64,000 nucleotides of DNA from Chryseolinea soli. GTDB lineage: Bacteria > Bacteroidota > Bacteroidia > Cytophagales > Cyclobacteriaceae. The stretch is taken from NCBI RefSeq assembly GCF_003589925.1, contig NZ_CP032382.1, positions 2,294,001 to 2,358,000 of the forward strand, given 5' to 3'. Positions 1 through 64,000 of the stretch are shown here, piece by piece; the stretch's first letter is position 1, and every line of letters starts with the position of its first letter. Under the pieces are notes generated by a model. The model was not told where the DNA came from. It saw only the letters and a list, made by a program, of their open reading frames with translations, and did no database searches. A program made the position numbers and the translations under genes.

Positions 1-3000
1 GCCACCACCACCGCTCAACAATGAGCGCGATTCTTCTTTCTGTTCGTTCAGCTTCACCTTGGTGCGGGGCGCCCGGGCCTCCTGCACGTCGTTGGATTGC
101 TGCACGGGAATGTCGGCTTTCAACAGGAAGGAAATGGTGTCCTCGTTCACCTTGGCGATGAAGCGCTTGAACAATTCGAAGCCTTCGAATTTATAGATCA
201 GCAAAGGATCCTTTTGTTCGTACACGGCATTTTGAACGGACTGCTTCAAGTCGTCCATCTCGCGCAAGTGCTCTTTCCAAAGCTGGTCGATGATGGCCAA
301 CGCGATCATCTTTTCCATGGATTTGATCAGCTCGGCGTTTTCCGTTTGCAAGGTCTTTGCCAGGTTGGCCACGACGCCGATCTGTTTCTGACCATCGGAG
401 AAGGGCACCATGATGTTGTCGACCGTTGCGCCGCGGGACTTGAAGAGGTCGCGGAAAATCGGCAACGCTTTTTCGGCTACCATCTTGTTCTTGCGGTGGT
501 AGTTGTCCAGGGCTTTGTGGTAGAGGTCGTCGGTCAGCTTTTGCTGATCCATTTTGTCGAACGTCTCTCTTGATATTTCATAATCCAGGCCCAGTGTGCT
601 GAGGGCATTCAGGCGAAGGCTTTCGTAGTCGCTGGCGTTCTTGGCGTTGATCACCATGTCTTCGCAGGTGTCGAAGAGCATCGTGAGGATGTCCAGCTCC
701 AGGCGTTCGCCAAACAAGGCATTGCGACGGCGTTTATAGATGACTTCGCGCTGCGAGTTCATCACGTTGTCGTATTCCAGCAAGCGCTTGCGGATACCGA
801 AGTTGTTTTCCTCCACTTTTTTCTGTGCCCGCTCGATGGAGCTCGTCACCATGGAGTGCTGGATCACTTCCCCTTCTTTCAAGCCCAGGCGGTCCATGTA
901 CTTGGCGATGCGCTCGGGCATGAACATGCGCATGAGGTTGTCTTCCAGCGAAACATAGAACTGCGAAGTTCCGGGGTCACCCTGACGTCCGGAACGGCCG
1001 CGCAACTGGCGGTCTACACGGCGCGATTCGTGGCGCTCCGTACCGATGATGGCCAAACCTCCGGCGGCGCGCGATTCGGGGGTCAGCTTAATGTCCGTTC
1101 CCCGGCCGGCCATGTTGGTGGCGATGGTCACGGTGCCGGGTTTGCCGGCTTCGGCCACGATCTCGGCTTCGCGTTGGTGCTGTTTGGCGTTCAATACCTG
1201 GTGTTTGATCTTTCTCAGTTGCAACAGGCGGCTCACCAATTCTGAAATTTCCACGGAAGTGGTACCCACCAGTACAGGTCGGCCTTCCTGCGTGAGCTTC
1301 ACGATCTCGTCGATCACGGCATTGAATTTTTCGCGCGTGGTCTTATAGACCAGGTCGTCGAAATCTTTGCGTACGGCCTGCCGGTTAGTGGGGATGGTCA
1401 CCACGTCCAGTTTGTAAATATCCCAGAGCTCGCCTGCTTCCGTTTCGGCTGTTCCGGTCATACCGGCCAGCTTGTGGTACATGCGGAAATAGTTTTGCAG
1501 GGTGATGGTGGCGTAGGTTTGCGTGGCATCCTCCACCTTCACGTTTTCTTTTGCTTCGATGGCCTGGTGTAAGCCGTCAGAATAGCGACGGCCTTCCATG
1601 ACGCGGCCCGTCTGTTCGTCGACGATCTTCACTTTGCCGTCTACGATGATGTATTCCGTGTCTTTTTCAAAAAGTGTATAGGCTTTCAGCAGCTGGTTCA
1701 CGCTGTGGATGCGCTGTGATTTTACCTGGTAGTCGCGGATCACCTCTTCCTTTTTCTGGAAACGGGCGGCCTCGTCGAGCGACGCGTCTTTCTCGATGTG
1801 GCTCAATTCGGTTCCGATCTCCGGAAGGATAAAGAACTTTGGATCTTCGCCTTCGCCCGTGATCAGGTCGATGCCTTTTTCGGTGAGGTCTACGCTGTTG
1901 TCTTTCTCATCGATAATAAAATACAAAGGCTTGTCGGCCTCGGGCATGTTGCGCTTATTATCTTGCAGGTAGTAATTCTCTGTTTTTTGCAGGAGGGTCT
2001 TCGTGCCCGTTTCGCTCAGGTATTTGATGAGGGGTTTGTGCTTGGGCATGGCGCGGAAGGCGCGGAAGAGCGGAAGACCGCCTTCTTTTTCGTTGCCTTC
2101 GGTAATGAGCTTGCGCGCGGAGTTCAAATATTCGTTCACCAGTTTCTTCTGCGCTTCCACCAGCTTGTAGATGCGGGGCTTCAGGTCGGCGAACTCGTGC
2201 TCGTCGCCGCGTGGAATGGGACCGGAGATGATCAATGGCGTACGCGCTTCGTCGATCAAGACGGAGTCCACTTCATCCACCATGGCAAAATGGTGTGAGC
2301 GTTGCACAAGGTCTTGCGGCTCGCGGGCCATGTTGTCGCGCAGGTAGTCGAAACCAAATTCATTGTTGGTTCCGTAGATGATGTCGGCCTGGTAGGCCTT
2401 GCGGCGGGCTTCCGAGTTGGGCTCGTGTTTGTCGATACAGTCGATGGTGATGCCATGGAATTGGAAGATCGGCGCCATCCACTCGCTGTCGCGAACGGCC
2501 AGGTAATTGTTCACCGTCACCAGGTGAACGCCGCGACGGGAAAGGGCATTGAGAAATGCCGGGAATGTGGCGACGAGTGTTTTACCTTCACCGGTAGCCA
2601 TCTCGGCGATCTTGCCTTCGTGCAACACGATGCCCCCGATGATCTGCACCTCGTAGTGCACCATGTCCCAGGTGATGAGGTTACCGGCGGCCATCCATTG
2701 GTTGGCCCAAATCGCCTTGTCGCCTTCGATCTTGATATTGGCCTGCGTGGCAGCAAATTGACGGTCGTAGTCGAGGGCAGTAACTTCCAACGAAGTGTTT
2801 TCCTTGAAGCGGCGAGCCGTTTCGCGAACAATAGCGAAGGCACGGGGCAACACTTTGAGAAGCACTTTTTCCAGTTCTTTGTTGCGTTCGCCTTCCAGTT
2901 TATCGATCTCGGCAAAGACACCTTCCTTGTCGTTGATGTCCATGTCGGGGGTGTCGGCAATCTTTTTATGCAGGTCAGCCAGTTTGTCGTCGATCGACTT

Positions 3001-3171
3001 CAAATCGGCATTGATCTCGGCTTGTATGAGTTGGGTTTCGTTCCGGAGTTCGTCGTTGCTGAGGGTTGTCAGCCTTTCTCCCGCCTTTTTGGTTTCCTCC
3101 ACCAGAGGCATGATGCGCTTGATGTCTTTCTCTGATTTCGTCCCAAAGATCTTGGCAATGAATTTTAGCAT
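1..3171 (-). CDS. secA: Preprotein translocase subunit SecA (3' end outside window)
   Basis: ATPase motor of the Sec pathway: it drives unfolded preproteins through SecYEG at the inner membrane. Reading from an ATG at 3171, 1057 codons are open to the window edge. The Walker A motif MATGEGKT lies at residues 191-198 (Lys197). The DEAD-like box MVDEVDSVLIDE starts at residue 297. The preprotein cross-linking and helical domains follow. The last visible residues are a charged linker ending in a Gly run, the usual flexible tail before the Zn-binding C-terminus, which would lie outside the window. Bacteroidota SecA is about 1100 residues, so only a short tail is missing. The gene is followed upstream on the same strand by dapF but is separated from it by a probable terminator. 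Identification is very secure. Confidence 0.97.
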   Translation of the reverse strand, partial: MLKFIAKIFGTKSEKDIKRIMPLVEETKKAGERLTTLSNDELRNETQLIQAEINADLKSIDDKLADLHKKIADTPDMDINDKEGVFAEIDKLEGERNKELEKVLLKVLPRAFAIVRETARRFKENTSLEVTALDYDRQFAATQANIKIEGDKAIWANQWMAAGNLITWDMVHYEVQIIGGIVLHEGKIAEMATGEGKTLVATFPAFLNALSRRGVHLVTVNNYLAVRDSEWMAPIFQFHGITIDCIDKHEPNSEARRKAYQADIIYGTNNEFGFDYLRDNMAREPQDLVQRSHHFAMVDEVDSVLIDEARTPLIISGPIPRGDEHEFADLKPRIYKLVEAQKKLVNEYLNSARKLITEGNEKEGGLPLFRAFRAMPKHKPLIKYLSETGTKTLLQKTENYYLQDNKRNMPEADKPLYFIIDEKDNSVDLTEKGIDLITGEGEDPKFFILPEIGTELSHIEKDASLDEAARFQKKEEVIRDYQVKSQRIHSVNQLLKAYTLFEKDTEYIIVDGKVKIVDEQTGRVMEGRRYSDGLHQAIEAKENVKVEDATQTYATITLQNYFRMYHKLAGMTGTAETEAGELWDIYKLDVVTIPTNRQAVRKDFDDLVYKTTREKFNAVIDEIVKLTQEGRPVLVGTTSVEISELVSRLLQLRKIKHQVLNAKQHQREAEIVAEAGKPGTVTIATNMAGRGTDIKLTPESRAAGGLAIIGTERHESRRVDRQLRGRSGRQGDPGTSQFYVSLEDNLMRMFMPERIAKYMDRLGLKEGEVIQHSMVTSSIERAQKKVEENNFGIRKRLLEYDNVMNSQREVIYKRRRNALFGERLELDILTMLFDTCEDMVINAKNASDYESLRLNALSTLGLDYEISRETFDKMDQQKLTDDLYHKALDNYHRKNKMVAEKALPIFRDLFKSRGATVDNIMVPFSDGQKQIGVVANLAKTLQTENAELIKSMEKMIALAIIDQLWKEHLREMDDLKQSVQNAVYEQKDPLLIYKFEGFELFKRFIAKVNEDTISFLLKADIPVQQSNDVQEARAPRTKVKLNEQKEESRSLLSGGGG

Positions 3172-3243
3172 ACTTCAGTCATTAGTCGGTTTAAGGTTAG
3201 CCTTGAACGGGTTCATCGGGGAGGTAAAACGATAAGAAATCCG

Positions 3244-3280
3244 CAAAAAGGTTAACTGCCCAAATGGGGCTTAAAGTTAA
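3244..3280 (-). terminator. Probable terminator downstream of dapF
   Basis: On the minus strand a two-part hairpin forms: outer arms TTAACT/AGTTAA and inner arms GCCC/GGGC with a 5-nt loop, followed by CCTTTTTG. It lies between the dapF stop (3309) and the secA start (3171), so it separates the two transcripts. Confidence 0.5.
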
Positions 3281-3308
3281 TTTGTTTTTTGAGATTCAGG
3301 ATGAACAA

Positions 3309-4082
3309 TTACAGTTCCAAACTGCCTTCGAAGACCATTTTGGCAGGCCCGATCAGGAAAATTTCTTCAAATGTGCCGGAGTGGCTGGATTTGAATTCCA
3401 CCAGGAGGTTGCCCCCCCGGGTTTGGATGCTCACGGGCGACGGGTAGCCCTTGAAAGAAGCTGCCAGGGCGGCAGCTGTGACACCCGTGCCACACGATAA
3501 GGTTTCGTCTTCTACACCCCGTTCATAGGTGCGCACCTTCAGGGCTTGGTTGGGCAGGCGCTCCACGAAATTGACATTCGTTCCGCCCGGTTTGAAGGCT
3601 TCGCTGTAGCGGATCTTGCGGCCCTCTTCAAACACGGGATAGGCATCCACGTCGTCTACAAACCGTACGATGTGGGGCGAGCCTGTGTTCAAAAAATAGT
3701 CGTCGCCTATTTTTCGGGTTTCGCCGACGGGGCTCATCTTCAGGCGGATGATGCCGGAAGGAAGTAGCTCGGCCACGTGCTCGCCGTCATAGGCGTTGAA
3801 CGATGCTTTGCCGTTGACCATGCCCAGCCGGGCGGCAAATTGAACGGCGGCGCGGCTGCCATTGCCACACAGGCTTTGGGATCCGTCGCTGTTATAATAT
3901 TCGAGGTTGAAGTGCAGGGTGGGGTGTTTTTCGATAAGCATCAATCCATCGGCGCCTACGCCAAACTTGCGGTCGCAGAGGGCCTCGATCTGTTGACGCG
4001 TGAGCGAAAGACCGGCTTCCCGGTTGTCGATCACCACAAAGTCGTTGCCCGTGGCTTGATATTTATAGAAATGGATTTTCAC
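3309..4082 (-). CDS. dapF: Diaminopimelate epimerase
   Basis: Converts LL-diaminopimelate to the meso form, the last step before lysine and the source of meso-DAP for peptidoglycan; cytosolic and PLP-independent. The 257 residues are slightly short for the family (about 270). Both catalytic cysteines are visible: Cys72 in LCGNGSRAAVQFA and Cys197 in LSCGTGVTAAALAA, which are the paired signature motifs. The start is a GTG at 4082 giving MKIHFYKYQATGNDF, the usual N-terminus; no in-frame ATG lies just upstream. A terminator-like hairpin follows the gene. Confidence 0.96.
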   Translation of the reverse strand: MKIHFYKYQATGNDFVVIDNREAGLSLTRQQIEALCDRKFGVGADGLMLIEKHPTLHFNLEYYNSDGSQSLCGNGSRAAVQFAARLGMVNGKASFNAYDGEHVAELLPSGIIRLKMSPVGETRKIGDDYFLNTGSPHIVRFVDDVDAYPVFEEGRKIRYSEAFKPGGTNVNFVERLPNQALKVRTYERGVEDETLSCGTGVTAAALAASFKGYPSPVSIQTRGGNLLVEFKSSHSGTFEEIFLIGPAKMVFEGSLEL

Positions 4083-4127
4083 TGGAGTTTCGCTTGTTGC
4101 GTGAGAGAAGGTTGCGTTGGGGAGGAT

Positions 4128-4346
4128 TTATTTTATTTCCTCGTAGTCGATGTATTCACCGGCCTTGTTGTTGCCCTTGCCCTTCTTGTCTTTTTTCACA
4201 TCTTCATTCGCTTCAAAATTGCGGCGTTGCTGCTGTTGCTGGTTGCGAAATTGTTGAGAAGCCGCTCCCGCCCGGAAAAACAATCCGCCGATCTTATAGA
4301 TCACATACGATACAAGAAATACGGTGAGGAGGAATTTGAAAACCAT
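4128..4346 (-). CDS. DUF4834 family small membrane protein
   Basis: A 72-residue protein with one N-terminal membrane segment (about residues 3-24), a Gln-rich stretch (QQQQQRR) and a basic, charged tail ending in YIDYEEIK. This matches the short DUF4834 proteins found in Bacteroidota; the function is unknown. It lies 45 bp upstream of dapF on the same strand, so it may be cotranscribed with it. It probably sits in the inner membrane with the charged tail in the cytoplasm. Confidence 0.75.
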   Translation of the reverse strand: MVFKFLLTVFLVSYVIYKIGGLFFRAGAASQQFRNQQQQQRRNFEANEDVKKDKKGKGNNKAGEYIDYEEIK

Positions 4347-4433
4347 AAGCGTTATGCTTTAAACCGGTAAACCGGAAAACAAAGGTATAGGTTCAATTTT
4401 AAACGGACAATTCTTAACTAAAATCTTAAAGGT

Positions 4434-4473
4434 CAGCGTGTTTGCGATGATTTTGTCAATCGCAAACACGCTG
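4434..4473 (-). terminator. Strong hairpin terminator after carB
   Basis: A perfect 15-bp inverted repeat (4434-4448 and 4459-4473) with a 10-nt loop lies 10 bp beyond the carB stop. The T-rich tail on the minus strand is broken (ACCTTTAAGATTTT), but the stem is very stable. It probably ends the carB transcript. Confidence 0.7.
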
Positions 4474-4482
4474 CATTGAAAA

Positions 4483-7299
4483 TCAGCGGCTCAAATAGAG
4501 ATTACGTTCAGAATAAATCTTCATGAAATAATCGTCCATCAGGTCGTCGATGAAGTAGATGGACTCGCCGGTCGATTTCATTTCGGGGCCCAGTTCCTTG
4601 TTCACTTCAGGGAACTTATGGAAGGAGAACACGGGCTCCTTGATGGCATATCCTTTTTTGGTGGGATTGAACGTGAAGTCTTTCACTTTCTTTTCGCCCA
4701 GCATCACCTTGGTGGCGTAGTTCACATACGGTTCATCATAGGCCTTGCAAATGAACGGCACCGTGCGCGAGGCACGGGGGTTGGCTTCGATGATGTATAC
4801 TTTGTCGTTCTTGATGGCAAACTGGATGTTGATCAGACCCACGGTCTCCAAGGCCAGCGCGATCTTGTGCGTGTAGTGCTCGATCTGCTTGATCACAAAG
4901 TCACCGAGGTTGTAAGGCGGCAACACGGCGTATGAATCACCGGAGTGAATACCTGCCGGCTCGATGTGTTGCATGATGCCGATGATGTACACGTCCGTGC
5001 CGTCGCAAATGGCGTCGGCTTCCGCTTCGATGGCGCCGTCGAGGAAGTGATCCAGCAACACTTTGTTTTCGGGAAGGTGTTTCCAGATGTCGAGGATGTG
5101 ATCTTCCAACTCTTGTTCGTTGATCACGATCTTCATGCTTTGTCCACCCAACACATACGAAGGCCGTACCAGCAACGGGAAGCCTATGGTTTTCGATACC
5201 TCAATCGCCTCGTCTGCATTTTGAGCCACACCGAATTCAGGATAAGGAATGGCAAGTTCTTTCAGCAGGGTAGAGAAGCGTCCGCGATCTTCAGCAAGGT
5301 CGAGCGCATTGTAGGATGTGCCAATGATCTTGATGCCGTACTTGTGCAGTTTCTCGGCCAGCTTCAACGCCGTTTGTCCACCCAACTGCACGATAACGCC
5401 TACGGGTTTTTCGTGTTGGATGATGTCATAGAGATGTTCCCAGAATACGGGTTCGAAGTACAGCTTGTCGGCAATGTCGAAGTCGGTGGAAACCGTTTCG
5501 GGGTTGCAGTTGATCATGATGGTTTCGTAGCCGCATTCTTTTGCAGCCAACACGCCGTGCACACAGGAGTAGTCAAACTCAATGCCTTGTCCGATGCGGT
5601 TCGGGCCCGAACCCAACACGACGATCTTTTTCTTGTCGGAAACGATCGATTCGTTTTCGGTGTCGAAGGTCGAATAGTAATACGGTGTCTTCGCTTCAAA
5701 TTCGGCGGCGCAGGTGTCCACCAGTTTGAACACGCGCTTGATGCCCATGTCGATGCGCTTGTTGTGGACGTCGCTTTCATAGCAATCCAACAGGTGGGCG
5801 ATCTGGCGATCGGCATAGCCCTTCTCCTTGGCTTTGCGCATCAACTCGGCGGGGATCGTGTGAAGTTCATATTTGGAGATCTCTTTCTCCATTTCGATGA
5901 GCTCCTCAATTTGTTTGAGGAACCAGCGGTCGATGCGCGTTAGCTTCTGCACCGTCTTCAACGGTATGCCTAGCTTCAGGGCGTCGTAGATGTGGAATAT
6001 GCGGTTCCAGCTGGGGTGTTCCAGACTGTAGAGCAGTTCGTCTTGTTTGGTCAGTTCTTTTCCGTCTGCGCCCAACCCATTCCTGCGGATCTCCAGCGAT
6101 TGACACGCCTTCTGCAGCGCCTCCTGGAAGTTGCGGCCGATCCCCATGGCTTCGCCAACGGATTTCATTTGCAGTCCCAGCTGGCGGTTGGCGCCATGGA
6201 ATTTATCAAAGTTCCAACGCGGCACTTTCACGATCACATAGTCGATGGCCGGCTCGAAGTAAGCCGTTGTAGTTCCCGTGATCGCATTCGAGAGTTCGTC
6301 GAGATTATAACCGATGGCCAGTTTCGCGGCGATCTTGGCGATGGGATACCCGGTGGCTTTCGAAGCCAGGGCCGAAGAGCGCGACACGCGCGGGTTGATC
6401 TCGATGCCGACGATCTGGTTGTCGTCGTCGGGATTGAGCGAGAACTGTACATTACAGCCTCCCGCAAACATGCCGATGCCGTTCATCATTTTGATGGCCA
6501 GGTCGCGCATGTGCTGATAGACCGTGTCGGGCAGGGTCATGGCCGGCGCCACGGTGATGGAGTCGCCGGTGTGGATGCCCATGGGGTCGAAGTTTTCGAT
6601 GGAGCAGATGATGATCACGTTGCCGATGTTGTCGCGCAACAGCTCCAATTCGTATTCTTTCCAGCCCATGATGCTTTGTTCCACCAGCACTTCGTGGATG
6701 GGGGAAGCATGGAGGCCATTATTGAGGGCGTCGTCAAAATCTTCGGGGTTGTTCACGAACGCGCCGCCGGTGCCGCCCAAGGTATAGGATGGTCGAATAA
6801 CGAGGGGAAAGCCGATTTCCTGCGCGATCTCTTTGCCGTCCAGGAAGGAGGTGGCGGTGCCGCCTTTGCAGACCATCACGCCCAGCTCGATCATTTTGAG
6901 GCGGAATTTCTCCCGGTCCTCGGTGGTCTCGATGGCTTTTATATCTACGCCGATGATGCGCACGCCATAGTGCTGCCAAATGCCGGCTTTGTCGCAATCA
7001 ATGCAGAGGTTCAACGCCGTTTGCCCGCCCATGGTGGGGAGCACCGCATCGATATGATGCTTTTCCAGAATTTCGCGGATGGATTTCTTCGTGAGCGGTT
7101 TCAGATACACGTGGTCTGCCGTCACTTTGTCAGTCATGATGGTGGCAGGGTTCGAGTTGATCAGCACCACTTCTATACCTTCTTCACGCAGCGAACGCGA
7201 CGCCTGTGAGCCGGCGTAATCAAATTCACATGCTTGACCGATAATAATGGGACCGCTACCGATGATGAGTACTGAGCGAATACTTCTGTCTCTTGGCAT
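4483..7299 (-). CDS. carB: Carbamoyl-phosphate synthase large subunit (short form)
   Basis: Makes carbamoyl phosphate from bicarbonate, ammonia (from CarA) and two ATP, for pyrimidines and arginine. The 938 residues contain both homologous ATP-grasp halves. The first half opens with LIIGSGPIIIGQACEFDYAG and the second with VLGSGPNRIGQGIEFDYSCV. The E. coli enzyme has about 1073 residues; here the protein stops where the C-terminal MGS-like allosteric domain (ornithine/UMP site) would begin. A strong hairpin follows the stop at once, so this is a real end and not a frameshift. To my knowledge short CarB is common in Bacteroidota. No carA is in the window. The start ATG lies about 30 nt below a good promoter. 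Confidence 0.96.
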   Translation of the reverse strand: MPRDRSIRSVLIIGSGPIIIGQACEFDYAGSQASRSLREEGIEVVLINSNPATIMTDKVTADHVYLKPLTKKSIREILEKHHIDAVLPTMGGQTALNLCIDCDKAGIWQHYGVRIIGVDIKAIETTEDREKFRLKMIELGVMVCKGGTATSFLDGKEIAQEIGFPLVIRPSYTLGGTGGAFVNNPEDFDDALNNGLHASPIHEVLVEQSIMGWKEYELELLRDNIGNVIIICSIENFDPMGIHTGDSITVAPAMTLPDTVYQHMRDLAIKMMNGIGMFAGGCNVQFSLNPDDDNQIVGIEINPRVSRSSALASKATGYPIAKIAAKLAIGYNLDELSNAITGTTTAYFEPAIDYVIVKVPRWNFDKFHGANRQLGLQMKSVGEAMGIGRNFQEALQKACQSLEIRRNGLGADGKELTKQDELLYSLEHPSWNRIFHIYDALKLGIPLKTVQKLTRIDRWFLKQIEELIEMEKEISKYELHTIPAELMRKAKEKGYADRQIAHLLDCYESDVHNKRIDMGIKRVFKLVDTCAAEFEAKTPYYYSTFDTENESIVSDKKKIVVLGSGPNRIGQGIEFDYSCVHGVLAAKECGYETIMINCNPETVSTDFDIADKLYFEPVFWEHLYDIIQHEKPVGVIVQLGGQTALKLAEKLHKYGIKIIGTSYNALDLAEDRGRFSTLLKELAIPYPEFGVAQNADEAIEVSKTIGFPLLVRPSYVLGGQSMKIVINEQELEDHILDIWKHLPENKVLLDHFLDGAIEAEADAICDGTDVYIIGIMQHIEPAGIHSGDSYAVLPPYNLGDFVIKQIEHYTHKIALALETVGLINIQFAIKNDKVYIIEANPRASRTVPFICKAYDEPYVNYATKVMLGEKKVKDFTFNPTKKGYAIKEPVFSFHKFPEVNKELGPEMKSTGESIYFIDDLMDDYFMKIYSERNLYLSR

Positions 7300-7334
7300 T
7301 GTTTTAAGATGGGAATGGGGTGAACAAAATTGCG

Positions 7335-7367
7335 CAAAAATAAAACACAGATCGGAATGATTTCAAA
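7335..7367 (-). promoter_or_regulatory. Bacteroidota-type promoter for carB
   Basis: On the minus strand a TTTG (7364-7367) is followed after 21 nt by TATTTTTG (7335-7342), matching the -33 TTTG and -7 TAnnTTTG elements of the phylum's primary sigma factor. Transcription would start near 7328, about 30 nt before the carB ATG. Confidence 0.6.
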
Positions 7368-7477
7368 AATGGGGATATTAATTATTGGCGGGTTTTAAGC
7401 GGTCCCGCTACCGTTTGAAACTTTCCTTTCCAAAGTATTAGGGATTTTTCCAACTTTTAACGTCATAAGAAAAAGGG

Positions 7478-9172
7478 ATGAATCTGAACGGGAAAACAAA
7501 ATCGGCCAATACATACGACGCCATCGTGGTGGGTTCGGGCATTAGCGGTGGGTGGGCTGCCAAGGAGCTTTGTGAAAAGGGATTGAAAGTGTTGATGCTG
7601 GAACGCGGCAAACCCCTGGAACATCCCAGCTACCCAACCAGCACAAAAGATCCATGGCAACTGGATCATGGGGGGAAACTCACTGCAGAGGACCGGAAAA
7701 AAAGCCACGTCCAGGCCCGCCACTACAGCTTCCGTGGCGACAACAAAGCCTTCTATATTAATGACCTCGAGAATCCCTATACCGAAGTAAAGCGATTCGA
7801 CTGGGTCCGCGGCAACATCGTTGGGGGAAGGTCCGTGCTTTGGGGCCGGTTGTGCTACCGCTGGAGCGATCTCGACTTCGAAGCCAACCTCCACGACGGC
7901 CACGGCGTGGACTGGCCCATCCGCTATAAAGACCTGGCACGCTGGTACGACTACGCCGAGCGGTTTATCGGCGTGAGCGGCACCCGCGAAAACATTCCCC
8001 ATCTACCCGACGGCATCTTTCAGCAGGGTATGGAGATGAATTGCGTGGAAAAGGATTTTAAGCAGCGTATGGCCAAAAAATATCCCGATGTGGCCATCAC
8101 CATTTCGCGTGCGGCCAACCTGACGGCGCCCGTGAAAGGAAGGGGCCAATGCCAATATCGCAACCTCTGCCACCGCGGCTGTCCCTATGGCGCCTATTTC
8201 AGCACCAACGCCAGCACGCTGCCGGCCGCCTTTGCCACGGGCAACCTGACCCTGCGCCCAAATGCTTTGGTCAACCGTGTTTTGTATGACACGGGAAAGG
8301 GAAAGGCCTCCGGAGTGGAGATCATCGACACGGAAACGAATGAGGTGGTGGAATACTATGCCCGCATCGTGTTTTTAAATGCGGCCACGCTGGCGACGGC
8401 GCATATTCTTTTGAATTCTGCATCCGATCGCTTTCCCAACGGTCTGGGGAATGGCAGCGACCAGATAGGACGCAACCTGATGGATCATCATAAAGGAGCA
8501 GGTGCCAGCGCTTCCGTGGAGGGATTTGAAGACTCTTATTATTTCGGACGAAGACCTACCGGGATCTATATTCCCCGGTTTAGAAATCTGAAAGACAAAC
8601 ACAAAGATTTTATCCGCGGCTATGGCTACCAGGGCGACGCCTCTCGCGGAGGATGGTCGTCTTTCACCACCAGCACCCATTTGGGAGCACCGTTGAAAGA
8701 AGCGGTTCAGCAGCCCATGGATTGGTCGATCAATTTTGGCGCCTATGGCGAATGTTTGCCCTACGCGGAAAATCGTGCGACGCTTAACCCCTCCGTTAGA
8801 GACAAATGGGGACGACCCACGCTGACCATCGACGCCGAATTCAAAGAAAACGAAAAAGCGATGCAGCGCGACATGGCTTCGACCATGGGTGAAATGCTGG
8901 AAGACATCGGTTATAAAAATGTGAAGATGCACATGAACACATCGTTTCCCGGCAACGCCAACCACGAAATGGGCACGGCGCGCATGGGACGCGACCCCAA
9001 GACGTCTGTTCTCAATGCGTTCAATCAAATGCACGAAGTGAAAAATGTCTTCATCACCGACGGCTCGGCCATGACCTCGTCGGCCTGTGTGAATCCTTCA
9101 CTCACCTACATGGCCTTGACCGCCCGGGCCTGCGACTATGCAGTGAAGGAACTCAAACGTTTAAATCTTTAA
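7478..9172 (+). CDS. GMC family oxidoreductase
   Basis: FAD-dependent glucose-methanol-choline oxidoreductase of 564 residues, probably oxidising a sugar or polyol. The Rossmann motif VVGSGISGG is at about residues 17-25, followed by LMLERG. A Cys-rich stretch CQYRNLCHRGCPYG lies mid-protein. The C-terminal block has NANHEMGTARMG and ITDGSAMTSSACVNPSLTYM, typical of the family's active-site and FAD-contacting region. No signal peptide is visible, although relatives often work with exported partners. It lies 50 bp upstream of a Tat-exported Gfo/Idh oxidoreductase, so an operon for carbohydrate oxidation is likely. The substrate cannot be read from the sequence. Confidence 0.9.
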   Translation: MNLNGKTKSANTYDAIVVGSGISGGWAAKELCEKGLKVLMLERGKPLEHPSYPTSTKDPWQLDHGGKLTAEDRKKSHVQARHYSFRGDNKAFYINDLENPYTEVKRFDWVRGNIVGGRSVLWGRLCYRWSDLDFEANLHDGHGVDWPIRYKDLARWYDYAERFIGVSGTRENIPHLPDGIFQQGMEMNCVEKDFKQRMAKKYPDVAITISRAANLTAPVKGRGQCQYRNLCHRGCPYGAYFSTNASTLPAAFATGNLTLRPNALVNRVLYDTGKGKASGVEIIDTETNEVVEYYARIVFLNAATLATAHILLNSASDRFPNGLGNGSDQIGRNLMDHHKGAGASASVEGFEDSYYFGRRPTGIYIPRFRNLKDKHKDFIRGYGYQGDASRGGWSSFTTSTHLGAPLKEAVQQPMDWSINFGAYGECLPYAENRATLNPSVRDKWGRPTLTIDAEFKENEKAMQRDMASTMGEMLEDIGYKNVKMHMNTSFPGNANHEMGTARMGRDPKTSVLNAFNQMHEVKNVFITDGSAMTSSACVNPSLTYMALTARACDYAVKELKRLNL

Positions 9173-9222
9173 ATATTTTTAAAACATTCATAACCGCCTA
9201 AAACCTCAAAACAAAGAACAGT

Positions 9223-10569
9223 ATGCGTAGTACACGAAGAGAATTCATCAAACGATCCACCGCCATTTCCATGGGTGCGTTGGCGTTCAGTGCAAAGAGT
9301 TATGCCAACATCATCGGCGCCAACGACCGCGTGCGGGTGGGAGTAGTGGGTTTTTCCGACCGGTTCAGGGGAGCGCTGTTGCCCTCGTTCATGAATCACT
9401 ACAAAGAACTCAACTTCGACATCGTGGCGGTTTCCGATATCTGGAAATATCGCCGCGAAGAAGGACAAGCTTATCTGAAAGAAAAATTCGGCCACGACAT
9501 CAAGGCTTGTGTGAACAACGATGAGTTGTACAAGACCAAAGACATCGACGCGGTGATCATCAGCACGGCTGACTTTCAGCATGCGCTGCACACCATCGAA
9601 GCCGTGAAAGCCGGATGCGACACCTACACGGAGAAGCCTTTTGCCGAAACCATGGAAGACAATCGCGCGGCACTGAAGGCTGTTCGCGAATCCAAGAAGA
9701 TCGTGCAGATCGGATCGCAACGCCGCAGTGGCAAAAACTATCATGCAGCCAACGACTTTATAAAAAGCGGCAAGTTCGGCAACATCACCATGGTGGAACT
9801 GACCTGGAACGTTAACCAGCCAGGCCGTTGGCGCAGGCCCGAAATGGTGGCAAAACTGCGCGAGGCCGACACCGACTGGAAACGGTTTTTGATGAACCGC
9901 CCCGTGGAGGCTTTCGATCCCCGGAAATACCTGGAGTTCCGTTTGTTCTGGCCCTATTCTTCCGGCATGCCCGGCCAATGGATGAGCCACCAGATCGACA
10001 CCGTGCATTGGTTCAGCGGCTTGAAACATCCGCGCAGCGCCGTATCCAATGGTGGCATTTACCAATGGAAAGACGGCCGCAAGAATTGGGACACCACCAC
10101 CGTGGTCTTCGACTATGGACCGGAAACCGACCCGACGTCGGGCTTCCAGGTGATCTTTACCTCGCGGATGCACAATGGCGACGAAAATCCCGCGGAGATC
10201 TATTACGCCAACGGCGGTGAGCTGAACCTGAACACCAACAAAGTATCCGACAAAGGAGGGCTTTCCGAGAAAATGGCCAGCGCCATGGGCATGCACGCCA
10301 ACCTCTTGCCCGACCTCGACCTCACGGCATCGGCCGAAAAAGTAGTGACCTCCGCCAACACGGGCGGCGACTCACTCACGTCGGCCCACATGCGCAACTG
10401 GATGGAATGCGTGCGCAGCCGCCAGGAGCCCAACGCGCCGGTCGAAGCCGGATATTCACACGCCATTGCCAGCATGATGTCAACCGCCGCAGCCCACACC
10501 GGCTCGCGCGCCACCTTCGACGAAAAGACACAAGAAGTGATGGCCAACGGCAAACCGTTCAAGTACTAG
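9223..10569 (+). CDS. Gfo/Idh/MocA family oxidoreductase, Tat-exported
   Basis: NAD(P)-dependent sugar oxidoreductase family, 448 residues. The N-terminus STRREFIKRSTAISMGA is a twin-arginine signal, so the folded enzyme is probably exported to the periplasm. The Rossmann strand RVRVGVVGFSDR follows at about residue 35. The family's catalytic EKP motif is present (YTEKPFAETMEDN). The C-terminal alpha/beta domain carries HQIDTVHWF. It follows the GMC gene by 50 bp and is followed by a strong terminator. Substrate unknown; periplasmic sugar or glycoside oxidation is inferred from the neighbours. Confidence 0.9.
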   Translation: MRSTRREFIKRSTAISMGALAFSAKSYANIIGANDRVRVGVVGFSDRFRGALLPSFMNHYKELNFDIVAVSDIWKYRREEGQAYLKEKFGHDIKACVNNDELYKTKDIDAVIISTADFQHALHTIEAVKAGCDTYTEKPFAETMEDNRAALKAVRESKKIVQIGSQRRSGKNYHAANDFIKSGKFGNITMVELTWNVNQPGRWRRPEMVAKLREADTDWKRFLMNRPVEAFDPRKYLEFRLFWPYSSGMPGQWMSHQIDTVHWFSGLKHPRSAVSNGGIYQWKDGRKNWDTTTVVFDYGPETDPTSGFQVIFTSRMHNGDENPAEIYYANGGELNLNTNKVSDKGGLSEKMASAMGMHANLLPDLDLTASAEKVVTSANTGGDSLTSAHMRNWMECVRSRQEPNAPVEAGYSHAIASMMSTAAAHTGSRATFDEKTQEVMANGKPFKY

Positions 10570-10587
10570 TAATCCATGTTTTTAATG

Positions 10588-10636
10588 CCTGCATTCCTGT
10601 CGCGAAAAATCAACGACAGGAATGCGGGAGTTTTTT
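10588..10636 (+). terminator. Rho-independent terminator inside the oxidoreductase group
   Basis: Arms 10588-10602 and 10614-10628 pair over 15 positions (one G-T pair) around an 11-nt loop and are followed by AGTTTTTTC. It separates the Gfo/Idh gene from the DUF6807 gene, whose ATG lies 14 bp further on, so it may reduce rather than abolish downstream expression. Confidence 0.85.
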
Positions 10637-10649
10637 CTGAACGCACCCT

Positions 10650-11693
10650 ATGAAAAAAATATTCCTCTTCTTCCTCCTGTTGATGCAGCTTTCACTGATC
10701 GCGCAAAAGAAAAACGACGACGGTTTTCACCTCGTCGATCAAATGGATAAAAAGCAAATCGATGTGCTCTACAACGGCAAGTTGCTCACCTCCTATTACT
10801 ACGCCGACTCGGCCATGAAGCCTATTCTTTATCCGATCAACTCCCTGGGGGGCATTACCGTGACACGCGGATGGCCCATGGCGCCGCGTCCGGGCGAACG
10901 TGTAGACCACCCGCATCACCTGGGGATGTGGTTGAATTATGAATATGTGAACGGCCTCGACTTCTGGAACAATTCCACGGCCATCCCTTTCAAGGACCGC
11001 GCGCACTATGGCAGCATCGTGCACCAGGCCGTGGTGCAAAGCTCGCCCGGCAAGGACAAGGCGAAGCTGGAAGTGACGGCGAATTGGGTCGACCATTATG
11101 GCAAGATCCTGTTGAAGGAAAAGACACTGTACACGTTCCAGGTAGAAGACAATAACTTTATCATCGATCGCACCACGCAGCTCACGGCTGTGGTGCCCAC
11201 CGTTCAGTTCAATGATGTGAAAGACGGATTTCTCGGCATCCGCGTGGCCCGTCAACTGGAACACCCTTCCGATGAAGCCCAGATCTTTGTGGACAATCAG
11301 GGGAACTATACATCGGTGCCCGCCATTAGCAACGAGGGTGTCACGGGCGAATACCTCAGCAGCGAGGGAAAGAAAGGCAACGACGTGTGGGGCACCCGTG
11401 GCACGTGGGTGAGCTTGCGTGGGAAGATCAATCGTCAACCGGTGTCCATCACCATCATCGATCACCCAAAAAATGCCGGATACCCTACCTACTGGCATGC
11501 GCGCGGCTATGGTTTGTTTGCGGCTAACCCGTTGGGACAAGACGTGTTTAGCAAGGGCACGGAGAAGCTAAACCTGGCATTGAAAAAAGATGAATCCACG
11601 ACATTCCGTTATCGCGTGGTGATTCGGTCGGGAAGCGAGTTGCCGGTCGAAGCGATTGGCAAACTGGCCAAGTCGTTTGCAAAAGTGAAGTAG
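10650..11693 (+). CDS. DUF6807 (PmoA-like) family secreted protein
   Basis: 347 residues with a signal peptide (MKKIFLFFLLLMQLSLIAQ), so periplasmic or secreted. The motif VDHPHHLGMWLNY and the later TYWHARGYGLFAANPLG are typical of the DUF6807 family, which in Bacteroidota is commonly found beside Gfo/Idh oxidoreductases and is linked to carbohydrate use; the reaction is not established to my knowledge. It is the third gene of the plus-strand group, placed just behind a terminator. Its stop codon is 2 bp from the stop of the convergent subtilase gene. Confidence 0.8.
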   Translation: MKKIFLFFLLLMQLSLIAQKKNDDGFHLVDQMDKKQIDVLYNGKLLTSYYYADSAMKPILYPINSLGGITVTRGWPMAPRPGERVDHPHHLGMWLNYEYVNGLDFWNNSTAIPFKDRAHYGSIVHQAVVQSSPGKDKAKLEVTANWVDHYGKILLKEKTLYTFQVEDNNFIIDRTTQLTAVVPTVQFNDVKDGFLGIRVARQLEHPSDEAQIFVDNQGNYTSVPAISNEGVTGEYLSSEGKKGNDVWGTRGTWVSLRGKINRQPVSITIIDHPKNAGYPTYWHARGYGLFAANPLGQDVFSKGTEKLNLALKKDESTTFRYRVVIRSGSELPVEAIGKLAKSFAKVK

Positions 11694-11695
11694 CC

Positions 11696-14600
11696 CTAGC
11701 GCAGGATCACGATCTTCAGCGTCCGTGATGCGCCGGTGGCGGTTGTTACGATGAGGGTATACACCCCGTTGGCCAGCTGGCTTAGGTTGAGGGGATAATC
11801 ATTCAGCTTGCCCTCAGCGTATTCGTCCAGTACATGTTGTCCTTGTGCGTTGAAGAGACTGAGCACGGCGTTTTCTCTTCCCGGATAATTTATCGCTACC
11901 AGGGCGGTGTTCACCGGGTTGGGATGGGCTGTTAGCTGATTCCCAATGCCCGGTTCAGCGTTTGTAACGATATCGATGTGTTGTGTAGACCTGCTCTGAC
12001 AATAGTTCGATGCTGTCACGGTTAGCGAAACTACATAGGTGCCCAGGGCGTCATAGACGTGCGTCGGGCTCTTGTCGTTGCTTTCTGTGCCATCGCCAAA
12101 TTCCCAGAACCATTCGGCATCGGGCGTGTCGTCGGGCGTGAATTGAACGGGCGTGCCGGGTGTGAGATCGACCGACATGGTGAAGGCTGCGGAGGGCACG
12201 GGTTTCACCGTCACGGTGAGCGCGTCGGGTGACGTGCAATTCAGAGCATTGTCGCGCACCACCACGTTGTAGGTGCCCGCGGTGCTCACCTCGATGCTTT
12301 GTGTTTTCTCACCCGTGTTCCAGGTATATTCATCGGCCTCATTTACGGAAAGTATCACCGACTCGCCGTCGCACAGTACAGGGCTGCGCGAAGTCGTGAT
12401 GGTGGGATTGGACTTCACAAATATATGCGCCGCTGTGCGCAGGCTTTCATAGGATTTTTCGGCGTTTGAAACGTACAGCACCGTGTCGTTGAACATGGCC
12501 GGGGTGGAGAGGTCGGTGCCGGTGTGGATTGGCGCGCCGCCGGTAAAATCTTTGTACCAGTTGAACTTGGTTGCTCCCGTGGCGTGTAACAAGGCGCTGG
12601 ATCCAAAGCAGACCTCGACATCAGCAACGGCTGGCATAGGCGCTTTCAGTGTGTAGTTGTAGACCGAGTCGGCATATTTGGCGCTGGTGATCGCATCGAC
12701 CGTGTTGCTGGCCGCGTGCAGGGCGAAAGCGATCGTGATCTCTTGGCCGGCGGCGATGGTGTAGGGCCCTGAGGCTACTGCATGGCTCACGTCATTGCCC
12801 GTGGTGGGATCACCTGCCTGGATCTTGGTGAGGCCGCTGGAAATGGACAGGAATTTTTCGCTGTCGGTATAGCCGTCATAAACCCCAAAGGGATTTCCGG
12901 CAATGGTCTGATCATTGTCGATGGCATAGTACTGAGGCTTCGAGCTCAGCATCTGGATGCCCACCGTCGGCGAAGTGGTGGGCAGCGCCGGATAGATATA
13001 GCCCAAGCGCGTGGCGGCATCCCAGGAGGCGCGATCTCCGGCACCGCTGTTCTCCACATCCCAATCGGCATACAGACCCATGTAAAAACCGTTGAACGCG
13101 GTAGCAGCCGTGTTTTTGATCTTGTATTCCAGGATGATAAAATTTTGATAGGGTACATTTTTCCAAACCAGGCTGCGATACGAAACGAGCAATGACGCAG
13201 ACGCCGCATCCGGGGCATTTTGAAATGCGCCGCTCACTTCGGAATAGGAGCGTGTGCCCGGTGTCGATTTCATGATCTTGGTGGCCGAGGTAAAGTCCTG
13301 GTCGTACTGACCACTCAAAGCCCGCACATTGTTGAACAGCACCGATGAAGAAGTTCCCATGATCACCCCCATCTCATACAACAGCGACCGGTCGTTGTAA
13401 ATAAATCCCGAGCCGTTGGTTTGCGATTCGGGGTTGGAAAAACCGATGCGACCTGCGGAGCTGAGGGTGGTGGTGATGTTATTTTCATTGATGTCGATAA
13501 ACGACGGCACGACAAAATTTAACAATTGAAAGTCTTCATAGGCGCCGTCTTTGAATGTGAGCAGGATTTCGATCGGCTGATCGATGGGCACGGTGGGCGA
13601 GAGCGACAGCTTCAACGGCGTGTTGGTGTTGCGCACCTTGCCATTCTCTGCGATGGTTCCCAGGTTAACAACATTCTGGGTGATGGTGATAAAGGTCGAG
13701 GATGACGAAAGCGTAACGGTCAGTCCACTGGACGAGGCTTTCAGATAATTTGTAAAATCAAAATACAAATTGGCATCGTCGCCCCGGTCCGGGGGTGTGC
13801 CATCATCTTTCACCAGCAGTTGTTTGCTGGCGCGGATGGAAGGACTCTGAAAGGTCAGCGCGTTGGCGATGTCCAGGCGGCCTTTGCCCAACTTGTTGAT
13901 GTAGCCGGGATTTTTGTCATACAGGGTTGCATCGGATGAAATTCTCAACTGCTCCGCCACTTGCAAGGGGGTCAGGGACGGATCTACCGTCCACAACAGG
14001 GCGGCGGCGCCGGAGACGATGGGTGCCGAAAAAGAAGTGCCGCCGTCCTGGCCATAGCTGTTGTCGAAGGTGGTCGTGTAAATGTTGGAGCCCGGGGCAG
14101 AGAGGTCTACCGTGCCGCCGTAGTTTGAAAAGGAAGAGCGGACATCATTTTCATCAGAGGCCGCAACGGACAATACGTTGTCGTAGGCTGCGGGGTATAA
14201 TGGTGACTCCACGTTGCTGTTGCCGGCAGCGGCGACTACCAAGCATCCCAGATCAAGTGTCACGTGGTTGATGAGGTCTTGGGCGATGCTGCTGGCGTTG
14301 CTTCCGCCCCAGGAACAGTTGATGATCTTTGCGCCGTGGGTGGCCACATACAACACACCAAAATAGGTATTGGAAGAATAAGAGGACGCGTTGTCAGGCT
14401 GATCGTCGGAGTAGTGCTTGGTGAACAACAATTTGCTTTTGAAGCCCACGCCCGCAATGCCGATGCCGTTGTTTGTTGCCGCCGCCGCGCAGCCGGCCAC
14501 CATGGTGCCGTGACCAAAAAGATTTCCTTTGGGCACGGAAGGATCATTGTCGCCAATAAATCCCGGTGTGCCGACCAGCGAAGCTTTGGCGCCGGAAAAA

Positions 14601-15235
14601 TCCCAGCCGCGGTTGTTGTCGATATAGCCGTCGCCGTTGTTGTCGAGGCCATCGAGTGGCTCGGCCGGGTCAATATAAAGTTGGCTTTGTAGGTCGGGGT
14701 GATCCAGGTCGCCGCCGCTGTCGACAATGCCGATCACGATCGATGCATCGCCCTGCGTGACGTCCCAGGCTTCGTAGGCGCGAATCACCTGGAGATAGTA
14801 TTGCGAACCGATGGAGGCATCGTTCGGAGTCATCAGGGAAGACACGGTGAATTCCGGCTCCACCGTTTCGAAATATCCGGTGGCATAAAGTTCCTCGATG
14901 TAGTCATCCATCGACCGGCTTTTGTCGAAGGCAAGTTGGTAGTACAGTGAAATGTCGACGTTCAGTTTGCGGGGACCGAGACGTCCCTGTGATTTTTGCC
15001 GCTCGGCCTGCGACACGAAAGGTCGTGGCTGGGCCGACCGGATGGCGGCGGGCATTCGTGCGTTGGCGGATTTGGATTCAAAAATGCCTTTGTATTCAGG
15101 CTTGAGTTTTACCCACACCGAACCGGGAACATAGCTGGCGGGGTCAAGACGCCTTGCCGGCACTTTGCCCGTCTGGCCTTGCGCGCAAAGGAACAGGAGA
15201 ACCCCCAGAAAAGTTGTCGCCAGCCGAGCCTGCAT
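11696..15235 (-). CDS. Secreted S8 subtilisin-like protease with PKD and T9SS sorting domain
   Basis: 1179 residues. I chose the ATG at 15235 over a TTG three codons upstream because it gives a clean signal peptide (MQARLATTFLGVLLFLCAQG). The subtilisin triad is complete: Asp172 (IVDSGGDLDHP), His242 (GHGTMVAG) and Ser401 (GTSFSAP), with the oxyanion Asn339 in AAAGNS. A long beta-rich middle region follows, then an Ig-like adhesin segment and a PKD domain (EFGDGTESNDKSPTHVY). The last 80 residues, from HPNPVNTAL to TLKIVILR, are a type A C-terminal sorting domain for the type IX secretion system. It is likely released or anchored at the cell surface for protein degradation. It stands alone as a transcript. 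Confidence 0.92.
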   Translation of the reverse strand: MQARLATTFLGVLLFLCAQGQTGKVPARRLDPASYVPGSVWVKLKPEYKGIFESKSANARMPAAIRSAQPRPFVSQAERQKSQGRLGPRKLNVDISLYYQLAFDKSRSMDDYIEELYATGYFETVEPEFTVSSLMTPNDASIGSQYYLQVIRAYEAWDVTQGDASIVIGIVDSGGDLDHPDLQSQLYIDPAEPLDGLDNNGDGYIDNNRGWDFSGAKASLVGTPGFIGDNDPSVPKGNLFGHGTMVAGCAAAATNNGIGIAGVGFKSKLLFTKHYSDDQPDNASSYSSNTYFGVLYVATHGAKIINCSWGGSNASSIAQDLINHVTLDLGCLVVAAAGNSNVESPLYPAAYDNVLSVAASDENDVRSSFSNYGGTVDLSAPGSNIYTTTFDNSYGQDGGTSFSAPIVSGAAALLWTVDPSLTPLQVAEQLRISSDATLYDKNPGYINKLGKGRLDIANALTFQSPSIRASKQLLVKDDGTPPDRGDDANLYFDFTNYLKASSSGLTVTLSSSSTFITITQNVVNLGTIAENGKVRNTNTPLKLSLSPTVPIDQPIEILLTFKDGAYEDFQLLNFVVPSFIDINENNITTTLSSAGRIGFSNPESQTNGSGFIYNDRSLLYEMGVIMGTSSSVLFNNVRALSGQYDQDFTSATKIMKSTPGTRSYSEVSGAFQNAPDAASASLLVSYRSLVWKNVPYQNFIILEYKIKNTAATAFNGFYMGLYADWDVENSGAGDRASWDAATRLGYIYPALPTTSPTVGIQMLSSKPQYYAIDNDQTIAGNPFGVYDGYTDSEKFLSISSGLTKIQAGDPTTGNDVSHAVASGPYTIAAGQEITIAFALHAASNTVDAITSAKYADSVYNYTLKAPMPAVADVEVCFGSSALLHATGATKFNWYKDFTGGAPIHTGTDLSTPAMFNDTVLYVSNAEKSYESLRTAAHIFVKSNPTITTSRSPVLCDGESVILSVNEADEYTWNTGEKTQSIEVSTAGTYNVVVRDNALNCTSPDALTVTVKPVPSAAFTMSVDLTPGTPVQFTPDDTPDAEWFWEFGDGTESNDKSPTHVYDALGTYVVSLTVTASNYCQSRSTQHIDIVTNAEPGIGNQLTAHPNPVNTALVAINYPGRENAVLSLFNAQGQHVLDEYAEGKLNDYPLNLSQLANGVYTLIVTTATGASRTLKIVILR

Positions 15236-15338
15236 GCCTGCCAAATTTTTTTAGATCAATACTAAATACACCGGACGATATTAAAGGTAAGAAGGGATCG
15301 ACAAAGAAACGCTCGAAAACACGAGAATTAATGTTTCC

Positions 15339-16670
15339 TTAAATCATGCCCCGGGCCTTCAGTTCCAGGTATTTGTTGATGGTGTTCACGGTCAGGTGCT
15401 CGGGCGTGGTGAGCAGGGCCTGGATGCCGTGTTGGGACAGCTCTTTGGCGATGAGTTTTTTGTCGTAGCTGAACTTCTCGGCGATGGCTTTGTAGTAGAC
15501 CTCCTTCAACCCTTCGGCGGGTGTTTCGAGGAAGCTTTTCATTTCCGTGTTCTCAAAGAAGATCACTACCAATAAATGCTGTTGCGCCAATCGTTTCAAA
15601 TACGGCAACTGGCGGTGAAGACCATGGATGGACTCGAAGTTGGTGAAAAGCAACAGCAGGCTGCGCTGGGTCACTTTGCGCCGCACGTGCGCAAAGAGGG
15701 TGGAATAGTCCGTTTCGCGGTAGGCGGTTTTCTGGTTGTAGAGCACCTCCAGGATCTGGAACATCTGGTTGTTCTGGCGACTGGCCGGCAACATGGTGCC
15801 GATCTTGTCTTGAAAGGTGATGAGCCCGGCCTTGTCCGATTTTTTTAGCGCCACACTGGAAATGACCAGGCTGGCGTTGATGGCATAGTCGAGCAAGCTC
15901 AGCCCGTTGAAAGGCATTTGCATGACGCGTCCCTTGTCGATGAGGCTGTAGACCTGTTGTGAGCGCTCGTCCTGGTAGTGGTTCACCATGAAATGATTTT
16001 TGCGCGCCGTAGCTTTCCAGTTGATGGTGCGGAAATCGTCGCCGTTCACATATTCCTTGATGGACTCGAATTCCATGTTTTGACCGATGCGGCGGATCTT
16101 TTTGATCCCGTATTCGGTGAGGCGGTTGGAGATGGCCAGCAACTCGTACTTGCGCATCTGGATATAAGACGGATACACCGGCACCAACGCATCGCCCGAG
16201 AAGCGAAACCGGCGCGAGAAAAGTCCCAGGGGTGAACGCGCAAATACATTCACGGCGCCAAACGAGTACTCGCCCCGTTTTGTAGGACGCAGAAAATATT
16301 TGATGACCTTCTTCTCTCCCGGAAGAATTTCCAGGGGAAACGTGAGGTCGCGCCGTTGGAATTGGTGCGGTATTTCATCGATCACCTGCAGCGCCACCTT
16401 GAACAAATAGAAATTTTCGAGGTGGATGCGGATCTCGTTGTCGTCACCGTTGGAAAGCTTTTCGGGGGTGAAGCGAGAGCCGTGCAGGCCGCGTCGCGTG
16501 CGGAAAAGCAGGATGATGTCCGTGACCATCACCGCGAGCACAAGATAGAACAGTCCCTTCGGCACCATGGTCCACGCATCGGCAATAAAACTGACGATGA
16601 AGGCGACCACCACCGCGCCGAGGGCGATGAAGAGGCGGTTGTTGAGGTATAGCGCGCGCAGCAGTTTCAC
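15339..16670 (-). CDS. DUF58 domain-containing membrane protein
   Basis: 443 residues with two N-terminal membrane segments (about residues 12-50) and a cytoplasmic DUF58/vWA-like region. The family signature is clear: YVNGDDFRTINWKATAR. The gene starts with GTG immediately after the MoxR stop codon (TAAGTG), so the two are translationally coupled. MoxR ATPases and DUF58 proteins are known partners in metal-insertion or envelope-stress complexes (in Bacteroides, the aerotolerance Bat region). The precise target is unknown. Confidence 0.9.
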   Translation of the reverse strand: MKLLRALYLNNRLFIALGAVVVAFIVSFIADAWTMVPKGLFYLVLAVMVTDIILLFRTRRGLHGSRFTPEKLSNGDDNEIRIHLENFYLFKVALQVIDEIPHQFQRRDLTFPLEILPGEKKVIKYFLRPTKRGEYSFGAVNVFARSPLGLFSRRFRFSGDALVPVYPSYIQMRKYELLAISNRLTEYGIKKIRRIGQNMEFESIKEYVNGDDFRTINWKATARKNHFMVNHYQDERSQQVYSLIDKGRVMQMPFNGLSLLDYAINASLVISSVALKKSDKAGLITFQDKIGTMLPASRQNNQMFQILEVLYNQKTAYRETDYSTLFAHVRRKVTQRSLLLLFTNFESIHGLHRQLPYLKRLAQQHLLVVIFFENTEMKSFLETPAEGLKEVYYKAIAEKFSYDKKLIAKELSQHGIQALLTTPEHLTVNTINKYLELKARGMI

Positions 16671-17648
16671 TTAGCGGGGCACTTCAATTTTGTCTACGAT
16701 CTGTTTCACCACGTCATCGGTGGTCACGCCTTCCATTTCTTTGTCGGGCGTGAGGATCACGCGGTGGCGCAATACGGGGAGGGCAATCACCTTCACGTCT
16801 TCGGGGGTCACAAAGTCGCGACCGTTCAGGGCTGCGAAGGCTTTCGTTGCGTTCAGGATCGCCACCGAGGCGCGTGGCGAAGCGCCAAGGAACAGCGCGG
16901 GACTGTTGCGGGTCTCGTGGATGATCTGGGCGATATAGCGCAGTACGTTGTCTTCCACATGAAGTTGGCGGACCACTTCACGGTAATTACGGATCTCTTC
17001 GGCCGAGAGCACGGCCGTTACGCCGGTGAGCGGTTGTGAGTTTTTGCGTTGGTGATGTCCGGTGAGGATGGAAACTTCCTGGTCCAGCGAAGGGTACGTC
17101 ACTTGGATCTTGAAGAGGAAACGATCCAACTGTGCTTCGGGCAGACGATAGGTGCCTTCGTGTTCGATGGGGTTTTGCGTGGCCACCACGATGTAGGGAG
17201 GCTCCATGGCATAGGTGGTGCCGTCCACGGTAACTTGCCGTTCTTCCATCACCTCAAACAGGGCCGCCTGTGTTTTGGCGGGAGCGCGGTTGATCTCGTC
17301 GATGAGGACGATGTTGGAAAAGATCGGACCGGCCTTGAACTCAAAGGCGGAGTTCTTCACGTTGTAGATGGAGGTGCCCAACACATCCGAAGGCATGAGG
17401 TCGGGTGTGAATTGGATGCGGCTGAATTTTACGGAGATCACTTTCGACACCAGCTTTGCCGTTAGGGTCTTGGCCACGCCGGGAACGCCTTCAATGAGCA
17501 CGTGGCCGTCGGCGAGAATGGCGGTGATGATGAGGTCCACCATTTGCTCCTGGCCCACCAGGACCCTGCCTACTTCTTCTCTTATCTTTTTGATGCTTTC
17601 GTTGAGGGCGCGCAGGTCGAGCCGGCTTTCAAATACATTTTCTTCCAT
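16671..17648 (-). CDS. MoxR family AAA+ ATPase
   Basis: 325 residues. Walker A is GVPGVAKT, Walker B LIDEINRAPAKTQAALFEVME, and sensor 1 VATQNPIEHEGTY with the MoxR-type RFLFKIQ. MoxR proteins act as chaperone-like ATPases that mature or assemble partner complexes, usually together with a vWA or DUF58 protein. Here the partner is the directly following DUF58 gene. It lies 44 bp downstream of the DUF4350 gene in one minus-strand operon. Cytosolic. Confidence 0.94.
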   Translation of the reverse strand: MEENVFESRLDLRALNESIKKIREEVGRVLVGQEQMVDLIITAILADGHVLIEGVPGVAKTLTAKLVSKVISVKFSRIQFTPDLMPSDVLGTSIYNVKNSAFEFKAGPIFSNIVLIDEINRAPAKTQAALFEVMEERQVTVDGTTYAMEPPYIVVATQNPIEHEGTYRLPEAQLDRFLFKIQVTYPSLDQEVSILTGHHQRKNSQPLTGVTAVLSAEEIRNYREVVRQLHVEDNVLRYIAQIIHETRNSPALFLGASPRASVAILNATKAFAALNGRDFVTPEDVKVIALPVLRHRVILTPDKEMEGVTTDDVVKQIVDKIEVPR

Positions 17649-17692
17649 GATGTGTTTTTTTCTTGAGCGTTGTGGCCGGGGTTTGCAACGGT

Positions 17693-18871
17693 TTAGCGAT
17701 TGAATTTTTCCAGTCGTTCGTCAAACTCGATCAATATGTCGGCCAAAATAGTTTTGTTCTTTTGAATGTAGGCGATAATGTTCACCAGCGCGCGAACCTC
17801 CTCTTCCGGCTTCCCCGATTTTTGTGTCAGTGTGTGGACAAAATCTTCGTCGAACACAATGTGGGTCAGCCAATAGCGGGAGCGAAGCTGGTCTGCAAAA
17901 TAGTGAATTCTTTTTTCGGCGATGTTCTTATGTTCGGCGCGCTGGTAGTAGAGGTTGCCGATCGTGTGCACAAAGTCCAGCGTGGTGTTGGTCAGGGGTT
18001 TGATGATGGGGATGATGCGTTGCTTGCGCTTCATCTCAAAGAGCATGAACACCAGCAAGGCCACGAGGGTGATGTAGTAGGCCCATCGCAGCGGTTCGGT
18101 GGTGAGGATGAAACGCAGCGGCGTGGAGATCTCCCGGCGGCCCAGGTGATAGTATTCGGTCCACCACAGCGGCGAGGAGGGCAAATAGGAGAGCGTGTTG
18201 GAAAGGAAGCGGTGGTTTTGCCCGTTCAGCAGGTAGATGTTGGTGAACGCCATGGGTGTGCTGTTCAAAATAAAACTGCCCTTGCCCCACTTCACACGGA
18301 GGGTGATCGGCTGGTTCAATTCGTTCCGGGCAATCACCGTGGTGCGCGTGGTGTCGAACCGGGTGAAGTAGTTGTGGATGTTGCCTGTCCGGAACATGTA
18401 GTGTTGCGTGGTGTCCATTGCGGGGCTGGCAAACTTCAGGTAGCTGCTGTCCTGGTTGAAGAGGTTGTTGTTGCCGGAAAACAAAAAATCGGATGTGCGC
18501 AGATCCAGCGTGTCGCCAAATTGACTATAAAAGTAGTGCGCTGAGATGAACACGGAGCCGCCTCCGTTCACATGATCCAGTAAAACATCGGTGTCTTCTT
18601 TGGAGCCTGAAAAATTGGAAGCAACGATCAATACGTTGGCGGATTTCGGCAGGGAATCCTTTAGCTCGTAGAGGGTTTTATAGGTGTGATGAACGCCTTG
18701 TGGAAACAGCGCGGGCAACACGGCGTTGAAGACATAGGCGCCATAGGGATTCCGGTCTTCCTGTGCAAAAGTAATCGTCCAGTCGTGCTGCTTCGGACTC
18801 AATAACTTCACCGCCAGGAAAAGTCCGAAGGCCGAGCAGATGTAGAGCAGGTATTTCCAATCTTTCTTCAT
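17693..18871 (-). CDS. DUF4350 domain-containing protein
   Basis: 392 residues: an N-terminal membrane segment (YLLYICSAFGLFLAVKLL), a periplasmic DUF4350 domain of GATase-like fold (PYGAYVFNAVLPALFP, then ANVLIVASNFSG) and a second membrane segment (YYITLVALLVFMLFEM) before a cytoplasmic tail. It belongs to the conserved MoxR-DUF58-DUF4350-DUF4129 group and lies 8 bp downstream of the DUF4129 gene. It is probably a structural part of an envelope complex. Molecular function unknown. Confidence 0.85.
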   Translation of the reverse strand: MKKDWKYLLYICSAFGLFLAVKLLSPKQHDWTITFAQEDRNPYGAYVFNAVLPALFPQGVHHTYKTLYELKDSLPKSANVLIVASNFSGSKEDTDVLLDHVNGGGSVFISAHYFYSQFGDTLDLRTSDFLFSGNNNLFNQDSSYLKFASPAMDTTQHYMFRTGNIHNYFTRFDTTRTTVIARNELNQPITLRVKWGKGSFILNSTPMAFTNIYLLNGQNHRFLSNTLSYLPSSPLWWTEYYHLGRREISTPLRFILTTEPLRWAYYITLVALLVFMLFEMKRKQRIIPIIKPLTNTTLDFVHTIGNLYYQRAEHKNIAEKRIHYFADQLRSRYWLTHIVFDEDFVHTLTQKSGKPEEEVRALVNIIAYIQKNKTILADILIEFDERLEKFNR

Positions 18872-18879
18872 AAACGGCC

Positions 18880-19698
18880 TCAGGCTAACTTGCTCCTCCA
18901 GGTGCTGAACGTTTTCTGTACGGTCGAAAACATGGTCGCATTGATATTGAAATTGCCGTACCAGGCATATTCGAAATAGTAGTTCAGCTCGTTAAAGCCG
19001 TCGTGGAGGTCTGCATTTTTTAATTCCGTAAGATAGTCGTGATTGGTCTTGCCTTGCTCCCAATGAACGAAGCCTTTGTCGGAAAGTATTTTCAACGCAT
19101 ACAGAAAAATGAGACGCACACCCGCGCGATGATCGTTCCGGGCAGCGGCCTCACGGATCAGTTTCTCAAAATCCATTTCATGAATGTTCTCGTCCAAAGC
19201 GCCGTAACGGATGGTGCTGGCGCCTTCGCCTGCATAGAAGATGCGGAAGGCATTGATTCGCAAGATGGTTAGAATGATCACGATGACAAGGCCAAAGCCT
19301 ACCAGGAAAGTGATTACGCGGCCCCAGTTAGTGCCGACTGCGTTGCGAAACAACGCTGAGAGAAACTCTCCCAAATAGCCCATCAAGCGGTCCCACAAAC
19401 TTTCTCCTACCGTGGTGGGTTCCTGGTATTGAAACGTGGGATCATTTTTTAATTCCTCTATCTGCTCGCCATTGAAACCCCGCGCGGTCACGGCAGTTGA
19501 ATCCGGTGGAGCGTTGAAAACTTTGTGGTCGTCGTCATCGTCCTCTTCTTCGGAAAAAAGATTTTCGTCGTCGCCGTCATCACTCGCGTGAATGGAGTCT
19601 GTTTTCACCCCCACGGAATCTTCCTGGGCATAAGCAAGGGATGTAAACGATAAAAAGAGAATGACAAGGCCCGCGATCCGTTTCACGTTCTTCCGCAA
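18880..19698 (-). CDS. DUF4129 domain-containing membrane protein
   Basis: 272 residues, read from a TTG start at 19698 because it yields a complete signal peptide (KRIAGLVILFLSFTSLAYAQ) and no ATG is available. A very acidic stretch follows (EEEDDDDD), then a membrane segment (VITFLVGFGLVIVIILTIL) and a C-terminal DUF4129 domain of about 100 residues (MDFEKLIREAAARNDHRAGVRLIFLY). In other bacteria this domain is fused to transglutaminase-like proteases; here it stands alone. It lies in the MoxR operon with 13 bp to the gene upstream. Confidence 0.85.
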   Translation of the reverse strand: MRKNVKRIAGLVILFLSFTSLAYAQEDSVGVKTDSIHASDDGDDENLFSEEEDDDDDHKVFNAPPDSTAVTARGFNGEQIEELKNDPTFQYQEPTTVGESLWDRLMGYLGEFLSALFRNAVGTNWGRVITFLVGFGLVIVIILTILRINAFRIFYAGEGASTIRYGALDENIHEMDFEKLIREAAARNDHRAGVRLIFLYALKILSDKGFVHWEQGKTNHDYLTELKNADLHDGFNELNYYFEYAWYGNFNINATMFSTVQKTFSTWRSKLA

Positions 19699-19711
19699 TT
19701 GTTAAGACTTT

Positions 19712-20698
19712 TTAGTATTGTTCTTCGTGTGTGGAGGCCGGTCCCTCGGTGCCCAGATTGTCGATGTGTTTCATCAGACCCGGGGCCTCTTTGCGTTCGA
19801 CCAGATTAAAATACTGGAATGCGATGCCCAGGTTCGGCAGCGCACCCAACAGCACCTGCACCAAATAGGACAGTGAAAAGAAGGCTACGGACAGGATGTT
19901 CATACTGGACGACGGTCCCTCAAACGACTCTGTCGACGTATTGTGCAAGGTATTCACCACCGTCAGCGCATAGTAAGGGATGGAGACTACATAGGAAATG
20001 ACGGTCCCGATGATGATCAGCACGAAAAGAAGACCGAACGTGCTCCACCACTTGCCCCGCACCAGCATAAAGGAACGGCCGATCGCTTCGAAAAATCCCT
20101 TGTTCTCATAGGTGCGGATAATGAATGTGAGCGAAACAGCAAATAGCGCGTAGACGAAAAAAAAGAATATGGCGAAGCCGGCCAGCACGACCAGGGCCGT
20201 CGAGATCTTGGCCAGCACGATCACGAAGATGACAATGACGAGGTAGACGGCCATCAGCAACAGGAAAAAGAAAAACACCGTACCGCAATACATCCAGAAC
20301 GTACTGCGAACGCGCTCCCAAACGTCGCTGAACTCAATTTTATTGGTCTTCTTTTCGTCGTAAAGGACAATGTAATTGTTGATGGTGGACAGGGCCATCA
20401 CCGAACTCACGACGGAGAGGACGATCATCAACAAGATCTGAAGCCAGAAGGTGGGTGTTGTAAAGGATTTCGTCATCATGTCCGACGCGCCGAAGCGCGC
20501 CATGCTGCTGGTGAGGGCTTGCAGATCCGTCATGAATGTGCCCACCATCAGGCCGGTAGCGATAACAGGCGGTCCCGCGATGAACAGGAGGCTCTTGCCG
20601 AGACCCTTGAAATTTTGACGAATGAACTCGAAGGTAACATTCATCTTGTTGCTGAAGTCGCGCGTACGATGAAATTCGATCACTTTAAAATTTTCCAT
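19712..20698 (-). CDS. Multi-pass membrane protein of the MoxR/SpoIIM cluster
   Basis: 328 residues from the ATG at 20698 (MENFKVIEFHRTRDFSNKMN). This start overlaps the SpoIIM-like gene by 14 bp; an in-frame non-ATG extension of ten residues is less likely. About six hydrophobic segments are visible (for example LLFIAGPPVIATGLMVGTF and VVLAGFAIFFFFVYALFAVS), and a C-terminal tail ends in STHEEQY. It resembles the membrane domain of glycerophosphodiester phosphodiesterases and similar proteins of this cluster, but no catalytic residues are visible. It is probably an integral partner of the complex. Function unknown. Confidence 0.75.
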   Translation of the reverse strand: MENFKVIEFHRTRDFSNKMNVTFEFIRQNFKGLGKSLLFIAGPPVIATGLMVGTFMTDLQALTSSMARFGASDMMTKSFTTPTFWLQILLMIVLSVVSSVMALSTINNYIVLYDEKKTNKIEFSDVWERVRSTFWMYCGTVFFFFLLLMAVYLVIVIFVIVLAKISTALVVLAGFAIFFFFVYALFAVSLTFIIRTYENKGFFEAIGRSFMLVRGKWWSTFGLLFVLIIIGTVISYVVSIPYYALTVVNTLHNTSTESFEGPSSSMNILSVAFFSLSYLVQVLLGALPNLGIAFQYFNLVERKEAPGLMKHIDNLGTEGPASTHEEQY

Positions 20699-21644
20699 GG
20701 CGTTTGAGGCGTAGGGGGTAGATGACAAAATAGTAAACCATGAGCAGCGCCGAAAGCGATATGATCAAAGTTTTCAGGCTCCAATGCATAAAGGCATAGC
20801 GGGTGACAAAAGACTCGATGAATCCGGCCAGGATAAAGAAGGGAACCAATCCCATCACGATCTTCAGCCCTTTCAGGCCACCCTGTTTGAACGAATCCAA
20901 TCGCGAATAGGTGCCGGGAAACAACAAGCTGTTTCCCATCACGAAACCAGCCGCCCCGGCAATCACGATCGATGTCAATTCGATGGTGCCGTGCAGCATG
21001 ATCACCGGAAGGGCTTGTCCCAATTGTTGCTCCACATAAAAGAACATGATGAATGCGCCGACCATCAAGCCATTGTAGAACAGGTTGAATCCCGTTCCCA
21101 GCGAGGCTAAGATCCCGAACACGAATACGCGAAAGGAAACGTAGATGTTGTTGATGGTGATCATAAAGAACATCATGAGCGGCCCACTGTCACCATACAC
21201 GGCCGTGGGGTTGCCATTCTTGATGTTCTCCAGCGTCATGTTCACATAGCCGTCGCCCAGGATCAGCCGCACAAACGTGTCGTCATAGCGGGCAGAGACG
21301 GTGCCGATGACACCGGCCACGATAAAGATGATGAACGAGTACAGCAACGGTTTTTGCGTGCTGTACATCACCTCGGGCAATTCGTATTTCCAGAAGGTGA
21401 CAAAACGATTGCGTTCTTCTTTTTTGTTTTTATAGATCTCCAGGTGAACCTTGCTGGCGAGCGCATTCAGATAGTGCGTGGTGCGGCTGTCGGGATATTG
21501 CGTGCGGGCAAACGAGAGATCGTCGGTCACCTGGATAAACAGTTCGGCCAGCCGGTCGGGCGGCGCCTGCTGCTGATTTTTGACAACATGTTCAAACTCC
21601 TCCCAGCGCGATTTGTTCTGTTTTATAAAAGCCGCCTCCTTCAT
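20685..21644 (-). CDS. SpoIIM-like (DUF95) membrane protein
   Basis: 319 residues with an N-terminal helical cytoplasmic region (KQNKSRWEEFEHVVKN) and several membrane segments. The family motif HGTIELTSIVIAGAAGFVMG is clear and matches the stage II sporulation protein M family, which is widespread in non-sporulating bacteria. In Bacteroidota it is usually adjacent to an RDD protein and the MoxR-DUF58 group, as it nearly is here. It is the first gene of the minus-strand operon 21644-15339. Role inferred: envelope integrity or stress. Confidence 0.88.
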   Translation of the reverse strand: MKEAAFIKQNKSRWEEFEHVVKNQQQAPPDRLAELFIQVTDDLSFARTQYPDSRTTHYLNALASKVHLEIYKNKKEERNRFVTFWKYELPEVMYSTQKPLLYSFIIFIVAGVIGTVSARYDDTFVRLILGDGYVNMTLENIKNGNPTAVYGDSGPLMMFFMITINNIYVSFRVFVFGILASLGTGFNLFYNGLMVGAFIMFFYVEQQLGQALPVIMLHGTIELTSIVIAGAAGFVMGNSLLFPGTYSRLDSFKQGGLKGLKIVMGLVPFFILAGFIESFVTRYAFMHWSLKTLIISLSALLMVYYFVIYPLRLKRHGKF

Positions 21645-21715
21645 TGTTCCACCTCTTGGATAACTTGTTTCATGGTCCCCTCGCAGGCGGACCTATTTTA
21701 AATTTTGCCTATTCC

Positions 21716-22966
21716 TTATTTCACCGAGGCCGAGGCCTGTGACGCAGCAATCACTTCGTTCCATACCCGGAAAACATTTTTAGAGCAGATCTTTTCAATG
21801 TCTTCGGGCGTATAGCCGCGTTTCAATAACACATAGAATAAATTCGGATACTCCGACACATCTTTCAGACCTAGCGGCAGGCTGTCGCCCACGCCATCGA
21901 AGTCAGAGCCGATGCCCACATGGTCGATGCCGATGAGCTTCACGATGTGGTCGATGTGGTCGGCCACGCGTTCCACATCCGAATACAGCGCCACATGATT
22001 TTTCGAGTACTGGTCGATGATGGTTTGTGCGGCCGAGTCGCGGGAATTCAGGCCTTGCGCCTTCAATTTTTTCTCCACCGTATCCAACACGGCGATGTTC
22101 GTGCGCGCTAATGAATCCAGGAAGGAGGCGCCGAAATTGATCTGGATCACGCCGCCGTTTTTGCCCAATGCCTTGATCATGTCATCCGACATGTTGCGCT
22201 GAAACCCCGGCGTAAAGAACCTGCACGACGAATGCGATGCAATGAGCGGTGCCTTGGCGATGCGGATCACATCAAAGAAAGTGCTGTCGGTAACGTGTGA
22301 AATGTCTACCATGATGCCCGTGCGCTGCATTTCGGCCACCACCTTTTCGCCAAAGGGGCTCAGTCCATTCCACAAGGCCGTGCTATCATAGGAAGAGTCG
22401 CAAATCTGGTTGTTCTTCGCGTGGGTCAGTGTGATGTAGCGGATCCCGCGGTCGTAGAAATACTTTACATTTTCGAGTTTATCTCCGATCGGCGCGCCAT
22501 TCTCCATGCCCATGGGCAGGGAAATTTTGCCTGCCTTGGTGTTGACTTCAATGTCTTGTGGCGTCTTGGCCAGGGCATATTTGTCGGGAAGGGAAGTGGC
22601 AATGCCTTCGATCAGCGCGATCAGCGAATCGGCCAGGCTCTTTCCATTGTCGGCTTGCTTTTGATAGCGCGACGGGATATAGATGGACATGAAGGGCGCG
22701 TCGAGACCGCCTTTGCGGGCCCGCTCAAAGTCGAAATCGCCTTTCTCATCGTTTACAGGGATGCCCAGGTTCTGCGGTGCCAGCTGGAAATGAATCTCCT
22801 GGAGCCGCTCGGGGAAGTCTACGTGGGTATCGACAAGAATAAATTTTTGGGCCAGCTCCCGGGCCTGGTTGCGGAGCGCCTCATCGGAAGCGGTCTCCGT
22901 CTTCTTTTCCTGGCAGGCAATAAGGGCAATCGCGGTTATTCCCAGCAGGACAGAAGTAAATTTCAT
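21716..22966 (-). CDS. Membrane dipeptidase (M19) lipoprotein
   Basis: Zinc dipeptidase of the renal dipeptidase family, 416 residues. I start it at the ATG at 22966 because the open frame further upstream is only antisense to the RDD gene. The N-terminus MKFTSVLLGITAIALIAC is a lipoprotein signal with lipobox IAC, so the enzyme is anchored at the cell envelope. Metal and active-site motifs are present: VDTHVDFPERL, DISHVTDSTFFDV, IASHSSCRFF and GIDHVGIGSDFDG. It is transcribed divergently from the RDD gene from a 42-bp spacer holding a TATTTTTG box (22994-23001, minus). It sits inside an otherwise conserved envelope cluster. Confidence 0.92.
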   Translation of the reverse strand: MKFTSVLLGITAIALIACQEKKTETASDEALRNQARELAQKFILVDTHVDFPERLQEIHFQLAPQNLGIPVNDEKGDFDFERARKGGLDAPFMSIYIPSRYQKQADNGKSLADSLIALIEGIATSLPDKYALAKTPQDIEVNTKAGKISLPMGMENGAPIGDKLENVKYFYDRGIRYITLTHAKNNQICDSSYDSTALWNGLSPFGEKVVAEMQRTGIMVDISHVTDSTFFDVIRIAKAPLIASHSSCRFFTPGFQRNMSDDMIKALGKNGGVIQINFGASFLDSLARTNIAVLDTVEKKLKAQGLNSRDSAAQTIIDQYSKNHVALYSDVERVADHIDHIVKLIGIDHVGIGSDFDGVGDSLPLGLKDVSEYPNLFYVLLKRGYTPEDIEKICSKNVFRVWNEVIAASQASASVK

Positions 22967-23008
22967 GGTTAATGCTTTAATTTGAAATTTGCACAAAAAT
23001 AGAAGGCG

Positions 23009-23737
23009 ATGCAAACCATTCGAGTACGCACCACACAAAATGTTTTTATCGATTATCCATTGGCCAGCATTGGCGACCGCATCGTGGCCTACCTGATCGA
23101 CCGGCTCATCCTTTTTCTCTACATCCTGTTGGTCATATCGCTCATGGTGGGTATGAAAGCATTCGAAAATGAAACCCTCCTGATCACCCTGGGCCTGATC
23201 TTCATCGTATTCCCGATGATGTTCTACGGCCTGCTTTTCGAGATCTTCATGAACGGCCAAACCCCGGGCAAGCACGCCATGAAAATACAGGTGATCCGCC
23301 TTGACGGCACCCCGGCCTCCGTAGGCGGCTACCTTTTCCGGTGGCTGTTCAGCATCGTGGATTTTGGGATTTTCGGTGGGGTGGTGGCCGTGGTGATCAT
23401 CGCCGTCGGCGGGAAAGGCCAACGCCTCGGCGACATCGTTGCCGGGACAACCGTGGTAAAACTGGCGCAACAAAAGGAGATCAATTCCAGCGACATTTTT
23501 ATCGTGCCCGAATCAACCTATGTTCCAACATTTGAACAGGTGGTTCAGCTGAGCACGCGCGACATCGAGGTGATCCAGCGCGCCCTCGACGCCAACCGCG
23601 ACCATGGAACGTATCAACCCATCGAGATCATCACCGAAAAGATCAAGAGCATGCTGGGCATACACTCCGACCTGCCGCCGTCCGAATTTCTCTATACCAT
23701 CGTGAAAGACTACAACAGCCTAACGGCTGGAAGGTGA
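23009..23737 (+). CDS. RDD family membrane protein
   Basis: 242 residues with the RDD signature near the N-terminus (SIGDRIVAYLIDRLILFLYILL), three membrane segments within residues 20-150 and a soluble C-terminal part (about residues 160-242). RDD proteins are small integral membrane proteins; some have been linked to ion transport or osmotic tolerance. In Bacteroidota it normally pairs with SpoIIM and MoxR genes; here the two are divergent and separated by the dipeptidase gene. The stop lies 1 bp before the start of the cytochrome b5-like gene. Confidence 0.9.
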   Translation: MQTIRVRTTQNVFIDYPLASIGDRIVAYLIDRLILFLYILLVISLMVGMKAFENETLLITLGLIFIVFPMMFYGLLFEIFMNGQTPGKHAMKIQVIRLDGTPASVGGYLFRWLFSIVDFGIFGGVVAVVIIAVGGKGQRLGDIVAGTTVVKLAQQKEINSSDIFIVPESTYVPTFEQVVQLSTRDIEVIQRALDANRDHGTYQPIEIITEKIKSMLGIHSDLPPSEFLYTIVKDYNSLTAGR

Positions 23738-23738
23738 A

Positions 23739-23978
23739 ATGGACAATCTCCCGGAGTATACACGCGCCTACCTGGCCCTGCGCAACGGGCAGGACAAGCC
23801 CGAAGTGTGGGTAGCCTACAACGGACTTATCTATGATGTTACGCGCTCGCGTCTGTGGATGCGAGGGAAACACTATGAACACTGGGCCGGTCAGGACCTC
23901 ACCGACGAACTGAAGGACGCCCCACACACCGAAAATGTGTTCGACCGCTTTACGATCATCGGTAAGTTGAAACACTGA
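23739..23978 (+). CDS. Cytochrome b5-like heme/steroid-binding domain protein
   Basis: A 79-residue single-domain protein. VWVAYNGLIYDVTRSRLWMRGKH corresponds to the first half of the cytochrome b5 fold, and YEHWAGQDLTDELKDAPHTENV to the second half, which carries the His-containing loop HTENV. It is shorter than classical cytochrome b5 and resembles the membrane-steroid-binding-like small proteins common in bacteria. It starts one base after the RDD stop, so the two are translationally linked. Cytosolic; partner and role unknown. Confidence 0.8.
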   Translation: MDNLPEYTRAYLALRNGQDKPEVWVAYNGLIYDVTRSRLWMRGKHYEHWAGQDLTDELKDAPHTENVFDRFTIIGKLKH

Positions 23979-24043
23979 TCGAAAAAATCTGTTCGCACAC
24001 GAACACATTGTCCACTTCTGTTTTTTCTGTTAAATACAAATTT

Positions 24044-24051
24044 TAGCTTTG
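24044..24051 (+). promoter_or_regulatory. Candidate -7 element for the kinase-murQ operon
   Basis: TAGCTTTG fits TAnnTTTG and lies 63 bp before the ATG of the BadF/BadG-type kinase. No good -33 TTTG is visible, so the assignment is tentative. Confidence 0.4.
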
Positions 24052-24114
24052 CGTTGATTTTACGATAACGATGTAGTCTAACTCAGTCCCACGAAATACA
24101 CTTACCTTTAGCAA

Positions 24115-24960
24115 ATGATTCTTATAGCAGATAGCGGAGGCTCCAAGACCGACTGGAGGCTCCTGGAAGCCGATGGCACCATCGATCAGGCCGGCACGCC
24201 GGGCTTCAACCCCTATTATCAACCCATCGAAGACTTGAAGAAAAACGTGCATGAGGTGTTGCTGCCCCGCATCAAACATCCCGTGACGAAAATATTTTTC
24301 TATGGCGCCGGCGTGTCGTCTATGAAAAATCAGCTCACCATCAAGAGTGCTTTCCTGGAATTTTTCCCCGAGGCCCACATCGAGATCGGTTGGGATTTGT
24401 TGGCCGCGGCGCGCGCCTTGTGCGGCCACGAGCCCGGCATCGCCTGCATCATGGGCACCGGCTCCAACTCCTGTTTGTATGACGGCCAGAACATTGTGGG
24501 CAACGTCGCTAACTTGGGATGGATACTTGCCGATGAAGGCTCCGGCGCCAATATCGGCCGGAAGTTTTTGGTAGACTACCTGCGCGAAATGATGCCCGAA
24601 GGATTGCGCAAACAATTTCACGAGCGCTTCCCCCTCACCCGCGAAGAGTTTTTGGAGAAAGTCTACCAGCAAGAGCGCCCCAGCGCTTTCCTGGCAAGCT
24701 TCGCCAAATTTATTTTCCAACACCTCAAAGAACCCTATTGCTACGAGCTCGTCTATAACAGCTTCTCGGAGTTCTATGAGAACAACGTGATGAAGTACGA
24801 GAACTATCAAAAACTGAAGGTGCACTTCACCGGCTCCATTTCGTTCTACTTCAGCGACATTCTCCGCCAGGTGGCCAACGACAAAGGCATCACCGTGAAG
24901 AATATCCTGGAAGGCCCCATTGCAGGCCTCACCCTGTTCCACAAGAAAGACCTGAACTAG
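24115..24960 (+). CDS. BadF/BadG/BcrA/BcrD-type amino-sugar kinase
   Basis: 281-residue ASKHA-fold ATPase. The phosphate-1 motif MILIADSGGSKTDWRL opens the protein, and phosphate-2 is IACIMGTGSNSCLYDG at about residues 111-126, as in N-acetylglucosamine kinases. A Gly-rich DEGSGANIGRKF follows. The next gene, murQ, starts 4 bp downstream of the stop. The pairing suggests that this kinase makes MurNAc-6-P or GlcNAc-6-P from recycled cell-wall amino sugars. That substrate assignment is inferred from context. Cytosolic. Confidence 0.88.
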   Translation: MILIADSGGSKTDWRLLEADGTIDQAGTPGFNPYYQPIEDLKKNVHEVLLPRIKHPVTKIFFYGAGVSSMKNQLTIKSAFLEFFPEAHIEIGWDLLAAARALCGHEPGIACIMGTGSNSCLYDGQNIVGNVANLGWILADEGSGANIGRKFLVDYLREMMPEGLRKQFHERFPLTREEFLEKVYQQERPSAFLASFAKFIFQHLKEPYCYELVYNSFSEFYENNVMKYENYQKLKVHFTGSISFYFSDILRQVANDKGITVKNILEGPIAGLTLFHKKDLN

Positions 24961-24963
24961 GCC

Positions 24964-25770
24964 ATGGCTACCACCGAGGGCGCATCGCACTACGACCACC
25001 TCGAGCACATGAGCGTGCACGACCTGCTGGCCAACATCAACCGCGAAGACAAGAGCGTGCCCCAGGCCATCGAAAAGGCGATCCCCCAGATCGAAGCCCT
25101 GGTCAATGTCATTGTCGACCGCATGCAGCACGGCGGCCGGCTGTTCTATATTGGCGCCGGCACCAGTGGCCGGCTTGGGGTGGTCGATGCTTCGGAAATA
25201 CCGCCTACGTATGGAGTGCCCCACGGCCGCGTGATCGGCATCATCGCCGGTGGCGACGGTGCCATACGCAAAGCCGTAGAAAAAGCCGAAGACAATCCCA
25301 CGCAGGCGTGGAAAGACCTGGAAGAATATTCCATCAATCAGCAAGACGTACTCATCGGCATCGCCGCCTCCGGCCGCACGCCCTATGTGATCGGCGGTCT
25401 GAAAGACGCCCGGGCCAACGGGGTGGCCACCGGCTGCATTGTATGTAATAGCAACTCCGCCGTGGCTGCGCAGGCCGACTTCCCCGTGGAGGTGATCACC
25501 GGCCCTGAATTTGTTACCGGCAGCACCCGCATGAAGGCCGGCACCGCCCAAAAGCTCACGCTCAACATGGTGTCTACCACGGTCATGATCAAACTGGGCC
25601 ACGTCCGGGGCAACAAAATGGTGGACATGCAACTGACCAACGAAAAGCTCGTGGATCGCGGCGTGAAAATGGTGATGGACGAACTGAAAATTCCCTATGC
25701 CGAGGCCGAACAATTGTTGCATCAACACGGTTCTGTGAGGAAGGCTGTAGACAGCCGTCGCCATGCATGA
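24964..25770 (+). CDS. murQ: N-acetylmuramic acid 6-phosphate etherase
   Basis: Cleaves the lactyl ether of MurNAc-6-phosphate to give GlcNAc-6-phosphate and D-lactate in peptidoglycan recycling. 268 residues of SIS fold. The signature GAGTSGRLGVVDASEIPPTYG is present at about residues 61-81, followed by AGGDGAIRKAVEKAEDN and GPEFVTGSTRMKAGTAQKL. Length is slightly short for the family (about 300), but all core motifs are there. It is coupled to the kinase upstream and overlaps the next gene by 8 bp. Confidence 0.95.
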   Translation: MATTEGASHYDHLEHMSVHDLLANINREDKSVPQAIEKAIPQIEALVNVIVDRMQHGGRLFYIGAGTSGRLGVVDASEIPPTYGVPHGRVIGIIAGGDGAIRKAVEKAEDNPTQAWKDLEEYSINQQDVLIGIAASGRTPYVIGGLKDARANGVATGCIVCNSNSAVAAQADFPVEVITGPEFVTGSTRMKAGTAQKLTLNMVSTTVMIKLGHVRGNKMVDMQLTNEKLVDRGVKMVMDELKIPYAEAEQLLHQHGSVRKAVDSRRHA

Positions 25771-26329
25771 CATCGAACCTTACTACAACTGGCTGAAATA
25801 CTACGACCCCGCCGACGACGAGCGCTCGCCCTTCCACGGCAAGCAATATAACCACGACGTCTACTCCGAAACCATCTATGGCTACTACATCGACCCCGCC
25901 TGGGATTCCATCGGGTCGGAGACGCTCTATGTAAAAATTCTCTACGCCGACTACCTCCAGGGATTTGCCGTGATCGAATTCATCGGCGAATGGAACGACA
26001 CCCTTCACAACGACATCATGACGCTCAAGCGAAACCTGCTCGAAGTCATGATCAACGAAGGCATCAACAAATTCATCCTCATCGGCGAAAACATCTTCAA
26101 CTTCCACGGCTCCGACGACAGCTATTACGAAGAATGGTTCGAGGAAGTAGGCGACGGCTGGATCGCTGCCGTTTCGTTTCCTGACTTCATCTTGGAAGAA
26201 TTCAAGAAATACCACCTCGATAGCTACATCAACATGGGGGGCACCCTGCAGATCCCGCAGTGGCGCACGTTGCAACCGTTGAATTTTTTTGATTTGGTGA
26301 ACAGCCTTGTTCAGAGAAGGCTCAACTGA
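25763..26329 (+). CDS. Conserved hypothetical protein downstream of murQ
   Basis: 188 residues, acidic, rich in Tyr and Asp (HDIEPYYNWLKYYDPADDE), with no signal peptide or membrane segment. It begins 8 bp inside murQ, so translation is coupled and expression tied to amino-sugar recycling. I do not recognise a catalytic motif. The even alpha/beta pattern (FAVIEFIGEWNDTLHNDIMT, then FILIGENIFNFHGSDDSYYE) suggests a small globular cytosolic protein. Its 3' end overlaps the convergent SprT-like gene by 19 bp. Confidence 0.7.
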   Translation: MHDIEPYYNWLKYYDPADDERSPFHGKQYNHDVYSETIYGYYIDPAWDSIGSETLYVKILYADYLQGFAVIEFIGEWNDTLHNDIMTLKRNLLEVMINEGINKFILIGENIFNFHGSDDSYYEEWFEEVGDGWIAAVSFPDFILEEFKKYHLDSYINMGGTLQIPQWRTLQPLNFFDLVNSLVQRRLN

Positions 26330-26937
26330 ACGTTGGTGACCAGCGCATCTACCGGCACCAGGTAATCGCGTTTAGACTTCAATTCCTTACAAAGGACACG
26401 GGTGCGGCGAAGCTTGCCCTTGATAAAAAACTTACCCTGCAATTGGAAAATGCTGCCTTCCGGGATGTCGGAAAGCACGGCCATGGATTGGGCATTTTTA
26501 TCAAATTTACGGAAGGCGGCCGTCAGGTCGGTGTCGGCAAAGGAACTGGCCTTGGGATTGATCATGTGACGGCGCAGTTCATGTAAGATTTCCTCAGGAA
26601 AAACACTTTCCCAGAGTAAAGGAACCGTCAAATCGGTGAAAGTGGTCTTCCATTTCTCACCGTGAGGGTCAACCCTAGCCCCATGGGCGAGGTACACCCG
26701 GAGGTGGGCTACTTCGTGCACATAGGTCAACAGGAAGAGGTAGGGATTGAGATCGTTGTTCAGCGTGATGCGGGGGTGGGCCTTGGTGTGCTTGCTGGTG
26801 AAGTCGCCCACTTTTGTCTGACGGCTCCTGGTGATCTTGAGTTCGAACGGGCTTTGCTTCCACAAGTTGAAACAGTATTCTACCGCAGAGGGTGGAACAT
26901 GCGTTTGCAGGATAGCGAAAACCTTGTCGGCCGTCAT
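26311..26937 (-). CDS. SprT-like zinc metalloprotease family protein
   Basis: 208 residues. The zinc motif is HEVAHLRVYLAHGA (HExxH) at about residues 74-87, followed by DPHGEKWKTTF, which supplies the third ligand as in SprT/SPRTN-like proteases. No C-terminal zinc ribbon is obvious. The eukaryotic relative SPRTN degrades DNA-protein crosslinks; the role of bacterial SprT-like proteins is poorly known. Cytosolic. It lies downstream of a terminator that closes the small lipoprotein gene, so it has its own promoter. Confidence 0.85.
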   Translation of the reverse strand: MTADKVFAILQTHVPPSAVEYCFNLWKQSPFELKITRSRQTKVGDFTSKHTKAHPRITLNNDLNPYLFLLTYVHEVAHLRVYLAHGARVDPHGEKWKTTFTDLTVPLLWESVFPEEILHELRRHMINPKASSFADTDLTAAFRKFDKNAQSMAVLSDIPEGSIFQLQGKFFIKGKLRRTRVLCKELKSKRDYLVPVDALVTNVQLSLL

Positions 26938-26951
26938 AGAGGCTGTAAAAT

Positions 26952-26981
26952 AAAAAAGGCTTTAGAAACCTAAAGCCTTTT
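26952..26981 (-). terminator. Terminator of the small lipoprotein gene
   Basis: A perfect 12-bp stem (26954-26965 and 26970-26981) with a 4-nt loop; on the minus strand it ends in CCTTTTTTAT. It lies between the lipoprotein stop (27003) and the SprT-like start (26937). Confidence 0.85.
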
Positions 26982-27002
26982 CGTCTCAATCTTAAGGATT
27001 GA

Positions 27003-27185
27003 TTACTGAACTTTCGTAGTGTCAGTTTTGGTAGTGTCAGCAGCAGCAGAATCAACAGCTGCGGGAGCAGCAGCTTCAACAGCAGCAGAATCTACGTCGG
27101 TAGTAGCAGTTTCAGCTTTCTTGCCACAAGCAGCGAAAGCCAAAGCGAAGCCACATACGGCTACAAATGCGATCAATTTTTTCAT
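27003..27185 (-). CDS. Small Ala/Thr/Asp-rich lipoprotein
   Basis: 60 residues: lipoprotein signal MKKLIAFVAVCGFALAFAAC with a lipobox-like FAAC, then KKAETATTDVDSAAVE and an Ala, Asp and Thr repeat tail ending in DTTKVQ. Such short low-complexity lipoproteins are common in Bacteroidota and often abundantly expressed; their role is unknown. A TATATTTG box (27213-27220) upstream and a strong terminator downstream make it a single-gene transcript. Confidence 0.8.
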   Translation of the reverse strand: MKKLIAFVAVCGFALAFAACGKKAETATTDVDSAAVEAAAPAAVDSAAADTTKTDTTKVQ

Positions 27186-27212
27186 AGTTTACAGGTTTTA
27201 AAAAATTCACCG

Positions 27213-27220
27213 CAAATATA
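27213..27220 (-). promoter_or_regulatory. Candidate -7 element of the small lipoprotein gene
   Basis: TATATTTG on the minus strand fits TAnnTTTG and lies 28 bp before the ATG at 27185. No clear -33 element is seen. Confidence 0.4.
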
Positions 27221-27259
27221 ACAGTTATCGCCCACACGGGGCCCAGGGGGTAATAAAAT

Positions 27260-28567
27260 TTATTTTTTTCTAAAGATTAACCGTATGGGTACACCCTCAA
27301 AATCGAACTGAGCACGCATCTTATTTTCGAGGAAACGCTCATACGAAGGCTGAATGTACTGGGGCAGGTTACAGAAGAAAACAAACGATGGAAACCGGGC
27401 GTTTACCTGGGTTATGTATTTTATGTTGATATGCTTCCCCTTAATGGAGGGGGGTGGCTGACGCTCGATTTCGGGCAAAATGGCATCATTTAGCTTCGAA
27501 GTGGGTATTTTTTTGGTCTTATTTTCAAAAACTTGTACCGTTTTCTCGATCACCTGGAAAATGCGCTGTTTGGTCAAAACCGACGCAAAAATGATGGGAA
27601 GGTAGTCGATGGGGGCAATCCGCTCTTCAATCTCCTTCTTGAACTTATCCGATGTCTTCGAGTCTTTCTCGATCAGGTCCCACTTGTTCACCATGATCAC
27701 CATGCCCTTGCCCTGCCGTTCGGCGAGGCTGATCAGGTTCACATCCTGTGCTTCCAATCCTCGCTCAGCATCGATCACAATGATCACCACATCGCTGTCT
27801 TCCAACGCCCGCAGTGAACGCAGCACCGAATAGAATTCAATATCCTCCTTCACTTTCCCTTTCTTCCGAACCCCGGCAGTGTCGATCAGGATAAAGTTTT
27901 TGCCATACATCTTATAGTATGAGTGAATAGCATCGCGTGTAGTGCCCGCTTCATCGGTAACAATGCTGCGCTCCGTGCCCAACAAGGCATTGAGGAACGA
28001 AGACTTGCCCACGTTGGGCCGCCCCACGATGGTGATCTTGGGAATGCCTTCGTCGGGATCTTCCACGCCTTCGGAGACGAACGTTTTCACCACTTCGTCC
28101 AGCAGTTCGCCCGTACCGCTACCGTTCTCCGAGGAGATGGGGTAGATCTCGCCAAGGCTCAGCTCATAGAACTCGGCAGCCAACATGGATTTGTCGGGCG
28201 TGTCGGTCTTGTTGGCCGCCACGAACACGGGCTTCTTGGAGGCGCGCAGGATGTTGGCAAACTCCTTGTCGAACCCCGTGATGCCATCCCGAACGTCGAC
28301 CATGAAGATGATGGCCGTGGCCTCATCGATGGCCAGCTTCACTTGCTTGCGGATCTGTGACTCGAACTTATCTTCCGAGCCGGTGACGTACCCGCCCGTA
28401 TCGATCACGGTAAAGAACTTGCCGATCCACTCGGCATACCCGTAGTGACGATCGCGCGTAACGCCCGCCATGTTGTCCATGATGGCCTGGCGCTTTTCCA
28501 CCAACCGGTTGAAGAGTGTGGACTTGCCCACGTTAGGCCTACCTACTATTGCTACAATGTTTGACAT
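27260..28567 (-). CDS. der: Ribosome biogenesis GTPase Der
   Basis: Double-Era GTPase needed for 50S ribosomal subunit maturation. 435 residues with two G domains: the first P-loop is GRPNVGKSTLFNRL near the N-terminus, with DTGGY and NKTDTPD; the second is GRPNVGKSSFLNALL at about residue 180, with DTAGVRKKGK and NKWDL. A KH-like C-terminal domain follows (ending MRAQFDFEGVPIRLIFRKK). It lies 15 bp downstream of era, probably in one operon. Cytosolic, essential in most bacteria. Confidence 0.97.
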   Translation of the reverse strand: MSNIVAIVGRPNVGKSTLFNRLVEKRQAIMDNMAGVTRDRHYGYAEWIGKFFTVIDTGGYVTGSEDKFESQIRKQVKLAIDEATAIIFMVDVRDGITGFDKEFANILRASKKPVFVAANKTDTPDKSMLAAEFYELSLGEIYPISSENGSGTGELLDEVVKTFVSEGVEDPDEGIPKITIVGRPNVGKSSFLNALLGTERSIVTDEAGTTRDAIHSYYKMYGKNFILIDTAGVRKKGKVKEDIEFYSVLRSLRALEDSDVVIIVIDAERGLEAQDVNLISLAERQGKGMVIMVNKWDLIEKDSKTSDKFKKEIEERIAPIDYLPIIFASVLTKQRIFQVIEKTVQVFENKTKKIPTSKLNDAILPEIERQPPPSIKGKHINIKYITQVNARFPSFVFFCNLPQYIQPSYERFLENKMRAQFDFEGVPIRLIFRKK

Positions 28568-28582
28568 CTTACTAAATTATGA

Positions 28583-29470
28583 TCACTCCAGGTATCCGAA
28601 CTGTTTCAGCTTAAAAGCCTGCTTGCGCCAGTTGTCGGCCACCTTCACGTGTGTTTCCAGAAATATTTTTTTGCGAAAGAACTGCTCCATGGCCAACCGC
28701 GCCTCGATGCCCACCTTTTTGATCAGGCTCGCACCCTTGCCGATCAGGATGCCCTTCTGCGACATGCGCTCCACATAAATGACGGCGCTGATGCGAATGA
28801 TGTCGGGCTCTTCTTTAAAAGACATGATCGACACCTCGGTGCTATAGGGAATCTCCTGCTCGTAGTTGAGGAAGATCTTCTCGCGAATAATTTCCGAAGC
28901 AAAGAACCGCTCGCTGCGGTCGGTATACTCATCCTGCGGAAAGAAGGCTGGGTGCTCCGGCATGAACGACAGCAACTTGGGCAGCAACTGGTCCACATTC
29001 TCACCCGTCATGGCCGACACCGGCAACACTTCCCGGACGTTGGGCAAGGTCTGTTTCCAATAGGCGCTCTTATCCAGCACCTGTGACCCTTTGGCCCTGT
29101 CAATCTTATTCATGACCAACAGGATAGGCGTCGTGATCTTGAGAAAGCGCTCGAACAACTCCGGTTCAAACTTGTCTTCCAGCGAAACCACCAATAATAT
29201 CACGTCGGCGTCTTCCAGCGAAACTTTCACATAGCTCATCATCGCTTCGTGCAAAGAATATTTGGGCTCCAGTATCCCGGGCGTATCCGAATACACCACC
29301 TGGTAGCCGTCGCCATTGAGAATGCCCATGATGCGATGGCGAGTGGTTTGTGCCTTCGCCGTGATAATCGACAGGTTTTCGCCCATCAGCTTATTCATAA
29401 GCGATGATTTACCCACATTGGGTTTCCCCACGATGCTCACAAAACCCGACTTAAAACCTGTTTCCGCCAT
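28583..29470 (-). CDS. era: GTPase Era
   Basis: Ras-like GTPase that binds the 3' end of 16S rRNA and helps 30S maturation. 295 residues from the ATG at 29470 (MAETGFKSGFVSIVG); a TTG four codons upstream is less likely. P-loop GKPNVGKSSLMNKL, switch II DTPGI, NKID at about residue 120, and a C-terminal KH domain with GKGASLIKKVGIEAR. A TACCTTTG box overlaps the region just before the start (29480-29487, minus), which would give an almost leaderless mRNA. Operon with der. Confidence 0.97.
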   Translation of the reverse strand: MAETGFKSGFVSIVGKPNVGKSSLMNKLMGENLSIITAKAQTTRHRIMGILNGDGYQVVYSDTPGILEPKYSLHEAMMSYVKVSLEDADVILLVVSLEDKFEPELFERFLKITTPILLVMNKIDRAKGSQVLDKSAYWKQTLPNVREVLPVSAMTGENVDQLLPKLLSFMPEHPAFFPQDEYTDRSERFFASEIIREKIFLNYEQEIPYSTEVSIMSFKEEPDIIRISAVIYVERMSQKGILIGKGASLIKKVGIEARLAMEQFFRKKIFLETHVKVADNWRKQAFKLKQFGYLE

Positions 29471-29489
29471 AATGATTTGCAAAGGTAAC

Positions 29490-29520
29490 TTGTTTTTTAA
29501 ATGTGCGCGACCTACTTTTG
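29490..29520 (+). promoter_or_regulatory. Promoter for the tRNA-Met region
   Basis: TTG at 29490-29492 and TACTTTTG at 29513-29520, 20 nt apart, match the -33/-7 consensus of Bacteroidota. It is the best plus-strand promoter upstream of the tRNA at 29720 and would also transcribe the first degenerate copy. Confidence 0.5.
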
Positions 29521-29615
29521 CGAACCCTTTAAATAACCGCGTGCGGAAACTTTAAATCGGGTAAAAAAGTTGAGATAAATACCTGGAAGTCGGTCGGACT
29601 TCGGAAAAGACATAT

Positions 29616-29677
29616 CGCGGGTGGAGCAGTTGGTAGCTCGTTGGGCTCATATCCGCTAAAGCGGACACAGGTTCGAG
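29616..29677 (+). pseudogene. Degenerate initiator-tRNA copy 1 (3' truncated)
   Basis: It matches the intact tRNA-fMet from the acceptor 5' strand through the D arm to the anticodon (CTCATA). Then the 3' anticodon strand and variable loop are replaced by TCCGCTAAAGCGGA (29652-29665), and the copy breaks off inside the T loop. The upstream flank AAAAGACATATCGCGG (29605-29620) is repeated before the intact gene (29709-29724), so a longer segment was duplicated. It cannot fold as a normal tRNA. Confidence 0.8.
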
Positions 29678-29719
29678 AGTTTAGAGAAGAGACAAAGTTC
29701 GAAAGAACAAAAGACATAT

Positions 29720-29792
<73 letters not shown>

Positions 29793-29801
29793 CTAGAAAG
29801 T

Positions 29802-29831
29802 AAAGGCGATCATTTTGATCGCCTTTTTCTT
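29802..29831 (+). terminator. Terminator after tRNA-fMet
   Basis: Stem AAAGGCGATCA (29802-29812) pairs perfectly with 29816-29826 over a 3-nt loop, followed by a T-rich run. The same hairpin is repeated behind degenerate copies 2 and 3. Confidence 0.85.
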
Positions 29832-29852
29832 TTATAATGAATTTGGTTTGGA

Positions 29853-29946
29853 TAGCTCGTTGGGCTCATATCCGCCTAGGCGGACACAGGTTCGAGTCCT
29901 GTCCCCGCTACTAGAAAGTAAAGGCGATCATTTTGATCGCCTTTTT
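29853..29946 (+). repeat. Degenerate initiator-tRNA copy 2 plus terminator hairpin
   Basis: 29853-29912 is the 3' half of tRNA-fMet, from the D-arm TAGCTCG through CTCATA, with palindrome TCCGCCTAGGCGGA (29871-29884) in place of the 3' anticodon strand, then an intact T arm and CCCCGCTACT. The terminator hairpin follows at 29921-29946. The acceptor 5' strand is missing, replaced by the spacer AATTTGGTTTGGA. Tandem unit of about 118 bp shared with copy 3. Confidence 0.85.
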
Positions 29947-29970
29947 CTTTTATAATGAATTTGGTTTGGA

Positions 29971-30065
29971 TAGCTCGTTGGGCTCATATCCGCCTAGGCG
30001 GACACAGGTTCGACTCCTGTCCCCGCTACTTAGAGTAAAGGCGATCAATGATCGCCTTTTTCTTT
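29971..30065 (+). repeat. Degenerate initiator-tRNA copy 3 plus terminator hairpin
   Basis: 29971-30030 repeats copy 2 nearly base for base (one change, TTCGACT, in the T loop), with the same palindrome at 29989-30002. The following hairpin (about 30037-30062) has a shorter loop, AAAGGCGATCA directly joined to its complement. The distance from copy 2 is 118 bp. Confidence 0.85.
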
Positions 30066-30095
30066 TTATAGCGAATTTGGTTTACATACGGTTGT

Positions 30096-30154
30096 GGCTC
30101 GTTGGGCTCATATCCGCCTAGGCGGACACAGGTTTGAGTCCTGTCCCCGCTACT
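30096..30154 (+). repeat. Degenerate initiator-tRNA copy 4
   Basis: GGCTCGTTGGGCTCATA, palindrome TCCGCCTAGGCGGA (30113-30126), T arm with loop TTTGAGT, and CCCCGCTACT. No terminator hairpin follows; instead the GIY-YIG gene region begins. Confidence 0.8.
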
Positions 30155-30281
30155 ATAGGTTAAGATGCCCTTCTCTTTTCCATGTTTTAATTGGATCGCA
30201 GATTTATTAAGTTGTAGAGCCTCACATTGTCCGAAAGGCCCTGCCCTCTCCATTCACCGTTGTCATTTAACGATCCGTCAT

Positions 30282-30542
30282 ATGTCATTTTATGTTTATG
30301 TCCTCCATTCAGTCAGATTGAACAAGATTTATATTGGATTTACTTCCGATCTGGAAGCCAGACTAAAGTCGCACAATGAATTGGCCACCAAGGGCTGGAC
30401 GATAAAGTTTCGGCCGTGGATTCTTGTTCATTGCGAAATCTTTGCTTTGAAGGCGGATGCTATGAAGCGTGAGCGAGAATTAAAGACCGGGAAGGGCAGA
30501 CTCTTCATTAGGAAGGGAATTTTACAACCGGTGACTAAATGA
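30282..30542 (+). CDS. Small GIY-YIG nuclease family protein
   Basis: 86 residues, essentially one GIY-YIG domain: FYVYVLHSVRLNKIYIGFTS holds the two tyrosines of the motif (here YVY...YIG), followed by DLEARLKSHN with the conserved Arg and His, and a basic C-terminus (MKRERELKTGKGRLF). The usual metal-binding Glu is plausible in KRERELK. I start at the ATG at 30282 because the longer frame upstream has no domain. Proteins of this size (UPF0213-like) are common in Bacteroidota, and their role is unknown. It sits between degenerate tRNA copies 4 and 5, which suggests it moved with, or acts on, that repeat. Confidence 0.8.
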   Translation: MSFYVYVLHSVRLNKIYIGFTSDLEARLKSHNELATKGWTIKFRPWILVHCEIFALKADAMKRERELKTGKGRLFIRKGILQPVTK

Positions 30543-30545
30543 ATC

Positions 30546-30598
30546 AGCTCGATGGGCTCATATCCGCTTAGGCGGACACAAGTTGGAGTCCTGATCCT
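30546..30598 (+). repeat. Degenerate initiator-tRNA copy 5 (most diverged)
   Basis: AGCTCGATGGGCTCATA, then TCCGCTTAGGCGGA (30563-30576), then CACAAGTTGGAGTCCTGATCCTC. The T arm is mutated, but the palindrome arms TCCGC/GCGGA are kept. It begins 4 bp after the GIY-YIG stop codon. Confidence 0.75.
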
Positions 30599-30795
30599 CC
30601 CTTACAATATGTCTCTATTGGTTCTTCTGGCAGTTTTTGTTGTCTGAAATTTTTGAGCTGTAAACGGAGCTGAACTGAAGACAGGTCAAGCAATAATTAC
30701 GTCTTCGTTTCTTTTTTGGGGTGGCCGATTACGCCAGTATTTAATTGACCATTGTGGAGAATAATCACACACAAGTGGACTGACCATTTTGGCAT

Positions 30796-31599
30796 TCACG
30801 GCTTCCGCTCCTTAATATACTTCACCACACTACCCACAGGCGCCACCCAAACACCATTAGCAGGATCTTGCGCATATTCCATAAGCTTCCTAAGGGTTTC
30901 CAAGCGCGTGGTCTGTTCTCCCGAATCATTCATCTCATGCCCTGCGAACACAATCCATTGGTGATTTTTTCGAGCGCTTTCAATGAGCGGCAAAATCGAC
31001 TCAAAGGTCTTTCCGTCGAGCTCCATGCCGGTGATTTGTGCCATGTCGCAAAACGTGGGATCATTTGGTCCCTCATCGCGCCACCCACGTCCCGAGATGA
31101 ATAACTCGGCTACGACGGGCACGTAACTCTTTGTATTCAATCCACGACCAACAAATTTCTGTCCACAGGGATAAGCAAAGACCAGGGGCTTCACACCTAA
31201 CATCGATTCGATTTGTTTATTTGACTCGGTCAGCTCTTTTCGAATGTCCGCCACGGAAAATTCTTCCAATGCTTTCTGACGCGCCCAGGGAAAATTTCCT
31301 GAGCACGGATGATTTAAAGAGTGATTCCCGATTTCATGCCCGCTGGCCACAGCCTTTTTCCATCCCGTCAGTTGCTCCTTCACCGGCCCGGGCAAAACAT
31401 AGAACGTTGCTTTCACCCCGTATTCATCGAGCAGTGCAGTTCCTTTTTCCACCTGGCTTGCACGTGCGTCGTCGAAGGTTAGACTGATGGCTACTTCCTT
31501 CCCGGAAGGCCATGAGAAAGAAGCCGGTTGCTGGGCATGCAGCGCAGAACACAAGGTGGTCATAGATAGGACGAACAGATAAAAAGATATGCGCTTCAT
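30796..31599 (-). CDS. Secreted polysaccharide deacetylase family protein
   Basis: NodB-fold carbohydrate esterase (family CE4-like), 267 residues with a signal peptide (MKRISFYLFVLSMTTLCSALHAQ). The metal Asp pair lies in SLTFDDARASQVEKG and the metal His pair in HEIGNHSLNHPCSG (HxxxH). FAYPCGQKF corresponds to the family's R/PxPyG block. It probably removes acetyl groups from a glycan in the periplasm or outside the cell. It is monocistronic; the 253 bp downstream of the tRNA-like copies hold no gene that I can see. Confidence 0.9.
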   Translation of the reverse strand: MKRISFYLFVLSMTTLCSALHAQQPASFSWPSGKEVAISLTFDDARASQVEKGTALLDEYGVKATFYVLPGPVKEQLTGWKKAVASGHEIGNHSLNHPCSGNFPWARQKALEEFSVADIRKELTESNKQIESMLGVKPLVFAYPCGQKFVGRGLNTKSYVPVVAELFISGRGWRDEGPNDPTFCDMAQITGMELDGKTFESILPLIESARKNHQWIVFAGHEMNDSGEQTTRLETLRKLMEYAQDPANGVWVAPVGSVVKYIKERKP

Positions 31600-31937
31600 G
31601 TTTCAGATGATTTGATGATTGGGTCATTTAATTTAGTTTAAATGAATGAATTATTAATTCTGTTTTTAAAAAAGCCAACTCATTTGCCATCTGTTCAGCG
31701 GTTTGTTTTTGGATAACCACGGAATGGGATCAGCGGTCACCATTCTTAATGCCTGAAAACGTATGTGGCCTCGGTAGTGCAATGCGTCCTGTGCGCGCTA
31801 TCATTACCGCAGGCTTAAGCAGATAACATAATCATAAGATAACGGGCGAAACGAATCCACTACATTTGGAAAGATTATATATAGTAAACATTGTATATAC
31901 AGAGTAAACATTATAAAATAAAAACATCAATCACAGC
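31600..31937. other. Divergent intergenic region with promoter and direct repeats
   Basis: This 338-bp spacer separates the deacetylase (minus) and phospholipase C (plus) genes and holds no ORF of note. On the plus strand TACATTTG (31861-31868) fits the -7 consensus. Downstream of it AGTAAACATT occurs twice (31883-31892 and 31903-31912), exactly 20 bp apart. Confidence 0.6.
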
Positions 31938-34451
31938 ATGGAATCAAGAAGAGACTTTTTGAAGAAGGCGGCGCTGCTCTCGGGTATGGGAGGCGTGTAC
32001 AGTAGTATCCCCGCATCCGTGGCGCGCGCATTTGCCATCGACCCCGCCGTGGGCACAACCTATCTGGACGCCGAACACGTTGTCATTCTGATGCAGGAGA
32101 ACCGATCGTTTGATCATTGCTATGGCTCCCTCAGCGGAGTGCGGGGATTTAATGATCCCCGCTTTGTGACGCTTCCCGACAAAAAGCCGGTCTGGATGCA
32201 GACCAATGAAAAAAATGAAACCTATGTTCCGTTCCGTCTCAACATCAAAGAGACGAAGGCCACGTGGATGGGTTCGCTGCCGCACGGCTGGACCGATCAA
32301 GTTGACGTGCGCAATGGTGGAGCCTGCGACCAATGGCTGAAAGCGAAAAAGTCAGGTCACCCGGAATATCGACAGATGCCGCTCACACTTGGGTTCTATA
32401 GCCGTGAAGACATTCCTTTTTATTATTCACTGGCGGATGCCTTCACGGTTTGCGATCAGAATTTCTGTTCGTCGCTGACCGGCACCACGCCAAACCGGCT
32501 TCACCTGTGGACGGGCAAAGTCCACGAAGATGCAATGAAGCCTGCCCGCATCCGGAACGAGGAAACCGACTACGACGCCGAAGCCCAGTGGAAAACTTTT
32601 CCCGAACGGTTGGAGGAAAACGGCGTCTCCTGGAAGATCTATCAGAATGAGCTGAGCGTTGGGGTGGGTTTTGAGGGTGACGAGGATGACTGGCTGTCTA
32701 ATTTTACGGACAATCCTATTGAATGGTTCTCGCAGTTCCATGTCAAATTTCACCCCGCGTATATCAAATACCTCCCGAAAAAGATAGAGTGGCTGAAGTC
32801 TGAAATTGCAAAAGGAAAAGCGAAGCTGGCGACCCTTACCGCAGGAACTGATGATCATACAAAATTGAAGCGAAGTCTCGAGCGGGGTGAAGAAGAACTT
32901 GAGATCTCACGCCAGGATGTGACCGTCTATACGATGGATAACTGGAACAAGCTGTCACAGCACGAGAAGGATATCCACCACAAGGCTTTCACCACCAATA
33001 TCAACGATCCTGATTATCATACGTTGGAAACCGTCACCTACAACGACAACGGCACAACGCGCGAAATGAAAGTTCCCAAGGGCGATGTGCTTTTTCAATT
33101 CCGCAAGGACGTGAACGAAGGCAAGCTCCCCGCCGTGTCGTGGCTGGTGGCGCCTTCTAATTTTTCGGATCACCCGGGGTCGCCCTGGTACGGTGCCTGG
33201 TATTTGTCCGAATCGATCGACATTCTTACGAAGAATCCGGAGGTGTGGAAAAAGACCATCTTCATTCTTTGCTACGATGAGAACGACGGCTACTTCGATC
33301 ACGTACCACCTTTTGTTCCGCCGGTGCCGGGCCAACCCTCGACCGGTAAAGTATCCGCATCGATCGACACGGCGATGGAGCATTTGTCGCTCGACATGGA
33401 TCTGAAACGCAAGCCCGCCAACCAGGCGCGCGGAAGTGCTGTCGGTCTCGGGTACCGCGTTCCATTGGTTATTGCTTCCCCTTGGAGTCGGGGTGGTGCC
33501 GTGAATTCGCAGGTATGCGATCATACTTCCATCCTCATGTTTCTTGAAAAGTTTCTCACAAAAAAAACAGGTAAGCGGATCGAAGAATCAAACATCAGCT
33601 CCTGGCGCCGCGCCGTGTGTGGCGATCTTACTTCCGTCTTTGCTCCTTACAACGGCGAGCCTGTTGCGCTGCCTGATTTTGTGGAGAAGAAGCCGTTCTA
33701 TGAATCCATTCACAAGGCGCAGTTCAAAGATGTTCCAGTGATGCCGCCGCCGGTGACGACGAATGAGATTGAACGGGCCCTGGCGTCCGGTACATTTCCC
33801 GCGGCGATGCCGGTGCAGGAGAGCGGTATGCGAAAATCGAATGCACTTCCCTATGAACTTTATGTGACGGGCGGGGTGAGTGCAGACCAAAAATCTTTTC
33901 GGTTTGTATTTAACGCGGGTAAGGGTGTGTTTGGGGAAAGATCTTCCGGGGCGCCGTTCATCGTGTATGCTTTTGCTAACGAGTGGGCCACACGGTCGTA
34001 TGCCGTCGCGCCCGGCGAATCGGTTACGGACGAATGGTCTCTCGATGCTTTCCCCAATGGACGCTATCATTTCCGCGTAGATGGCCCGAATGGATTTATG
34101 CGCGAGTTCAGCGGCAGCCTGGGAGCCGGCGATCAGGTAACGGTGGAGGCCCCCTATGAAAAAGGAACTGGAAAAAATCTCACCGGCAATTTGCTGCTCA
34201 CCGTAAACAACCGACAGGCAAAATCCGTGACGGTCGAGGTCGTTGACGAGGCTTACGGTCAGAAGAGCCTGAAGAAGGAGATTGCCAAGAATGCTGCCTA
34301 TACATTCAAAGGTGATCTGACCAAGAGCTTTGGCTGGTACGACACGTCGGTCCGCATCACAGCAACTGATTTCGAAGTGCGCCTGGCAGGACGAGTGGAG
34401 ACCGGCAAAGAAAGCAAGTCCGATCCAGCGATGAATAAGCAAGGAGCGTGA
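31938..34451 (+). CDS. Phosphocholine-specific phospholipase C, Tat-exported
   Basis: 837 residues. The N-terminus ESRRDFLKKAALLSGMGG is a twin-arginine signal. The catalytic phosphoesterase domain starts with VVILMQENRSFDHCYGSLSG (metal-binding Glu-Asn and Asp-His) and continues through FFDHVPPFVPPVPG and VICDHTS-like motifs up to about residue 570. Two C-terminal beta domains of the bacterial PLC type follow (ALPYELYVTGGVS, then NLLLTVNNRQAKSVTV). The family hydrolyses phosphatidylcholine or sphingomyelin, often to scavenge phosphate. Monocistronic, with its own leader. Confidence 0.92.
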   Translation: MESRRDFLKKAALLSGMGGVYSSIPASVARAFAIDPAVGTTYLDAEHVVILMQENRSFDHCYGSLSGVRGFNDPRFVTLPDKKPVWMQTNEKNETYVPFRLNIKETKATWMGSLPHGWTDQVDVRNGGACDQWLKAKKSGHPEYRQMPLTLGFYSREDIPFYYSLADAFTVCDQNFCSSLTGTTPNRLHLWTGKVHEDAMKPARIRNEETDYDAEAQWKTFPERLEENGVSWKIYQNELSVGVGFEGDEDDWLSNFTDNPIEWFSQFHVKFHPAYIKYLPKKIEWLKSEIAKGKAKLATLTAGTDDHTKLKRSLERGEEELEISRQDVTVYTMDNWNKLSQHEKDIHHKAFTTNINDPDYHTLETVTYNDNGTTREMKVPKGDVLFQFRKDVNEGKLPAVSWLVAPSNFSDHPGSPWYGAWYLSESIDILTKNPEVWKKTIFILCYDENDGYFDHVPPFVPPVPGQPSTGKVSASIDTAMEHLSLDMDLKRKPANQARGSAVGLGYRVPLVIASPWSRGGAVNSQVCDHTSILMFLEKFLTKKTGKRIEESNISSWRRAVCGDLTSVFAPYNGEPVALPDFVEKKPFYESIHKAQFKDVPVMPPPVTTNEIERALASGTFPAAMPVQESGMRKSNALPYELYVTGGVSADQKSFRFVFNAGKGVFGERSSGAPFIVYAFANEWATRSYAVAPGESVTDEWSLDAFPNGRYHFRVDGPNGFMREFSGSLGAGDQVTVEAPYEKGTGKNLTGNLLLTVNNRQAKSVTVEVVDEAYGQKSLKKEIAKNAAYTFKGDLTKSFGWYDTSVRITATDFEVRLAGRVETGKESKSDPAMNKQGA

Positions 34452-34633
34452 CACGGGTCATAATTTTCTCTCGATAAGGTGAGCTGACAAGCGACATGCG
34501 TTTGACTCTGTAAATGAGATGCTTGAAGTATTTCAGTTTTCAAAACGGACAAAAAAGTGAGCCGCAACCAGGTATTCATTTTTAAAATCTATTTGATACT
34601 TGAAATGTGTAGGTATCTTTAAGCGACCAAAAG

Positions 34634-34661
34634 TATATGCCGGACATAAGTCCGGTATATA
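34634..34661. promoter_or_regulatory. Inverted repeat upstream of the outer-membrane-like gene
   Basis: CCGGAC (34640-34645) and GTCCGG (34650-34655) flank ATAA, extended by TATAT arms to about 12 paired positions. It lies 30-55 bp before the ATG at 34690, so it may be an operator or a leader hairpin. Confidence 0.4.
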
Positions 34662-34689
34662 TCGTTGGCGTTAAGTACAGATAGTTGAG

Positions 34690-35385
34690 ATGAAAAGAAT
34701 AATATTGTTAGGACTCGCCCTGTCGGGCGTAGTTTGTTCCTTCGGACAAAAGAACTTCGGGATTAAGATCTATCAAAATACGGACTTTTTTGAAACCCAA
34801 TACTATAATAGTGGGCTCAATAGGAGGACGAAAGTTGACAATGTCAATTTCAGCAGATTCAGCCTGGCGTTGGATATGGAAACGAAAAAGGGCTACACGC
34901 ATGAAATTGAATTGATGATTCCAGAACTGTCGAAATCGCTCGACAACATTCAATTTCCAATGAATTACAAATTCCGGGAAGCGGAATGGCTTGATGGTGA
35001 AGCTACTTCATATTCACTGCGCTACGAATTAAGTAAGACATTGACAAACAAAGTCAAGCGATTTGGTTTTAACCTGGGATTGGGTATAAATCCTTACTAT
35101 GTGCACGTTGAGTATATTCCCAACATTGAAAATGCTTATCATCTGTCGAATAAATTGTATGGTTTCGCGGTGAATGCAATCCCAAGAGTAACGTACAAGC
35201 TCAGTCCACGCTTCCGTTTGGATTTGAATGTGCCCTTGAAGATTTATGATCTGAGGGGCGAGAAAACCCGAATAAAGAATCCCAATATCCCCTTGCGACA
35301 ACAAGAGACCACCGAGCACAGCAATATCTTCTTTGAGAGCGCCTATACGATCAGGCTGGGGATAATGTACAAGTTGAATAAGTGA
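34690..35385 (+). CDS. Putative outer-membrane beta-barrel protein
   Basis: 231 residues with a signal peptide (MKRIILLGLALSGVVCSFGQ) and alternating hydrophobic/polar strands: YTHEIELMIPEL, GFNLGLGINPYYVHVEY, RLDLNVPLKIYDL. The C-terminus is AYTIRLGIMYKLNK, as expected for a small outer-membrane barrel. No specific family is recognised. Expression may be controlled by the palindrome just upstream. Neighbouring genes give no functional clue. Confidence 0.65.
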   Translation: MKRIILLGLALSGVVCSFGQKNFGIKIYQNTDFFETQYYNSGLNRRTKVDNVNFSRFSLALDMETKKGYTHEIELMIPELSKSLDNIQFPMNYKFREAEWLDGEATSYSLRYELSKTLTNKVKRFGFNLGLGINPYYVHVEYIPNIENAYHLSNKLYGFAVNAIPRVTYKLSPRFRLDLNVPLKIYDLRGEKTRIKNPNIPLRQQETTEHSNIFFESAYTIRLGIMYKLNK

Positions 35386-35636
35386 CCCTGGCCCTACGGC
35401 GACTTGCGCCACTTGAGTAGCATACCGTTTTTGAAATGACCGAACGCTGCGCGTGGACCGATCTGATCATCTGCGTGCAAGGAATTTCCGTCTTTAAAAA
35501 TTTGCGAACGGCTGACCGAACGTCTCTCTGCAAACGAAATCATAACAAAGAATTAAAATGGACGGCAGGAAAGTTCTTCTGGCGGAGACGTAGGGCAGCT
35601 GAAAAACAACTAAATTTCCCTAAACCCACAAAATCT

Positions 35637-36476
35637 ATGGAAACCCTCACACAGCCCCTCACGGCCACCTTCGATGTAAGCAACGGACAGAAAGTATTCT
35701 ATCGCCATTGGAAATCTGCCGGCAGCCCCAAAGCTGTCGTGGTCATTGTACACGGATTCAATTCACACAGTGGATACTACCAATGGACGGCCGACCAATT
35801 GGTCGACAGCGGCTATGAAACGTATGCGCTGGATTTGCGTGGGCGGGGCAACTCGGATGGAGAGCGTTTTTACATTGCCGACATGAACGAATTTGTGGAC
35901 GATGTAGATCAACTGGTTTCGGTCGTCAAAGCGGCGCAGCCGGACTTGCCCGTTTTCGTATTGGGACACAGCGCCGGTGGCGTACTCTCTTGCCTTTATA
36001 TGTTGGCGCACCAGGACCGTGTCAACGGATTCATTTGTGAAAGTTTTGCCTACCAGGTGCCGGCGCCCGATTTTGCTATTGCGGTATTGAAAGGCCTGAG
36101 TCATCTGGCACCACATGCCCATGTGCTGAAATTAAAGAACGAAGACTTCTCGCGCGATGCAGCCGTAGTAGAAGCCATGAACAACGATCCGTTGATTGCA
36201 CACGAAGTGCAACCCACACGAACGGTACAACAGTTGGCGGTGGCGGATGAACGTCTGAAAAAAGAATTTTCCACCATTCAGATTCCGTTATTTATTATTC
36301 ATGGTTCCGAAGACAAAGCCACCAGACCCAGTGGAAGCGAGTTCTTCTACAAGCAAGCGAGCTCGACGGATAAAACATTAAAAATTTACGAAGGACATTA
36401 TCACGACATGCTGAATGACCTGGATAAAGAGGTGGTGATGGGCGACATCTTGGATTGGCTGAATCAAAGGGCCTGA
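35637..36476 (+). CDS. Alpha/beta hydrolase, monoacylglycerol-lipase-like
   Basis: 279 residues from the ATG at 35637; the longer frame upstream lacks domain similarity and is preceded by an ordinary spacer. VVVIVHGFNSHSGYYQW is the oxyanion-hole strand, VLGHSAGGVLSCLY the nucleophile elbow (Ser in GHSAG), IPLFIIHGSEDKATRP carries the catalytic Asp, and YEGHYHDMLND the His. This arrangement is that of the serine-aminopeptidase S33/monoglyceride lipase group. Cytosolic. A terminator follows at 36504-36529. Confidence 0.9.
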   Translation: METLTQPLTATFDVSNGQKVFYRHWKSAGSPKAVVVIVHGFNSHSGYYQWTADQLVDSGYETYALDLRGRGNSDGERFYIADMNEFVDDVDQLVSVVKAAQPDLPVFVLGHSAGGVLSCLYMLAHQDRVNGFICESFAYQVPAPDFAIAVLKGLSHLAPHAHVLKLKNEDFSRDAAVVEAMNNDPLIAHEVQPTRTVQQLAVADERLKKEFSTIQIPLFIIHGSEDKATRPSGSEFFYKQASSTDKTLKIYEGHYHDMLNDLDKEVVMGDILDWLNQRA

Positions 36477-36503
36477 CTCGTCATCTGTGCGATATCTGAA
36501 AAC

Positions 36504-36529
36504 AAGGGGCTTAACGGCTCCTTTTTTTT
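36504..36529 (+). terminator. Terminator of the alpha/beta hydrolase gene
   Basis: AAGGGGC (36504-36510) pairs with GCTCCTT (36517-36523), one G-T pair, 6-nt loop, followed by an uninterrupted T run. Confidence 0.75.
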
Positions 36530-36707
36530 CAGCAGGAATGTATGAGAGGCAAATCACCCTATGGCTAAAATCTATGGCGAGCTATCCATCCCTTATTTTT
36601 CGGCATGTTTGAGATGGATGAAGTCCACGGGCCTATAAAAATGTCCCAAAACGGACAGCCTGTTGATCAAAATAATATTTAATTTAGTCCCGTTTAACGC
36701 TTCCCCT

Positions 36708-39059
36708 ATGCTAAGGAATTTTCTCGCCGTGGCCTTTCGTAATTTCATGCGGCAGCGGCTCTATTCTCTGATCAATGTTCTCGGGCTTGCCGCCGGATTG
36801 GTGTGTACGTTGTTTATCTACCTGTGGGTCCGTGATGAATGGAGTAAAGACAAGTTTCATCGCGATGGCGAAAAGATCTTTCAGGTGCTTGCCAACCTGG
36901 AGTTTAACAAGGGTGAGATCTTAACCTGGGTTGCCACACCCGGGCCGCTGGCGGAGAACATCAAGCAGAATATACCGGAGGTGCAGACGGTTGTCCGCAC
37001 CATGGGCACCGGCTCGGTGCTGTTCCAGTACGGCGACAAGAGCTTTATGGAAACGGGCTACTATGCTGACGCGAATTTCTTCAACCTGTTCAGCTTTGCC
37101 ATAAAGCAAGGGAGGCCCAATACCGACTCCTCGGATATTTCCACGATCTCCATCTCGCAAAAGCTGGCAACGAAACTGTTTGGCCAGGACAGTCCTCTGG
37201 GCAAGACCGTGAGTGTGAACCACAAACTTGACCTGGTGATCGGCGCCGTGTTCGAAGACGCGGGAACAAAATCGTCGCTTCAATTTGACTGCATCCTGCC
37301 CTTTGAAATTTACAAGAAGGACCGGGGTGAAGGTTTTAACTGGGGCGACTTTGATCACCCTACCTACGTGAAGCTCCATGATCCTTCCCAGGCGGACGAT
37401 GCTTTGGCGAAGATCAATGCGAGTGCGAAAAAAGCAAGTGAAGAAGCGGGCGTGTCGTATTATATGCAGCCGTTCTCGGACTATTATCTCAACAGTCAAT
37501 ATCAAGATGGGAAGCCGGTGGGCGGCCGGATAAAATACGTTAAGATCTTTTCGATCGTTGCGATTTTCATCCTGGTCATTGCTTGTATCAATTTCATGAA
37601 CATGGCCACGGCCAAAGCCGCGACGCGCGCCAAGGAGGTAGGTGTTCGGAAAGTGGTAGGCGCACCCCGGTCGTCGCTGGTGTTTCAATTTATCTCCGAG
37701 TCCACCTCCATCAGCCTGATCGCAACCGTGTTGGCCTTGGTTTTTGTGACCCTCATGTTGCCGCTCTTCAATTTGCTGGTGAACAAACAAATCGAGATTG
37801 ATTTTATGGACCCGATTTTCCTGGTCAGCTTGTTGCTCATCGTGATCGTCACGGGGTTGCTGGCGGGAAGTTACCCGGCATTTTTCTTGTCGTCGCATCA
37901 ACCCGCCAATGTGTTGAAGAATTCATCGCGGCAACAGGTGAGCGGATCGGCGCTCCGGAGAGGCCTTGTGGTCTTTCAGTTTGCGTTGACGGTGATATTG
38001 ATTGCCAGCTCGCTCGTCATCTATTCACAGATCGACTTCATCCGAAATAAAGACCTGGGCTATAACCGCAAGGCCGTGTTGACCTTCAACATGCGGGGCG
38101 AGATGGGTAAAAAATTTGATGCTTTCAAAAATGAGGCACTGGAATATCCGGGCGTTAAACTGGTTTCGCGTGCCGACAATAGTCTCGTACAGGTTAACAA
38201 TCAAAACGGATCGGTAGAATGGCCCGGCAAGCCCGCGAACAGCAATGTGTTTTTCAGGACGGTGGTCGTCGACTATGATTTTCTCGAGACGATGGATTTG
38301 AAATTGGTGGAAGGCCGGTTCTTTAATAAAGCTCGCAACGACAGCAGTACGTTTGTGATCAGCGAACGCGCCGCCGAGATCATGAATCTGAAAGATCCGG
38401 TAGGAACGCGGATCGTGCAGTGGGGGATACCGGGCACCATCATTGGTGTGGTGAAGGATTTTCACAGCCAGTCCTTGCACCAGGACATTGATCCGATTGT
38501 TTTTATGTGCAACAGCTTCTGGGGAAATCAGGTCTTCGTTCGATTTGATCCCGCCCAGCTCCAGCCGGTCGTGAAAAAACTGGAAAGCATTTATAAGAAA
38601 TACGACGCGCAGTTTCCCTTCACCTACTCGTTTCTGGACGATGATTTTGAAAAACTATACAACAATGAAAAGGTGACAGGCTCTCTCGCCCTGGGGTTCA
38701 CCGTGATGGCCATCATCATTTCAGGCCTTGGCCTGTTGGGTCTGGCAGCCTTTACGGCCGAGCGGAAGAAGAAAGAGATCAGCATCCGCAAAGTGCTGGG
38801 CGCCTCTGTCACCGGCATTGTATCGATGATGACCGTCGACTTTGTTAAACTCAGCGTCGTGGCCTCCGTGATTGGTTGTCCGATTGCGTACTGGCTGATG
38901 CAGCAATTGCTGGAAGGATATGCGTATCACACCGAATTGAAGTGGAGCCTTTTTGTTGCCACCGCCGTTTGTGTGTTGTGTATGGCATTGTTAACCGTGG
39001 TCTTTCAAGTGGCGAAGGCGGCAGTTGCCAATCCGGTGGATGCACTTCGGAATGAGTAG
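36708..39059 (+). CDS. FtsX-like ABC transporter permease
   Basis: 783 residues from the ATG at 36708 (MLRNFLAVAFRNFMRQRLYS); an in-frame extension of 15 residues upstream is unlikely. The layout is typical of MacB-type permeases of Bacteroidota: one membrane helix, a periplasmic MacB-PCD domain, three helices with ATRAKEVGVRKVVGAPRS, a second periplasmic domain, and three C-terminal helices with ERKKKEISIRKVLGASVT. Such proteins export lipoproteins, peptides or small molecules or act as mechanotransmission devices together with an ATPase. No ATPase gene is adjacent, so the partner must be encoded elsewhere. Confidence 0.9.
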   Translation: MLRNFLAVAFRNFMRQRLYSLINVLGLAAGLVCTLFIYLWVRDEWSKDKFHRDGEKIFQVLANLEFNKGEILTWVATPGPLAENIKQNIPEVQTVVRTMGTGSVLFQYGDKSFMETGYYADANFFNLFSFAIKQGRPNTDSSDISTISISQKLATKLFGQDSPLGKTVSVNHKLDLVIGAVFEDAGTKSSLQFDCILPFEIYKKDRGEGFNWGDFDHPTYVKLHDPSQADDALAKINASAKKASEEAGVSYYMQPFSDYYLNSQYQDGKPVGGRIKYVKIFSIVAIFILVIACINFMNMATAKAATRAKEVGVRKVVGAPRSSLVFQFISESTSISLIATVLALVFVTLMLPLFNLLVNKQIEIDFMDPIFLVSLLLIVIVTGLLAGSYPAFFLSSHQPANVLKNSSRQQVSGSALRRGLVVFQFALTVILIASSLVIYSQIDFIRNKDLGYNRKAVLTFNMRGEMGKKFDAFKNEALEYPGVKLVSRADNSLVQVNNQNGSVEWPGKPANSNVFFRTVVVDYDFLETMDLKLVEGRFFNKARNDSSTFVISERAAEIMNLKDPVGTRIVQWGIPGTIIGVVKDFHSQSLHQDIDPIVFMCNSFWGNQVFVRFDPAQLQPVVKKLESIYKKYDAQFPFTYSFLDDDFEKLYNNEKVTGSLALGFTVMAIIISGLGLLGLAAFTAERKKKEISIRKVLGASVTGIVSMMTVDFVKLSVVASVIGCPIAYWLMQQLLEGYAYHTELKWSLFVATAVCVLCMALLTVVFQVAKAAVANPVDALRNE

Positions 39060-39064
39060 CCCAC

Positions 39065-39565
39065 TTAGTTCAAATTCAAGATCTTTACGCACAATGGAAT
39101 TAATCCAATGGAAACGGCTATGAAAATGCCCACACGGATATAGTTCATGGTCCTCCAGCGCGTTGTTCTGTTTAATAGGTCGGTCCCAACGCCGGGGTGG
39201 TTTGCGGCTTTTTGAAATTCAATGATGTTGGGTGCAAAGTAGATCAGCGTCCAGGCTCTTACGGCAAAGTGTACAGCAAACAAGATCAAAAGCCAGTTTC
39301 TAATCGGATCTAATTTCCAGCAAAAGATGATCGCGAGAATGAACGTGATCTCATGAATGGAATGCATGACGATCCAAAAAGCTTTGAAGTCAAGCCCATA
39401 TTTGCCTTTGAACATTTGAAATGATTCCGGTGGAGCAGCCGTCCATTTTGGAACGATCACGGCGGTCTCAAAAATCTGTGCGCCGTTCATCAGAAAATAG
39501 ACAAGGGTTGTTATGAAAAGCCAGACCTCAGCTCTGAATAAATAGTCGGTTGTAATGTCATTCAT
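39065..39565 (-). CDS. Four-helix membrane protein, DUF1772-like
   Basis: 166 residues with four hydrophobic segments (LFITTLVYFLMNGAQIF, FWIVMHSIHEITFILAII, WLLILFAVHFAVRAWTLI, VGIFIAVSIGLIPLCV). The segment ETAVIVPKWTAAPPESFQMF resembles DUF1772/anthrone-oxygenase-like proteins, but the match is from memory and weak. It is convergent with the FtsX-type permease, with 5 bp between the stops. Function unknown. Confidence 0.6.
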   Translation of the reverse strand: MNDITTDYLFRAEVWLFITTLVYFLMNGAQIFETAVIVPKWTAAPPESFQMFKGKYGLDFKAFWIVMHSIHEITFILAIIFCWKLDPIRNWLLILFAVHFAVRAWTLIYFAPNIIEFQKAANHPGVGTDLLNRTTRWRTMNYIRVGIFIAVSIGLIPLCVKILNLN

Positions 39566-39720
39566 AGTTTAGATGGTTTTTTACTTCGTTGACGCGAATC
39601 GACGGAAAATATTCTTCAACGATCTGAATTTGTTCTCCGGTAATGATCTCCATGGATTGGACGTTTAGAAAATTGAAACAAGGACGCCGATTTAAGCTGG
39701 CCCACCCTTGTAAAGAACAT

Positions 39721-39761
39721 TTTACTTTCTGAATTTCAGAAAATTTATCGCAGAAAGTAAA
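39721..39761. promoter_or_regulatory. Nested inverted repeats at the LytTR gene start
   Basis: TTTACTTTCTG (39721-39731) and its exact complement (39751-39761) flank 19 bp. Inside, TTTCTGAA-T-TTCAGAAA (39726-39742) is a perfect 17-bp palindrome. The half-site TTTCTG/CAGAAA thus occurs three times directly in front of the ATG at 39763. Confidence 0.6.
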
Positions 39762-39762
39762 C

Positions 39763-40590
39763 ATGAGGTTGCGACGGATCTTAGAGCCGGTTTTCCTGGG
39801 CTGCACAGCCAATGTGGCCATTAACTTCCTGTTCAATCCCCGTGCTTTCGAGGTTATTCCAAACGAATTCATCGTTGCGTGTATTTTGTCGATACCCATC
39901 ACCGAAGGCAATAGATCCATCGATCGCAGGCTCGAGAAAAGGATTACCTGGCTGGAAAATCCCCGGAAGCGTTTGGTCACTCATTTTTTACTCATCTCCC
40001 TTTTGCTTTTGATCTTTCTGAACGTTCTCGGGAATGGCTATATGTGGATCGCCCAAAAGGGATTTTTTTCCTGGAAGGAATTGCTCACCATCAATCTCGT
40101 CACCCTCTGTCTGGCGATGATCCTGACCTTGATGCAATGGGGAACTCATTTCTATTCGCGCTGGGTCCACGCCGAAAGCAAGGCATCGGCGTCCGCAAAG
40201 ATGGCCAAGGACCTGAAGATGAGCATCGCCGGAACTTCGCAGAGCATTGAAATACAAAAAGGAATCAGCAAGATCAGAATGGAAATTCAAGCCATCCGCA
40301 TGGCCAAAATAGCCTTCGGCACCGTGCGCCTGTATTCAAACGACGGTGAATGCGGTGTTTTCCCCGGTACGCTAAGTCAACTTTCCGCACAGCTACCAGG
40401 CTACTGGTTTTTCCAGGTAACGCGCGACGCGATTCTCCATCGCGAAATGATCAACAGCATCTCGACGTCCACCTTCGGAAAGATTCAAGTCACCATCAAA
40501 CAACCCCATGACGCCGGCTTCATCGTGAGCAGACCCAAGGCGGCTGCCTTTCGAAAGTGGTATAATAGCAAGTCAGCCCGAAAAGAATAG
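39763..40590 (+). CDS. Membrane-bound LytTR-type DNA-binding regulator
   Basis: 275 residues. Hydrophobic segments in the N-terminal half (FLLISLLLLIFLNVLG and NLVTLCLAMILTLMQ) anchor it in the membrane. A short helical linker follows, and the last 100 residues form a LytTR DNA-binding domain (WFFQVTRDAILHREMINSIS, GKIQVTIKQ, FIVSRPKAAAFRKWY). This single-component layout without receiver domain is common in Bacteroidota. LytTR proteins bind direct or inverted half-sites, and repeated TTTCTG half-sites sit right at its own start, which suggests autoregulation. Targets and signal are unknown. Confidence 0.85.
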   Translation: MRLRRILEPVFLGCTANVAINFLFNPRAFEVIPNEFIVACILSIPITEGNRSIDRRLEKRITWLENPRKRLVTHFLLISLLLLIFLNVLGNGYMWIAQKGFFSWKELLTINLVTLCLAMILTLMQWGTHFYSRWVHAESKASASAKMAKDLKMSIAGTSQSIEIQKGISKIRMEIQAIRMAKIAFGTVRLYSNDGECGVFPGTLSQLSAQLPGYWFFQVTRDAILHREMINSISTSTFGKIQVTIKQPHDAGFIVSRPKAAAFRKWYNSKSARKE

Positions 40591-40668
40591 CAACTCATTT
40601 CCTTTTCTGTTTTCCGGCCTACACCGCGCGTCAGAAGCCGTTTTTTTTGCACATCATAAAAAACGGTC

Positions 40669-41811
40669 ATGCAAAAAAGATTACCCACTTTAGGGCTCAT
40701 CGGATTACTGTCGCTGTTCATTACGCCGAGAGGATTTTCCGAAAAGCGACCTCCCGGAAAGTATAAGAGGATCCAAAAATATCTGGACCAAGCCACCCGC
40801 AGCAAACTGGCCGGCGTGGTGGTCTATATCCAAAGCCCGAAACACGGCGAATGGATCATCCCTTCCGGGTATGCAAACCTGGAGAAACGGACAGCTCTCC
40901 AGGGCGATCACATTTTTTCGCTGGCGAGCATCGGAAAGATGTACAATGCCGTGGCGGTGTTGAAGTTGGTGGAGGAGGGGAGGTTAAAATTGGACGACAA
41001 AATAGCAGACCACCTGCCCGTGGAGATCATACGGAACCTGCCCAATGCTACCGAGGTAACGCTTCGCCATTTGCTGCGACACGCATCCGGATTTGTCAAC
41101 TACGAAAAAGATCCGGAATTGATCCGGCAGTATGTATCGGGGCAACTAAAACTGGATATGCTGAGCCATTTGGATGCCCTGAGGAAATATGTCTTTGGCA
41201 AAGCGGCCCTTTTTAAACCCGGCGAGAAGTATAGCTACAGCAGCACAAACTATTTGTTGTTGGCCATGATTGTCGATAAAGTGATTCCCGAAGGTCATTC
41301 GGAGTATCTGCGCGAGCTGATCCGTGAACATGGTTTTTCAAACACATACTATCGTCAAACCCCACCTCAAAAGAATGTAAACTACTATGGCGATTTAAAC
41401 CAGGATGGCGTAATGGACGATCTCACCGCACAAACCATCGAGACAACCAACTGGTTTGCCGGCGACGACGGGGTATACGCTCCCATCGGGGAGGCTGCCC
41501 ACTTCCTGCAAGCCCTGATGAAAGGCAAAATTTTGAATGAGCGCTCTCTAAAAGAAATGCAAACCTGGAACAATGCCCGGAAGCCCGACTACGGACTTGG
41601 CCTGATGGCAGACAAATCTTTTCCTTATGGCTTGTTGATGGGACATTCAGGACGTGGAATTGGTGTCACCACCGATCTATACTACTTCCCGAAACAAGAT
41701 ATGGCCGTCGCCATTTTTTGCAACACGGGTTTGAGGGGTTCGGCGCCGCTTTTTAGCAGGGCATACCTTAAGATGAGAGGCAGGATAGTAAAAAAGCTAT
41801 TTTTGTTTTAA
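40669..41811 (+). CDS. Serine hydrolase, class C beta-lactamase family
   Basis: 380 residues with a signal peptide (about residues 1-24). The nucleophile motif is SIGK (Ser87, Lys90), the second motif YSSTNY at about residues 190-195 (Ser where many class C enzymes have Asn), and the third GHSGRGIG. These mark the penicillin-binding-protein-like serine hydrolase family; most members outside true lactamases are esterases or peptidases. Periplasmic. The gene stands alone 78 bp after the LytTR gene, so it could be cotranscribed with it. Confidence 0.88.
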   Translation: MQKRLPTLGLIGLLSLFITPRGFSEKRPPGKYKRIQKYLDQATRSKLAGVVVYIQSPKHGEWIIPSGYANLEKRTALQGDHIFSLASIGKMYNAVAVLKLVEEGRLKLDDKIADHLPVEIIRNLPNATEVTLRHLLRHASGFVNYEKDPELIRQYVSGQLKLDMLSHLDALRKYVFGKAALFKPGEKYSYSSTNYLLLAMIVDKVIPEGHSEYLRELIREHGFSNTYYRQTPPQKNVNYYGDLNQDGVMDDLTAQTIETTNWFAGDDGVYAPIGEAAHFLQALMKGKILNERSLKEMQTWNNARKPDYGLGLMADKSFPYGLLMGHSGRGIGVTTDLYYFPKQDMAVAIFCNTGLRGSAPLFSRAYLKMRGRIVKKLFLF

Positions 41812-42003
41812 CAGCGGAAGATGTGTCCTGACTATTCTAAAAAATTTGATCTACGCAAAAGACTGCGCACTTGCTTTTGATCTTTGTGGCTATAAAATGC
41901 TAAGGTTTATGTCTATCCCGCAGGAATGCTGCCGACGTCGAAATACTGGAGGGCGCATCGACTGGGCAGAGGAAATGGTGGAGATTTTGGTAGTGAAAAA
42001 ACA

Positions 42004-42417
42004 ATGTTTGAATCTTATTTAATTGATGACATGGATACTCAAGAATTGCTGAAATCCTTAGAAGCCCTAAAAAACGTTGACGAGAAATCGTATTTCGCAG
42101 TGAAACAGTATGGGGGCGGACCCGAAGAATCGTACGCGTTGACCAATAGAAATGGAATCATTTCTGTCGCCAAGGCGCTCCTGAAATTGTTGGACGAGCA
42201 TGACAAAACCGGCAGGACCGAAATGCCTTTTGGCATTTTTGACGAACGCGGCGACACGGTTATCGAATACATCACATTCAAGGAACCGCCGAAAGTTGAG
42301 ATCGAAAAGCCTTCCAGGCTGGTGTGGGTCGGTTGTACCGCGGTAGGCATTGCCTTGGTTGTTGTCTTCATTGTAGGATGCATTTCGATAACGTCATGGC
42401 TAATTAATCTATTTTGA
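42004..42417 (+). CDS. Hypothetical protein with C-terminal membrane anchor
   Basis: 137 residues if the ATG at 42004 is used (MFESYLIDDMDTQELLKSL); an upstream in-frame ATG at 41926 adds 26 unconvincing residues. An acidic soluble region (residues 1-100, with TVIEYITFKEPPKVEIEKPS) is followed by one membrane segment (VWVGCTAVGIALVVVFIVGC). No family recognised. Its 3' end faces the CopB-like gene across a GC-rich palindromic repeat. Confidence 0.6.
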   Translation: MFESYLIDDMDTQELLKSLEALKNVDEKSYFAVKQYGGGPEESYALTNRNGIISVAKALLKLLDEHDKTGRTEMPFGIFDERGDTVIEYITFKEPPKVEIEKPSRLVWVGCTAVGIALVVVFIVGCISITSWLINLF

Positions 42418-42440
42418 AGATGTTTTTTTGATAAGGGAGA

Positions 42441-42485
42441 GTGCATTCGGGCGGGCCCCCGCGGCCCCGGAGCTATGAGGTGCAC
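42441..42485. repeat. GC-rich palindromic repeat, copy A
   Basis: Flanked by GTGCA/TGCAC, its core GCGGGCCCCCGCGGCCCCGG is followed by AGCTATGAGGTGC. The reverse complement of this block recurs at 47020-47057, and part of it at 58675-58732. It lies between two convergent genes and overlaps the last base of the ATPase gene. Confidence 0.75.
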
Positions 42486-44572
42486 TATTTTATCCTCAAC
42501 ATTCTCGCATTAATCGCCACCACCACAGTACTCACACTCATCAACACCGCACCCACCGCCGGGCTCAGCATGATGCCGACGCTGTATAAAACGCCTGCCG
42601 CCAATGGTAACGCCACAACATTATATCCGGTGGCCCATGCCAGGTTCTGAATCATTTTTCGATAGGTAGCTTTGCCAAACAGGATCAGGTTGGCGACATC
42701 TCTCGGGTTGCTGTTCACCAGCACGATGTCGGACGTCTCTGCAGCAATGTCGGATCCCGAACCCACGGCGATCCCCACGTCGGCTTGTGCCAGGGCGGGA
42801 GCATCGTTCACGCCATCGCCCGTCATAGCGACAAATTCTCCTTTGCTTTGCAGCTCCTTTATTTTTTCAAGCTTTTGATGAGGGAGGACTTCGGCCATAA
42901 AGCCGTCCATACCCAACGCGTCGCTCACAGTTTTTGCCACAGCCTTGTTGTCGCCGGTGAGCAGCAGCGTCTTGATATTTTGGCTGCGCAACACACGAAT
43001 GACCTCAGCCGACTCCGGACGTACTTCATCGGCCAAAGCTACGAACCCGGCAACAGTGTCGTCAATCATCACATACACGACGGTCTCCGCTTCTGTGGAC
43101 TGAATGGGTTCAACTAAATTATTTTCCCTTAAAAAGAGCGGGCTCACCACCTTCACCGCTCTGCCATCGATGTTGGCCTGTATGCCTTTACCTGTGATAG
43201 CTTTGAAATCTTTTAAAGGGGAGAGCTTTTGATTGAGTTCCTTTGATTTTTTCACAATCCCTGTAGCAATCGGATGCTCTGAATTTCCTTCGAGCGATGC
43301 AGCGAGGGCCAGAATTTGGCCTTTCTCATAAGCCGTGTTCAAGGATTCATATCGCACCACATTGAATTCACCACGTGTCAACGTTCCCGTCTTGTCGAAA
43401 ACCAGGGTCGAGATCTTGTGCGAATTTTCAAACGCTGTCCGGTCTTTTATGAGCAGCCCGCTTTGTGCCGAGATCGCTGTTGACCGGGCCACGACCAAAG
43501 GCACTGCCAAGCCCAGCGCGTGTGGACAGCAAATCACAATGACGGTCACCATCCGCTCCATCGCGAACGCCAGATCTTTTCCCAGCACCAGCCAAACGAT
43601 GAAGGTGGCCGCGCCGGAAAACAGAGCGATCAGCGTGAGCCATTTTGCAGCCCTGTCGGCAAGCAATTGCGTTTTGGATTTGGCGTCCTGCGCATCCGTT
43701 ACCAGTTTGATTACTTGTGCCAGGTAGGAGTCTTTGCTGCCATGCGTAACCTTTACTTTTAAAGATCCTTCTCCGTTGATGGATCCCGCAATAACCTTGT
43801 CGTTGAAATTTTTCTCAATAGGTCTCGACTCCCCCGTTAGCATCGACTCATTCAAAAAGCTTTTCCCCTCCACAATTTCCCCATCGGCCGCGATCTTTTC
43901 GCCCGGCTTCACCAGGATGATATCGCCCGCCTTCAACGTCTCGGTCTTAACATCCATCACATGATCGCCATGCACCAGGTGTGCATCCGAGGGCATCAGT
44001 TGAACGAGCAGTTCCAACTCCCGCGAAGCACTCATGATGGACTTCATCTCAATCCAATGCCCCAGCAACATAATAAGGATAAGGGTTGCCAGCTCCCAAA
44101 AGAAGTCCATCCCCTCCAACCCCAACACTATGGCTACGCTATACGCATAAGCCACCGTGATGGCCACCGCCACCAACGTCATCATCCCCAGCGATCTCGA
44201 TTTTATTTCATCCACCAACCCCGTCAGAAACGGCCATCCCCCATAAAAGAACACAAAACTCGCAAGCAAAAGCAGTACATAGTCCGAACCTGGAAACCCC
44301 CAGTCAACCCTCAGCCAATGCCGGATCATCGGCGACAAAGCCATGATCGGCACCGTCAGCCCAAGAACAACATAGAACCGCTTCTTAAAATCATCGATCA
44401 TCCCGGCATGATGGCCATGCCCCGAATGATTCGCGTGACCGGTCTCAACAGGACCAAGCGGCGAATCGTGATGATGATCCGGAGTAGGGTGATGAGCATG
44501 TGCCTCATGGGTCATGTCCTTCGAATGATCGTGACGGTGTTCCATAAAATGGGCTTTTGTGTTTACTGCCAT
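42485..44572 (-). CDS. CopB-type metal-transporting P-type ATPase
   Basis: P1B ATPase of 695 residues that exports copper or silver ions. The cytoplasmic N-terminus has 16 His within the first 55 residues (for example HDHSKDMTHEAHAHH) instead of a CxxC domain. The membrane metal site is CPH (VIVICCPHALGLAVP), which marks the CopB group. Phosphorylation motif DKTGTLTRG, TGES in the actuator loop, and the hinge TGDGVNDAPALAQADVG are intact. The final helices carry GYNVVALPLAAG. No metal regulator or chaperone is adjacent. An internal ATG nine codons downstream is an alternative start. Confidence 0.93.
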   Translation of the reverse strand: MAVNTKAHFMEHRHDHSKDMTHEAHAHHPTPDHHHDSPLGPVETGHANHSGHGHHAGMIDDFKKRFYVVLGLTVPIMALSPMIRHWLRVDWGFPGSDYVLLLLASFVFFYGGWPFLTGLVDEIKSRSLGMMTLVAVAITVAYAYSVAIVLGLEGMDFFWELATLILIMLLGHWIEMKSIMSASRELELLVQLMPSDAHLVHGDHVMDVKTETLKAGDIILVKPGEKIAADGEIVEGKSFLNESMLTGESRPIEKNFNDKVIAGSINGEGSLKVKVTHGSKDSYLAQVIKLVTDAQDAKSKTQLLADRAAKWLTLIALFSGAATFIVWLVLGKDLAFAMERMVTVIVICCPHALGLAVPLVVARSTAISAQSGLLIKDRTAFENSHKISTLVFDKTGTLTRGEFNVVRYESLNTAYEKGQILALAASLEGNSEHPIATGIVKKSKELNQKLSPLKDFKAITGKGIQANIDGRAVKVVSPLFLRENNLVEPIQSTEAETVVYVMIDDTVAGFVALADEVRPESAEVIRVLRSQNIKTLLLTGDNKAVAKTVSDALGMDGFMAEVLPHQKLEKIKELQSKGEFVAMTGDGVNDAPALAQADVGIAVGSGSDIAAETSDIVLVNSNPRDVANLILFGKATYRKMIQNLAWATGYNVVALPLAAGVLYSVGIMLSPAVGAVLMSVSTVVVAINARMLRIK

Positions 44573-44674
44573 AAAGTAAACAAAACACAGCCCCCGCAGT
44601 GTTGTATTTAACCTTAAAAGATTTACAGAATTAAGGGCAAGCGAACAAATGATTCGGTGCTAACGACCCAATAG

Positions 44675-44748
44675 AGTCAGCGATCGGATTCGAACCGATG
44701 AATATCTCTTTTGCAGAGAGACCCCTTAGACCACTTGGGTACGCCGAC
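44675..44748 (-). tRNA. tRNA-Cys (GCA)
   Basis: Acceptor GTCGGCG pairs with CGCTGAC (one G-T pair). The D stem is CCC/GGG, the anticodon stem TCTCT/AGAGA encloses CTGCAAA (anticodon GCA), and the T arm is ATCGG-TTCGAAT-CCGAT. CCA is not encoded. No TAnnTTTG box lies in the 56 bp between it and the terminator of the upstream leader cassette, so it may depend on transcription through that cassette. Confidence 0.95.
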
Positions 44749-44801
44749 ATTTTTTAACAAACACCATCCACCACTTCCCAATAAAGAAGTGTTAACAAAA
44801 C

Positions 44802-44834
44802 AAAAAGCCCCGGACAAATTGCCCGGGGCTTGTA
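44802..44834 (-). terminator. Terminator of the minus-strand leader cassette
   Basis: AAGCCCCGG (44805-44813) pairs perfectly with 44823-44831 over 9 nt; on the minus strand it ends in GGCTTTTTG. It lies 56 bp upstream of tRNA-Cys and 24 bp after the stop of the 31-codon ORF. Confidence 0.85.
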
Positions 44835-44857
44835 TTACATTCGTTATACGATCTATA

Positions 44858-44953
44858 TCATAATACACTCATCCGGGCAAAACGTATCGAAGCCATACAA
44901 CATCCACCATGCAGCTGGTTGAAATTCATCGATATAACGCGGCCAGATTTCAT
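44858..44953 (-). CDS. 31-residue leader-type peptide before tRNA-Cys
   Basis: A short ORF with an A-rich leader (ACAAAAAAATG) ending in TGA. The peptide contains RVISMNFNQLHGGCCMAS, with two adjacent TGT Cys codons and one His, and ends in FARMSVL. It is followed by a strong terminator and then by tRNA-Cys. It is clearly related to the divergent 27-residue ORF at 45039: both have R-x-I, a [NS]-F-N step, HGG, Cys and an A-R pair, and share the sequence GTATAACG just before the terminator. That context suits an attenuator leader peptide. Coding status is inferred. Confidence 0.5.
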   Translation of the reverse strand: MKSGRVISMNFNQLHGGCCMASIRFARMSVL

Positions 44954-44970
44954 TTTTTTGTTTTCGTGAT

Positions 44971-44996
44971 CAAAGATAAGATAACTTTTTTCGACA
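44971..44996 (-). promoter_or_regulatory. Promoter of the minus-strand leader cassette
   Basis: TATCTTTG (44971-44978, minus) fits TAnnTTTG; a TTTG lies 16 nt upstream. Transcription would start near 44964, about 11 nt before the ATG of the 31-codon ORF. Confidence 0.55.
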
Positions 44997-45023
44997 AATC
45001 AAAAGAACTTTAAAAACTTAAGC

Positions 45024-45031
45024 TACTTTTG
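45024..45031 (+). promoter_or_regulatory. Candidate -7 element of the plus-strand leader cassette
   Basis: TACTTTTG fits TAnnTTTG and would give a start at about 45038, making the 27-codon ORF leaderless. An alternative is TTTG (44957-44960) with TAACTTTT (44982-44989), 21 nt apart, giving a 40-nt leader. Confidence 0.45.
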
Positions 45032-45038
45032 CTTCACG

Positions 45039-45122
45039 ATGTCATTACAACGCAATATCAACGGACTAAGTTTCAACGGACATGCCCATGGGGGAATGAT
45101 CTGTGCCCGGCGTTGTACATAA
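45039..45122 (+). CDS. 27-residue leader-type peptide before the kinase-Thg1 operon
   Basis: A short ORF ending in TAA. The peptide contains RNINGLSFNGHAHGGMIC and ends in ARRCT, so it carries two His and two Cys codons. A terminator follows 33 nt after the stop, and the P-loop kinase gene begins 16 nt after that terminator. It is a paralogue of the minus-strand 31-residue ORF (same motif order, same downstream GTATAACG). It may be a leader peptide that controls read-through into the RNA repair operon; it could also be a stand-alone small RNA or peptide. Confidence 0.5.
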   Translation: MSLQRNINGLSFNGHAHGGMICARRCT

Positions 45123-45154
45123 TATGGTTTACGAATACGTATAACGGATACAAC

Positions 45155-45191
45155 AAAGCCCGGGCCGCATAAAACGCCCGGGCTTTTTATT
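45155..45191 (+). terminator. Terminator directly before the kinase-Thg1 operon
   Basis: AAAGCCCGGG (45155-45164) pairs perfectly with 45177-45186 over a 12-nt loop, followed by TTTATTT. It ends 16 bp before the kinase ATG at 45207, leaving no room for a separate promoter, so the operon probably needs read-through. Confidence 0.85.
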
Positions 45192-45206
45192 TAATGTGTT
45201 TTGAAT

Positions 45207-45653
45207 ATGGAAATGATCATGTTGATAGGAATCCCCGGAAGTGGCAAGAGCAGCTTTTGCAAGGAAAATCTGTTCGACACGCACGTCCGCATAAGTCTTG
45301 ACCTGGTCAACACCAGGAATAAGGAATGGCAGTTCATGGCGTTAGCTTTTTCCCTTCATCAACGAATGGTGTTGGACAACACCAACGTGACCAAAGCGGA
45401 GCGGGCCGTATACATCGCCGAAGCAAAGCGAAACAAATTTACCTTAACCGGTTACTATTTTGAGTCGCGACTGGAGACGTGCCTGAAGAGAAATGAGGGG
45501 CGCACGGGTAAGGGGAAAATTAATAAGGTTGGGGTGATCGCCAAGCACAAGGCTCTGGAACTGCCGTCCTATGCCGAGGGCTTTGACAAATTGTATTATG
45601 TAAGAATAGAAAACGATCAGTTTCAGATAAACCCATGGAACGATGAAATTTGA
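45207..45653 (+). CDS. P-loop polynucleotide-kinase-like protein
   Basis: 148 residues. Walker A is GIPGSGKSS (residues 8-16, Lys14). A second conserved block LDNTNVTKAERAVYI matches the 'DNTN' region of T4 polynucleotide kinase-type enzymes, and a lid segment has CLKRNEGRTGKGKINKVG. The family phosphorylates 5'-OH ends of RNA or DNA, or is a related small kinase. Only the kinase domain is present, without the phosphatase domain of T4 PNKP. It overlaps the Thg1 gene by 11 bp, so the two are coupled. Cytosolic; 5' RNA end healing is inferred from context. Confidence 0.82.
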   Translation: MEMIMLIGIPGSGKSSFCKENLFDTHVRISLDLVNTRNKEWQFMALAFSLHQRMVLDNTNVTKAERAVYIAEAKRNKFTLTGYYFESRLETCLKRNEGRTGKGKINKVGVIAKHKALELPSYAEGFDKLYYVRIENDQFQINPWNDEI

Positions 45654-46410
45654 GATGTTAGATAAAAAAATGCGTGTTTTCGAGCAAAACATGGATCAAA
45701 CCGTATTGCCCGGACTTTACATTGTCGCGCGACTCGACGGCCGTGGCTTTACAAGGCTCACCAAAGACTTGCTAACCCTCGAGCGGCCGTTTGATTTGCG
45801 TTTCAGAGACGCCATGATCGAAACCGTTAGAGGCCTGATGAATACAGGTTTTAAAATCACGTATGGCTATACGGAGAGCGATGAAATATCATTGCTGTTC
45901 GATATCAATGAGAACAGCTTCGGTCGGAAAGCCAGGAAGCTGGTCTCCCTGTTGGCGGGCGAGGCCAGTGCAAGATTTACGCAGGCCCTGGGAAGCCTGG
46001 GCGTATTCGATTGCCGCATCATTCCCCTCCCCAACGACGATCTGGTCATTGATTATTTCCGGTGGAGGTGCGAGGACGCCAATCGAAATGCACTCAATGC
46101 CTGGTGCTATTGGAAGCTTAGAGACCATGGAATGTCTGCACCGGAGGCGACAAAGCAATTGGAAGGCAGGTCGATCGCCGAAAAGAATGAAATGCTTTTT
46201 CAATTCGGCATCAACTACAACGAATTGCCCGCATGGCAAAAGCGTGGTGTCGGCTTGTTTTATACCGAAGTCGAAAGAGCCTCCCTGAACCCGATGAACA
46301 ACCAGGAAGTAACCGTTTCGCGGAAACAACTCGCCGTGGAGACGGCGCTTCCCCGGAATATGGAATATGATATATTCATAAAAGAACTGCTTACCCGAGA
46401 GACACCATGA
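45643..46410 (+). CDS. Thg1-family 3'-5' nucleotidyltransferase
   Basis: 255 residues of the tRNA-His guanylyltransferase/Thg1-like family, which adds nucleotides to 5' ends in the reverse (3'-5') direction. The palm-domain metal carboxylates are visible: Asp32 in ARLDGRGF and Asp80-Glu81 in YTESDEISLLF. Then come FDCRIIPLP and YFRWRCEDANRNALNAWCYW, as in Thg1. Bacterial Thg1-like proteins repair truncated tRNA 5' ends in a template-dependent way. Since bacterial tRNA-His normally encodes G-1, repair is more likely than tRNA-His maturation. Coupled to the kinase upstream (11-bp overlap) and to the dioxygenase downstream (ATGA overlap). Confidence 0.93.
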   Translation: MKFEMLDKKMRVFEQNMDQTVLPGLYIVARLDGRGFTRLTKDLLTLERPFDLRFRDAMIETVRGLMNTGFKITYGYTESDEISLLFDINENSFGRKARKLVSLLAGEASARFTQALGSLGVFDCRIIPLPNDDLVIDYFRWRCEDANRNALNAWCYWKLRDHGMSAPEATKQLEGRSIAEKNEMLFQFGINYNELPAWQKRGVGLFYTEVERASLNPMNNQEVTVSRKQLAVETALPRNMEYDIFIKELLTRETP

Positions 46411-46955
46411 AAGCGACTGAACTAAAAAAGAACATTTTCCTCATCGAAAATTTCTGGACGACAGACCAATGCGACGACTATATTCAGATCGCCGAAGCCA
46501 TGGGCTATGAACCTGCGACGATTCAAACCGACAATGAACCACGGCTGGTGGATTTTGTAAGAAACAACGACCGCGTCATCTATAAAGACATGGAACTTGC
46601 TCGCCGGCTGTGGGATGAAGTCGCGCCTTATGCTCCGCGCGAAATCGGTGAATCCGTTGCCATAGGAGTCAATGAACAATTCCGGTTTTATAAATATCAA
46701 CCCGGTCAGCAATTCAGAAAGCATCGCGATCAGAGTTACATCAGAAATCGAAGTGAAGCGAGTTACTTTACATTCATGATTTATTTGAATGATGGCTTCA
46801 AGGGCGGCGCTACGACTTTCAATGATCTTGTGGTTGAACCCAAAAAAGGTTCCGCTCTGATCTTTTATCACTACCTGGAACACGAAGGAAGTGAAGTGCT
46901 GGAAGGAATAAAGTACGTGCTTCGGACGGACCTTATGTTTAGACTGAGAGAGTAG
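46407..46955 (+). CDS. 2OG-Fe(II) dioxygenase (prolyl 4-hydroxylase-like)
   Basis: 182 residues. Iron ligands are His106 and Asp108 (RKHRDQS) and His159 (LEHEGSEVLEG); Arg173 (VLRTD) would bind 2-oxoglutarate. YFTFMIYLNDGFKGGATTF is the typical core of the double-stranded beta helix. Members hydroxylate proline or other residues in proteins, and some act on nucleic acids. The gene overlaps the Thg1 stop by 4 bp and ends the first operon. Possible substrates here are a translation factor, ribosomal protein or RNA; not decidable from sequence. Confidence 0.88.
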   Translation: MKATELKKNIFLIENFWTTDQCDDYIQIAEAMGYEPATIQTDNEPRLVDFVRNNDRVIYKDMELARRLWDEVAPYAPREIGESVAIGVNEQFRFYKYQPGQQFRKHRDQSYIRNRSEASYFTFMIYLNDGFKGGATTFNDLVVEPKKGSALIFYHYLEHEGSEVLEGIKYVLRTDLMFRLRE

Positions 46956-47019
46956 GTTCGCGCTGACAGCGTGGTGAGCGTTTGGTGGGATAGGTTTTTT
47001 TGGTGTTACTTTTTTTGGG

Positions 47020-47057
47020 GCATTTCATAGCTCCGCTCCGGGGCCGCGGGGGCCCGC
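47020..47057. repeat. GC-rich palindromic repeat, copy B
   Basis: GCATTTCATAGCTCCGCTCC followed by GGGGCCGCGGGGGCCCGC. It is the reverse complement of copy A (42441-42485) with a 5-bp insertion, and its first half matches an arm and part of the core of copy C (58675-58732). It abuts the long palindrome. Confidence 0.75.
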
Positions 47058-47129
47058 ATGTTCCATCAGGGCTTAACCCTATCCGCGCATGCCAGGCCAA
47101 AGATAGGCTTAGGCCCTGATGGAACATGC
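47056..47129. repeat. 28-bp inverted repeat
   Basis: Arms 47056-47083 and 47102-47129 match at 26 of 28 positions around an 18-nt loop; the outer 17 bp, GCATGTTCCATCAGGGC, are perfect. There is no T run on either side, so a simple terminator is unlikely. A miniature mobile element, a processing site or a transcript-end stabiliser are possible. Confidence 0.8.
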
Positions 47130-47249
47130 TGGAATGTGTGGGGGTGTGGCGAGTATGGCGTGTGGGTGTGAAGGTGAGGGAAGTGTGGGTGTGGGCTTTT
47201 GGATGGTTCTATTGTGGTATTCTTCTCCAAACTTCGATAATTTTCAAAT

Positions 47250-47323
47250 TAGCGTAAAAATTACGCAAATAACCTTCCTTATTTGAAACTGGCCTTGTAC
47301 ATTTGCGTATATATTACACAAAT
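47250..47323. promoter_or_regulatory. Promoter with two palindromic operators before the HAD-SPFH operon
   Basis: Operator 1 has core GCGTAA-AAA-TTACGC (47252-47266). Operator 2 is ATTTGCGTATATATTACACA (47301-47320) plus AAT. Both fit ATTTGCGTA-N-TTACRCAAAT with centres about 53 bp apart. TACATTTG (47298-47305), a consensus -7 box, overlaps operator 2, so a bound protein would block transcription of the operon starting at 47376. Confidence 0.6.
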
Positions 47324-47375
47324 AGCTCTCAAATCTTAGAAGAGGCGAAAATTTTAACGCTAACGTTTACTCCCT

Positions 47376-47798
47376 ATGATCACAAAAGCCATACGCAACT
47401 GCCTCGCCAATGCAAAAGAGAGAAAATGGGACAAAACCTATTGGGCGTTCGATATTCACGGGACCATACTGCGGCCCACCTGTCAGACCGGCGTGATCTC
47501 TACGGAATTTTATCCGTTTGCAAAGGAAGTATTGCAGCTTTTGTCGACTCGGAAAGACATTGTCAGGATCTTGTATACGTGTTCGTATCCGAATGAGATC
47601 GTGGAGTATGTAAAATACTTTGAAGATCACCAGATCCATTTCGATCACGTCAACGAGAACCCGGATGTTGGTGCGGGTGCGTATGGGTTCTATGAGCGGA
47701 AATTTTACTTCAATGTACTCTTTGAAGACAAAGCAGGATTCGACCCGTTGACGGATTGGGAGGATGTGCTAAAACTAATTCAGACTTTTGAAATTTAA
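47376..47798 (+). CDS. Small HAD-like phosphatase
   Basis: 140 residues. Motif I is AFDIHGTILRP: Asp26 is the nucleophile, but the usual second Asp (DxD) is His28. Motif II is ILYTCS (Thr68 or Ser70), and motif IV FEDKAGFD (Asp118, Asp123). No cap domain. In RNA repair clusters such phosphatases remove 3' phosphates or 2',3'-cyclic phosphates; that role is inferred here. First gene of a tight operon, 11 bp before the SPFH gene, behind a promoter with two operators. Confidence 0.8.
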   Translation: MITKAIRNCLANAKERKWDKTYWAFDIHGTILRPTCQTGVISTEFYPFAKEVLQLLSTRKDIVRILYTCSYPNEIVEYVKYFEDHQIHFDHVNENPDVGAGAYGFYERKFYFNVLFEDKAGFDPLTDWEDVLKLIQTFEI

Positions 47799-47809
47799 TC
47801 AGTAAAAAT

Positions 47810-48829
47810 ATGTTCGGTATCAACTACATCAAATTCGATTCCATGACGTATGCCATTCACTACGCGCATGGAAATGTCAAGAGAGAGGGAAGGGGCCTGG
47901 CCTTCTTCTATTATTCGCCTACGTCGTCCATTACGGCTGTGCCGCTGGGCAGCAAGGACATTTTGTTCATTTTCAATGAGACCACTAAAGACTTTCAAAC
48001 GATCACCATACAGGGACAGATCACCTATGCGATCGAGAACCCCAAGCAGCTTTCCGAAATGCTTGATTTCACGTTGGATGACGGGCGAAAGCTCAACGAA
48101 GCCAACTTTGAAAAGTTGAGCCAGCGACTTAACAATGAGGCGCAAACCGCCACATCGTCCTTTATCCAAAGCATCGGGCTGAAGGAAACCCTGAGGAGTG
48201 CACGCGAGATCAGCGACCGGATAAAGGCAGGGTTGGAGCAATCCGACGCGGTAAAGCTGTTGGGTGTGTCCATATTAAGTGTCGACGTGCTTGCCGTGCG
48301 GCCCACGCCGGAGATGGCAAAGGCGCTCGAAACCGAGATGCGCGAAAGCCTTCAGCGCGAGGCCGACCAGGCGATCTATGAGCGGAGAAATTTTGCTGTG
48401 GAACAGGAGCGCATGATCAGCGAAAGCGAACTCAATACCGAGATCGCCGTGCAGGAGAAACGGAAACAGATCAACGAAAAGCAGGCCGAGATCAAAGTAA
48501 AGGAAGCCGAGAATGCCCGGCGTCTTCGCGAAATGACGGTGGCTGCCGATTTGTCCGTGGAAGAACAAAGAACCAAACTCATCGAAATGCAAGTCGAGAA
48601 CGAGCGAAAGGTTGCCGATGCGAAAGGCTACACGTTGGAAAAAACGCTGACGCCCTACAAACAAATGGATTGGCGAACCCTGATGGCCATTAATTCCAAA
48701 GGCATCTCGGCAATCGACAACATCGGTTTTGCCTTTCGGGAGTTAGCAGAGAATTCCAGTAAGATCGGGACGCTAAACATCACACCCGATTTGTTGGATA
48801 CGGTCATCAAAAATCAACGGTCAAAGTAA
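47810..48829 (+). CDS. SPFH/Band-7 domain protein
   Basis: 339 residues. The N-terminal two fifths form an SPFH/Band-7 (prohibitin-like) domain: ITIQGQITYAIENPKQL, then VKLLGVSILSVDVLAVRPTP. A coiled coil rich in Glu, Lys and Gln spans about residues 175-275 (EKRKQINEKQAEIKVKEAEN), followed by a globular tail. Unlike flotillins it has no membrane segment or signal, so it is probably a cytosolic oligomeric scaffold. SPFH modules have been noted as scaffolds in bacterial RNA repair clusters, which fits its neighbours. Second gene of the operon. Confidence 0.88.
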   Translation: MFGINYIKFDSMTYAIHYAHGNVKREGRGLAFFYYSPTSSITAVPLGSKDILFIFNETTKDFQTITIQGQITYAIENPKQLSEMLDFTLDDGRKLNEANFEKLSQRLNNEAQTATSSFIQSIGLKETLRSAREISDRIKAGLEQSDAVKLLGVSILSVDVLAVRPTPEMAKALETEMRESLQREADQAIYERRNFAVEQERMISESELNTEIAVQEKRKQINEKQAEIKVKEAENARRLREMTVAADLSVEEQRTKLIEMQVENERKVADAKGYTLEKTLTPYKQMDWRTLMAINSKGISAIDNIGFAFRELAENSSKIGTLNITPDLLDTVIKNQRSK

Positions 48830-48853
48830 AGAACGGCTTCGGCCGTTGCGACT

Positions 48854-49783
48854 ATGCAAATCGAAAAAGCAATCGTCATCGTTAACAAAACAAGACTCGA
48901 GAACTTGATCGAGCGCTTCAATACCAAGGCGCAGGCGAAGTTCTATATCGAGCACGCAGGTGGCGACTTCGGTGACTATGAGCGCGAGCACGAGATCTTT
49001 CATGCGTCGCTGGAAGCGGTGAAGAAAACCGTGCAACATCACTTCAAGATGAAGGTTGTTGAGCGGGCGTTCATCACCAACTTTCTTTTTGCCAAAGACG
49101 ATCTGGTGGTTGTGGTGGGACAGGATGGGTTGGTGGCAAATGCGGCCAAATATGTCAACGGCCTCCCCATGCTCGCCATCAATCCCGACGAGAAACGTTA
49201 TGATGGTGTGCTCTTGCCTTTTAACACAACAAACTATGAAACCGGTCTTCAAAATGTATTGACGGGAAAAGGAAGGTTTCAGGAGATCACACTTGCCGAG
49301 GCGCGTACAAATGATGGCCAGCGGCTGCTGGCGTTCAACGATTTGTTTATCGGCCCGGCCACGCATGCGTCGGCGCGGTATAGGATCACGCATGCCGGGC
49401 GGTCGGAGCAGCAAAGTTCAAGCGGCATCATTGTGTCTACCGGCGCGGGAAGTACGGGATGGCTTAGTTCGGTCATGAACATGACAAACGGTGTTACGGC
49501 CGTCTTTGGTAAATTTGCAAAGTCCAATGTGTCGTTGGCCTTGCCGTGGAACACCGATGCGTTGGCCTATGTGGTCCGGGAGCCGTTCCAAAGTAAGCAT
49601 TCGGGCATTAGCCTTTCGGGCGGACTGATTCATTCAGGAGAGCGACTTAGTATCGAATCGTACATGCCTTCGAGCGGGGTGATCTTCAGCGACGGCATCG
49701 AGTCCGATTACATCCAATTTAATTCGGGGACAAAAGTTGAAATTGCGACGGCTTCTCAAAAGGCTGTGTTGATCTTAAAATAA
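48854..49783 (+). CDS. NAD-kinase-like protein
   Basis: 309 residues. The centre has SSGIIVSTGAGSTGWLSSV, the equivalent of the TPTGSTAY nucleotide-binding loop of NAD/diacylglycerol kinases. The preceding FAKDDLVVVVGQDGLVANAA resembles the GGDG motif, with GQDG instead. The C-terminal half is beta-rich (SGISLSGGLIHSGERLSIES), as in NAD kinases. It may phosphorylate or sense NAD(H) or a related nucleotide. Encoded between the SPFH and ADP-ribosylglycohydrolase genes, pointing to NAD/ADP-ribose chemistry in this system. It is a diverged relative, not the housekeeping NadK. Confidence 0.75.
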   Translation: MQIEKAIVIVNKTRLENLIERFNTKAQAKFYIEHAGGDFGDYEREHEIFHASLEAVKKTVQHHFKMKVVERAFITNFLFAKDDLVVVVGQDGLVANAAKYVNGLPMLAINPDEKRYDGVLLPFNTTNYETGLQNVLTGKGRFQEITLAEARTNDGQRLLAFNDLFIGPATHASARYRITHAGRSEQQSSSGIIVSTGAGSTGWLSSVMNMTNGVTAVFGKFAKSNVSLALPWNTDALAYVVREPFQSKHSGISLSGGLIHSGERLSIESYMPSSGVIFSDGIESDYIQFNSGTKVEIATASQKAVLILK

Positions 49784-49793
49784 TTTTGCGCAA

Positions 49794-50756
49794 ATGAAAT
49801 TTGAAAATATAACCTCCTGCTTCCTCGGCCTTGCCATTGGTGATGCGTTGGGCGTGCCTGTCGAATTTAAAGGCCGGTCATACTTCAGCAACCAACCGGT
49901 ACGAGGCATGTTGGGATATGGCACCTGGAATCAGCCCCCAGGCACTTGGTCGGACGACAGCTCTCTCACCTTCTGCCTTGCCGAGTCTTTGGTCGCGGGA
50001 TATGATTTGAATGACATCGGAAAAAAATTTGTTGCCTGGTATTCCAACGGCTACTGGGGAGCGCATCATAAATTGTTTGATGTCGGAGGCACTACCCGTG
50101 TTGCACTGGCTAGAATAAGAGACGGCGAAGATCCGAAGTTCGCGGGCGAGCTTGATGAGGATTCTAACGGCAACGGCTCTTTAATGCGCATCGCGCCTGC
50201 GCCGCTTTATTTTTGTAATGAAACGGATGAGGTTTTATTCGAGCGTATAAAAGAGATCTCTTCCGTAACACATGGTCACTTCAGATCGGTGTTGTCCTGT
50301 TTTATTTTTTCGAAAGTGATGATCGAACTATTTAAAGGGGAAGATAAATCGAGCGCACTGCAAAATGCCGTTGAGGCTACAAAAGACTTCTCGCATAGGA
50401 GTGAATTTAATGTCGCTGAACTGGAGAAATTCGATCGTGTACTATCCGGAAAGATACAGCACGTCCACGCAAACCAAATATCCAGCTCGGGCTATGTATT
50501 GCATACCCTCGAGGCTGCGCTGTGGTGTTTTCTCAATACTGATTCCTATCGCGATGCCGTATTGAAGGCGGTTAACCTGGGTGGCGATACGGACACAACG
50601 GGCTGTGTAGCCGGGGCGCTGGCGGGACTGTATTATGGCGAATCTTCTCTGCCGATGGAATGGACCATAGCCCTCGCCAGAGAAAAAGACATTATTAAAT
50701 TGGCCGGGGACTTTACGGAATCGATAAAGAACAAGATATTAGATGGAAAATCCTGA
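49794..50756 (+). CDS. ADP-ribosylglycohydrolase family protein
   Basis: 320 residues of the DraG/ARH fold. Metal-binding motifs are visible: SCFLGLAIGDALGVPVEF at the N-terminus, GTWSDDSSLTFCLAESL at about residues 43-60, and VNLGGDTDTTGCVAGALAG near the C-terminus. The family removes ADP-ribose from proteins or nucleic acids, or hydrolyses related conjugates. Here it could reverse ADP-ribosylation of RNA ends or proteins, or act on nucleotide signals; the target is inferred only from the neighbours. It lies 10 bp after the NAD-kinase-like gene and 2 bp before the next gene. Confidence 0.92.
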   Translation: MKFENITSCFLGLAIGDALGVPVEFKGRSYFSNQPVRGMLGYGTWNQPPGTWSDDSSLTFCLAESLVAGYDLNDIGKKFVAWYSNGYWGAHHKLFDVGGTTRVALARIRDGEDPKFAGELDEDSNGNGSLMRIAPAPLYFCNETDEVLFERIKEISSVTHGHFRSVLSCFIFSKVMIELFKGEDKSSALQNAVEATKDFSHRSEFNVAELEKFDRVLSGKIQHVHANQISSSGYVLHTLEAALWCFLNTDSYRDAVLKAVNLGGDTDTTGCVAGALAGLYYGESSLPMEWTIALAREKDIIKLAGDFTESIKNKILDGKS

Positions 50757-50758
50757 TC

Positions 50759-52348
50759 ATGTATCTACTTTTTCCTGGTCGTCACCAGCTGCTTACTAAT
50801 TTTCAGTTTGAATATCTCCACTCCATTATCAATAATGTAAGCAAAAGCAGCGACATCAATGGCCAGCCGTTGAAGCTGGATGCAACGGTGCAAGCCGTTA
50901 TTTTTGCCGTGACGTCCGCTAACCATAGCAACACCCGGAGGAATCCGCTGCCGTTTTATCTTCGTGCACTGGCCATCCAGGAGTTTGCCCGTGAGTTCAA
51001 TGTGCCCGTGTATGTATATGGTATCGACGATGTGGGCAATCTCCCGAACTTCGCCAGCTATACGCTTAAAACCGTTAAGCACGAAAGCGAGGGACTTTTT
51101 AACCTTTCTCCGTCCAACACAGCGGTGGTGTGTTCAACACCGGTGTTAACCATGTACGAAAAATTGGGATTCGCTATTCTTCCAGCCGAACTCAGCGATC
51201 GAAAGGCGTGGACCTACCAACATCAGCTTCCCTGGGATCTTGTCGAGAAAATCGCCAACGACCCGGAGTGGGGCTCAAAAGCCGAAATTGTTCGCGACAT
51301 CCATGTTTCGTCGCGGGAGCTCTGGGAAAAATACCGGCTCGACCATAAGGTAAGGCTCCTCTTCAAAGACACCATGATCGGCGACGACGGCGACATCACC
51401 ACCACCCGCGACTATAACACCTATGTGCGGCAGATGGACGAGATCGCCGAACTGAAATATCGCGAAACCGCATCCCATGTCAGGCCGGGTCGCATCGGCG
51501 ACATTGGTTGTGCCGTGGGGTCCTGGATCAAGCTGGCGTGCAACGACGAGCGCTATCGTGAATCGGATTTCTATGGCATCGAAGTCGCCCGCCACCTCTA
51601 CGACATTTGCTATCAGCGAAAACACAATGGTGAATTTGCCAACCCCTTTGTTTTCTTCCTGCAACGCAATGCGGTGACAGGCCTGGTGTTCGACGCCAAC
51701 TCGATGAATACCATCCACACCTCATCCCTCACCCACGAAATCGAATCGTATGGCAGCCGGAACGAACTCCTGCAGTTTATTCGAAACCGCTACCAGGAAT
51801 TGGCCAATGGCGGCATCTGGATCAATCGCGATGTGGTCGGCCCAAGCGACAAGGAAAAAATTGTGCTCATGAAATTGACCACGGCCGATGGCAGGAATGA
51901 TGACTACGATAAGGTGCATACGGGCCGCAAGGAACTGAGGGATTACCTGGCCGGACTTTCCACCTACGGCAGATTTCTCCGGTTTGCGCAAGACTTCAGG
52001 AAAAAGGAAGGCTACACGCTGAAGCATAAAATCCTGGAGCGGGAAGGAGAATATTATATTCAGCTCACTCTTCAGGATGCTTGCGAATTTATGAGCCGGA
52101 AAGATTACATCGACAATTGGCAAAGCGAAATGCACGAAACGTTTTGCTTCTGGGATTTTGACGAATGGAAACAGCATCTTGAGCAGGCGGGATTCACGAT
52201 CGCCCCCGAATCAAAAGCCTACACCAATCCGTGGATCGTAGAGAACCGGCTCCGCGGCAAACTCGAGCTCTTCGAACAAACGGAAAATGGCCTGTGGCAA
52301 ATAGAGTATCCTGTAACAAATATGATTTTGTTGGGAGAAAAGCGATGA
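50759..52348 (+). CDS. HIGH-superfamily nucleotidyltransferase-SAM methyltransferase fusion
   Basis: 529 residues. The N-terminal part (about 1-145) resembles NMN adenylyltransferases: LFPGRHQLLTNFQFEYLH corresponds to the GRFQPFHxGH motif, with HIGH reduced to NFQF, and TSANHSNTRRNPLPF to the SAxxSxTxxNPF motif. The second part (about 240-410) is a Rossmann methyltransferase with motif I GDIGCAVGSWIK (residues 247-258) and FYGIEVARHLYDIC. A C-terminal region of about 110 residues is unassigned. Methylation could protect RNA ends, as Hen1 does in Pnkp systems, while the first domain may transfer a nucleotide. Both roles are inferred. Last gene of the tight operon. Confidence 0.7.
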   Translation: MYLLFPGRHQLLTNFQFEYLHSIINNVSKSSDINGQPLKLDATVQAVIFAVTSANHSNTRRNPLPFYLRALAIQEFAREFNVPVYVYGIDDVGNLPNFASYTLKTVKHESEGLFNLSPSNTAVVCSTPVLTMYEKLGFAILPAELSDRKAWTYQHQLPWDLVEKIANDPEWGSKAEIVRDIHVSSRELWEKYRLDHKVRLLFKDTMIGDDGDITTTRDYNTYVRQMDEIAELKYRETASHVRPGRIGDIGCAVGSWIKLACNDERYRESDFYGIEVARHLYDICYQRKHNGEFANPFVFFLQRNAVTGLVFDANSMNTIHTSSLTHEIESYGSRNELLQFIRNRYQELANGGIWINRDVVGPSDKEKIVLMKLTTADGRNDDYDKVHTGRKELRDYLAGLSTYGRFLRFAQDFRKKEGYTLKHKILEREGEYYIQLTLQDACEFMSRKDYIDNWQSEMHETFCFWDFDEWKQHLEQAGFTIAPESKAYTNPWIVENRLRGKLELFEQTENGLWQIEYPVTNMILLGEKR

Positions 52349-52746
52349 GGGGAGAATTCCATACGGCCCGACCGTTATTTAGAATCTCTCCAACTTTTTA
52401 AAAAATTCAAATCACTTCACAGAGAATTTGAAATACAATCCTAACTTTGCTTTAGCATTTCACTCTAATGTATAACCCAAAATAGAGTAAAACATGTTGG
52501 TCCTAAGTTTACATATCCCCAAATAGCAGCCCCGGCAAGCATTCTTACCGGATCAAACCCGCTGTATCTAACAAATTTAGATTTCAAAACATCAAAGGCC
52601 ACACCTGGCTTTGAAAGGAGTTTCTTTATGCATTCAAAAGAATGCTATAAAAAATATCTTTCATCCATAGGCACGCGATGAAAAGGAAATGAAGACTAAA
52701 GAATCATCCTTGCCCACGGCAAGGATCAAGCAATCATTTTGAAAAA
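52349..52746 (+). other. Structured 398-bp leader before the AAA-protease gene
   Basis: No long ORF. A -7-like TAACTTTG lies at 52442-52449. Four hairpins follow: 52532-52551 (CCGG and AAG arms with one mismatch), 52594-52612 (GCCA/TGGC plus AAA/TTT), 52630-52645 (GCATTC/GAATGC) and 52708-52724 (CCTTGCC/GGCAAGG). An AAAGGAG with 7-nt spacing precedes a 17-codon ORF (52628-52681) whose start is inside the third hairpin. It looks like a long regulatory leader or an independent small RNA. Confidence 0.5.
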
Positions 52747-54813
52747 ATGGAAACAACAACTTTACATAAAGAGCTAATAGAAAAACGCCAAAAGCTTCAA
52801 ACGATCACCGCCGCACTCAAGGAGCGTTTCCTTGGTCTCGACGGTGTCATCGATGAAGTCATGGCCATCTTATTGCCGTGGCATCTTTTCCCCGAAGCAC
52901 AACTGCGTCCCACGGTAATCAACCTCTGGGGCCTCACCGGCTCCGGCAAGACCGCTTTGGTGCAAGCCATCGTCGAGCTCCTGGACCACCGGAAATTATA
53001 CAGTCACATCGACATGGGTGAATTCGAGTCCGACAGCGCCACCTGGATGAAAAACATCCTCACCGACGATCTGGCTTTTTTCCACGAGAAACCCGCGCTC
53101 ATCTGTCTCGACGAATTCCAATTTGCCCGGACCCTCGATGCCAACAGCAACGAGCTTGGCAAAGACAAACTCCGTGTCATCTGGGATCTGCTCGACTCCG
53201 GCAAGATCGAATACATTCCCAGCCGCGGTACATTCTATCTTTTCCGCGCCGACAGCTGTCTCCGGCGCATGGAGCGCGCATACAAAGGCAACGTGGCGCT
53301 GGCACAAGGCAAAGTTGTCGGCGAAACCGAAACCTTCATGAAGATCTTCGAAGGCTTCTATTTCGACAACGCCAACGCGAGCATGACGGTCGACTATTTC
53401 ACATCGGCCGACTTCATCGAAGGCATGTACTATCTCATCGACAACGACGAGTGCTCCAAGGAATACATCAGGCAACGCATTTTTGCTGCCACGCTTCCCG
53501 AGCTCATTGCTTTTGTGCTGGAAGGCATGCAATCGCGTCCCGCCACAAAAACGTTGGACCTTTCGCACGCCATCATTTTTGTGCTTGGCAACCTGGACGA
53601 GGCCTACACCATGAGCCACAGCATGAACCCCGACATCAGCGCCGACGAGTTCCACGAGCAAACGTCCAAGATCACCATCGCGCACATCAAACGCGCGTTG
53701 CGTCGAAGATTCCGTCCCGAGCAGATCGCGCGGTTGGGCAACAACCACGTCATCTACAAGTCGTTCAACAGTGCCCAGTTCCGCCTGCTCATCCAGCAGG
53801 AATTGAACCGGGTGGGAGATTTCATTCGGCAAAAGTTTGGATGGATGACCCGCTTCGATGAGTCGGTGGCGGACGTGGTCTATGCCGAAGGTGTTTTCCC
53901 CGCCCAGGGCACGCGCCCCGTGCTGACGACGGTGAAGAACCTGGTCGAGTCCCGGATCAGCAACCTCGCCGTTTCCATTCTCGAATACCAATGGACCATT
54001 CACGAAATTGTATGGGCTTTCCACGACGGACATTTTGTGTATACGCTGCTGAACGCGGAAGGCGAAACCGTGTCCACCATCTCCGACAAAGCGCGCCTCA
54101 AGCTCGAGAACCTGCGCAAGAGCGTGGACCCCGAACTCCAGGCCCACACCGCCGTGCACGAAGCCGGCCACGCCGTGCTCGCAGCCCTCACGTTGCGCAT
54201 CGTTCCCTCCGCGGTAGTGTCGCGAACGGCGTCGGACGCCGAAGGATTTTGCCTGATCACCTTTCCAAAAGGCCCCATGACGCGCGAGACATTGAAGAAA
54301 GATATCGTCATCACACTCGGCGGTTATGTGGCGGAGCGCATGGTCTTCGGCGAGGAGATGACGTGCTCCGGCGTGTCGGCCGACATTCAGGAAGCCTCAT
54401 CGCTGGCAAACAAAGCCGTGCGACAATTTGCCATGGGCAGCGACCCGATCTACCTGGCTGTGGAGAGCACGCAAAATGAAGAGGCCTTCTTTCTCTCCGA
54501 GCGCTACGCTACAGAAGCCATCAAGCTCGTCCGTGATGGCGAGCGTGAGGCAGAATTAATTCTGCAGCGCAACAAACTGCTGCTGCTCAAAATGGCGGAG
54601 TACCTCACGAAGCATTCGAGAATGGAAGAGGCTTTGATCGGGGAATACGTCATGAAATATGGCAAAGAATCGTGGCTGGAAACCGAGGGATTGATAAAGA
54701 AGGATCAGTACTACCGGTTCAATACCGTGATGGAAGACCAGTTGCGAGCGTTGGAAAAAAATGATGTGGAGACCGTAATGGAAAAGCTCATCGCCGAAGT
54801 GACGCGCGGATAA
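52747..54813 (+). CDS. AAA+ ATPase-M41 peptidase fusion protein
   Basis: 688 residues. The AAA+ module (about 20-370) has Walker A GLTGSGKT (residues 62-69), Walker B LICLDEF (Asp122, Glu123) and a Clp/Hsp100-like end with RRRFRPEQIARLGNNHVIY. The M41 zinc protease module begins near 465: HEAGH at 471-475, with the third ligand probably Asp546 in GVSADIQEAS. FtsH has another AAA class and membrane anchors; no membrane segment is seen here, so this is a soluble ATP-dependent protease-like machine of unusual build. It probably remodels or degrades proteins of the RNA-repair system. It follows a structured leader of 398 bp. Confidence 0.85.
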   Translation: METTTLHKELIEKRQKLQTITAALKERFLGLDGVIDEVMAILLPWHLFPEAQLRPTVINLWGLTGSGKTALVQAIVELLDHRKLYSHIDMGEFESDSATWMKNILTDDLAFFHEKPALICLDEFQFARTLDANSNELGKDKLRVIWDLLDSGKIEYIPSRGTFYLFRADSCLRRMERAYKGNVALAQGKVVGETETFMKIFEGFYFDNANASMTVDYFTSADFIEGMYYLIDNDECSKEYIRQRIFAATLPELIAFVLEGMQSRPATKTLDLSHAIIFVLGNLDEAYTMSHSMNPDISADEFHEQTSKITIAHIKRALRRRFRPEQIARLGNNHVIYKSFNSAQFRLLIQQELNRVGDFIRQKFGWMTRFDESVADVVYAEGVFPAQGTRPVLTTVKNLVESRISNLAVSILEYQWTIHEIVWAFHDGHFVYTLLNAEGETVSTISDKARLKLENLRKSVDPELQAHTAVHEAGHAVLAALTLRIVPSAVVSRTASDAEGFCLITFPKGPMTRETLKKDIVITLGGYVAERMVFGEEMTCSGVSADIQEASSLANKAVRQFAMGSDPIYLAVESTQNEEAFFLSERYATEAIKLVRDGEREAELILQRNKLLLLKMAEYLTKHSRMEEALIGEYVMKYGKESWLETEGLIKKDQYYRFNTVMEDQLRALEKNDVETVMEKLIAEVTRG

Positions 54814-54844
54814 AGTAAATAATAATGATAAACGAAAATGAATA

Positions 54845-55834
54845 ATGTTAAAACGAAGTAATATTAAAGTGGATTCCACCCCAACCTCGCTCCATTGGTA
54901 TAATGGCGCTTTGGTGGATTGGACGTCGGGAATCCTGTATAAATTGAATGGCGAACAACAACGCAGCCAATATAGTATTGGCGGCTCTTTTGATGGCGTG
55001 CGGCAATCGTCCGACGGCGTGTATGCCGTTGTTTTTGACCGACACGGAACGAAGGGGTTGGTGTTGAAGCATGGAAAAATCATAAGGGAGATCAATCGCT
55101 CTTATTATTGTGCTCAAGCTTATGAGTATCCGATTGAGATCATAAAGTTGCCCGAGGGGTATGCTATTGTCCATTGCCCGGAGGAATATAATTTGATTGA
55201 AATTGAGCTTATAGAATCCGGAAAGAAAGTAACCCAAACAGAAGGTAGAAAACCCGCGGACTGTTTTCACACCAGGTTGCAAGTCAACCCCTCGAACACG
55301 CACATGTTGAATGCCGGTTGGGTATGGCATCCTTATGGGATCCTGGAATTGTATGATCTGAAGCATGCCATCGCAGACAACAGCCTGTTCGATAATTTGT
55401 CTGTGAAGATTCCCATCAGCGGGGAAGTAGGTTCGGCCGCGTTTTTGGGTGATGATCATTTTGTCGTGGGAACAACTTACGAAGGACCCCTTGACGATGA
55501 AGCGCCTGACGAGAACGAATTAGGACCTAATCAGATTGGACTGTTCTCTATATCCGCGAATCGATTCGTGAAGGTGTGTTCGGTTGATCGTACCATCGGG
55601 ACTTTGGTGCCGATGAGTGCAGACTATGTTTTGGATTTATATCAACATCCCAAGGTCATCGACATTAATAGTGGAGCAGTTCTGGAATCCGTTACGGACA
55701 TTGATTCCGGCAAGCAGGACTTGGCGATTACTCATCGTTCGGACATGATCCCTCCTATGGCCATTTCGCTTGCAGAGCGAAGAATTGCGATTGGAGCGGG
55801 GAACGCAATCGAGATACTGGAATGGCCCGCGTAG
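54845..55834 (+). CDS. Predicted beta-propeller-like protein of the RNA-repair locus
   Basis: 329 residues without signal or membrane segment. Repeating beta-strand units of about 45 residues (for example GALVDWTSGILYKLNG, GVYAVVFDRHGTKGLVLKHG, GSAAFLGDDHFVVGTTY, RRIAIGAGNAIEILEW) look like WD40-style blades, though no canonical WD dipeptides are seen. It lies 31 bp after the protease gene, probably in the same operon, and may serve as adaptor or substrate receptor. I do not recognise a specific family. Confidence 0.6.
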   Translation: MLKRSNIKVDSTPTSLHWYNGALVDWTSGILYKLNGEQQRSQYSIGGSFDGVRQSSDGVYAVVFDRHGTKGLVLKHGKIIREINRSYYCAQAYEYPIEIIKLPEGYAIVHCPEEYNLIEIELIESGKKVTQTEGRKPADCFHTRLQVNPSNTHMLNAGWVWHPYGILELYDLKHAIADNSLFDNLSVKIPISGEVGSAAFLGDDHFVVGTTYEGPLDDEAPDENELGPNQIGLFSISANRFVKVCSVDRTIGTLVPMSADYVLDLYQHPKVIDINSGAVLESVTDIDSGKQDLAITHRSDMIPPMAISLAERRIAIGAGNAIEILEWPA

Positions 55835-55960
55835 GGCAGCGGAAATAATCACCCTAAAGATCTGCCGTGTGAATGCGACGATCATGGTTTTGAAACTAAT
55901 GATCAAAAAAAGAGACGATCGCACACGCTATAACTTACTTTTGAATTCACGGCCATAGAA

Positions 55961-56314
55961 ATGAACTACAAGCTTTTCCTCGACGACCTCCGCCAGGTCC
56001 AAAGCATTTACCCTCACGCTGCCGAATCCGATTTCGTCGTCGTCCGCTCCTGTGCCGACTTCATCAAAACGATCCAACAAAAGGGCCTCCCCGAATTCAT
56101 AAGCTTCGACAACGACCTGGGCTGCGACGAAAACGAAGTTCCCCTGCCCGAGGGATACGATGCGGCAAAATGGTTGGTCTATGAAAGCGGCATGGATTTG
56201 TCCGAGCTAAAATTCAGCGTCCATTCTTCAAACCCGGTGGCCAAGGTGAACATCACTTCGCTGCTGGATAACTATATTAAATTTTTGAGATCTTCGAAGG
56301 GGACAAACTTTTAG
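55961..56314 (+). CDS. cREC-type (cyclic-phosphate-processing receiver-like) protein
   Basis: 117 residues. FLDDLRQVQ near the N-terminus (Asp8, Asp9) and ISFDNDLGCDE (Asp50, Asp52) are the acidic positions of a receiver-like fold, followed by GYDAAKWLVYESG and FSVHSSNPVAK. This is the pattern of the cREC family, which comparative genomics links to RNA and cyclic-phosphate processing rather than two-component signalling. That assignment is from memory of the family. It probably closes the RNA-repair locus, 126 bp after the propeller gene. Confidence 0.75.
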   Translation: MNYKLFLDDLRQVQSIYPHAAESDFVVVRSCADFIKTIQQKGLPEFISFDNDLGCDENEVPLPEGYDAAKWLVYESGMDLSELKFSVHSSNPVAKVNITSLLDNYIKFLRSSKGTNF

Positions 56315-56363
56315 GACTTCTCTATTCGAGCTAGGCCGCCGTAACAACCCACGCGGGCGGCTG

Positions 56364-57194
56364 TCACTTTTTTCTTTTTCCTTTGGTGAACCCCGGCTCC
56401 TTCTGATCCTGTTGTGTAAACCGCATGCCGGGCTCACTTTTATCCGAACTATGACGTTGGTAACGGATGGATCGTCTCGTGCCCTCAATCTTGCGTTTAA
56501 TGGCTAGTCGTTTCTGTGCCACTTTGTCGTCGTCGAGTGTGAAGTTATCGTTGTCGTCTAACTTTGGATCGAAGAAACCGGAATACCCGCCGGGGTTCAC
56601 CCCAAATGATTTCAGGGTAGAGCCGTCCTTGTTAACGGTTCCCATAAAATCATTGCGACCTGCGAATTCATCGGTGCTGGTAAAATATAAGGGCAACAGA
56701 AAGTTGGACACTTCGATGCCGTCGATCTTGTAGCGTTCGGACTGGACGGCGTCGCACATCTCATACCAATGGAACACGGTTCGTTTCACCTTCGGGTTTG
56801 GGTGGGGGCCAGCAACGAGGAGATTCACTTCCGGGTCGCCTATTAATTCCATCACCTCATGCGAGAGTGTGACCGACCACGCTTCCCCCAATTGCCTGGC
56901 GATGTCCAGGAAAACGAAGCCGAATGGTATGCCCCGGTTGTTCAGATCGTGATAGCCAATGGCATCCTCAACATCGGCTTTGTCCCATAGATAAATAACG
57001 GCGTCGCCTCGCATGTCGATGGCCCGTTGTGTATCGGGATTTTTACTACTTCGTCCTTCCAGTCGCACGGTTGCGCTCAGGCTCCAATACGGTTCGAAGT
57101 CTTCTTTGATCTGACGGTTGATGGCCCTGATCACGGTTTGAAGTTCAGCGTCCGAAACTTTTCCATTGCTGTGGTTGATGATGGAGATGATCAT
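56364..57194 (-). CDS. Hypothetical protein with HEVMEL motif
   Basis: 276 residues from the ATG at 57194 (MIISIINHSNGKVSDAELQ); the frame continues upstream without an ATG. The central segment WSVTLSHEVMELIGDPEVN resembles a metallopeptidase helix in which the last His of HExxH is Glu. TVFHWYEMCDAVQSERYKID and VSNFLLPLYFT follow, and the C-terminus is Lys/Arg-rich (KRKIEGTRRSIRYQR). I recall similar proteins in soil bacteria without known function. No signal peptide. It faces the cREC gene convergently. Confidence 0.6.
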   Translation of the reverse strand: MIISIINHSNGKVSDAELQTVIRAINRQIKEDFEPYWSLSATVRLEGRSSKNPDTQRAIDMRGDAVIYLWDKADVEDAIGYHDLNNRGIPFGFVFLDIARQLGEAWSVTLSHEVMELIGDPEVNLLVAGPHPNPKVKRTVFHWYEMCDAVQSERYKIDGIEVSNFLLPLYFTSTDEFAGRNDFMGTVNKDGSTLKSFGVNPGGYSGFFDPKLDDNDNFTLDDDKVAQKRLAIKRKIEGTRRSIRYQRHSSDKSEPGMRFTQQDQKEPGFTKGKRKK

Positions 57195-57518
57195 ATTTAT
57201 TTTGATTTGTGGGTCTGAGGGTAATTTTTTTTTTGTGATCGATTGAACGCTCGTAGTTACCGGCAAACCTTTCGCATGGAGGGAGCCGGCACAGTCCAAA
57301 TAAAGGCTAAAAATAAAAAGCCCACCTTTCCATCACTTTGCAGCGACAGAACAGATGGGCTCATAAATCGAATATAAGAAATGACCTGGTATTTACAATG
57401 CTTTACTCATTTAAATGATCATGGTGACCAGAATCATCATTCACTTTCGGCGTTGTAACATTCAAGACGCAACAGTAGTAAAAGGTTCCCTCGCAAAAGT
57501 AGCGTTGCTTTTTCCGGA
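57195..57518. other. Intergenic region between bestrophin and hypothetical gene
   Basis: This 324-bp region contains a terminator-like hairpin (57314-57361) for the bestrophin transcript and otherwise A/T-rich sequence. I see no gene in it. Confidence 0.6.
57314..57361 (-). terminator. Probable terminator of the bestrophin gene
   Basis: AGCCCACC (57319-57326) pairs with GATGGGCT (57354-57361), with one G-T pair and a long loop; on the minus strand the stem is followed by TTTTTATTTT. Confidence 0.55.
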
Positions 57519-58526
57519 CTAAAGAATAATGTCATGTTTTGGTTCCAGGGCAGGAGGCAAATCGGTTTCCCCCAGCATTTCCCGGAGATCGATTTCAATC
57601 ATTCGGCACAACTGGGAGATGGGCACATCATTGGCGTTCCCTTCAAATGGATTTTCCGTGCTTTCCCCAACCTGATCCAAGGAAGTATACACCCAAGAGA
57701 TCAATAGGCTAAAAGGAATGACCAACCAGATCATATTTCCTTTCATGAATCCTTCAACGCCTTCGTTAAGCTTGTCAAACTCGCGTAGCATGCCGAATGG
57801 AAGAAGAAAGGAAAACAATTTCACGAACATCGAATTGATCGTAGCAAATTGCCTGGGATAAGGAAAATTCTTGATCCGTTCGCTCCGGCCTTGTTGCGTG
57901 TAAAATTCTTTGATGGTCCGCTGCATTTCAACTAGCTGAAGCACGACGATCTCCTGGTTGGCGTAAAGCTCCTTTAAGGTCTTGCTTTGCAACGCCATGA
58001 TCTGCGTGGCTTTACTTTTGGTTGACAATATATAGGTTAACTCTTCTGGTGAAAGATATTTGGAAAGTTCAGTGTCCAAAGAAGTCTCGTTTTCGGGAAC
58101 GCTATAATATTTTTGATACTCTATATTATATCGCTTGCGAACATTTTCCCAGGCTCTCTTTTCCCGCATCTGAAAACGCATCACGGTCAGCCAGGCGAGG
58201 TGCCGGTAAATAAGTTGTTTTGTTTTCTCTGGATTGCTCAAAAAATCCCGGCAGATGATGCCCCACGATCGGCTGTTGTTCACGATCTCTCCCCAGATCT
58301 GCCGGGCCTCCCAAGTGCGGTTATACGTTTGCGTATTTTTGAAGCCTACGATGAATGCCGTAGCGGTACCTAAAAGCGCTACGACTGTCCACGGAATCGC
58401 CACCCATGTTAGCCCAGCTACTTGGTAAAGAACGACCGCAGTAATGCCGATGGCGGCTAAGCGATAAATGTCCCTCCGGGTCCAAATGAGAAACTCAAAA
58501 AATTTGTATGATTTGCCGGTGTGCAT
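57519..58526 (-). CDS. Bestrophin family anion channel
   Basis: 335 residues. The N-terminal helices DIYRLAAIGITAVVLYQVAG and IPWTVVALLGTATAFIVGFK are followed by the family signature NTQTYNRTWEARQIWGEIVNNSR. Later helices are NSMFVKLFSFLLPFGML and GNMIWLVIPFSLLISWVYT, then SLDQVGESTENPFEG, the conserved motif before the C-terminus. Bacterial bestrophins form pentameric channels for ions (some conduct cations). Inner membrane. Single gene with its own terminator downstream. Confidence 0.93.
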   Translation of the reverse strand: MHTGKSYKFFEFLIWTRRDIYRLAAIGITAVVLYQVAGLTWVAIPWTVVALLGTATAFIVGFKNTQTYNRTWEARQIWGEIVNNSRSWGIICRDFLSNPEKTKQLIYRHLAWLTVMRFQMREKRAWENVRKRYNIEYQKYYSVPENETSLDTELSKYLSPEELTYILSTKSKATQIMALQSKTLKELYANQEIVVLQLVEMQRTIKEFYTQQGRSERIKNFPYPRQFATINSMFVKLFSFLLPFGMLREFDKLNEGVEGFMKGNMIWLVIPFSLLISWVYTSLDQVGESTENPFEGNANDVPISQLCRMIEIDLREMLGETDLPPALEPKHDIIL

Positions 58527-58674
58527 GGAAATGAATCTTGCGTGAAAGGGGTTGAATATACGTCATCGGGTTGTCAGATGCCAGTGTCTCGACCAACCCA
58601 ATTTATACCCAGCCTTAAAATGTCTTCTCTATTTTCGCACTGAGCGTTTTGTGCGATAGTGTGGGGTGATCCGT

Positions 58675-58732
58675 AAATCTTTTGCGCATTTCATAGCCCC
58701 GGAGCGGAGCTATGAAATGCAACAAAAGATTT
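58675..58732. repeat. Palindromic repeat, copy C
   Basis: Arms AAATCTTTTGCGCATTTCAT plus AGC (58675-58697) and their complement (58709-58732, one extra base) flank the core CCCGGAGCGGA. GCATTTCATAGC and part of the core recur in copies A and B. It lies downstream of the lipocalin-like gene and upstream of bestrophin. Confidence 0.75.
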
Positions 58733-58791
58733 GCGCACAAAGATCAACTATCCCATTGAATGCTCAGCCCCCAAACACAGACAAAAAAGGT

Positions 58792-59250
58792 TCAACTAAT
58801 CCTTTCCCAAACCAACGTCCGAACAATCTCCTCCCCCTCCAAAGTCGTTGTCTCCAATTGAATAACCAGCCGGTCATCACTAACCTTCAAATCCCTATAA
58901 ACCGTCATCCCAACATTAGAAGGCGTAATAGATCCCATCAACGTATGCGCAACCTTCCCGCTCTCGTTGTCTATTGCATACGTTCCAAAATACGCATCAT
59001 AGCCACCCGCCGCGCTGGTATTATTTTGCCCTGCAGTAAAAACTTGTTTATTCGAACCCTCTGTCCGGTCGCGTTTCATAAACTGCGCCGAAAAACGATC
59101 CTTTGCATACGAAAGAATCCCCATCGGATCGGACCCCAACACGGGATCGATCCTCCGCTGTCCATCTTTGGTATAATCCTCCCGCGAGATCAACCACCAA
59201 ATACCTTGCATGGCGGCCAGGGAAGCAGTAGAAGAAACTGAAGTGGTCAT
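58792..59250 (-). CDS. Lipocalin-like domain protein
   Basis: 152 residues. The segment MQGIWWLISREDYTKDGQRR is the opening strand with the conserved Gly-x-Trp of lipocalin-like domains; MGILSYAKDRFSAQFMKRD and YDAYFGTYAIDNESGKVAHT continue the barrel, and the end LVWERIS is typical. The family is usually annotated 'lipocalin-like domain' and often binds or modifies small molecules; function unknown. No signal peptide. Transcribed divergently from the GH114-like gene. Confidence 0.8.
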   Translation of the reverse strand: MTTSVSSTASLAAMQGIWWLISREDYTKDGQRRIDPVLGSDPMGILSYAKDRFSAQFMKRDRTEGSNKQVFTAGQNNTSAAGGYDAYFGTYAIDNESGKVAHTLMGSITPSNVGMTVYRDLKVSDDRLVIQLETTTLEGEEIVRTLVWERIS

Positions 59251-59295
59251 GGTCTTAATTTTTTTCTAAGATATCAATGCTTTCAGTATTTTCGG

Positions 59296-59307
59296 TCTCC
59301 CGGGAGA
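59296..59307. promoter_or_regulatory. 12-bp palindrome in divergent spacer
   Basis: TCTCCCGGGAGA is a perfect palindrome between the lipocalin-like and GH114-like genes; short CCCG-NN-CGGG repeats follow at about 59352 and 59369. It may be an operator. Confidence 0.35.
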
Positions 59308-59422
59308 AAGTTCTATTTCATTTCGTAAATTTTCGCGGACGATTCATCACCCGAACGGGTTATTGCCCGCACGGGACTTTAGTGCGTACATTTCATGATC
59401 GTTTCGTCTAATCGTCATCACC

Positions 59423-60475
59423 ATGAAACTCCAACAACCCCACCCCCAAACACGCTCGAGTTTTTATCAACTGTTTTTCAAAACAAACAAAGCTTTGTTG
59501 ATGACGCTGTTCGCATGCATCGCGACCGCGTTCCTCGCGTCATGCAAGGACGATGAAAAAGAAAATGGCCCCACCGGCGACACCGAATTCAAACAGAAAA
59601 TGCGGGCCTTCGTTATCGACATAAGCCAATACGCCAAAGCCACCCAGCCAAACTTCAACATCATTCCGCAAAACGGGATCGAACTGGTGAGCAGCAACGG
59701 CGACAATTCCGGCGCGCCACACACTGCCTACCTGAACGCCATCGACGCCAACGGCCAGGAAGATCTGTGGTATGGCTATGACAACGACGACCAGGCCACG
59801 CCCAATGACGTGAGCACCTATCTGAAAGAGCTATTGGCGATCTCAAAGAACGCCGGCAACACCATACTCGTAACCGACTATTGCTCCACCACTTCAAACA
59901 TAGAAGACTCCTATCTTCAAAATAGCAACGCCGGCTTCATTTCGTTTGCCGCCACACAAAGAGAACTAAATATCATCCCAACTTTCCCAAAACCGATTCA
60001 TGGTGAAAACAATGCGGTAGTGACGTCGCTGTCACAGGTAAAAAATTTCTTATACCTCATTAACCCCGCAGATTTCCCCACCAAATCGGATTTCATAAGC
60101 GCGGTAACGGCCACAAACTATGATCTTTTGATCATGGACCTATTCTTTTCAGACGGCACAGCCTTCACAGCATCGGAAGTGGCACAGTTGAAGAACAAAG
60201 CCAACGGCGGAAAAAGACTGGTCATCTCTTACATGTCCATCGGCGAAGTGGAAGACTATAGGTACTATTGGCAAGCTGCCTGGAACACCACCAAGCCCTC
60301 CTGGATGGACGCCGAAAACCCGGATTGGCCGGGAAACTTCAAAGTAAAATACTGGGACCCGGAATGGCAGCACATCATTTTTGGCAACGATCAATCGTAT
60401 CTGAAGAAAATATTAGACGCTGGTTTCGATGGGGTCTACCTGGACATTATCGACGCCTTTGAATTTTACGAGTGA
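59423..60475 (+). CDS. GH114-like (endo-alpha-1,4-polygalactosaminidase-related) lipoprotein
   Basis: 350 residues. A lipoprotein signal MTLFACIATAFLASC with lipobox LASC begins at an internal Met (residue 27), so that Met may be the true start. The TIM-barrel part has MRAFVIDISQYAKA, LIMDLFFSDG, LVISYMSIGEVEDYRYYW and FDGVYLDIIDAFEFYE, the pattern of the TM1410/GH114 family with acidic residues at strand ends. The family cleaves galactosamine-containing glycans, but many members are uncharacterised. Probably outer-membrane or periplasmic. Confidence 0.82.
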   Translation: MKLQQPHPQTRSSFYQLFFKTNKALLMTLFACIATAFLASCKDDEKENGPTGDTEFKQKMRAFVIDISQYAKATQPNFNIIPQNGIELVSSNGDNSGAPHTAYLNAIDANGQEDLWYGYDNDDQATPNDVSTYLKELLAISKNAGNTILVTDYCSTTSNIEDSYLQNSNAGFISFAATQRELNIIPTFPKPIHGENNAVVTSLSQVKNFLYLINPADFPTKSDFISAVTATNYDLLIMDLFFSDGTAFTASEVAQLKNKANGGKRLVISYMSIGEVEDYRYYWQAAWNTTKPSWMDAENPDWPGNFKVKYWDPEWQHIIFGNDQSYLKKILDAGFDGVYLDIIDAFEFYE

Positions 60476-60567
60476 AACTGAATAGCCCGCCCGTTTCAGG
60501 ATGAAATCAAGACCGGGTTAAGTGAGCCATTAACTTTTGTATCTTGTTGTCTTAATCATACTGTTGC

Positions 60568-61776
60568 ATGGATGAATTTAAAGCGGACCTTTACGATTAT
60601 GATTTTCAAGCCATCTACGATACCATAAAAGAACACTATCCCATTGAAGAAGACCACCATCATTATACACGGGAGACCCTGAAGACATTTGCAGGCTATA
60701 AAAAGATAGAAAGGCTGGTCGGGGAGAATTTCTTTGACAAAAAGAACTACAAAACGCGTTGGACCGACTTTCAGAAATTTTTAAAGCAATCCATAGACAA
60801 GAAAATAGACAACACCCATACACTGGCCAATACTTGTTTTAGCGGAAACGTTACGGTGGACGAACTGATCACCCGGGAATATGTAAAGACAAAAGCGCTA
60901 CGCTATTTTATCAGTGTCTTGGGGCCGTACTACAGTATTTATGCCGTTGATCATTCGGAAGTAAAGCTGCCAACAAAGATGAGCGCGTATAGGAATGAGG
61001 AAACGCGCATCATTTCTTATCATGCCGATCATGTGGCAACCGTCTCCCCGGTATTCGAATATGAATCGTCGTTTGTGCAATTGCAGACCAGGATCAAGGA
61101 GAGGTTCCCTACTTACAAATTTATTCCTTACGAAATCGGCGTTTCTACTATCGATGGCATTTCAGTCTATTCGAATGTATTTGGTGGCGACGAGGATGCA
61201 CATAAAGACTCAATTTATCGGGGATTATTCGGTCCGCTCGTCGCGCCGAAGTGTGCCTTGCGGGGAGATAAGAAATATGGTTTTTCGGAATGGTTGAAGC
61301 CGCTATCAAAGGCAGAATCTGAGGGGCTTGAACTATTGAGGCAGCACATTGCCCAAACGGCCAGTCCATCAATGCAAAAGCAAGCTTCCATCCACAAAGT
61401 ATGGAAGATAAAGCACTGGAAATTATTACAAGTGATGCACAACCCTGGGGGTGGACTGTTCGGCGTGAGCCTGACTGACATCATGGATCTAACCGATCCC
61501 GAAAAAATTATCTGTCCTGCCGGAATAAGAAACGCGCCCGAGATAAGCAGCTATAAAATGGATGGAGAGAATTTGATCTTCAATGAAAAATTATCCTATA
61601 ACATTCTCGAAGTTTCACCAGATGAATTGAAAGTTGTCATGCATGTAAATATAGACGCCGGACCCCGGTCTATTAGAGGAGCCCTTTGTGAACTGACCTA
61701 CGAACCGTTGACCGAATGGAAAGATCCTCAAGCCATCTGGACGAGTATGCACAGACTCGACAAGCCCACGGAATAA
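60568..61776 (+). CDS. Hypothetical protein, no recognised family
   Basis: 402 residues, soluble, no signal peptide. The N-terminus is acidic and His-rich (EEDHHHYTRETLKTF). The middle holds SIYAVDHSEVKLPTKMSAY and RIISYHADHVATVSPVFEYE, the C-terminus YKMDGENLIFNEKLSYN and MHVNIDAGPRS. None of these fits a family I know. It lies alone between the GH114-like and response-regulator genes, with ordinary codon use. No function is proposed. Confidence 0.65.
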   Translation: MDEFKADLYDYDFQAIYDTIKEHYPIEEDHHHYTRETLKTFAGYKKIERLVGENFFDKKNYKTRWTDFQKFLKQSIDKKIDNTHTLANTCFSGNVTVDELITREYVKTKALRYFISVLGPYYSIYAVDHSEVKLPTKMSAYRNEETRIISYHADHVATVSPVFEYESSFVQLQTRIKERFPTYKFIPYEIGVSTIDGISVYSNVFGGDEDAHKDSIYRGLFGPLVAPKCALRGDKKYGFSEWLKPLSKAESEGLELLRQHIAQTASPSMQKQASIHKVWKIKHWKLLQVMHNPGGGLFGVSLTDIMDLTDPEKIICPAGIRNAPEISSYKMDGENLIFNEKLSYNILEVSPDELKVVMHVNIDAGPRSIRGALCELTYEPLTEWKDPQAIWTSMHRLDKPTE

Positions 61777-61878
61777 TTTATGCTGTTTCATTTTTTCATG
61801 GCCGTCAAAGTTTCTAAATTAGGAGGGGCTCTGGGGTGTGGAGCCCGTTTCGTGCGATCATACTAAACCCGTTTTATC

Positions 61879-62553
61879 ATGGAAAAGACCATCCGCACAT
61901 TGATTGTAGACGATCACGGCCTGATGCGGCAGGGCATGATCTCCATGCTGGCAAGCGAGCCCGCCATTGAAATTGTCGGCACCCTCGAAAGCGGCGAAAG
62001 TGCCGTGAACTTTGCCAACGACAAGGCGCCGGACCTCATTCTCATGGACATTGTCATGAAAGGCATGACGGGCATCGAGGCCACCCGCTGGATCAAAGAG
62101 CAGAATCCTAAGATCAAGATCATCCTCGTCTCTGGCGAAGTAACCAAAGACTTCATCACGGCCGGCATAAAGTCGGGTATCGATGGCTATCTTCCCAAGG
62201 ATTCCGACAAAGAAACTTTGCTGCAGGCGATACAGACCGTGATGAAAGGCGAGCGGCATTTCAGCCCGGAGATCACGGCGCTGGTGTTTGAGGATTTTTA
62301 TCTAAAAGAAAAAGACGGCACGGGACTCCCTACACGCAAGACCACCGAACTGACAAAACGCGAAGAAGAAGTGCTGGTACTCATCGCCGACGGCAAAACG
62401 CTAAAGGAAGCGGCCGATATTCTTTTTATCAGCGTAAAGACGGTTGAAACCCATAAGATGCACATCCAGGACAAGCTGGGTCTTACCAATACGGCACAGT
62501 TGGTAAAATATGCCATCGAACACGACCTCATTTCGGTGAACCGCAAGAAGTGA
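61879..62553 (+). CDS. NarL/LuxR-family response regulator
   Basis: 224 residues. The receiver domain has Asp11-Asp12 (LIVDDHG), phosphoacceptor Asp57 (LILMDIVMKG), Ser84 and Lys107 (YLPKD). The C-terminal LuxR HTH runs from LTKREEEVLVLIADGKTLKE to SVKTVETHKMHIQDKLGL. It is followed by a soluble histidine kinase and an Hpt protein, which together could form a phosphorelay. Transcription factor, cytosolic; targets unknown, although CCTGAT repeats upstream of the next two genes are candidates. Confidence 0.95.
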   Translation: MEKTIRTLIVDDHGLMRQGMISMLASEPAIEIVGTLESGESAVNFANDKAPDLILMDIVMKGMTGIEATRWIKEQNPKIKIILVSGEVTKDFITAGIKSGIDGYLPKDSDKETLLQAIQTVMKGERHFSPEITALVFEDFYLKEKDGTGLPTRKTTELTKREEEVLVLIADGKTLKEAADILFISVKTVETHKMHIQDKLGLTNTAQLVKYAIEHDLISVNRKK

Positions 62554-62575
62554 ATCACTTTAGGAACATCAGCCT

Positions 62576-62658
62576 TTTCCTGATGTCCCATACAAATCCC
62601 TGATTTTTCAGAATCCGTCGCTCCCCGATGCATGGCGCAACGCCAAAATGCAATTTTG
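62576..62658 (+). promoter_or_regulatory. Duplicated promoter region, copy 1 (before histidine kinase)
   Basis: This 83-bp segment aligns without gaps to 63512-63594 (57 of 83 bases by eye). It contains two CCTGAT boxes exactly 20 bp apart (62579 and 62599) and ends in TGCAATTTTG, whose CAATTTTG is one base off the -7 consensus. The ATG follows 20 bp later. Confidence 0.65.
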
Positions 62659-62678
62659 TCTCATCAAACAACACGACG

Positions 62679-63437
62679 ATGAGAGACACGAAGATTGAAA
62701 ACGAAGCCGTTGCACAAGAAAACGTTACCTCGCTGGCCGGCCTGGAGCTGGTGAAGGCGAAAGGAGAGATCGAACAATTTATTTATAGCTGCTCGCATAC
62801 CCTCCGCGCGCCGTTGAAGTCCATCGCCGGCCTGGTCCACCTGTTGAAAAGCAGTGAAGGCAACCCGGAGATCGATCCCAGATTCTTTTTGGAGTCGATC
62901 GAAAAAACATGTAGCAAAATGGAATTGTTGCTCGATGATTTCGAACAATTCCTTGCGAATTCGCGTCAGCGGGTGGCCACTCACCCGGTAGATGTGAGGG
63001 AGATCTTGGAGGAAGTGCTGCAGGACTTTCAGGTCGTGATAGAAGAGGAACACATTCAGGTTTCCATGAACTGCGACCAAACGGTCCCATTCTACACGGA
63101 CAAAAACCGCTTCCGGGTGGTCTTGTCACATCTCATTTCAAATGCCATTCAGTTTCGGAACAATGAAAGAGAAAAGATGGAGGTGCGCATTCACGTGAAG
63201 GTATTTCCATCGTTTTGTACGGTGCAGGTGCGCGACAACGGCGTGGGCATCGAGGACCAGGTTCGCTCGCATATTTTCGATCTCTTCTATCGCGGCTCCA
63301 TGCAGTCAACCGGTTCCGGTGTGGGGTTGTATATCGTGAAAGAGGTTCTGAACAAGATGAAAGGTTCGATCACCGTGCGATCGACAGAAACGAAGGGGTC
63401 CACCTTTCTGATCTCTATACCCAACTTGATGCCATAA
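62679..63437 (+). CDS. Soluble sensor-type histidine kinase
   Basis: 252 residues from the ATG at 62679; the frame upstream overlaps the promoter repeat. The H box is CSHTLRAPLKSI with His40. The catalytic domain shows the N box LISNAIQFRN, G1 RDNGVGIEDQ, F box HIFDLFYRGS and G2 GSGVGLYIVKEVL. There is no membrane or sensor domain, so it depends on another protein for input or acts within a phosphorelay with the neighbouring receiver and Hpt proteins. It has its own promoter region, duplicated before the Hpt gene. Confidence 0.92.
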   Translation: MRDTKIENEAVAQENVTSLAGLELVKAKGEIEQFIYSCSHTLRAPLKSIAGLVHLLKSSEGNPEIDPRFFLESIEKTCSKMELLLDDFEQFLANSRQRVATHPVDVREILEEVLQDFQVVIEEEHIQVSMNCDQTVPFYTDKNRFRVVLSHLISNAIQFRNNEREKMEVRIHVKVFPSFCTVQVRDNGVGIEDQVRSHIFDLFYRGSMQSTGSGVGLYIVKEVLNKMKGSITVRSTETKGSTFLISIPNLMP

Positions 63438-63511
63438 AAAGATTACCCAGGTTAATATTATGATCAGGATAGGCTGTGTAGGAAGGTTCCGCCGGGCGTC
63501 AGATCAGGGAT

Positions 63512-63594
63512 TTCCTGATGCCATCCCTAACTTCCTGATTTTTGAAAATCCGTATCGCACTGATGTTTGCCGCCCCCACAGGTTGCAATTTTGA
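63512..63594 (+). promoter_or_regulatory. Duplicated promoter region, copy 2 (before Hpt gene)
   Basis: It matches 62576-62658 over its full length. CCTGAT occurs at 63515 and 63535 (20 bp apart), with an additional inverted half-site ATCAGG just upstream (63504-63509), and CAATTTTG at 63587-63594. The ATG at 63626 follows. Confidence 0.65.
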
Positions 63595-63625
63595 TCTACA
63601 AATAAACCCATTACTCAGTATACCC

Positions 63626-64000
63626 ATGAAAACAAAATGTAACGAGGTTGCCGCACCCATCACAACCTTCATCGTATTGGATGAAAAAAGATTCCTGGCC
63701 TTCACCGGCTCCAACGATGGTGTGATGCGGGCCACCGCCTCGGCTTTTATCAAGCACATGCCCACCATGACACAGGACCTCACCGACGCCGCCTGGACCG
63801 ACGACCGAGAGCGCGTGCGTGCAATGCTTCACAAGATCAAGTCGGCAGCGGGCCTCTTCGCGTCTGCCCTCTTTGTGAAGACGATGGCGACTTTGGAAAC
63901 TAATGTAGATGGGCTCACCAAACCGGAGGTGGTTCAAAGTACCAGCCGCATCACGGAAACCATAGACCTGTTGAAAGAAGAAGTCCGGATCTTTTTGGAA
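63626..64000 (+). CDS. Hpt domain protein (3' end outside window)
   Basis: 125 codons are visible. The four-helix histidine phosphotransfer motif is AMLHKIKSAAGLFASALF with His69 and Lys72, followed by VKTMATLE. The N-terminal segment has SNDGVMRATASAFIKHMP, a typical first Hpt helix. It would shuttle phosphate between the neighbouring kinase and response regulator or others. The coding frame is still open at the window edge, so length and any further domain are unknown. Confidence 0.85.
   Translation, partial: MKTKCNEVAAPITTFIVLDEKRFLAFTGSNDGVMRATASAFIKHMPTMTQDLTDAAWTDDRERVRAMLHKIKSAAGLFASALFVKTMATLETNVDGLTKPEVVQSTSRITETIDLLKEEVRIFLE

Follow-up and report, generated by a model that had tools for sequence, protein, structure and literature searches.

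The NrtR regulon of NAD metabolism, as reportedly described by Rodionov et al. in 2008, comprises a Nudix-winged-helix regulator and palindromic operators located before NadM and NadV. Bacterial Thg1 and polynucleotide kinase are conserved neighbours for which a role in RNA repair was proposed (Anantharaman, Iyer and Aravind 2010, PMC2904730). RtcB RNA repair operons are treated by Hughes et al. 2020 (PMC7790460), and systems centred on an ADP-ribosylglycohydrolase (ARG) and governed by Nudix-HTH or WYL regulators are predicted by Iyer et al. 2022 (PMC9503650). Both the kinase-Thg1 pairing and NrtR control are already published; neither an extended NrtR-type operon nor its proximity to RtcB repair was found in literature searches on Thg1/SPFH, NrtR/RtcB or RNA repair/NAD salvage.

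The locus considered here belongs to Chryseolinea soli (GCF_003589925.1, NZ_CP032382.1) and occupies positions 45207..56314 of the window, i.e., of the whole analysed stretch of 64,000 nucleotides (2,294,001-2,358,000, forward strand). It consists of three adjacent modules and is not one RNA-repair operon (Table 1). The gene content and spacing reported in the first-pass annotation agree with the sequence. tRNAs were the sole Rfam matches at gathering thresholds in the window and three loci.

Table 1. Features of the Chryseolinea soli locus (window coordinates).
Feature	Position	Strand	Content or best evidence
Block 1	45207-46955	+	kinase-Thg1(-2OG)
P-loop polynucleotide-kinase-like protein, 148 aa, predicted RNA 5'-OH kinase	45207..45653	+	AAA_33, E 1.2e-11
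Thg1-type 3'-5' nucleotidyltransferase (TLP)	45643..46410	+	Thg1 and Thg1C domains
2OG-Fe(II) dioxygenase	46407..46955	+	PF13640, E 4e-12
Putative NrtR-type operator 1, palindrome	47249..47269	.	1 mismatch to pattern
Putative NrtR-type operator 2, palindrome	47302..47322	.	full match to pattern; 53 bp from operator 1
Block 2	47376-52348	+	HAD-SPFH-NADK-like-DraG-NMNAT/methyltransferase
HAD phosphatase-like protein, DxH in motif I	47376..47798	+	NCBIfam HAD_phos_BT0820, E 1.2e-5, below cut-off
SPFH/Band-7 protein without clear membrane segment	47810..48829	+	PF01145, E 3e-16
NAD kinase 2-like protein	48854..49783	+	top PDB hit: mitochondrial NAD kinase 2 (E 5e-9)
ADP-ribosylglycohydrolase (DraG/ARH type)	49794..50756	+	PF03747, E 3.5e-81
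NMN-adenylyltransferase-like domain fused to class I methyltransferase	50759..52348	+	structural match
Block 3	52747-56314	+	AAA-M41-329aa-cREC
AAA+/M41 metalloprotease without evident N-terminal membrane anchor	52747..54813	+	PF01434, E 3e-18
329-aa protein	54845..55834	+	also in Chryseolinea serpens
cREC, cyclic-phosphate-processing receiver domain	55961..56314	+	PF20274, E 3e-23

The kinase of block 1 carries GIPGSGKS at residue 8 and matches the kinase region of PNK models with an E value of 1.4e-10, below the cut-off. Thg1 gives one match in the whole genome; its D32, D80 and E81, which we take to be the catalytic carboxylates, are invariant across 16 sequences. In 75 of 80 Thg1 loci the kinase gene immediately precedes Thg1, and the same two families are neighbours in PMC2904730. 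The attribution of block 1 to RNA repair made in the first pass is upheld by this pairing: kinase and Thg1 would form an RNA 5'-end repair pair, with reactions predicted from the families and the published gene arrangement. The surroundings differ, since the pair is followed here by a 2OG-Fe dioxygenase and then by an NrtR-type operon, whereas PMC2904730 names MACRO and RNA ligase neighbours. The 2OG gene also follows Thg1 in Chryseolinea serpens (L002), adjoins RlaP-type genes in G261 and lies upstream of nrtR in G553. In a few relatives kinase-Thg1 is found within a WYL-TROVE-SPFH-RtcB run.

In block 2, the DIH of the HAD protein is conserved at 95% or more across 21 sequences, and the 19-residue hydropathy maximum of the SPFH protein is 1.61 by a crude test. 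The NADK-like protein possesses GQDG, FND and STGAGST motifs, its match to Pfam NAD_kinase being below the cut-off. DraG contains the SDD and DTDT motifs, which presumably have a metal role. In the NMNAT/methyltransferase fusion, hereafter NMTase, an NMN adenylyltransferase fold was recognized by structural match, which is better evidence than HHalign against NadM alignments (a short match, probability 41). The HxGH motif and the arginine of ISSTxxR, which we assume to be the catalytic motifs of NMN adenylyltransferase, are absent from the 27 NMTase sequences matched by eye; T13, Q16 and L130 stand in 27/27 where NMNAT motifs would be expected (aligned by eye). The NadM of this genome keeps HxGH.

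A search of the phylum gave NMTase in 2 and AAA-M41 in 4 of 247 genomes, its own included, and genomes of the family were therefore used instead. Thirty-five NMTase-centred stretches of up to 20 kb each were collected, from the window genome and 34 others. NrtR, NadM-Nudix and NadV lie beside NMTase on the same strand in 22 of the 34 other genomes; HAD accompanies 20 of these full sets, Prs 19 (three of these with 24-25% identity) and DraG 9 (three with 25%). Wherever NADK occurs (9/9 loci), it directly follows SPFH. The full NrtR-NadM-NadV-NMTase set is absent from 12/34 genomes. Eight stretches have no NrtR match, three of them being a short contig or containing a broken or truncated NMTase gene, and one NrtR match is merely 33% identical.

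Both palindromes precede block 2, and the same palindrome is present in this genome at the DUF4291-NadM-NadV operon and at nrtR, where the box is contained in the longest ORF, read from a TTG start, yet sits 5' of the first internal ATG. When no more than 1 mismatch is allowed, the whole genome has 6 distinct sites, of which 5 fall at block 2 and the nrtR/nadM locus. Palindromes at 5.69 and 3.13 Mb, with no recognised NAD or repair genes alongside, are probably due to chance. With up to 3 mismatches and neighbours within 10 bp merged (gene sets were counted by script), 57 boxes were found in the 35 NMTase stretches (643 kb) and a further 3 in this genome's nrtR/nadM locus, whereas the 80 Thg1 control loci (1.38 Mb) yielded 1; mononucleotide shuffles gave 0, 0, 0, 0 and 2. 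Paired boxes 51-55 bp apart occur in 17/35 NMTase stretches and in the own NadM locus, and in 0 of the 80 control loci. The regulator encoded in the genome matches NrtR_WHD (PF21906) with E 1.5e-21, NUDIX with 5e-20 and the NCBIfam NtrR model with 9e-41, the last below the model's cut-off.

Judged by gene association and predicted operators, block 2 is thus a putative half of an NrtR-type NAD operon. The Nudix-winged-helix regulator and the palindromic operators before NadM/NadV are common to it and the NrtR regulon. Unlike that regulon, it is extended by HAD, SPFH, NADK2-like, DraG and NMNAT/methyltransferase genes, its operators are paired about 54 bp apart, and the operon is split over two places of the genome. 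The first-pass annotation assigned all genes to a single multi-step tRNA-healing system. Kinase, Thg1, cREC and an rtcB-linked protease all fit RNA repair, but the association of block 2 with NrtR, NadM and NadV, the NrtR-type operators of its own and the presence of Thg1 in only 10/35 NMTase-positive genomes make this very unlikely, and annotating the locus as a single tRNA-healing operon is not warranted.

An anti-phage ADP-ribose countermeasure is another candidate. In such an ARG-centred conflict system NrtR would sense ADP-ribose freed by DraG, and the NAD genes would only refill the pool. The locus has an ADP-ribosylglycohydrolase, a Nudix-HTH regulator and a phosphatase in common with the template of Iyer et al. 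2022, the regulator being encoded elsewhere in the genome and linked by operator sequence only. In addition, a NADAR gene follows NMTase in one relative (G553), and a SIR2-like gene adjoins nrtR in another (G480). However, DraG is absent from 13/22 full sets, so ARG is not a constant core, and the NAD salvage genes recur more regularly than DraG does. The words SPFH, NAD kinase and NMNAT are absent from the text of PMC9503650, and general domain scans of the locus proteins revealed no peptide-binding chaperone, ARPP or rhodanese-phosphatase. PADLOC, applied to ten proteins (cREC not included), returned only one 2OG model and weak AAA matches, which also speaks against a known defence system. 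Taken together, this explanation appears unlikely. A phage origin was rejected as well, as tblastn of two genes, NMNAT/methyltransferase and the NADK-like protein, gave no match in 50,697 phage records.

The protease of block 3 possesses GLTGSGKT and HEAGH, the latter corresponding to the HExxH of M41 proteases. No N-terminal membrane anchor is evident by a crude test, the hydropathy maximum (1.61) falling within the protease domain, at residue 473. The 329-aa protein, named propeller-like in the first pass, has no Pfam or NCBIfam match, and that fold was not confirmed. A close AAA-M41 gene directly follows rtcB in 6/7 other genomes read (G377, G318, G261, G400, G437, G452), which supports, in spirit, the earlier placing of the protease near RNA repair; the exception is Chryseolinea serpens, with no rtcB in the 20 kb examined. 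AAA-M41 was sought in 148 family genomes, and the copies of G400, G437 and G452 came from reading rtcB loci, which favours adjacency. Among hits of more than 50% identity from the 148-genome search, 3/3 outside the window follow rtcB, Chryseolinea serpens being a further case without it. The same kind of rtcB has no AAA-M41 alongside in six genomes (G397, G417, G465, G545, G581, G589).

Six divergent AAA-M41 loci were read (those of G053, G194, G276 and G301 excluded), and 5 of them have a WYL gene alongside. The WYL domain was confirmed in both proteins scanned; in L118, where no WYL was found, AAA-M41 lies 1.5 kb from the contig end. Repair centred on rtcB is common to the operons of PMC7790460 and to the relatives considered here, which add TROVE, tRNA genes, RlaP nucleotidyltransferases and WYL. 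The differences are that in Chryseolinea soli rtcB is outside the window, at 1.77-1.78 Mb, and that an AAA-M41 protease occurs as an rtcB neighbour in relatives.

The RtcB matches of the genome (1.771 and 1.779 Mb, none inside the window) belong to a stretch of 22 kb, 1.760-1.782 Mb, in which the usual partners of all three modules are gathered: NrtR-NadM-NadV, two rtcB, SPFH and WYL. This clustering hints that RNA repair and NAD supply run together. In G480, which represents another genus, a span of 20 kb takes in rtcB, kinase-Thg1 and the NrtR operon, and J1_134 and 2OG genes are seen next to modules of either kind. Of 29 genomes with both NMTase and rtcB, 3 have NrtR no more than about 11 kb from rtcB, with 0.18 expected; since two of the three cases (G000, G377) are one genus, there are two independent events and P is about 0.015, not 0.0009. 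The joint mention of RNA repair and NAD/ADP-ribose chemistry in the first pass therefore holds in spirit as to nearness to repair genes, and fails as to block 2, which is an NrtR-type NAD operon by prediction and not RNA healing. In the other 26/29 genomes no such closeness of rtcB and NrtR (11 kb) is seen, to the extent that the contigs reveal it.

These observations have to be set against simple chance, by which the blocks would be neighbours beside tRNA-Cys without joint function, block 2 serving plain NAD salvage and block 1 plain RNA repair. HAD, SPFH, NADK and NMTase of block 2 are found in 0/80 Thg1 loci, which contain one DraG match of 24% identity (L081). RtcB and KptA have no match in any of the 35 NMTase stretches and Thg1 has one (G480), so adjacency is rare. 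Among the 10 NMTase-positive genomes with Thg1, the modules are adjacent in 2 (the window genome and G480), at least 0.5 Mb apart on one contig in three (about 0.6 Mb in G377 and 1.2 Mb in G452, single contig each) and on different contigs in five. Neither is there an operator common to the blocks, no box being found before block 1 or block 3 in the same scan. The partners of all three modules united at one other place, the recurrence in G480 and the J1_134 and 2OG genes argue in the opposite direction, and chance seems somewhat unlikely. The first pass had held that operons never recurring together would be chance neighbours; the outcome is divided, with Thg1 loci nearly devoid of block 2 genes and adjacency in 2 genomes. 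In Chryseolinea serpens blocks 1 and 3 are near each other with no block 2 between, which indicates that the neighbourhood is young and that rtcB/AAA-M41 adjacency is not universal.

We somewhat favour three adjacent stress modules, in which NAD supply and RNA repair answer related insults. A tRNase or an NAD-consuming attack would probably be met by both, since their partners share one 22-kb stretch. The kinase could phosphorylate RNA 5'-OH ends, and Thg1 could add missing nucleotides in the 3'-to-5' direction. Breakdown of NAD would yield ADP-ribose, presumably releasing NrtR from the paired operators, after which NadV and NadM would rebuild NAD from nicotinamide. DraG could strip ADP-ribose off macromolecules, and the NADK2-like protein could make or control NADP. 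The NMNAT-like domain, which lacks residues presumed catalytic in NMN adenylyltransferases, might have a pyridine nucleotide as its ligand and steer the methyltransferase.

FtsH is gated by HflKC. M41 protease and SPFH proteins are present both there and here, but no membrane anchors are evident in the latter, and their interaction is proposed by analogy; the SPFH protein beside the rtcB of this genome matches the HflK model with 1.9e-15, below the cut-off. AAA-M41, given its gene link with rtcB, might remove proteins from damaged RNPs or their vicinity, with an SPFH ring as its possible gate.

A broader version of the three-module reading is rather unlikely. It assumes that this bacterial family has a single stress programme: an NrtR regulon responding to ADP-ribose would refill and guard the NAD pool, the catalytically altered NMNAT joined to a methyltransferase would be a pyridine-nucleotide-guided modifier, and kinase-Thg1, RtcB and the soluble RtcB-linked AAA-M41 would mend RNA and clear stalled protein, the same attackers cutting tRNA and consuming NAD. 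The analysis offers a testable bacterial link of RNA repair with NAD/ADP-ribose homeostasis and indicates AAA-M41 as a candidate partner of RtcB. Three genes of unexplained role, SPFH, NADK2-like and NMNAT/methyltransferase, are among the members of the NrtR-type regulon that it outlines. In L135, PnuC and a NadR-like protein are encoded in the same run.

The eleven genes that the first-pass annotation had joined into one large RNA-repair-type locus at 45207..56314 are all present with the spacing claimed. They form three runs, all on the plus strand (Table), with 420 bp between blocks 1 and 2 and 398 bp between blocks 2 and 3. The window covers positions 2,294,001-2,358,000 of a genome of 8.24 Mb comprising a single contig. 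Chryseolinea serpens gives the best named match for both the Thg1 and the AAA-M41 protein (84% each), which points to a probably Chryseolinea-like bacterium.

Table. Features of the window and of compared loci (L-numbers; L002, C. serpens; L113, genome G261; L154, genome G480; L166, the window's own genome)
Feature	Position	Strand	Remarks
P-type ATPase gene	window 42485-44572		copper-type, named by eye; upstream of tRNA-Cys
tRNA-Cys	window 44674-44748	-	about 460 bp ahead of kinase-Thg1
Block 1	window 45207-46955	+	kinase, Thg1, 2OG-Fe dioxygenase; overlaps 11 and 4 bp
Inverted repeat	window 47056-47129		GCATGTTCCATCAGGGC ... GCCCTGATGGAACATGC; long, spotted by eye; between blocks 1 and 2
Palindrome 1	window 47249		TTAGCGTAAAAATTACGCAAA; in gap ahead of block 2
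Palindrome 2	window 47302		TTTGCGTATATATTACACAAA; in gap ahead of block 2
Block 2	window 47376-52348	+	HAD, SPFH, NADK-like protein, DraG, NMTase
Block 3	window 52747-56314	+	AAA-M41, 329-aa protein, cREC
P-type ATPase-like protein	L002 11373-13433		between blocks 1 and 3, where the window has block 2
MoxR-type AAA and DUF5682 gene set	L113 1179-8459		between nrtR and AAA-M41-rtcB
WYL-PhyH fusion	L158 16401-18134		divergent from TROVE-SPFH-RtcB-kinase-Thg1
WYL-PhyH fusion homologue	L166 9004-10743		72% identical
tRNA genes (Leu, Arg, Pro, Tyr)	L154 14471-15704		between TROVE and rtcB
J1_134 family	L130 16829-17233; L166 15280-15690		examples

Sites like the two palindromes, which are predicted NrtR-type operators (boxes), were found in a whole-genome scan at 1,763,092, 1,763,146 and 1,763,884. 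An operon of DUF4291, NadM-Nudix and NadV lies at these sites with an NrtR gene upstream, and within the nrtR ORF the third box stands just ahead of the first internal ATG. The last gene of block 2, whose product combines an NMN adenylyltransferase fold with a methyltransferase (NMTase; structure model moderate, pLDDT 73), occurs in 35 of 390 family genomes, the window genome included. Its neighbourhoods in the 34 others comprise 35 stretches, mostly about 20 kb, some ending at contig ends. NrtR, NadM-Nudix and NadV are all encoded on the NMTase strand in 22 of the 34, accompanied by HAD in 20 of these full sets, Prs in 19 (three at 24-25% identity) and DraG in 9 (three at 25% identity); in one full set, L149, the run is interrupted by two opposite-strand ORFs. 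An NrtR match as such was obtained in 26 of the 34, one at 33% identity only and one beside a truncated NMTase. NADK immediately follows SPFH in all nine loci having it. In some genera NMTase comes first with NrtR behind; one NMTase locus adds PnuC and a NadR-like protein, and another carries NADAR after NMTase. Boxes number 57 in 643 kb of NMTase stretches versus one in 1.38 Mb of control loci (the Thg1 loci described below), and pairs 51-55 bp apart occur in 17 of the 35 stretches versus none in the same controls. Given this concentration and the NrtR/NadM/NadV association, block 2 is best understood as one portion of an NrtR-type NAD operon that has become detached from the NadM-NadV portion.

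In NMTase, T13, Q16 and L130 stand, in all 27 homologues compared, in place of the H, H and R that are catalytic in NMNAT, so ligand binding rather than NAD synthesis would be expected. SDD and DTDT are kept in DraG, and GQDG is kept in the NADK-like protein, which resembles mitochondrial NAD kinase 2 (5e-9). The HAD protein has an unusual, conserved DxH motif, and a search of the SPFH protein for a strong membrane segment found none.

AAA-M41 of block 3 lies directly behind rtcB in six of seven other genomes (G377, G318, G261, G400, G437 and G452), three of these cases having come to light only via rtcB loci. In the seventh, C. serpens, it is not behind rtcB; there, as in the window, its companions are cREC and the 329-aa protein, and kinase-Thg1-2OG is nearby. 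RNA ligase and HD-kinase genes follow further downstream of rtcB-AAA-M41 in G318, and in G437 and G452 the downstream genes agree with these in kinase match and in size. A WYL gene stands beside divergent AAA-M41 in five of six loci examined. For cREC, opening of cyclic phosphates on RNA ends and ADP-ribose derivatives is among the predictions in PMC9503650. A MoxR-type AAA and DUF5682 gene set was observed in G261 (Table).

Block 1 was compared with the best 80 of 558 candidate loci encoding Thg1 relatives, from named genomes. The kinase is directly upstream of Thg1 on the same strand in 75 of the 80, with an identical 436-bp offset in 47. This pair and a repair role for it were put forward in 2010 (PMC2904730), and 5'-truncated tRNAs are repaired in vitro by bacterial Thg1-like proteins (PMC6471195). 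The pair lies within a run of WYL, TROVE, SPFH and RtcB in three loci (L004-L006), and in ten of the 80 one or more of the WYL, TROVE, RtcB and RlaP queries found a match (Pfam identities assigned). The queries came from the window genome's family, so that distant versions would escape, and several loci are short. One locus, L158, encodes a fusion of a WYL regulator with a PhyH-type dioxygenase, and the window's own genome has a close homologue (Table). tRNA-Cys precedes the kinase-Thg1 pair also in C. serpens and L003.

Between blocks 1 and 3, C. serpens encodes a protein resembling the window's P-type ATPase; the region has therefore been rearranged. The inverted repeat may be a mobile palindromic element, and a similar stretch seems to precede C. 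serpens AAA-M41 (L002, about 14.1-14.5 kb; judged from ORF translation only).

At 1.760-1.782 Mb the window genome carries NadV, NadM, DUF4291 and NrtR, then rtcB, WYL, SPFH, a second rtcB and a 136-aa J1 gene, with other genes interspersed; thus the partners of all three window blocks, as defined in other genomes, are at one place. G480, of another genus, has rtcB, kinase-Thg1, a SIR2-like gene and an NrtR-to-NMTase run within 20 kb, several other genes separating rtcB from the kinase. G261, of the same genus, has nrtR, AAA-M41-rtcB, RlaP-type genes, 2OG and J1 within 18 kb; NMTase and Thg1 were searched for there and neither was found. tRNA genes adjoin TROVE or SPFH in L155 and in L158, and G480 has four together between TROVE and rtcB (Table).

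Most likely, one arm for RNA repair and another for NAD/ADP-ribose answer related stresses and drift into and out of adjacency. Their joint function is inferred; what was observed is which genes associate, which operator sequences they carry and what lies around them. KptA-type repair, described in PMC9503650 as consuming NAD and giving an ADP-ribose derivative, could provide one chemical link between them; among the loci examined of relatives, KptA was found in G545 only (contig also L004).

NrtR lies at most about 11 kb from rtcB in three of 29 genomes with NMTase and rtcB (expected 0.18). Two of the genomes concerned, G000 and G377, share a genus, so a cautious reckoning gives two events, with P about 0.015. 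Counting against such a link, rtcB occurs in none of the 35 NMTase-centred stretches and Thg1 in one. Thg1 is present in 10 of the 35 NMTase-positive genomes; in a first family sample it occurred in 2/9 NMTase-positive versus 3/139 NMTase-negative genomes, counts that ignore kinship.

The J1_134 family (130-136 aa), for which no Pfam or NCBIfam match was found, adjoins kinase-Thg1, lies near rtcB and adjoins 2OG-nrtR, and is a candidate for a new protein concerned with ADP-ribose or with RNA repair.
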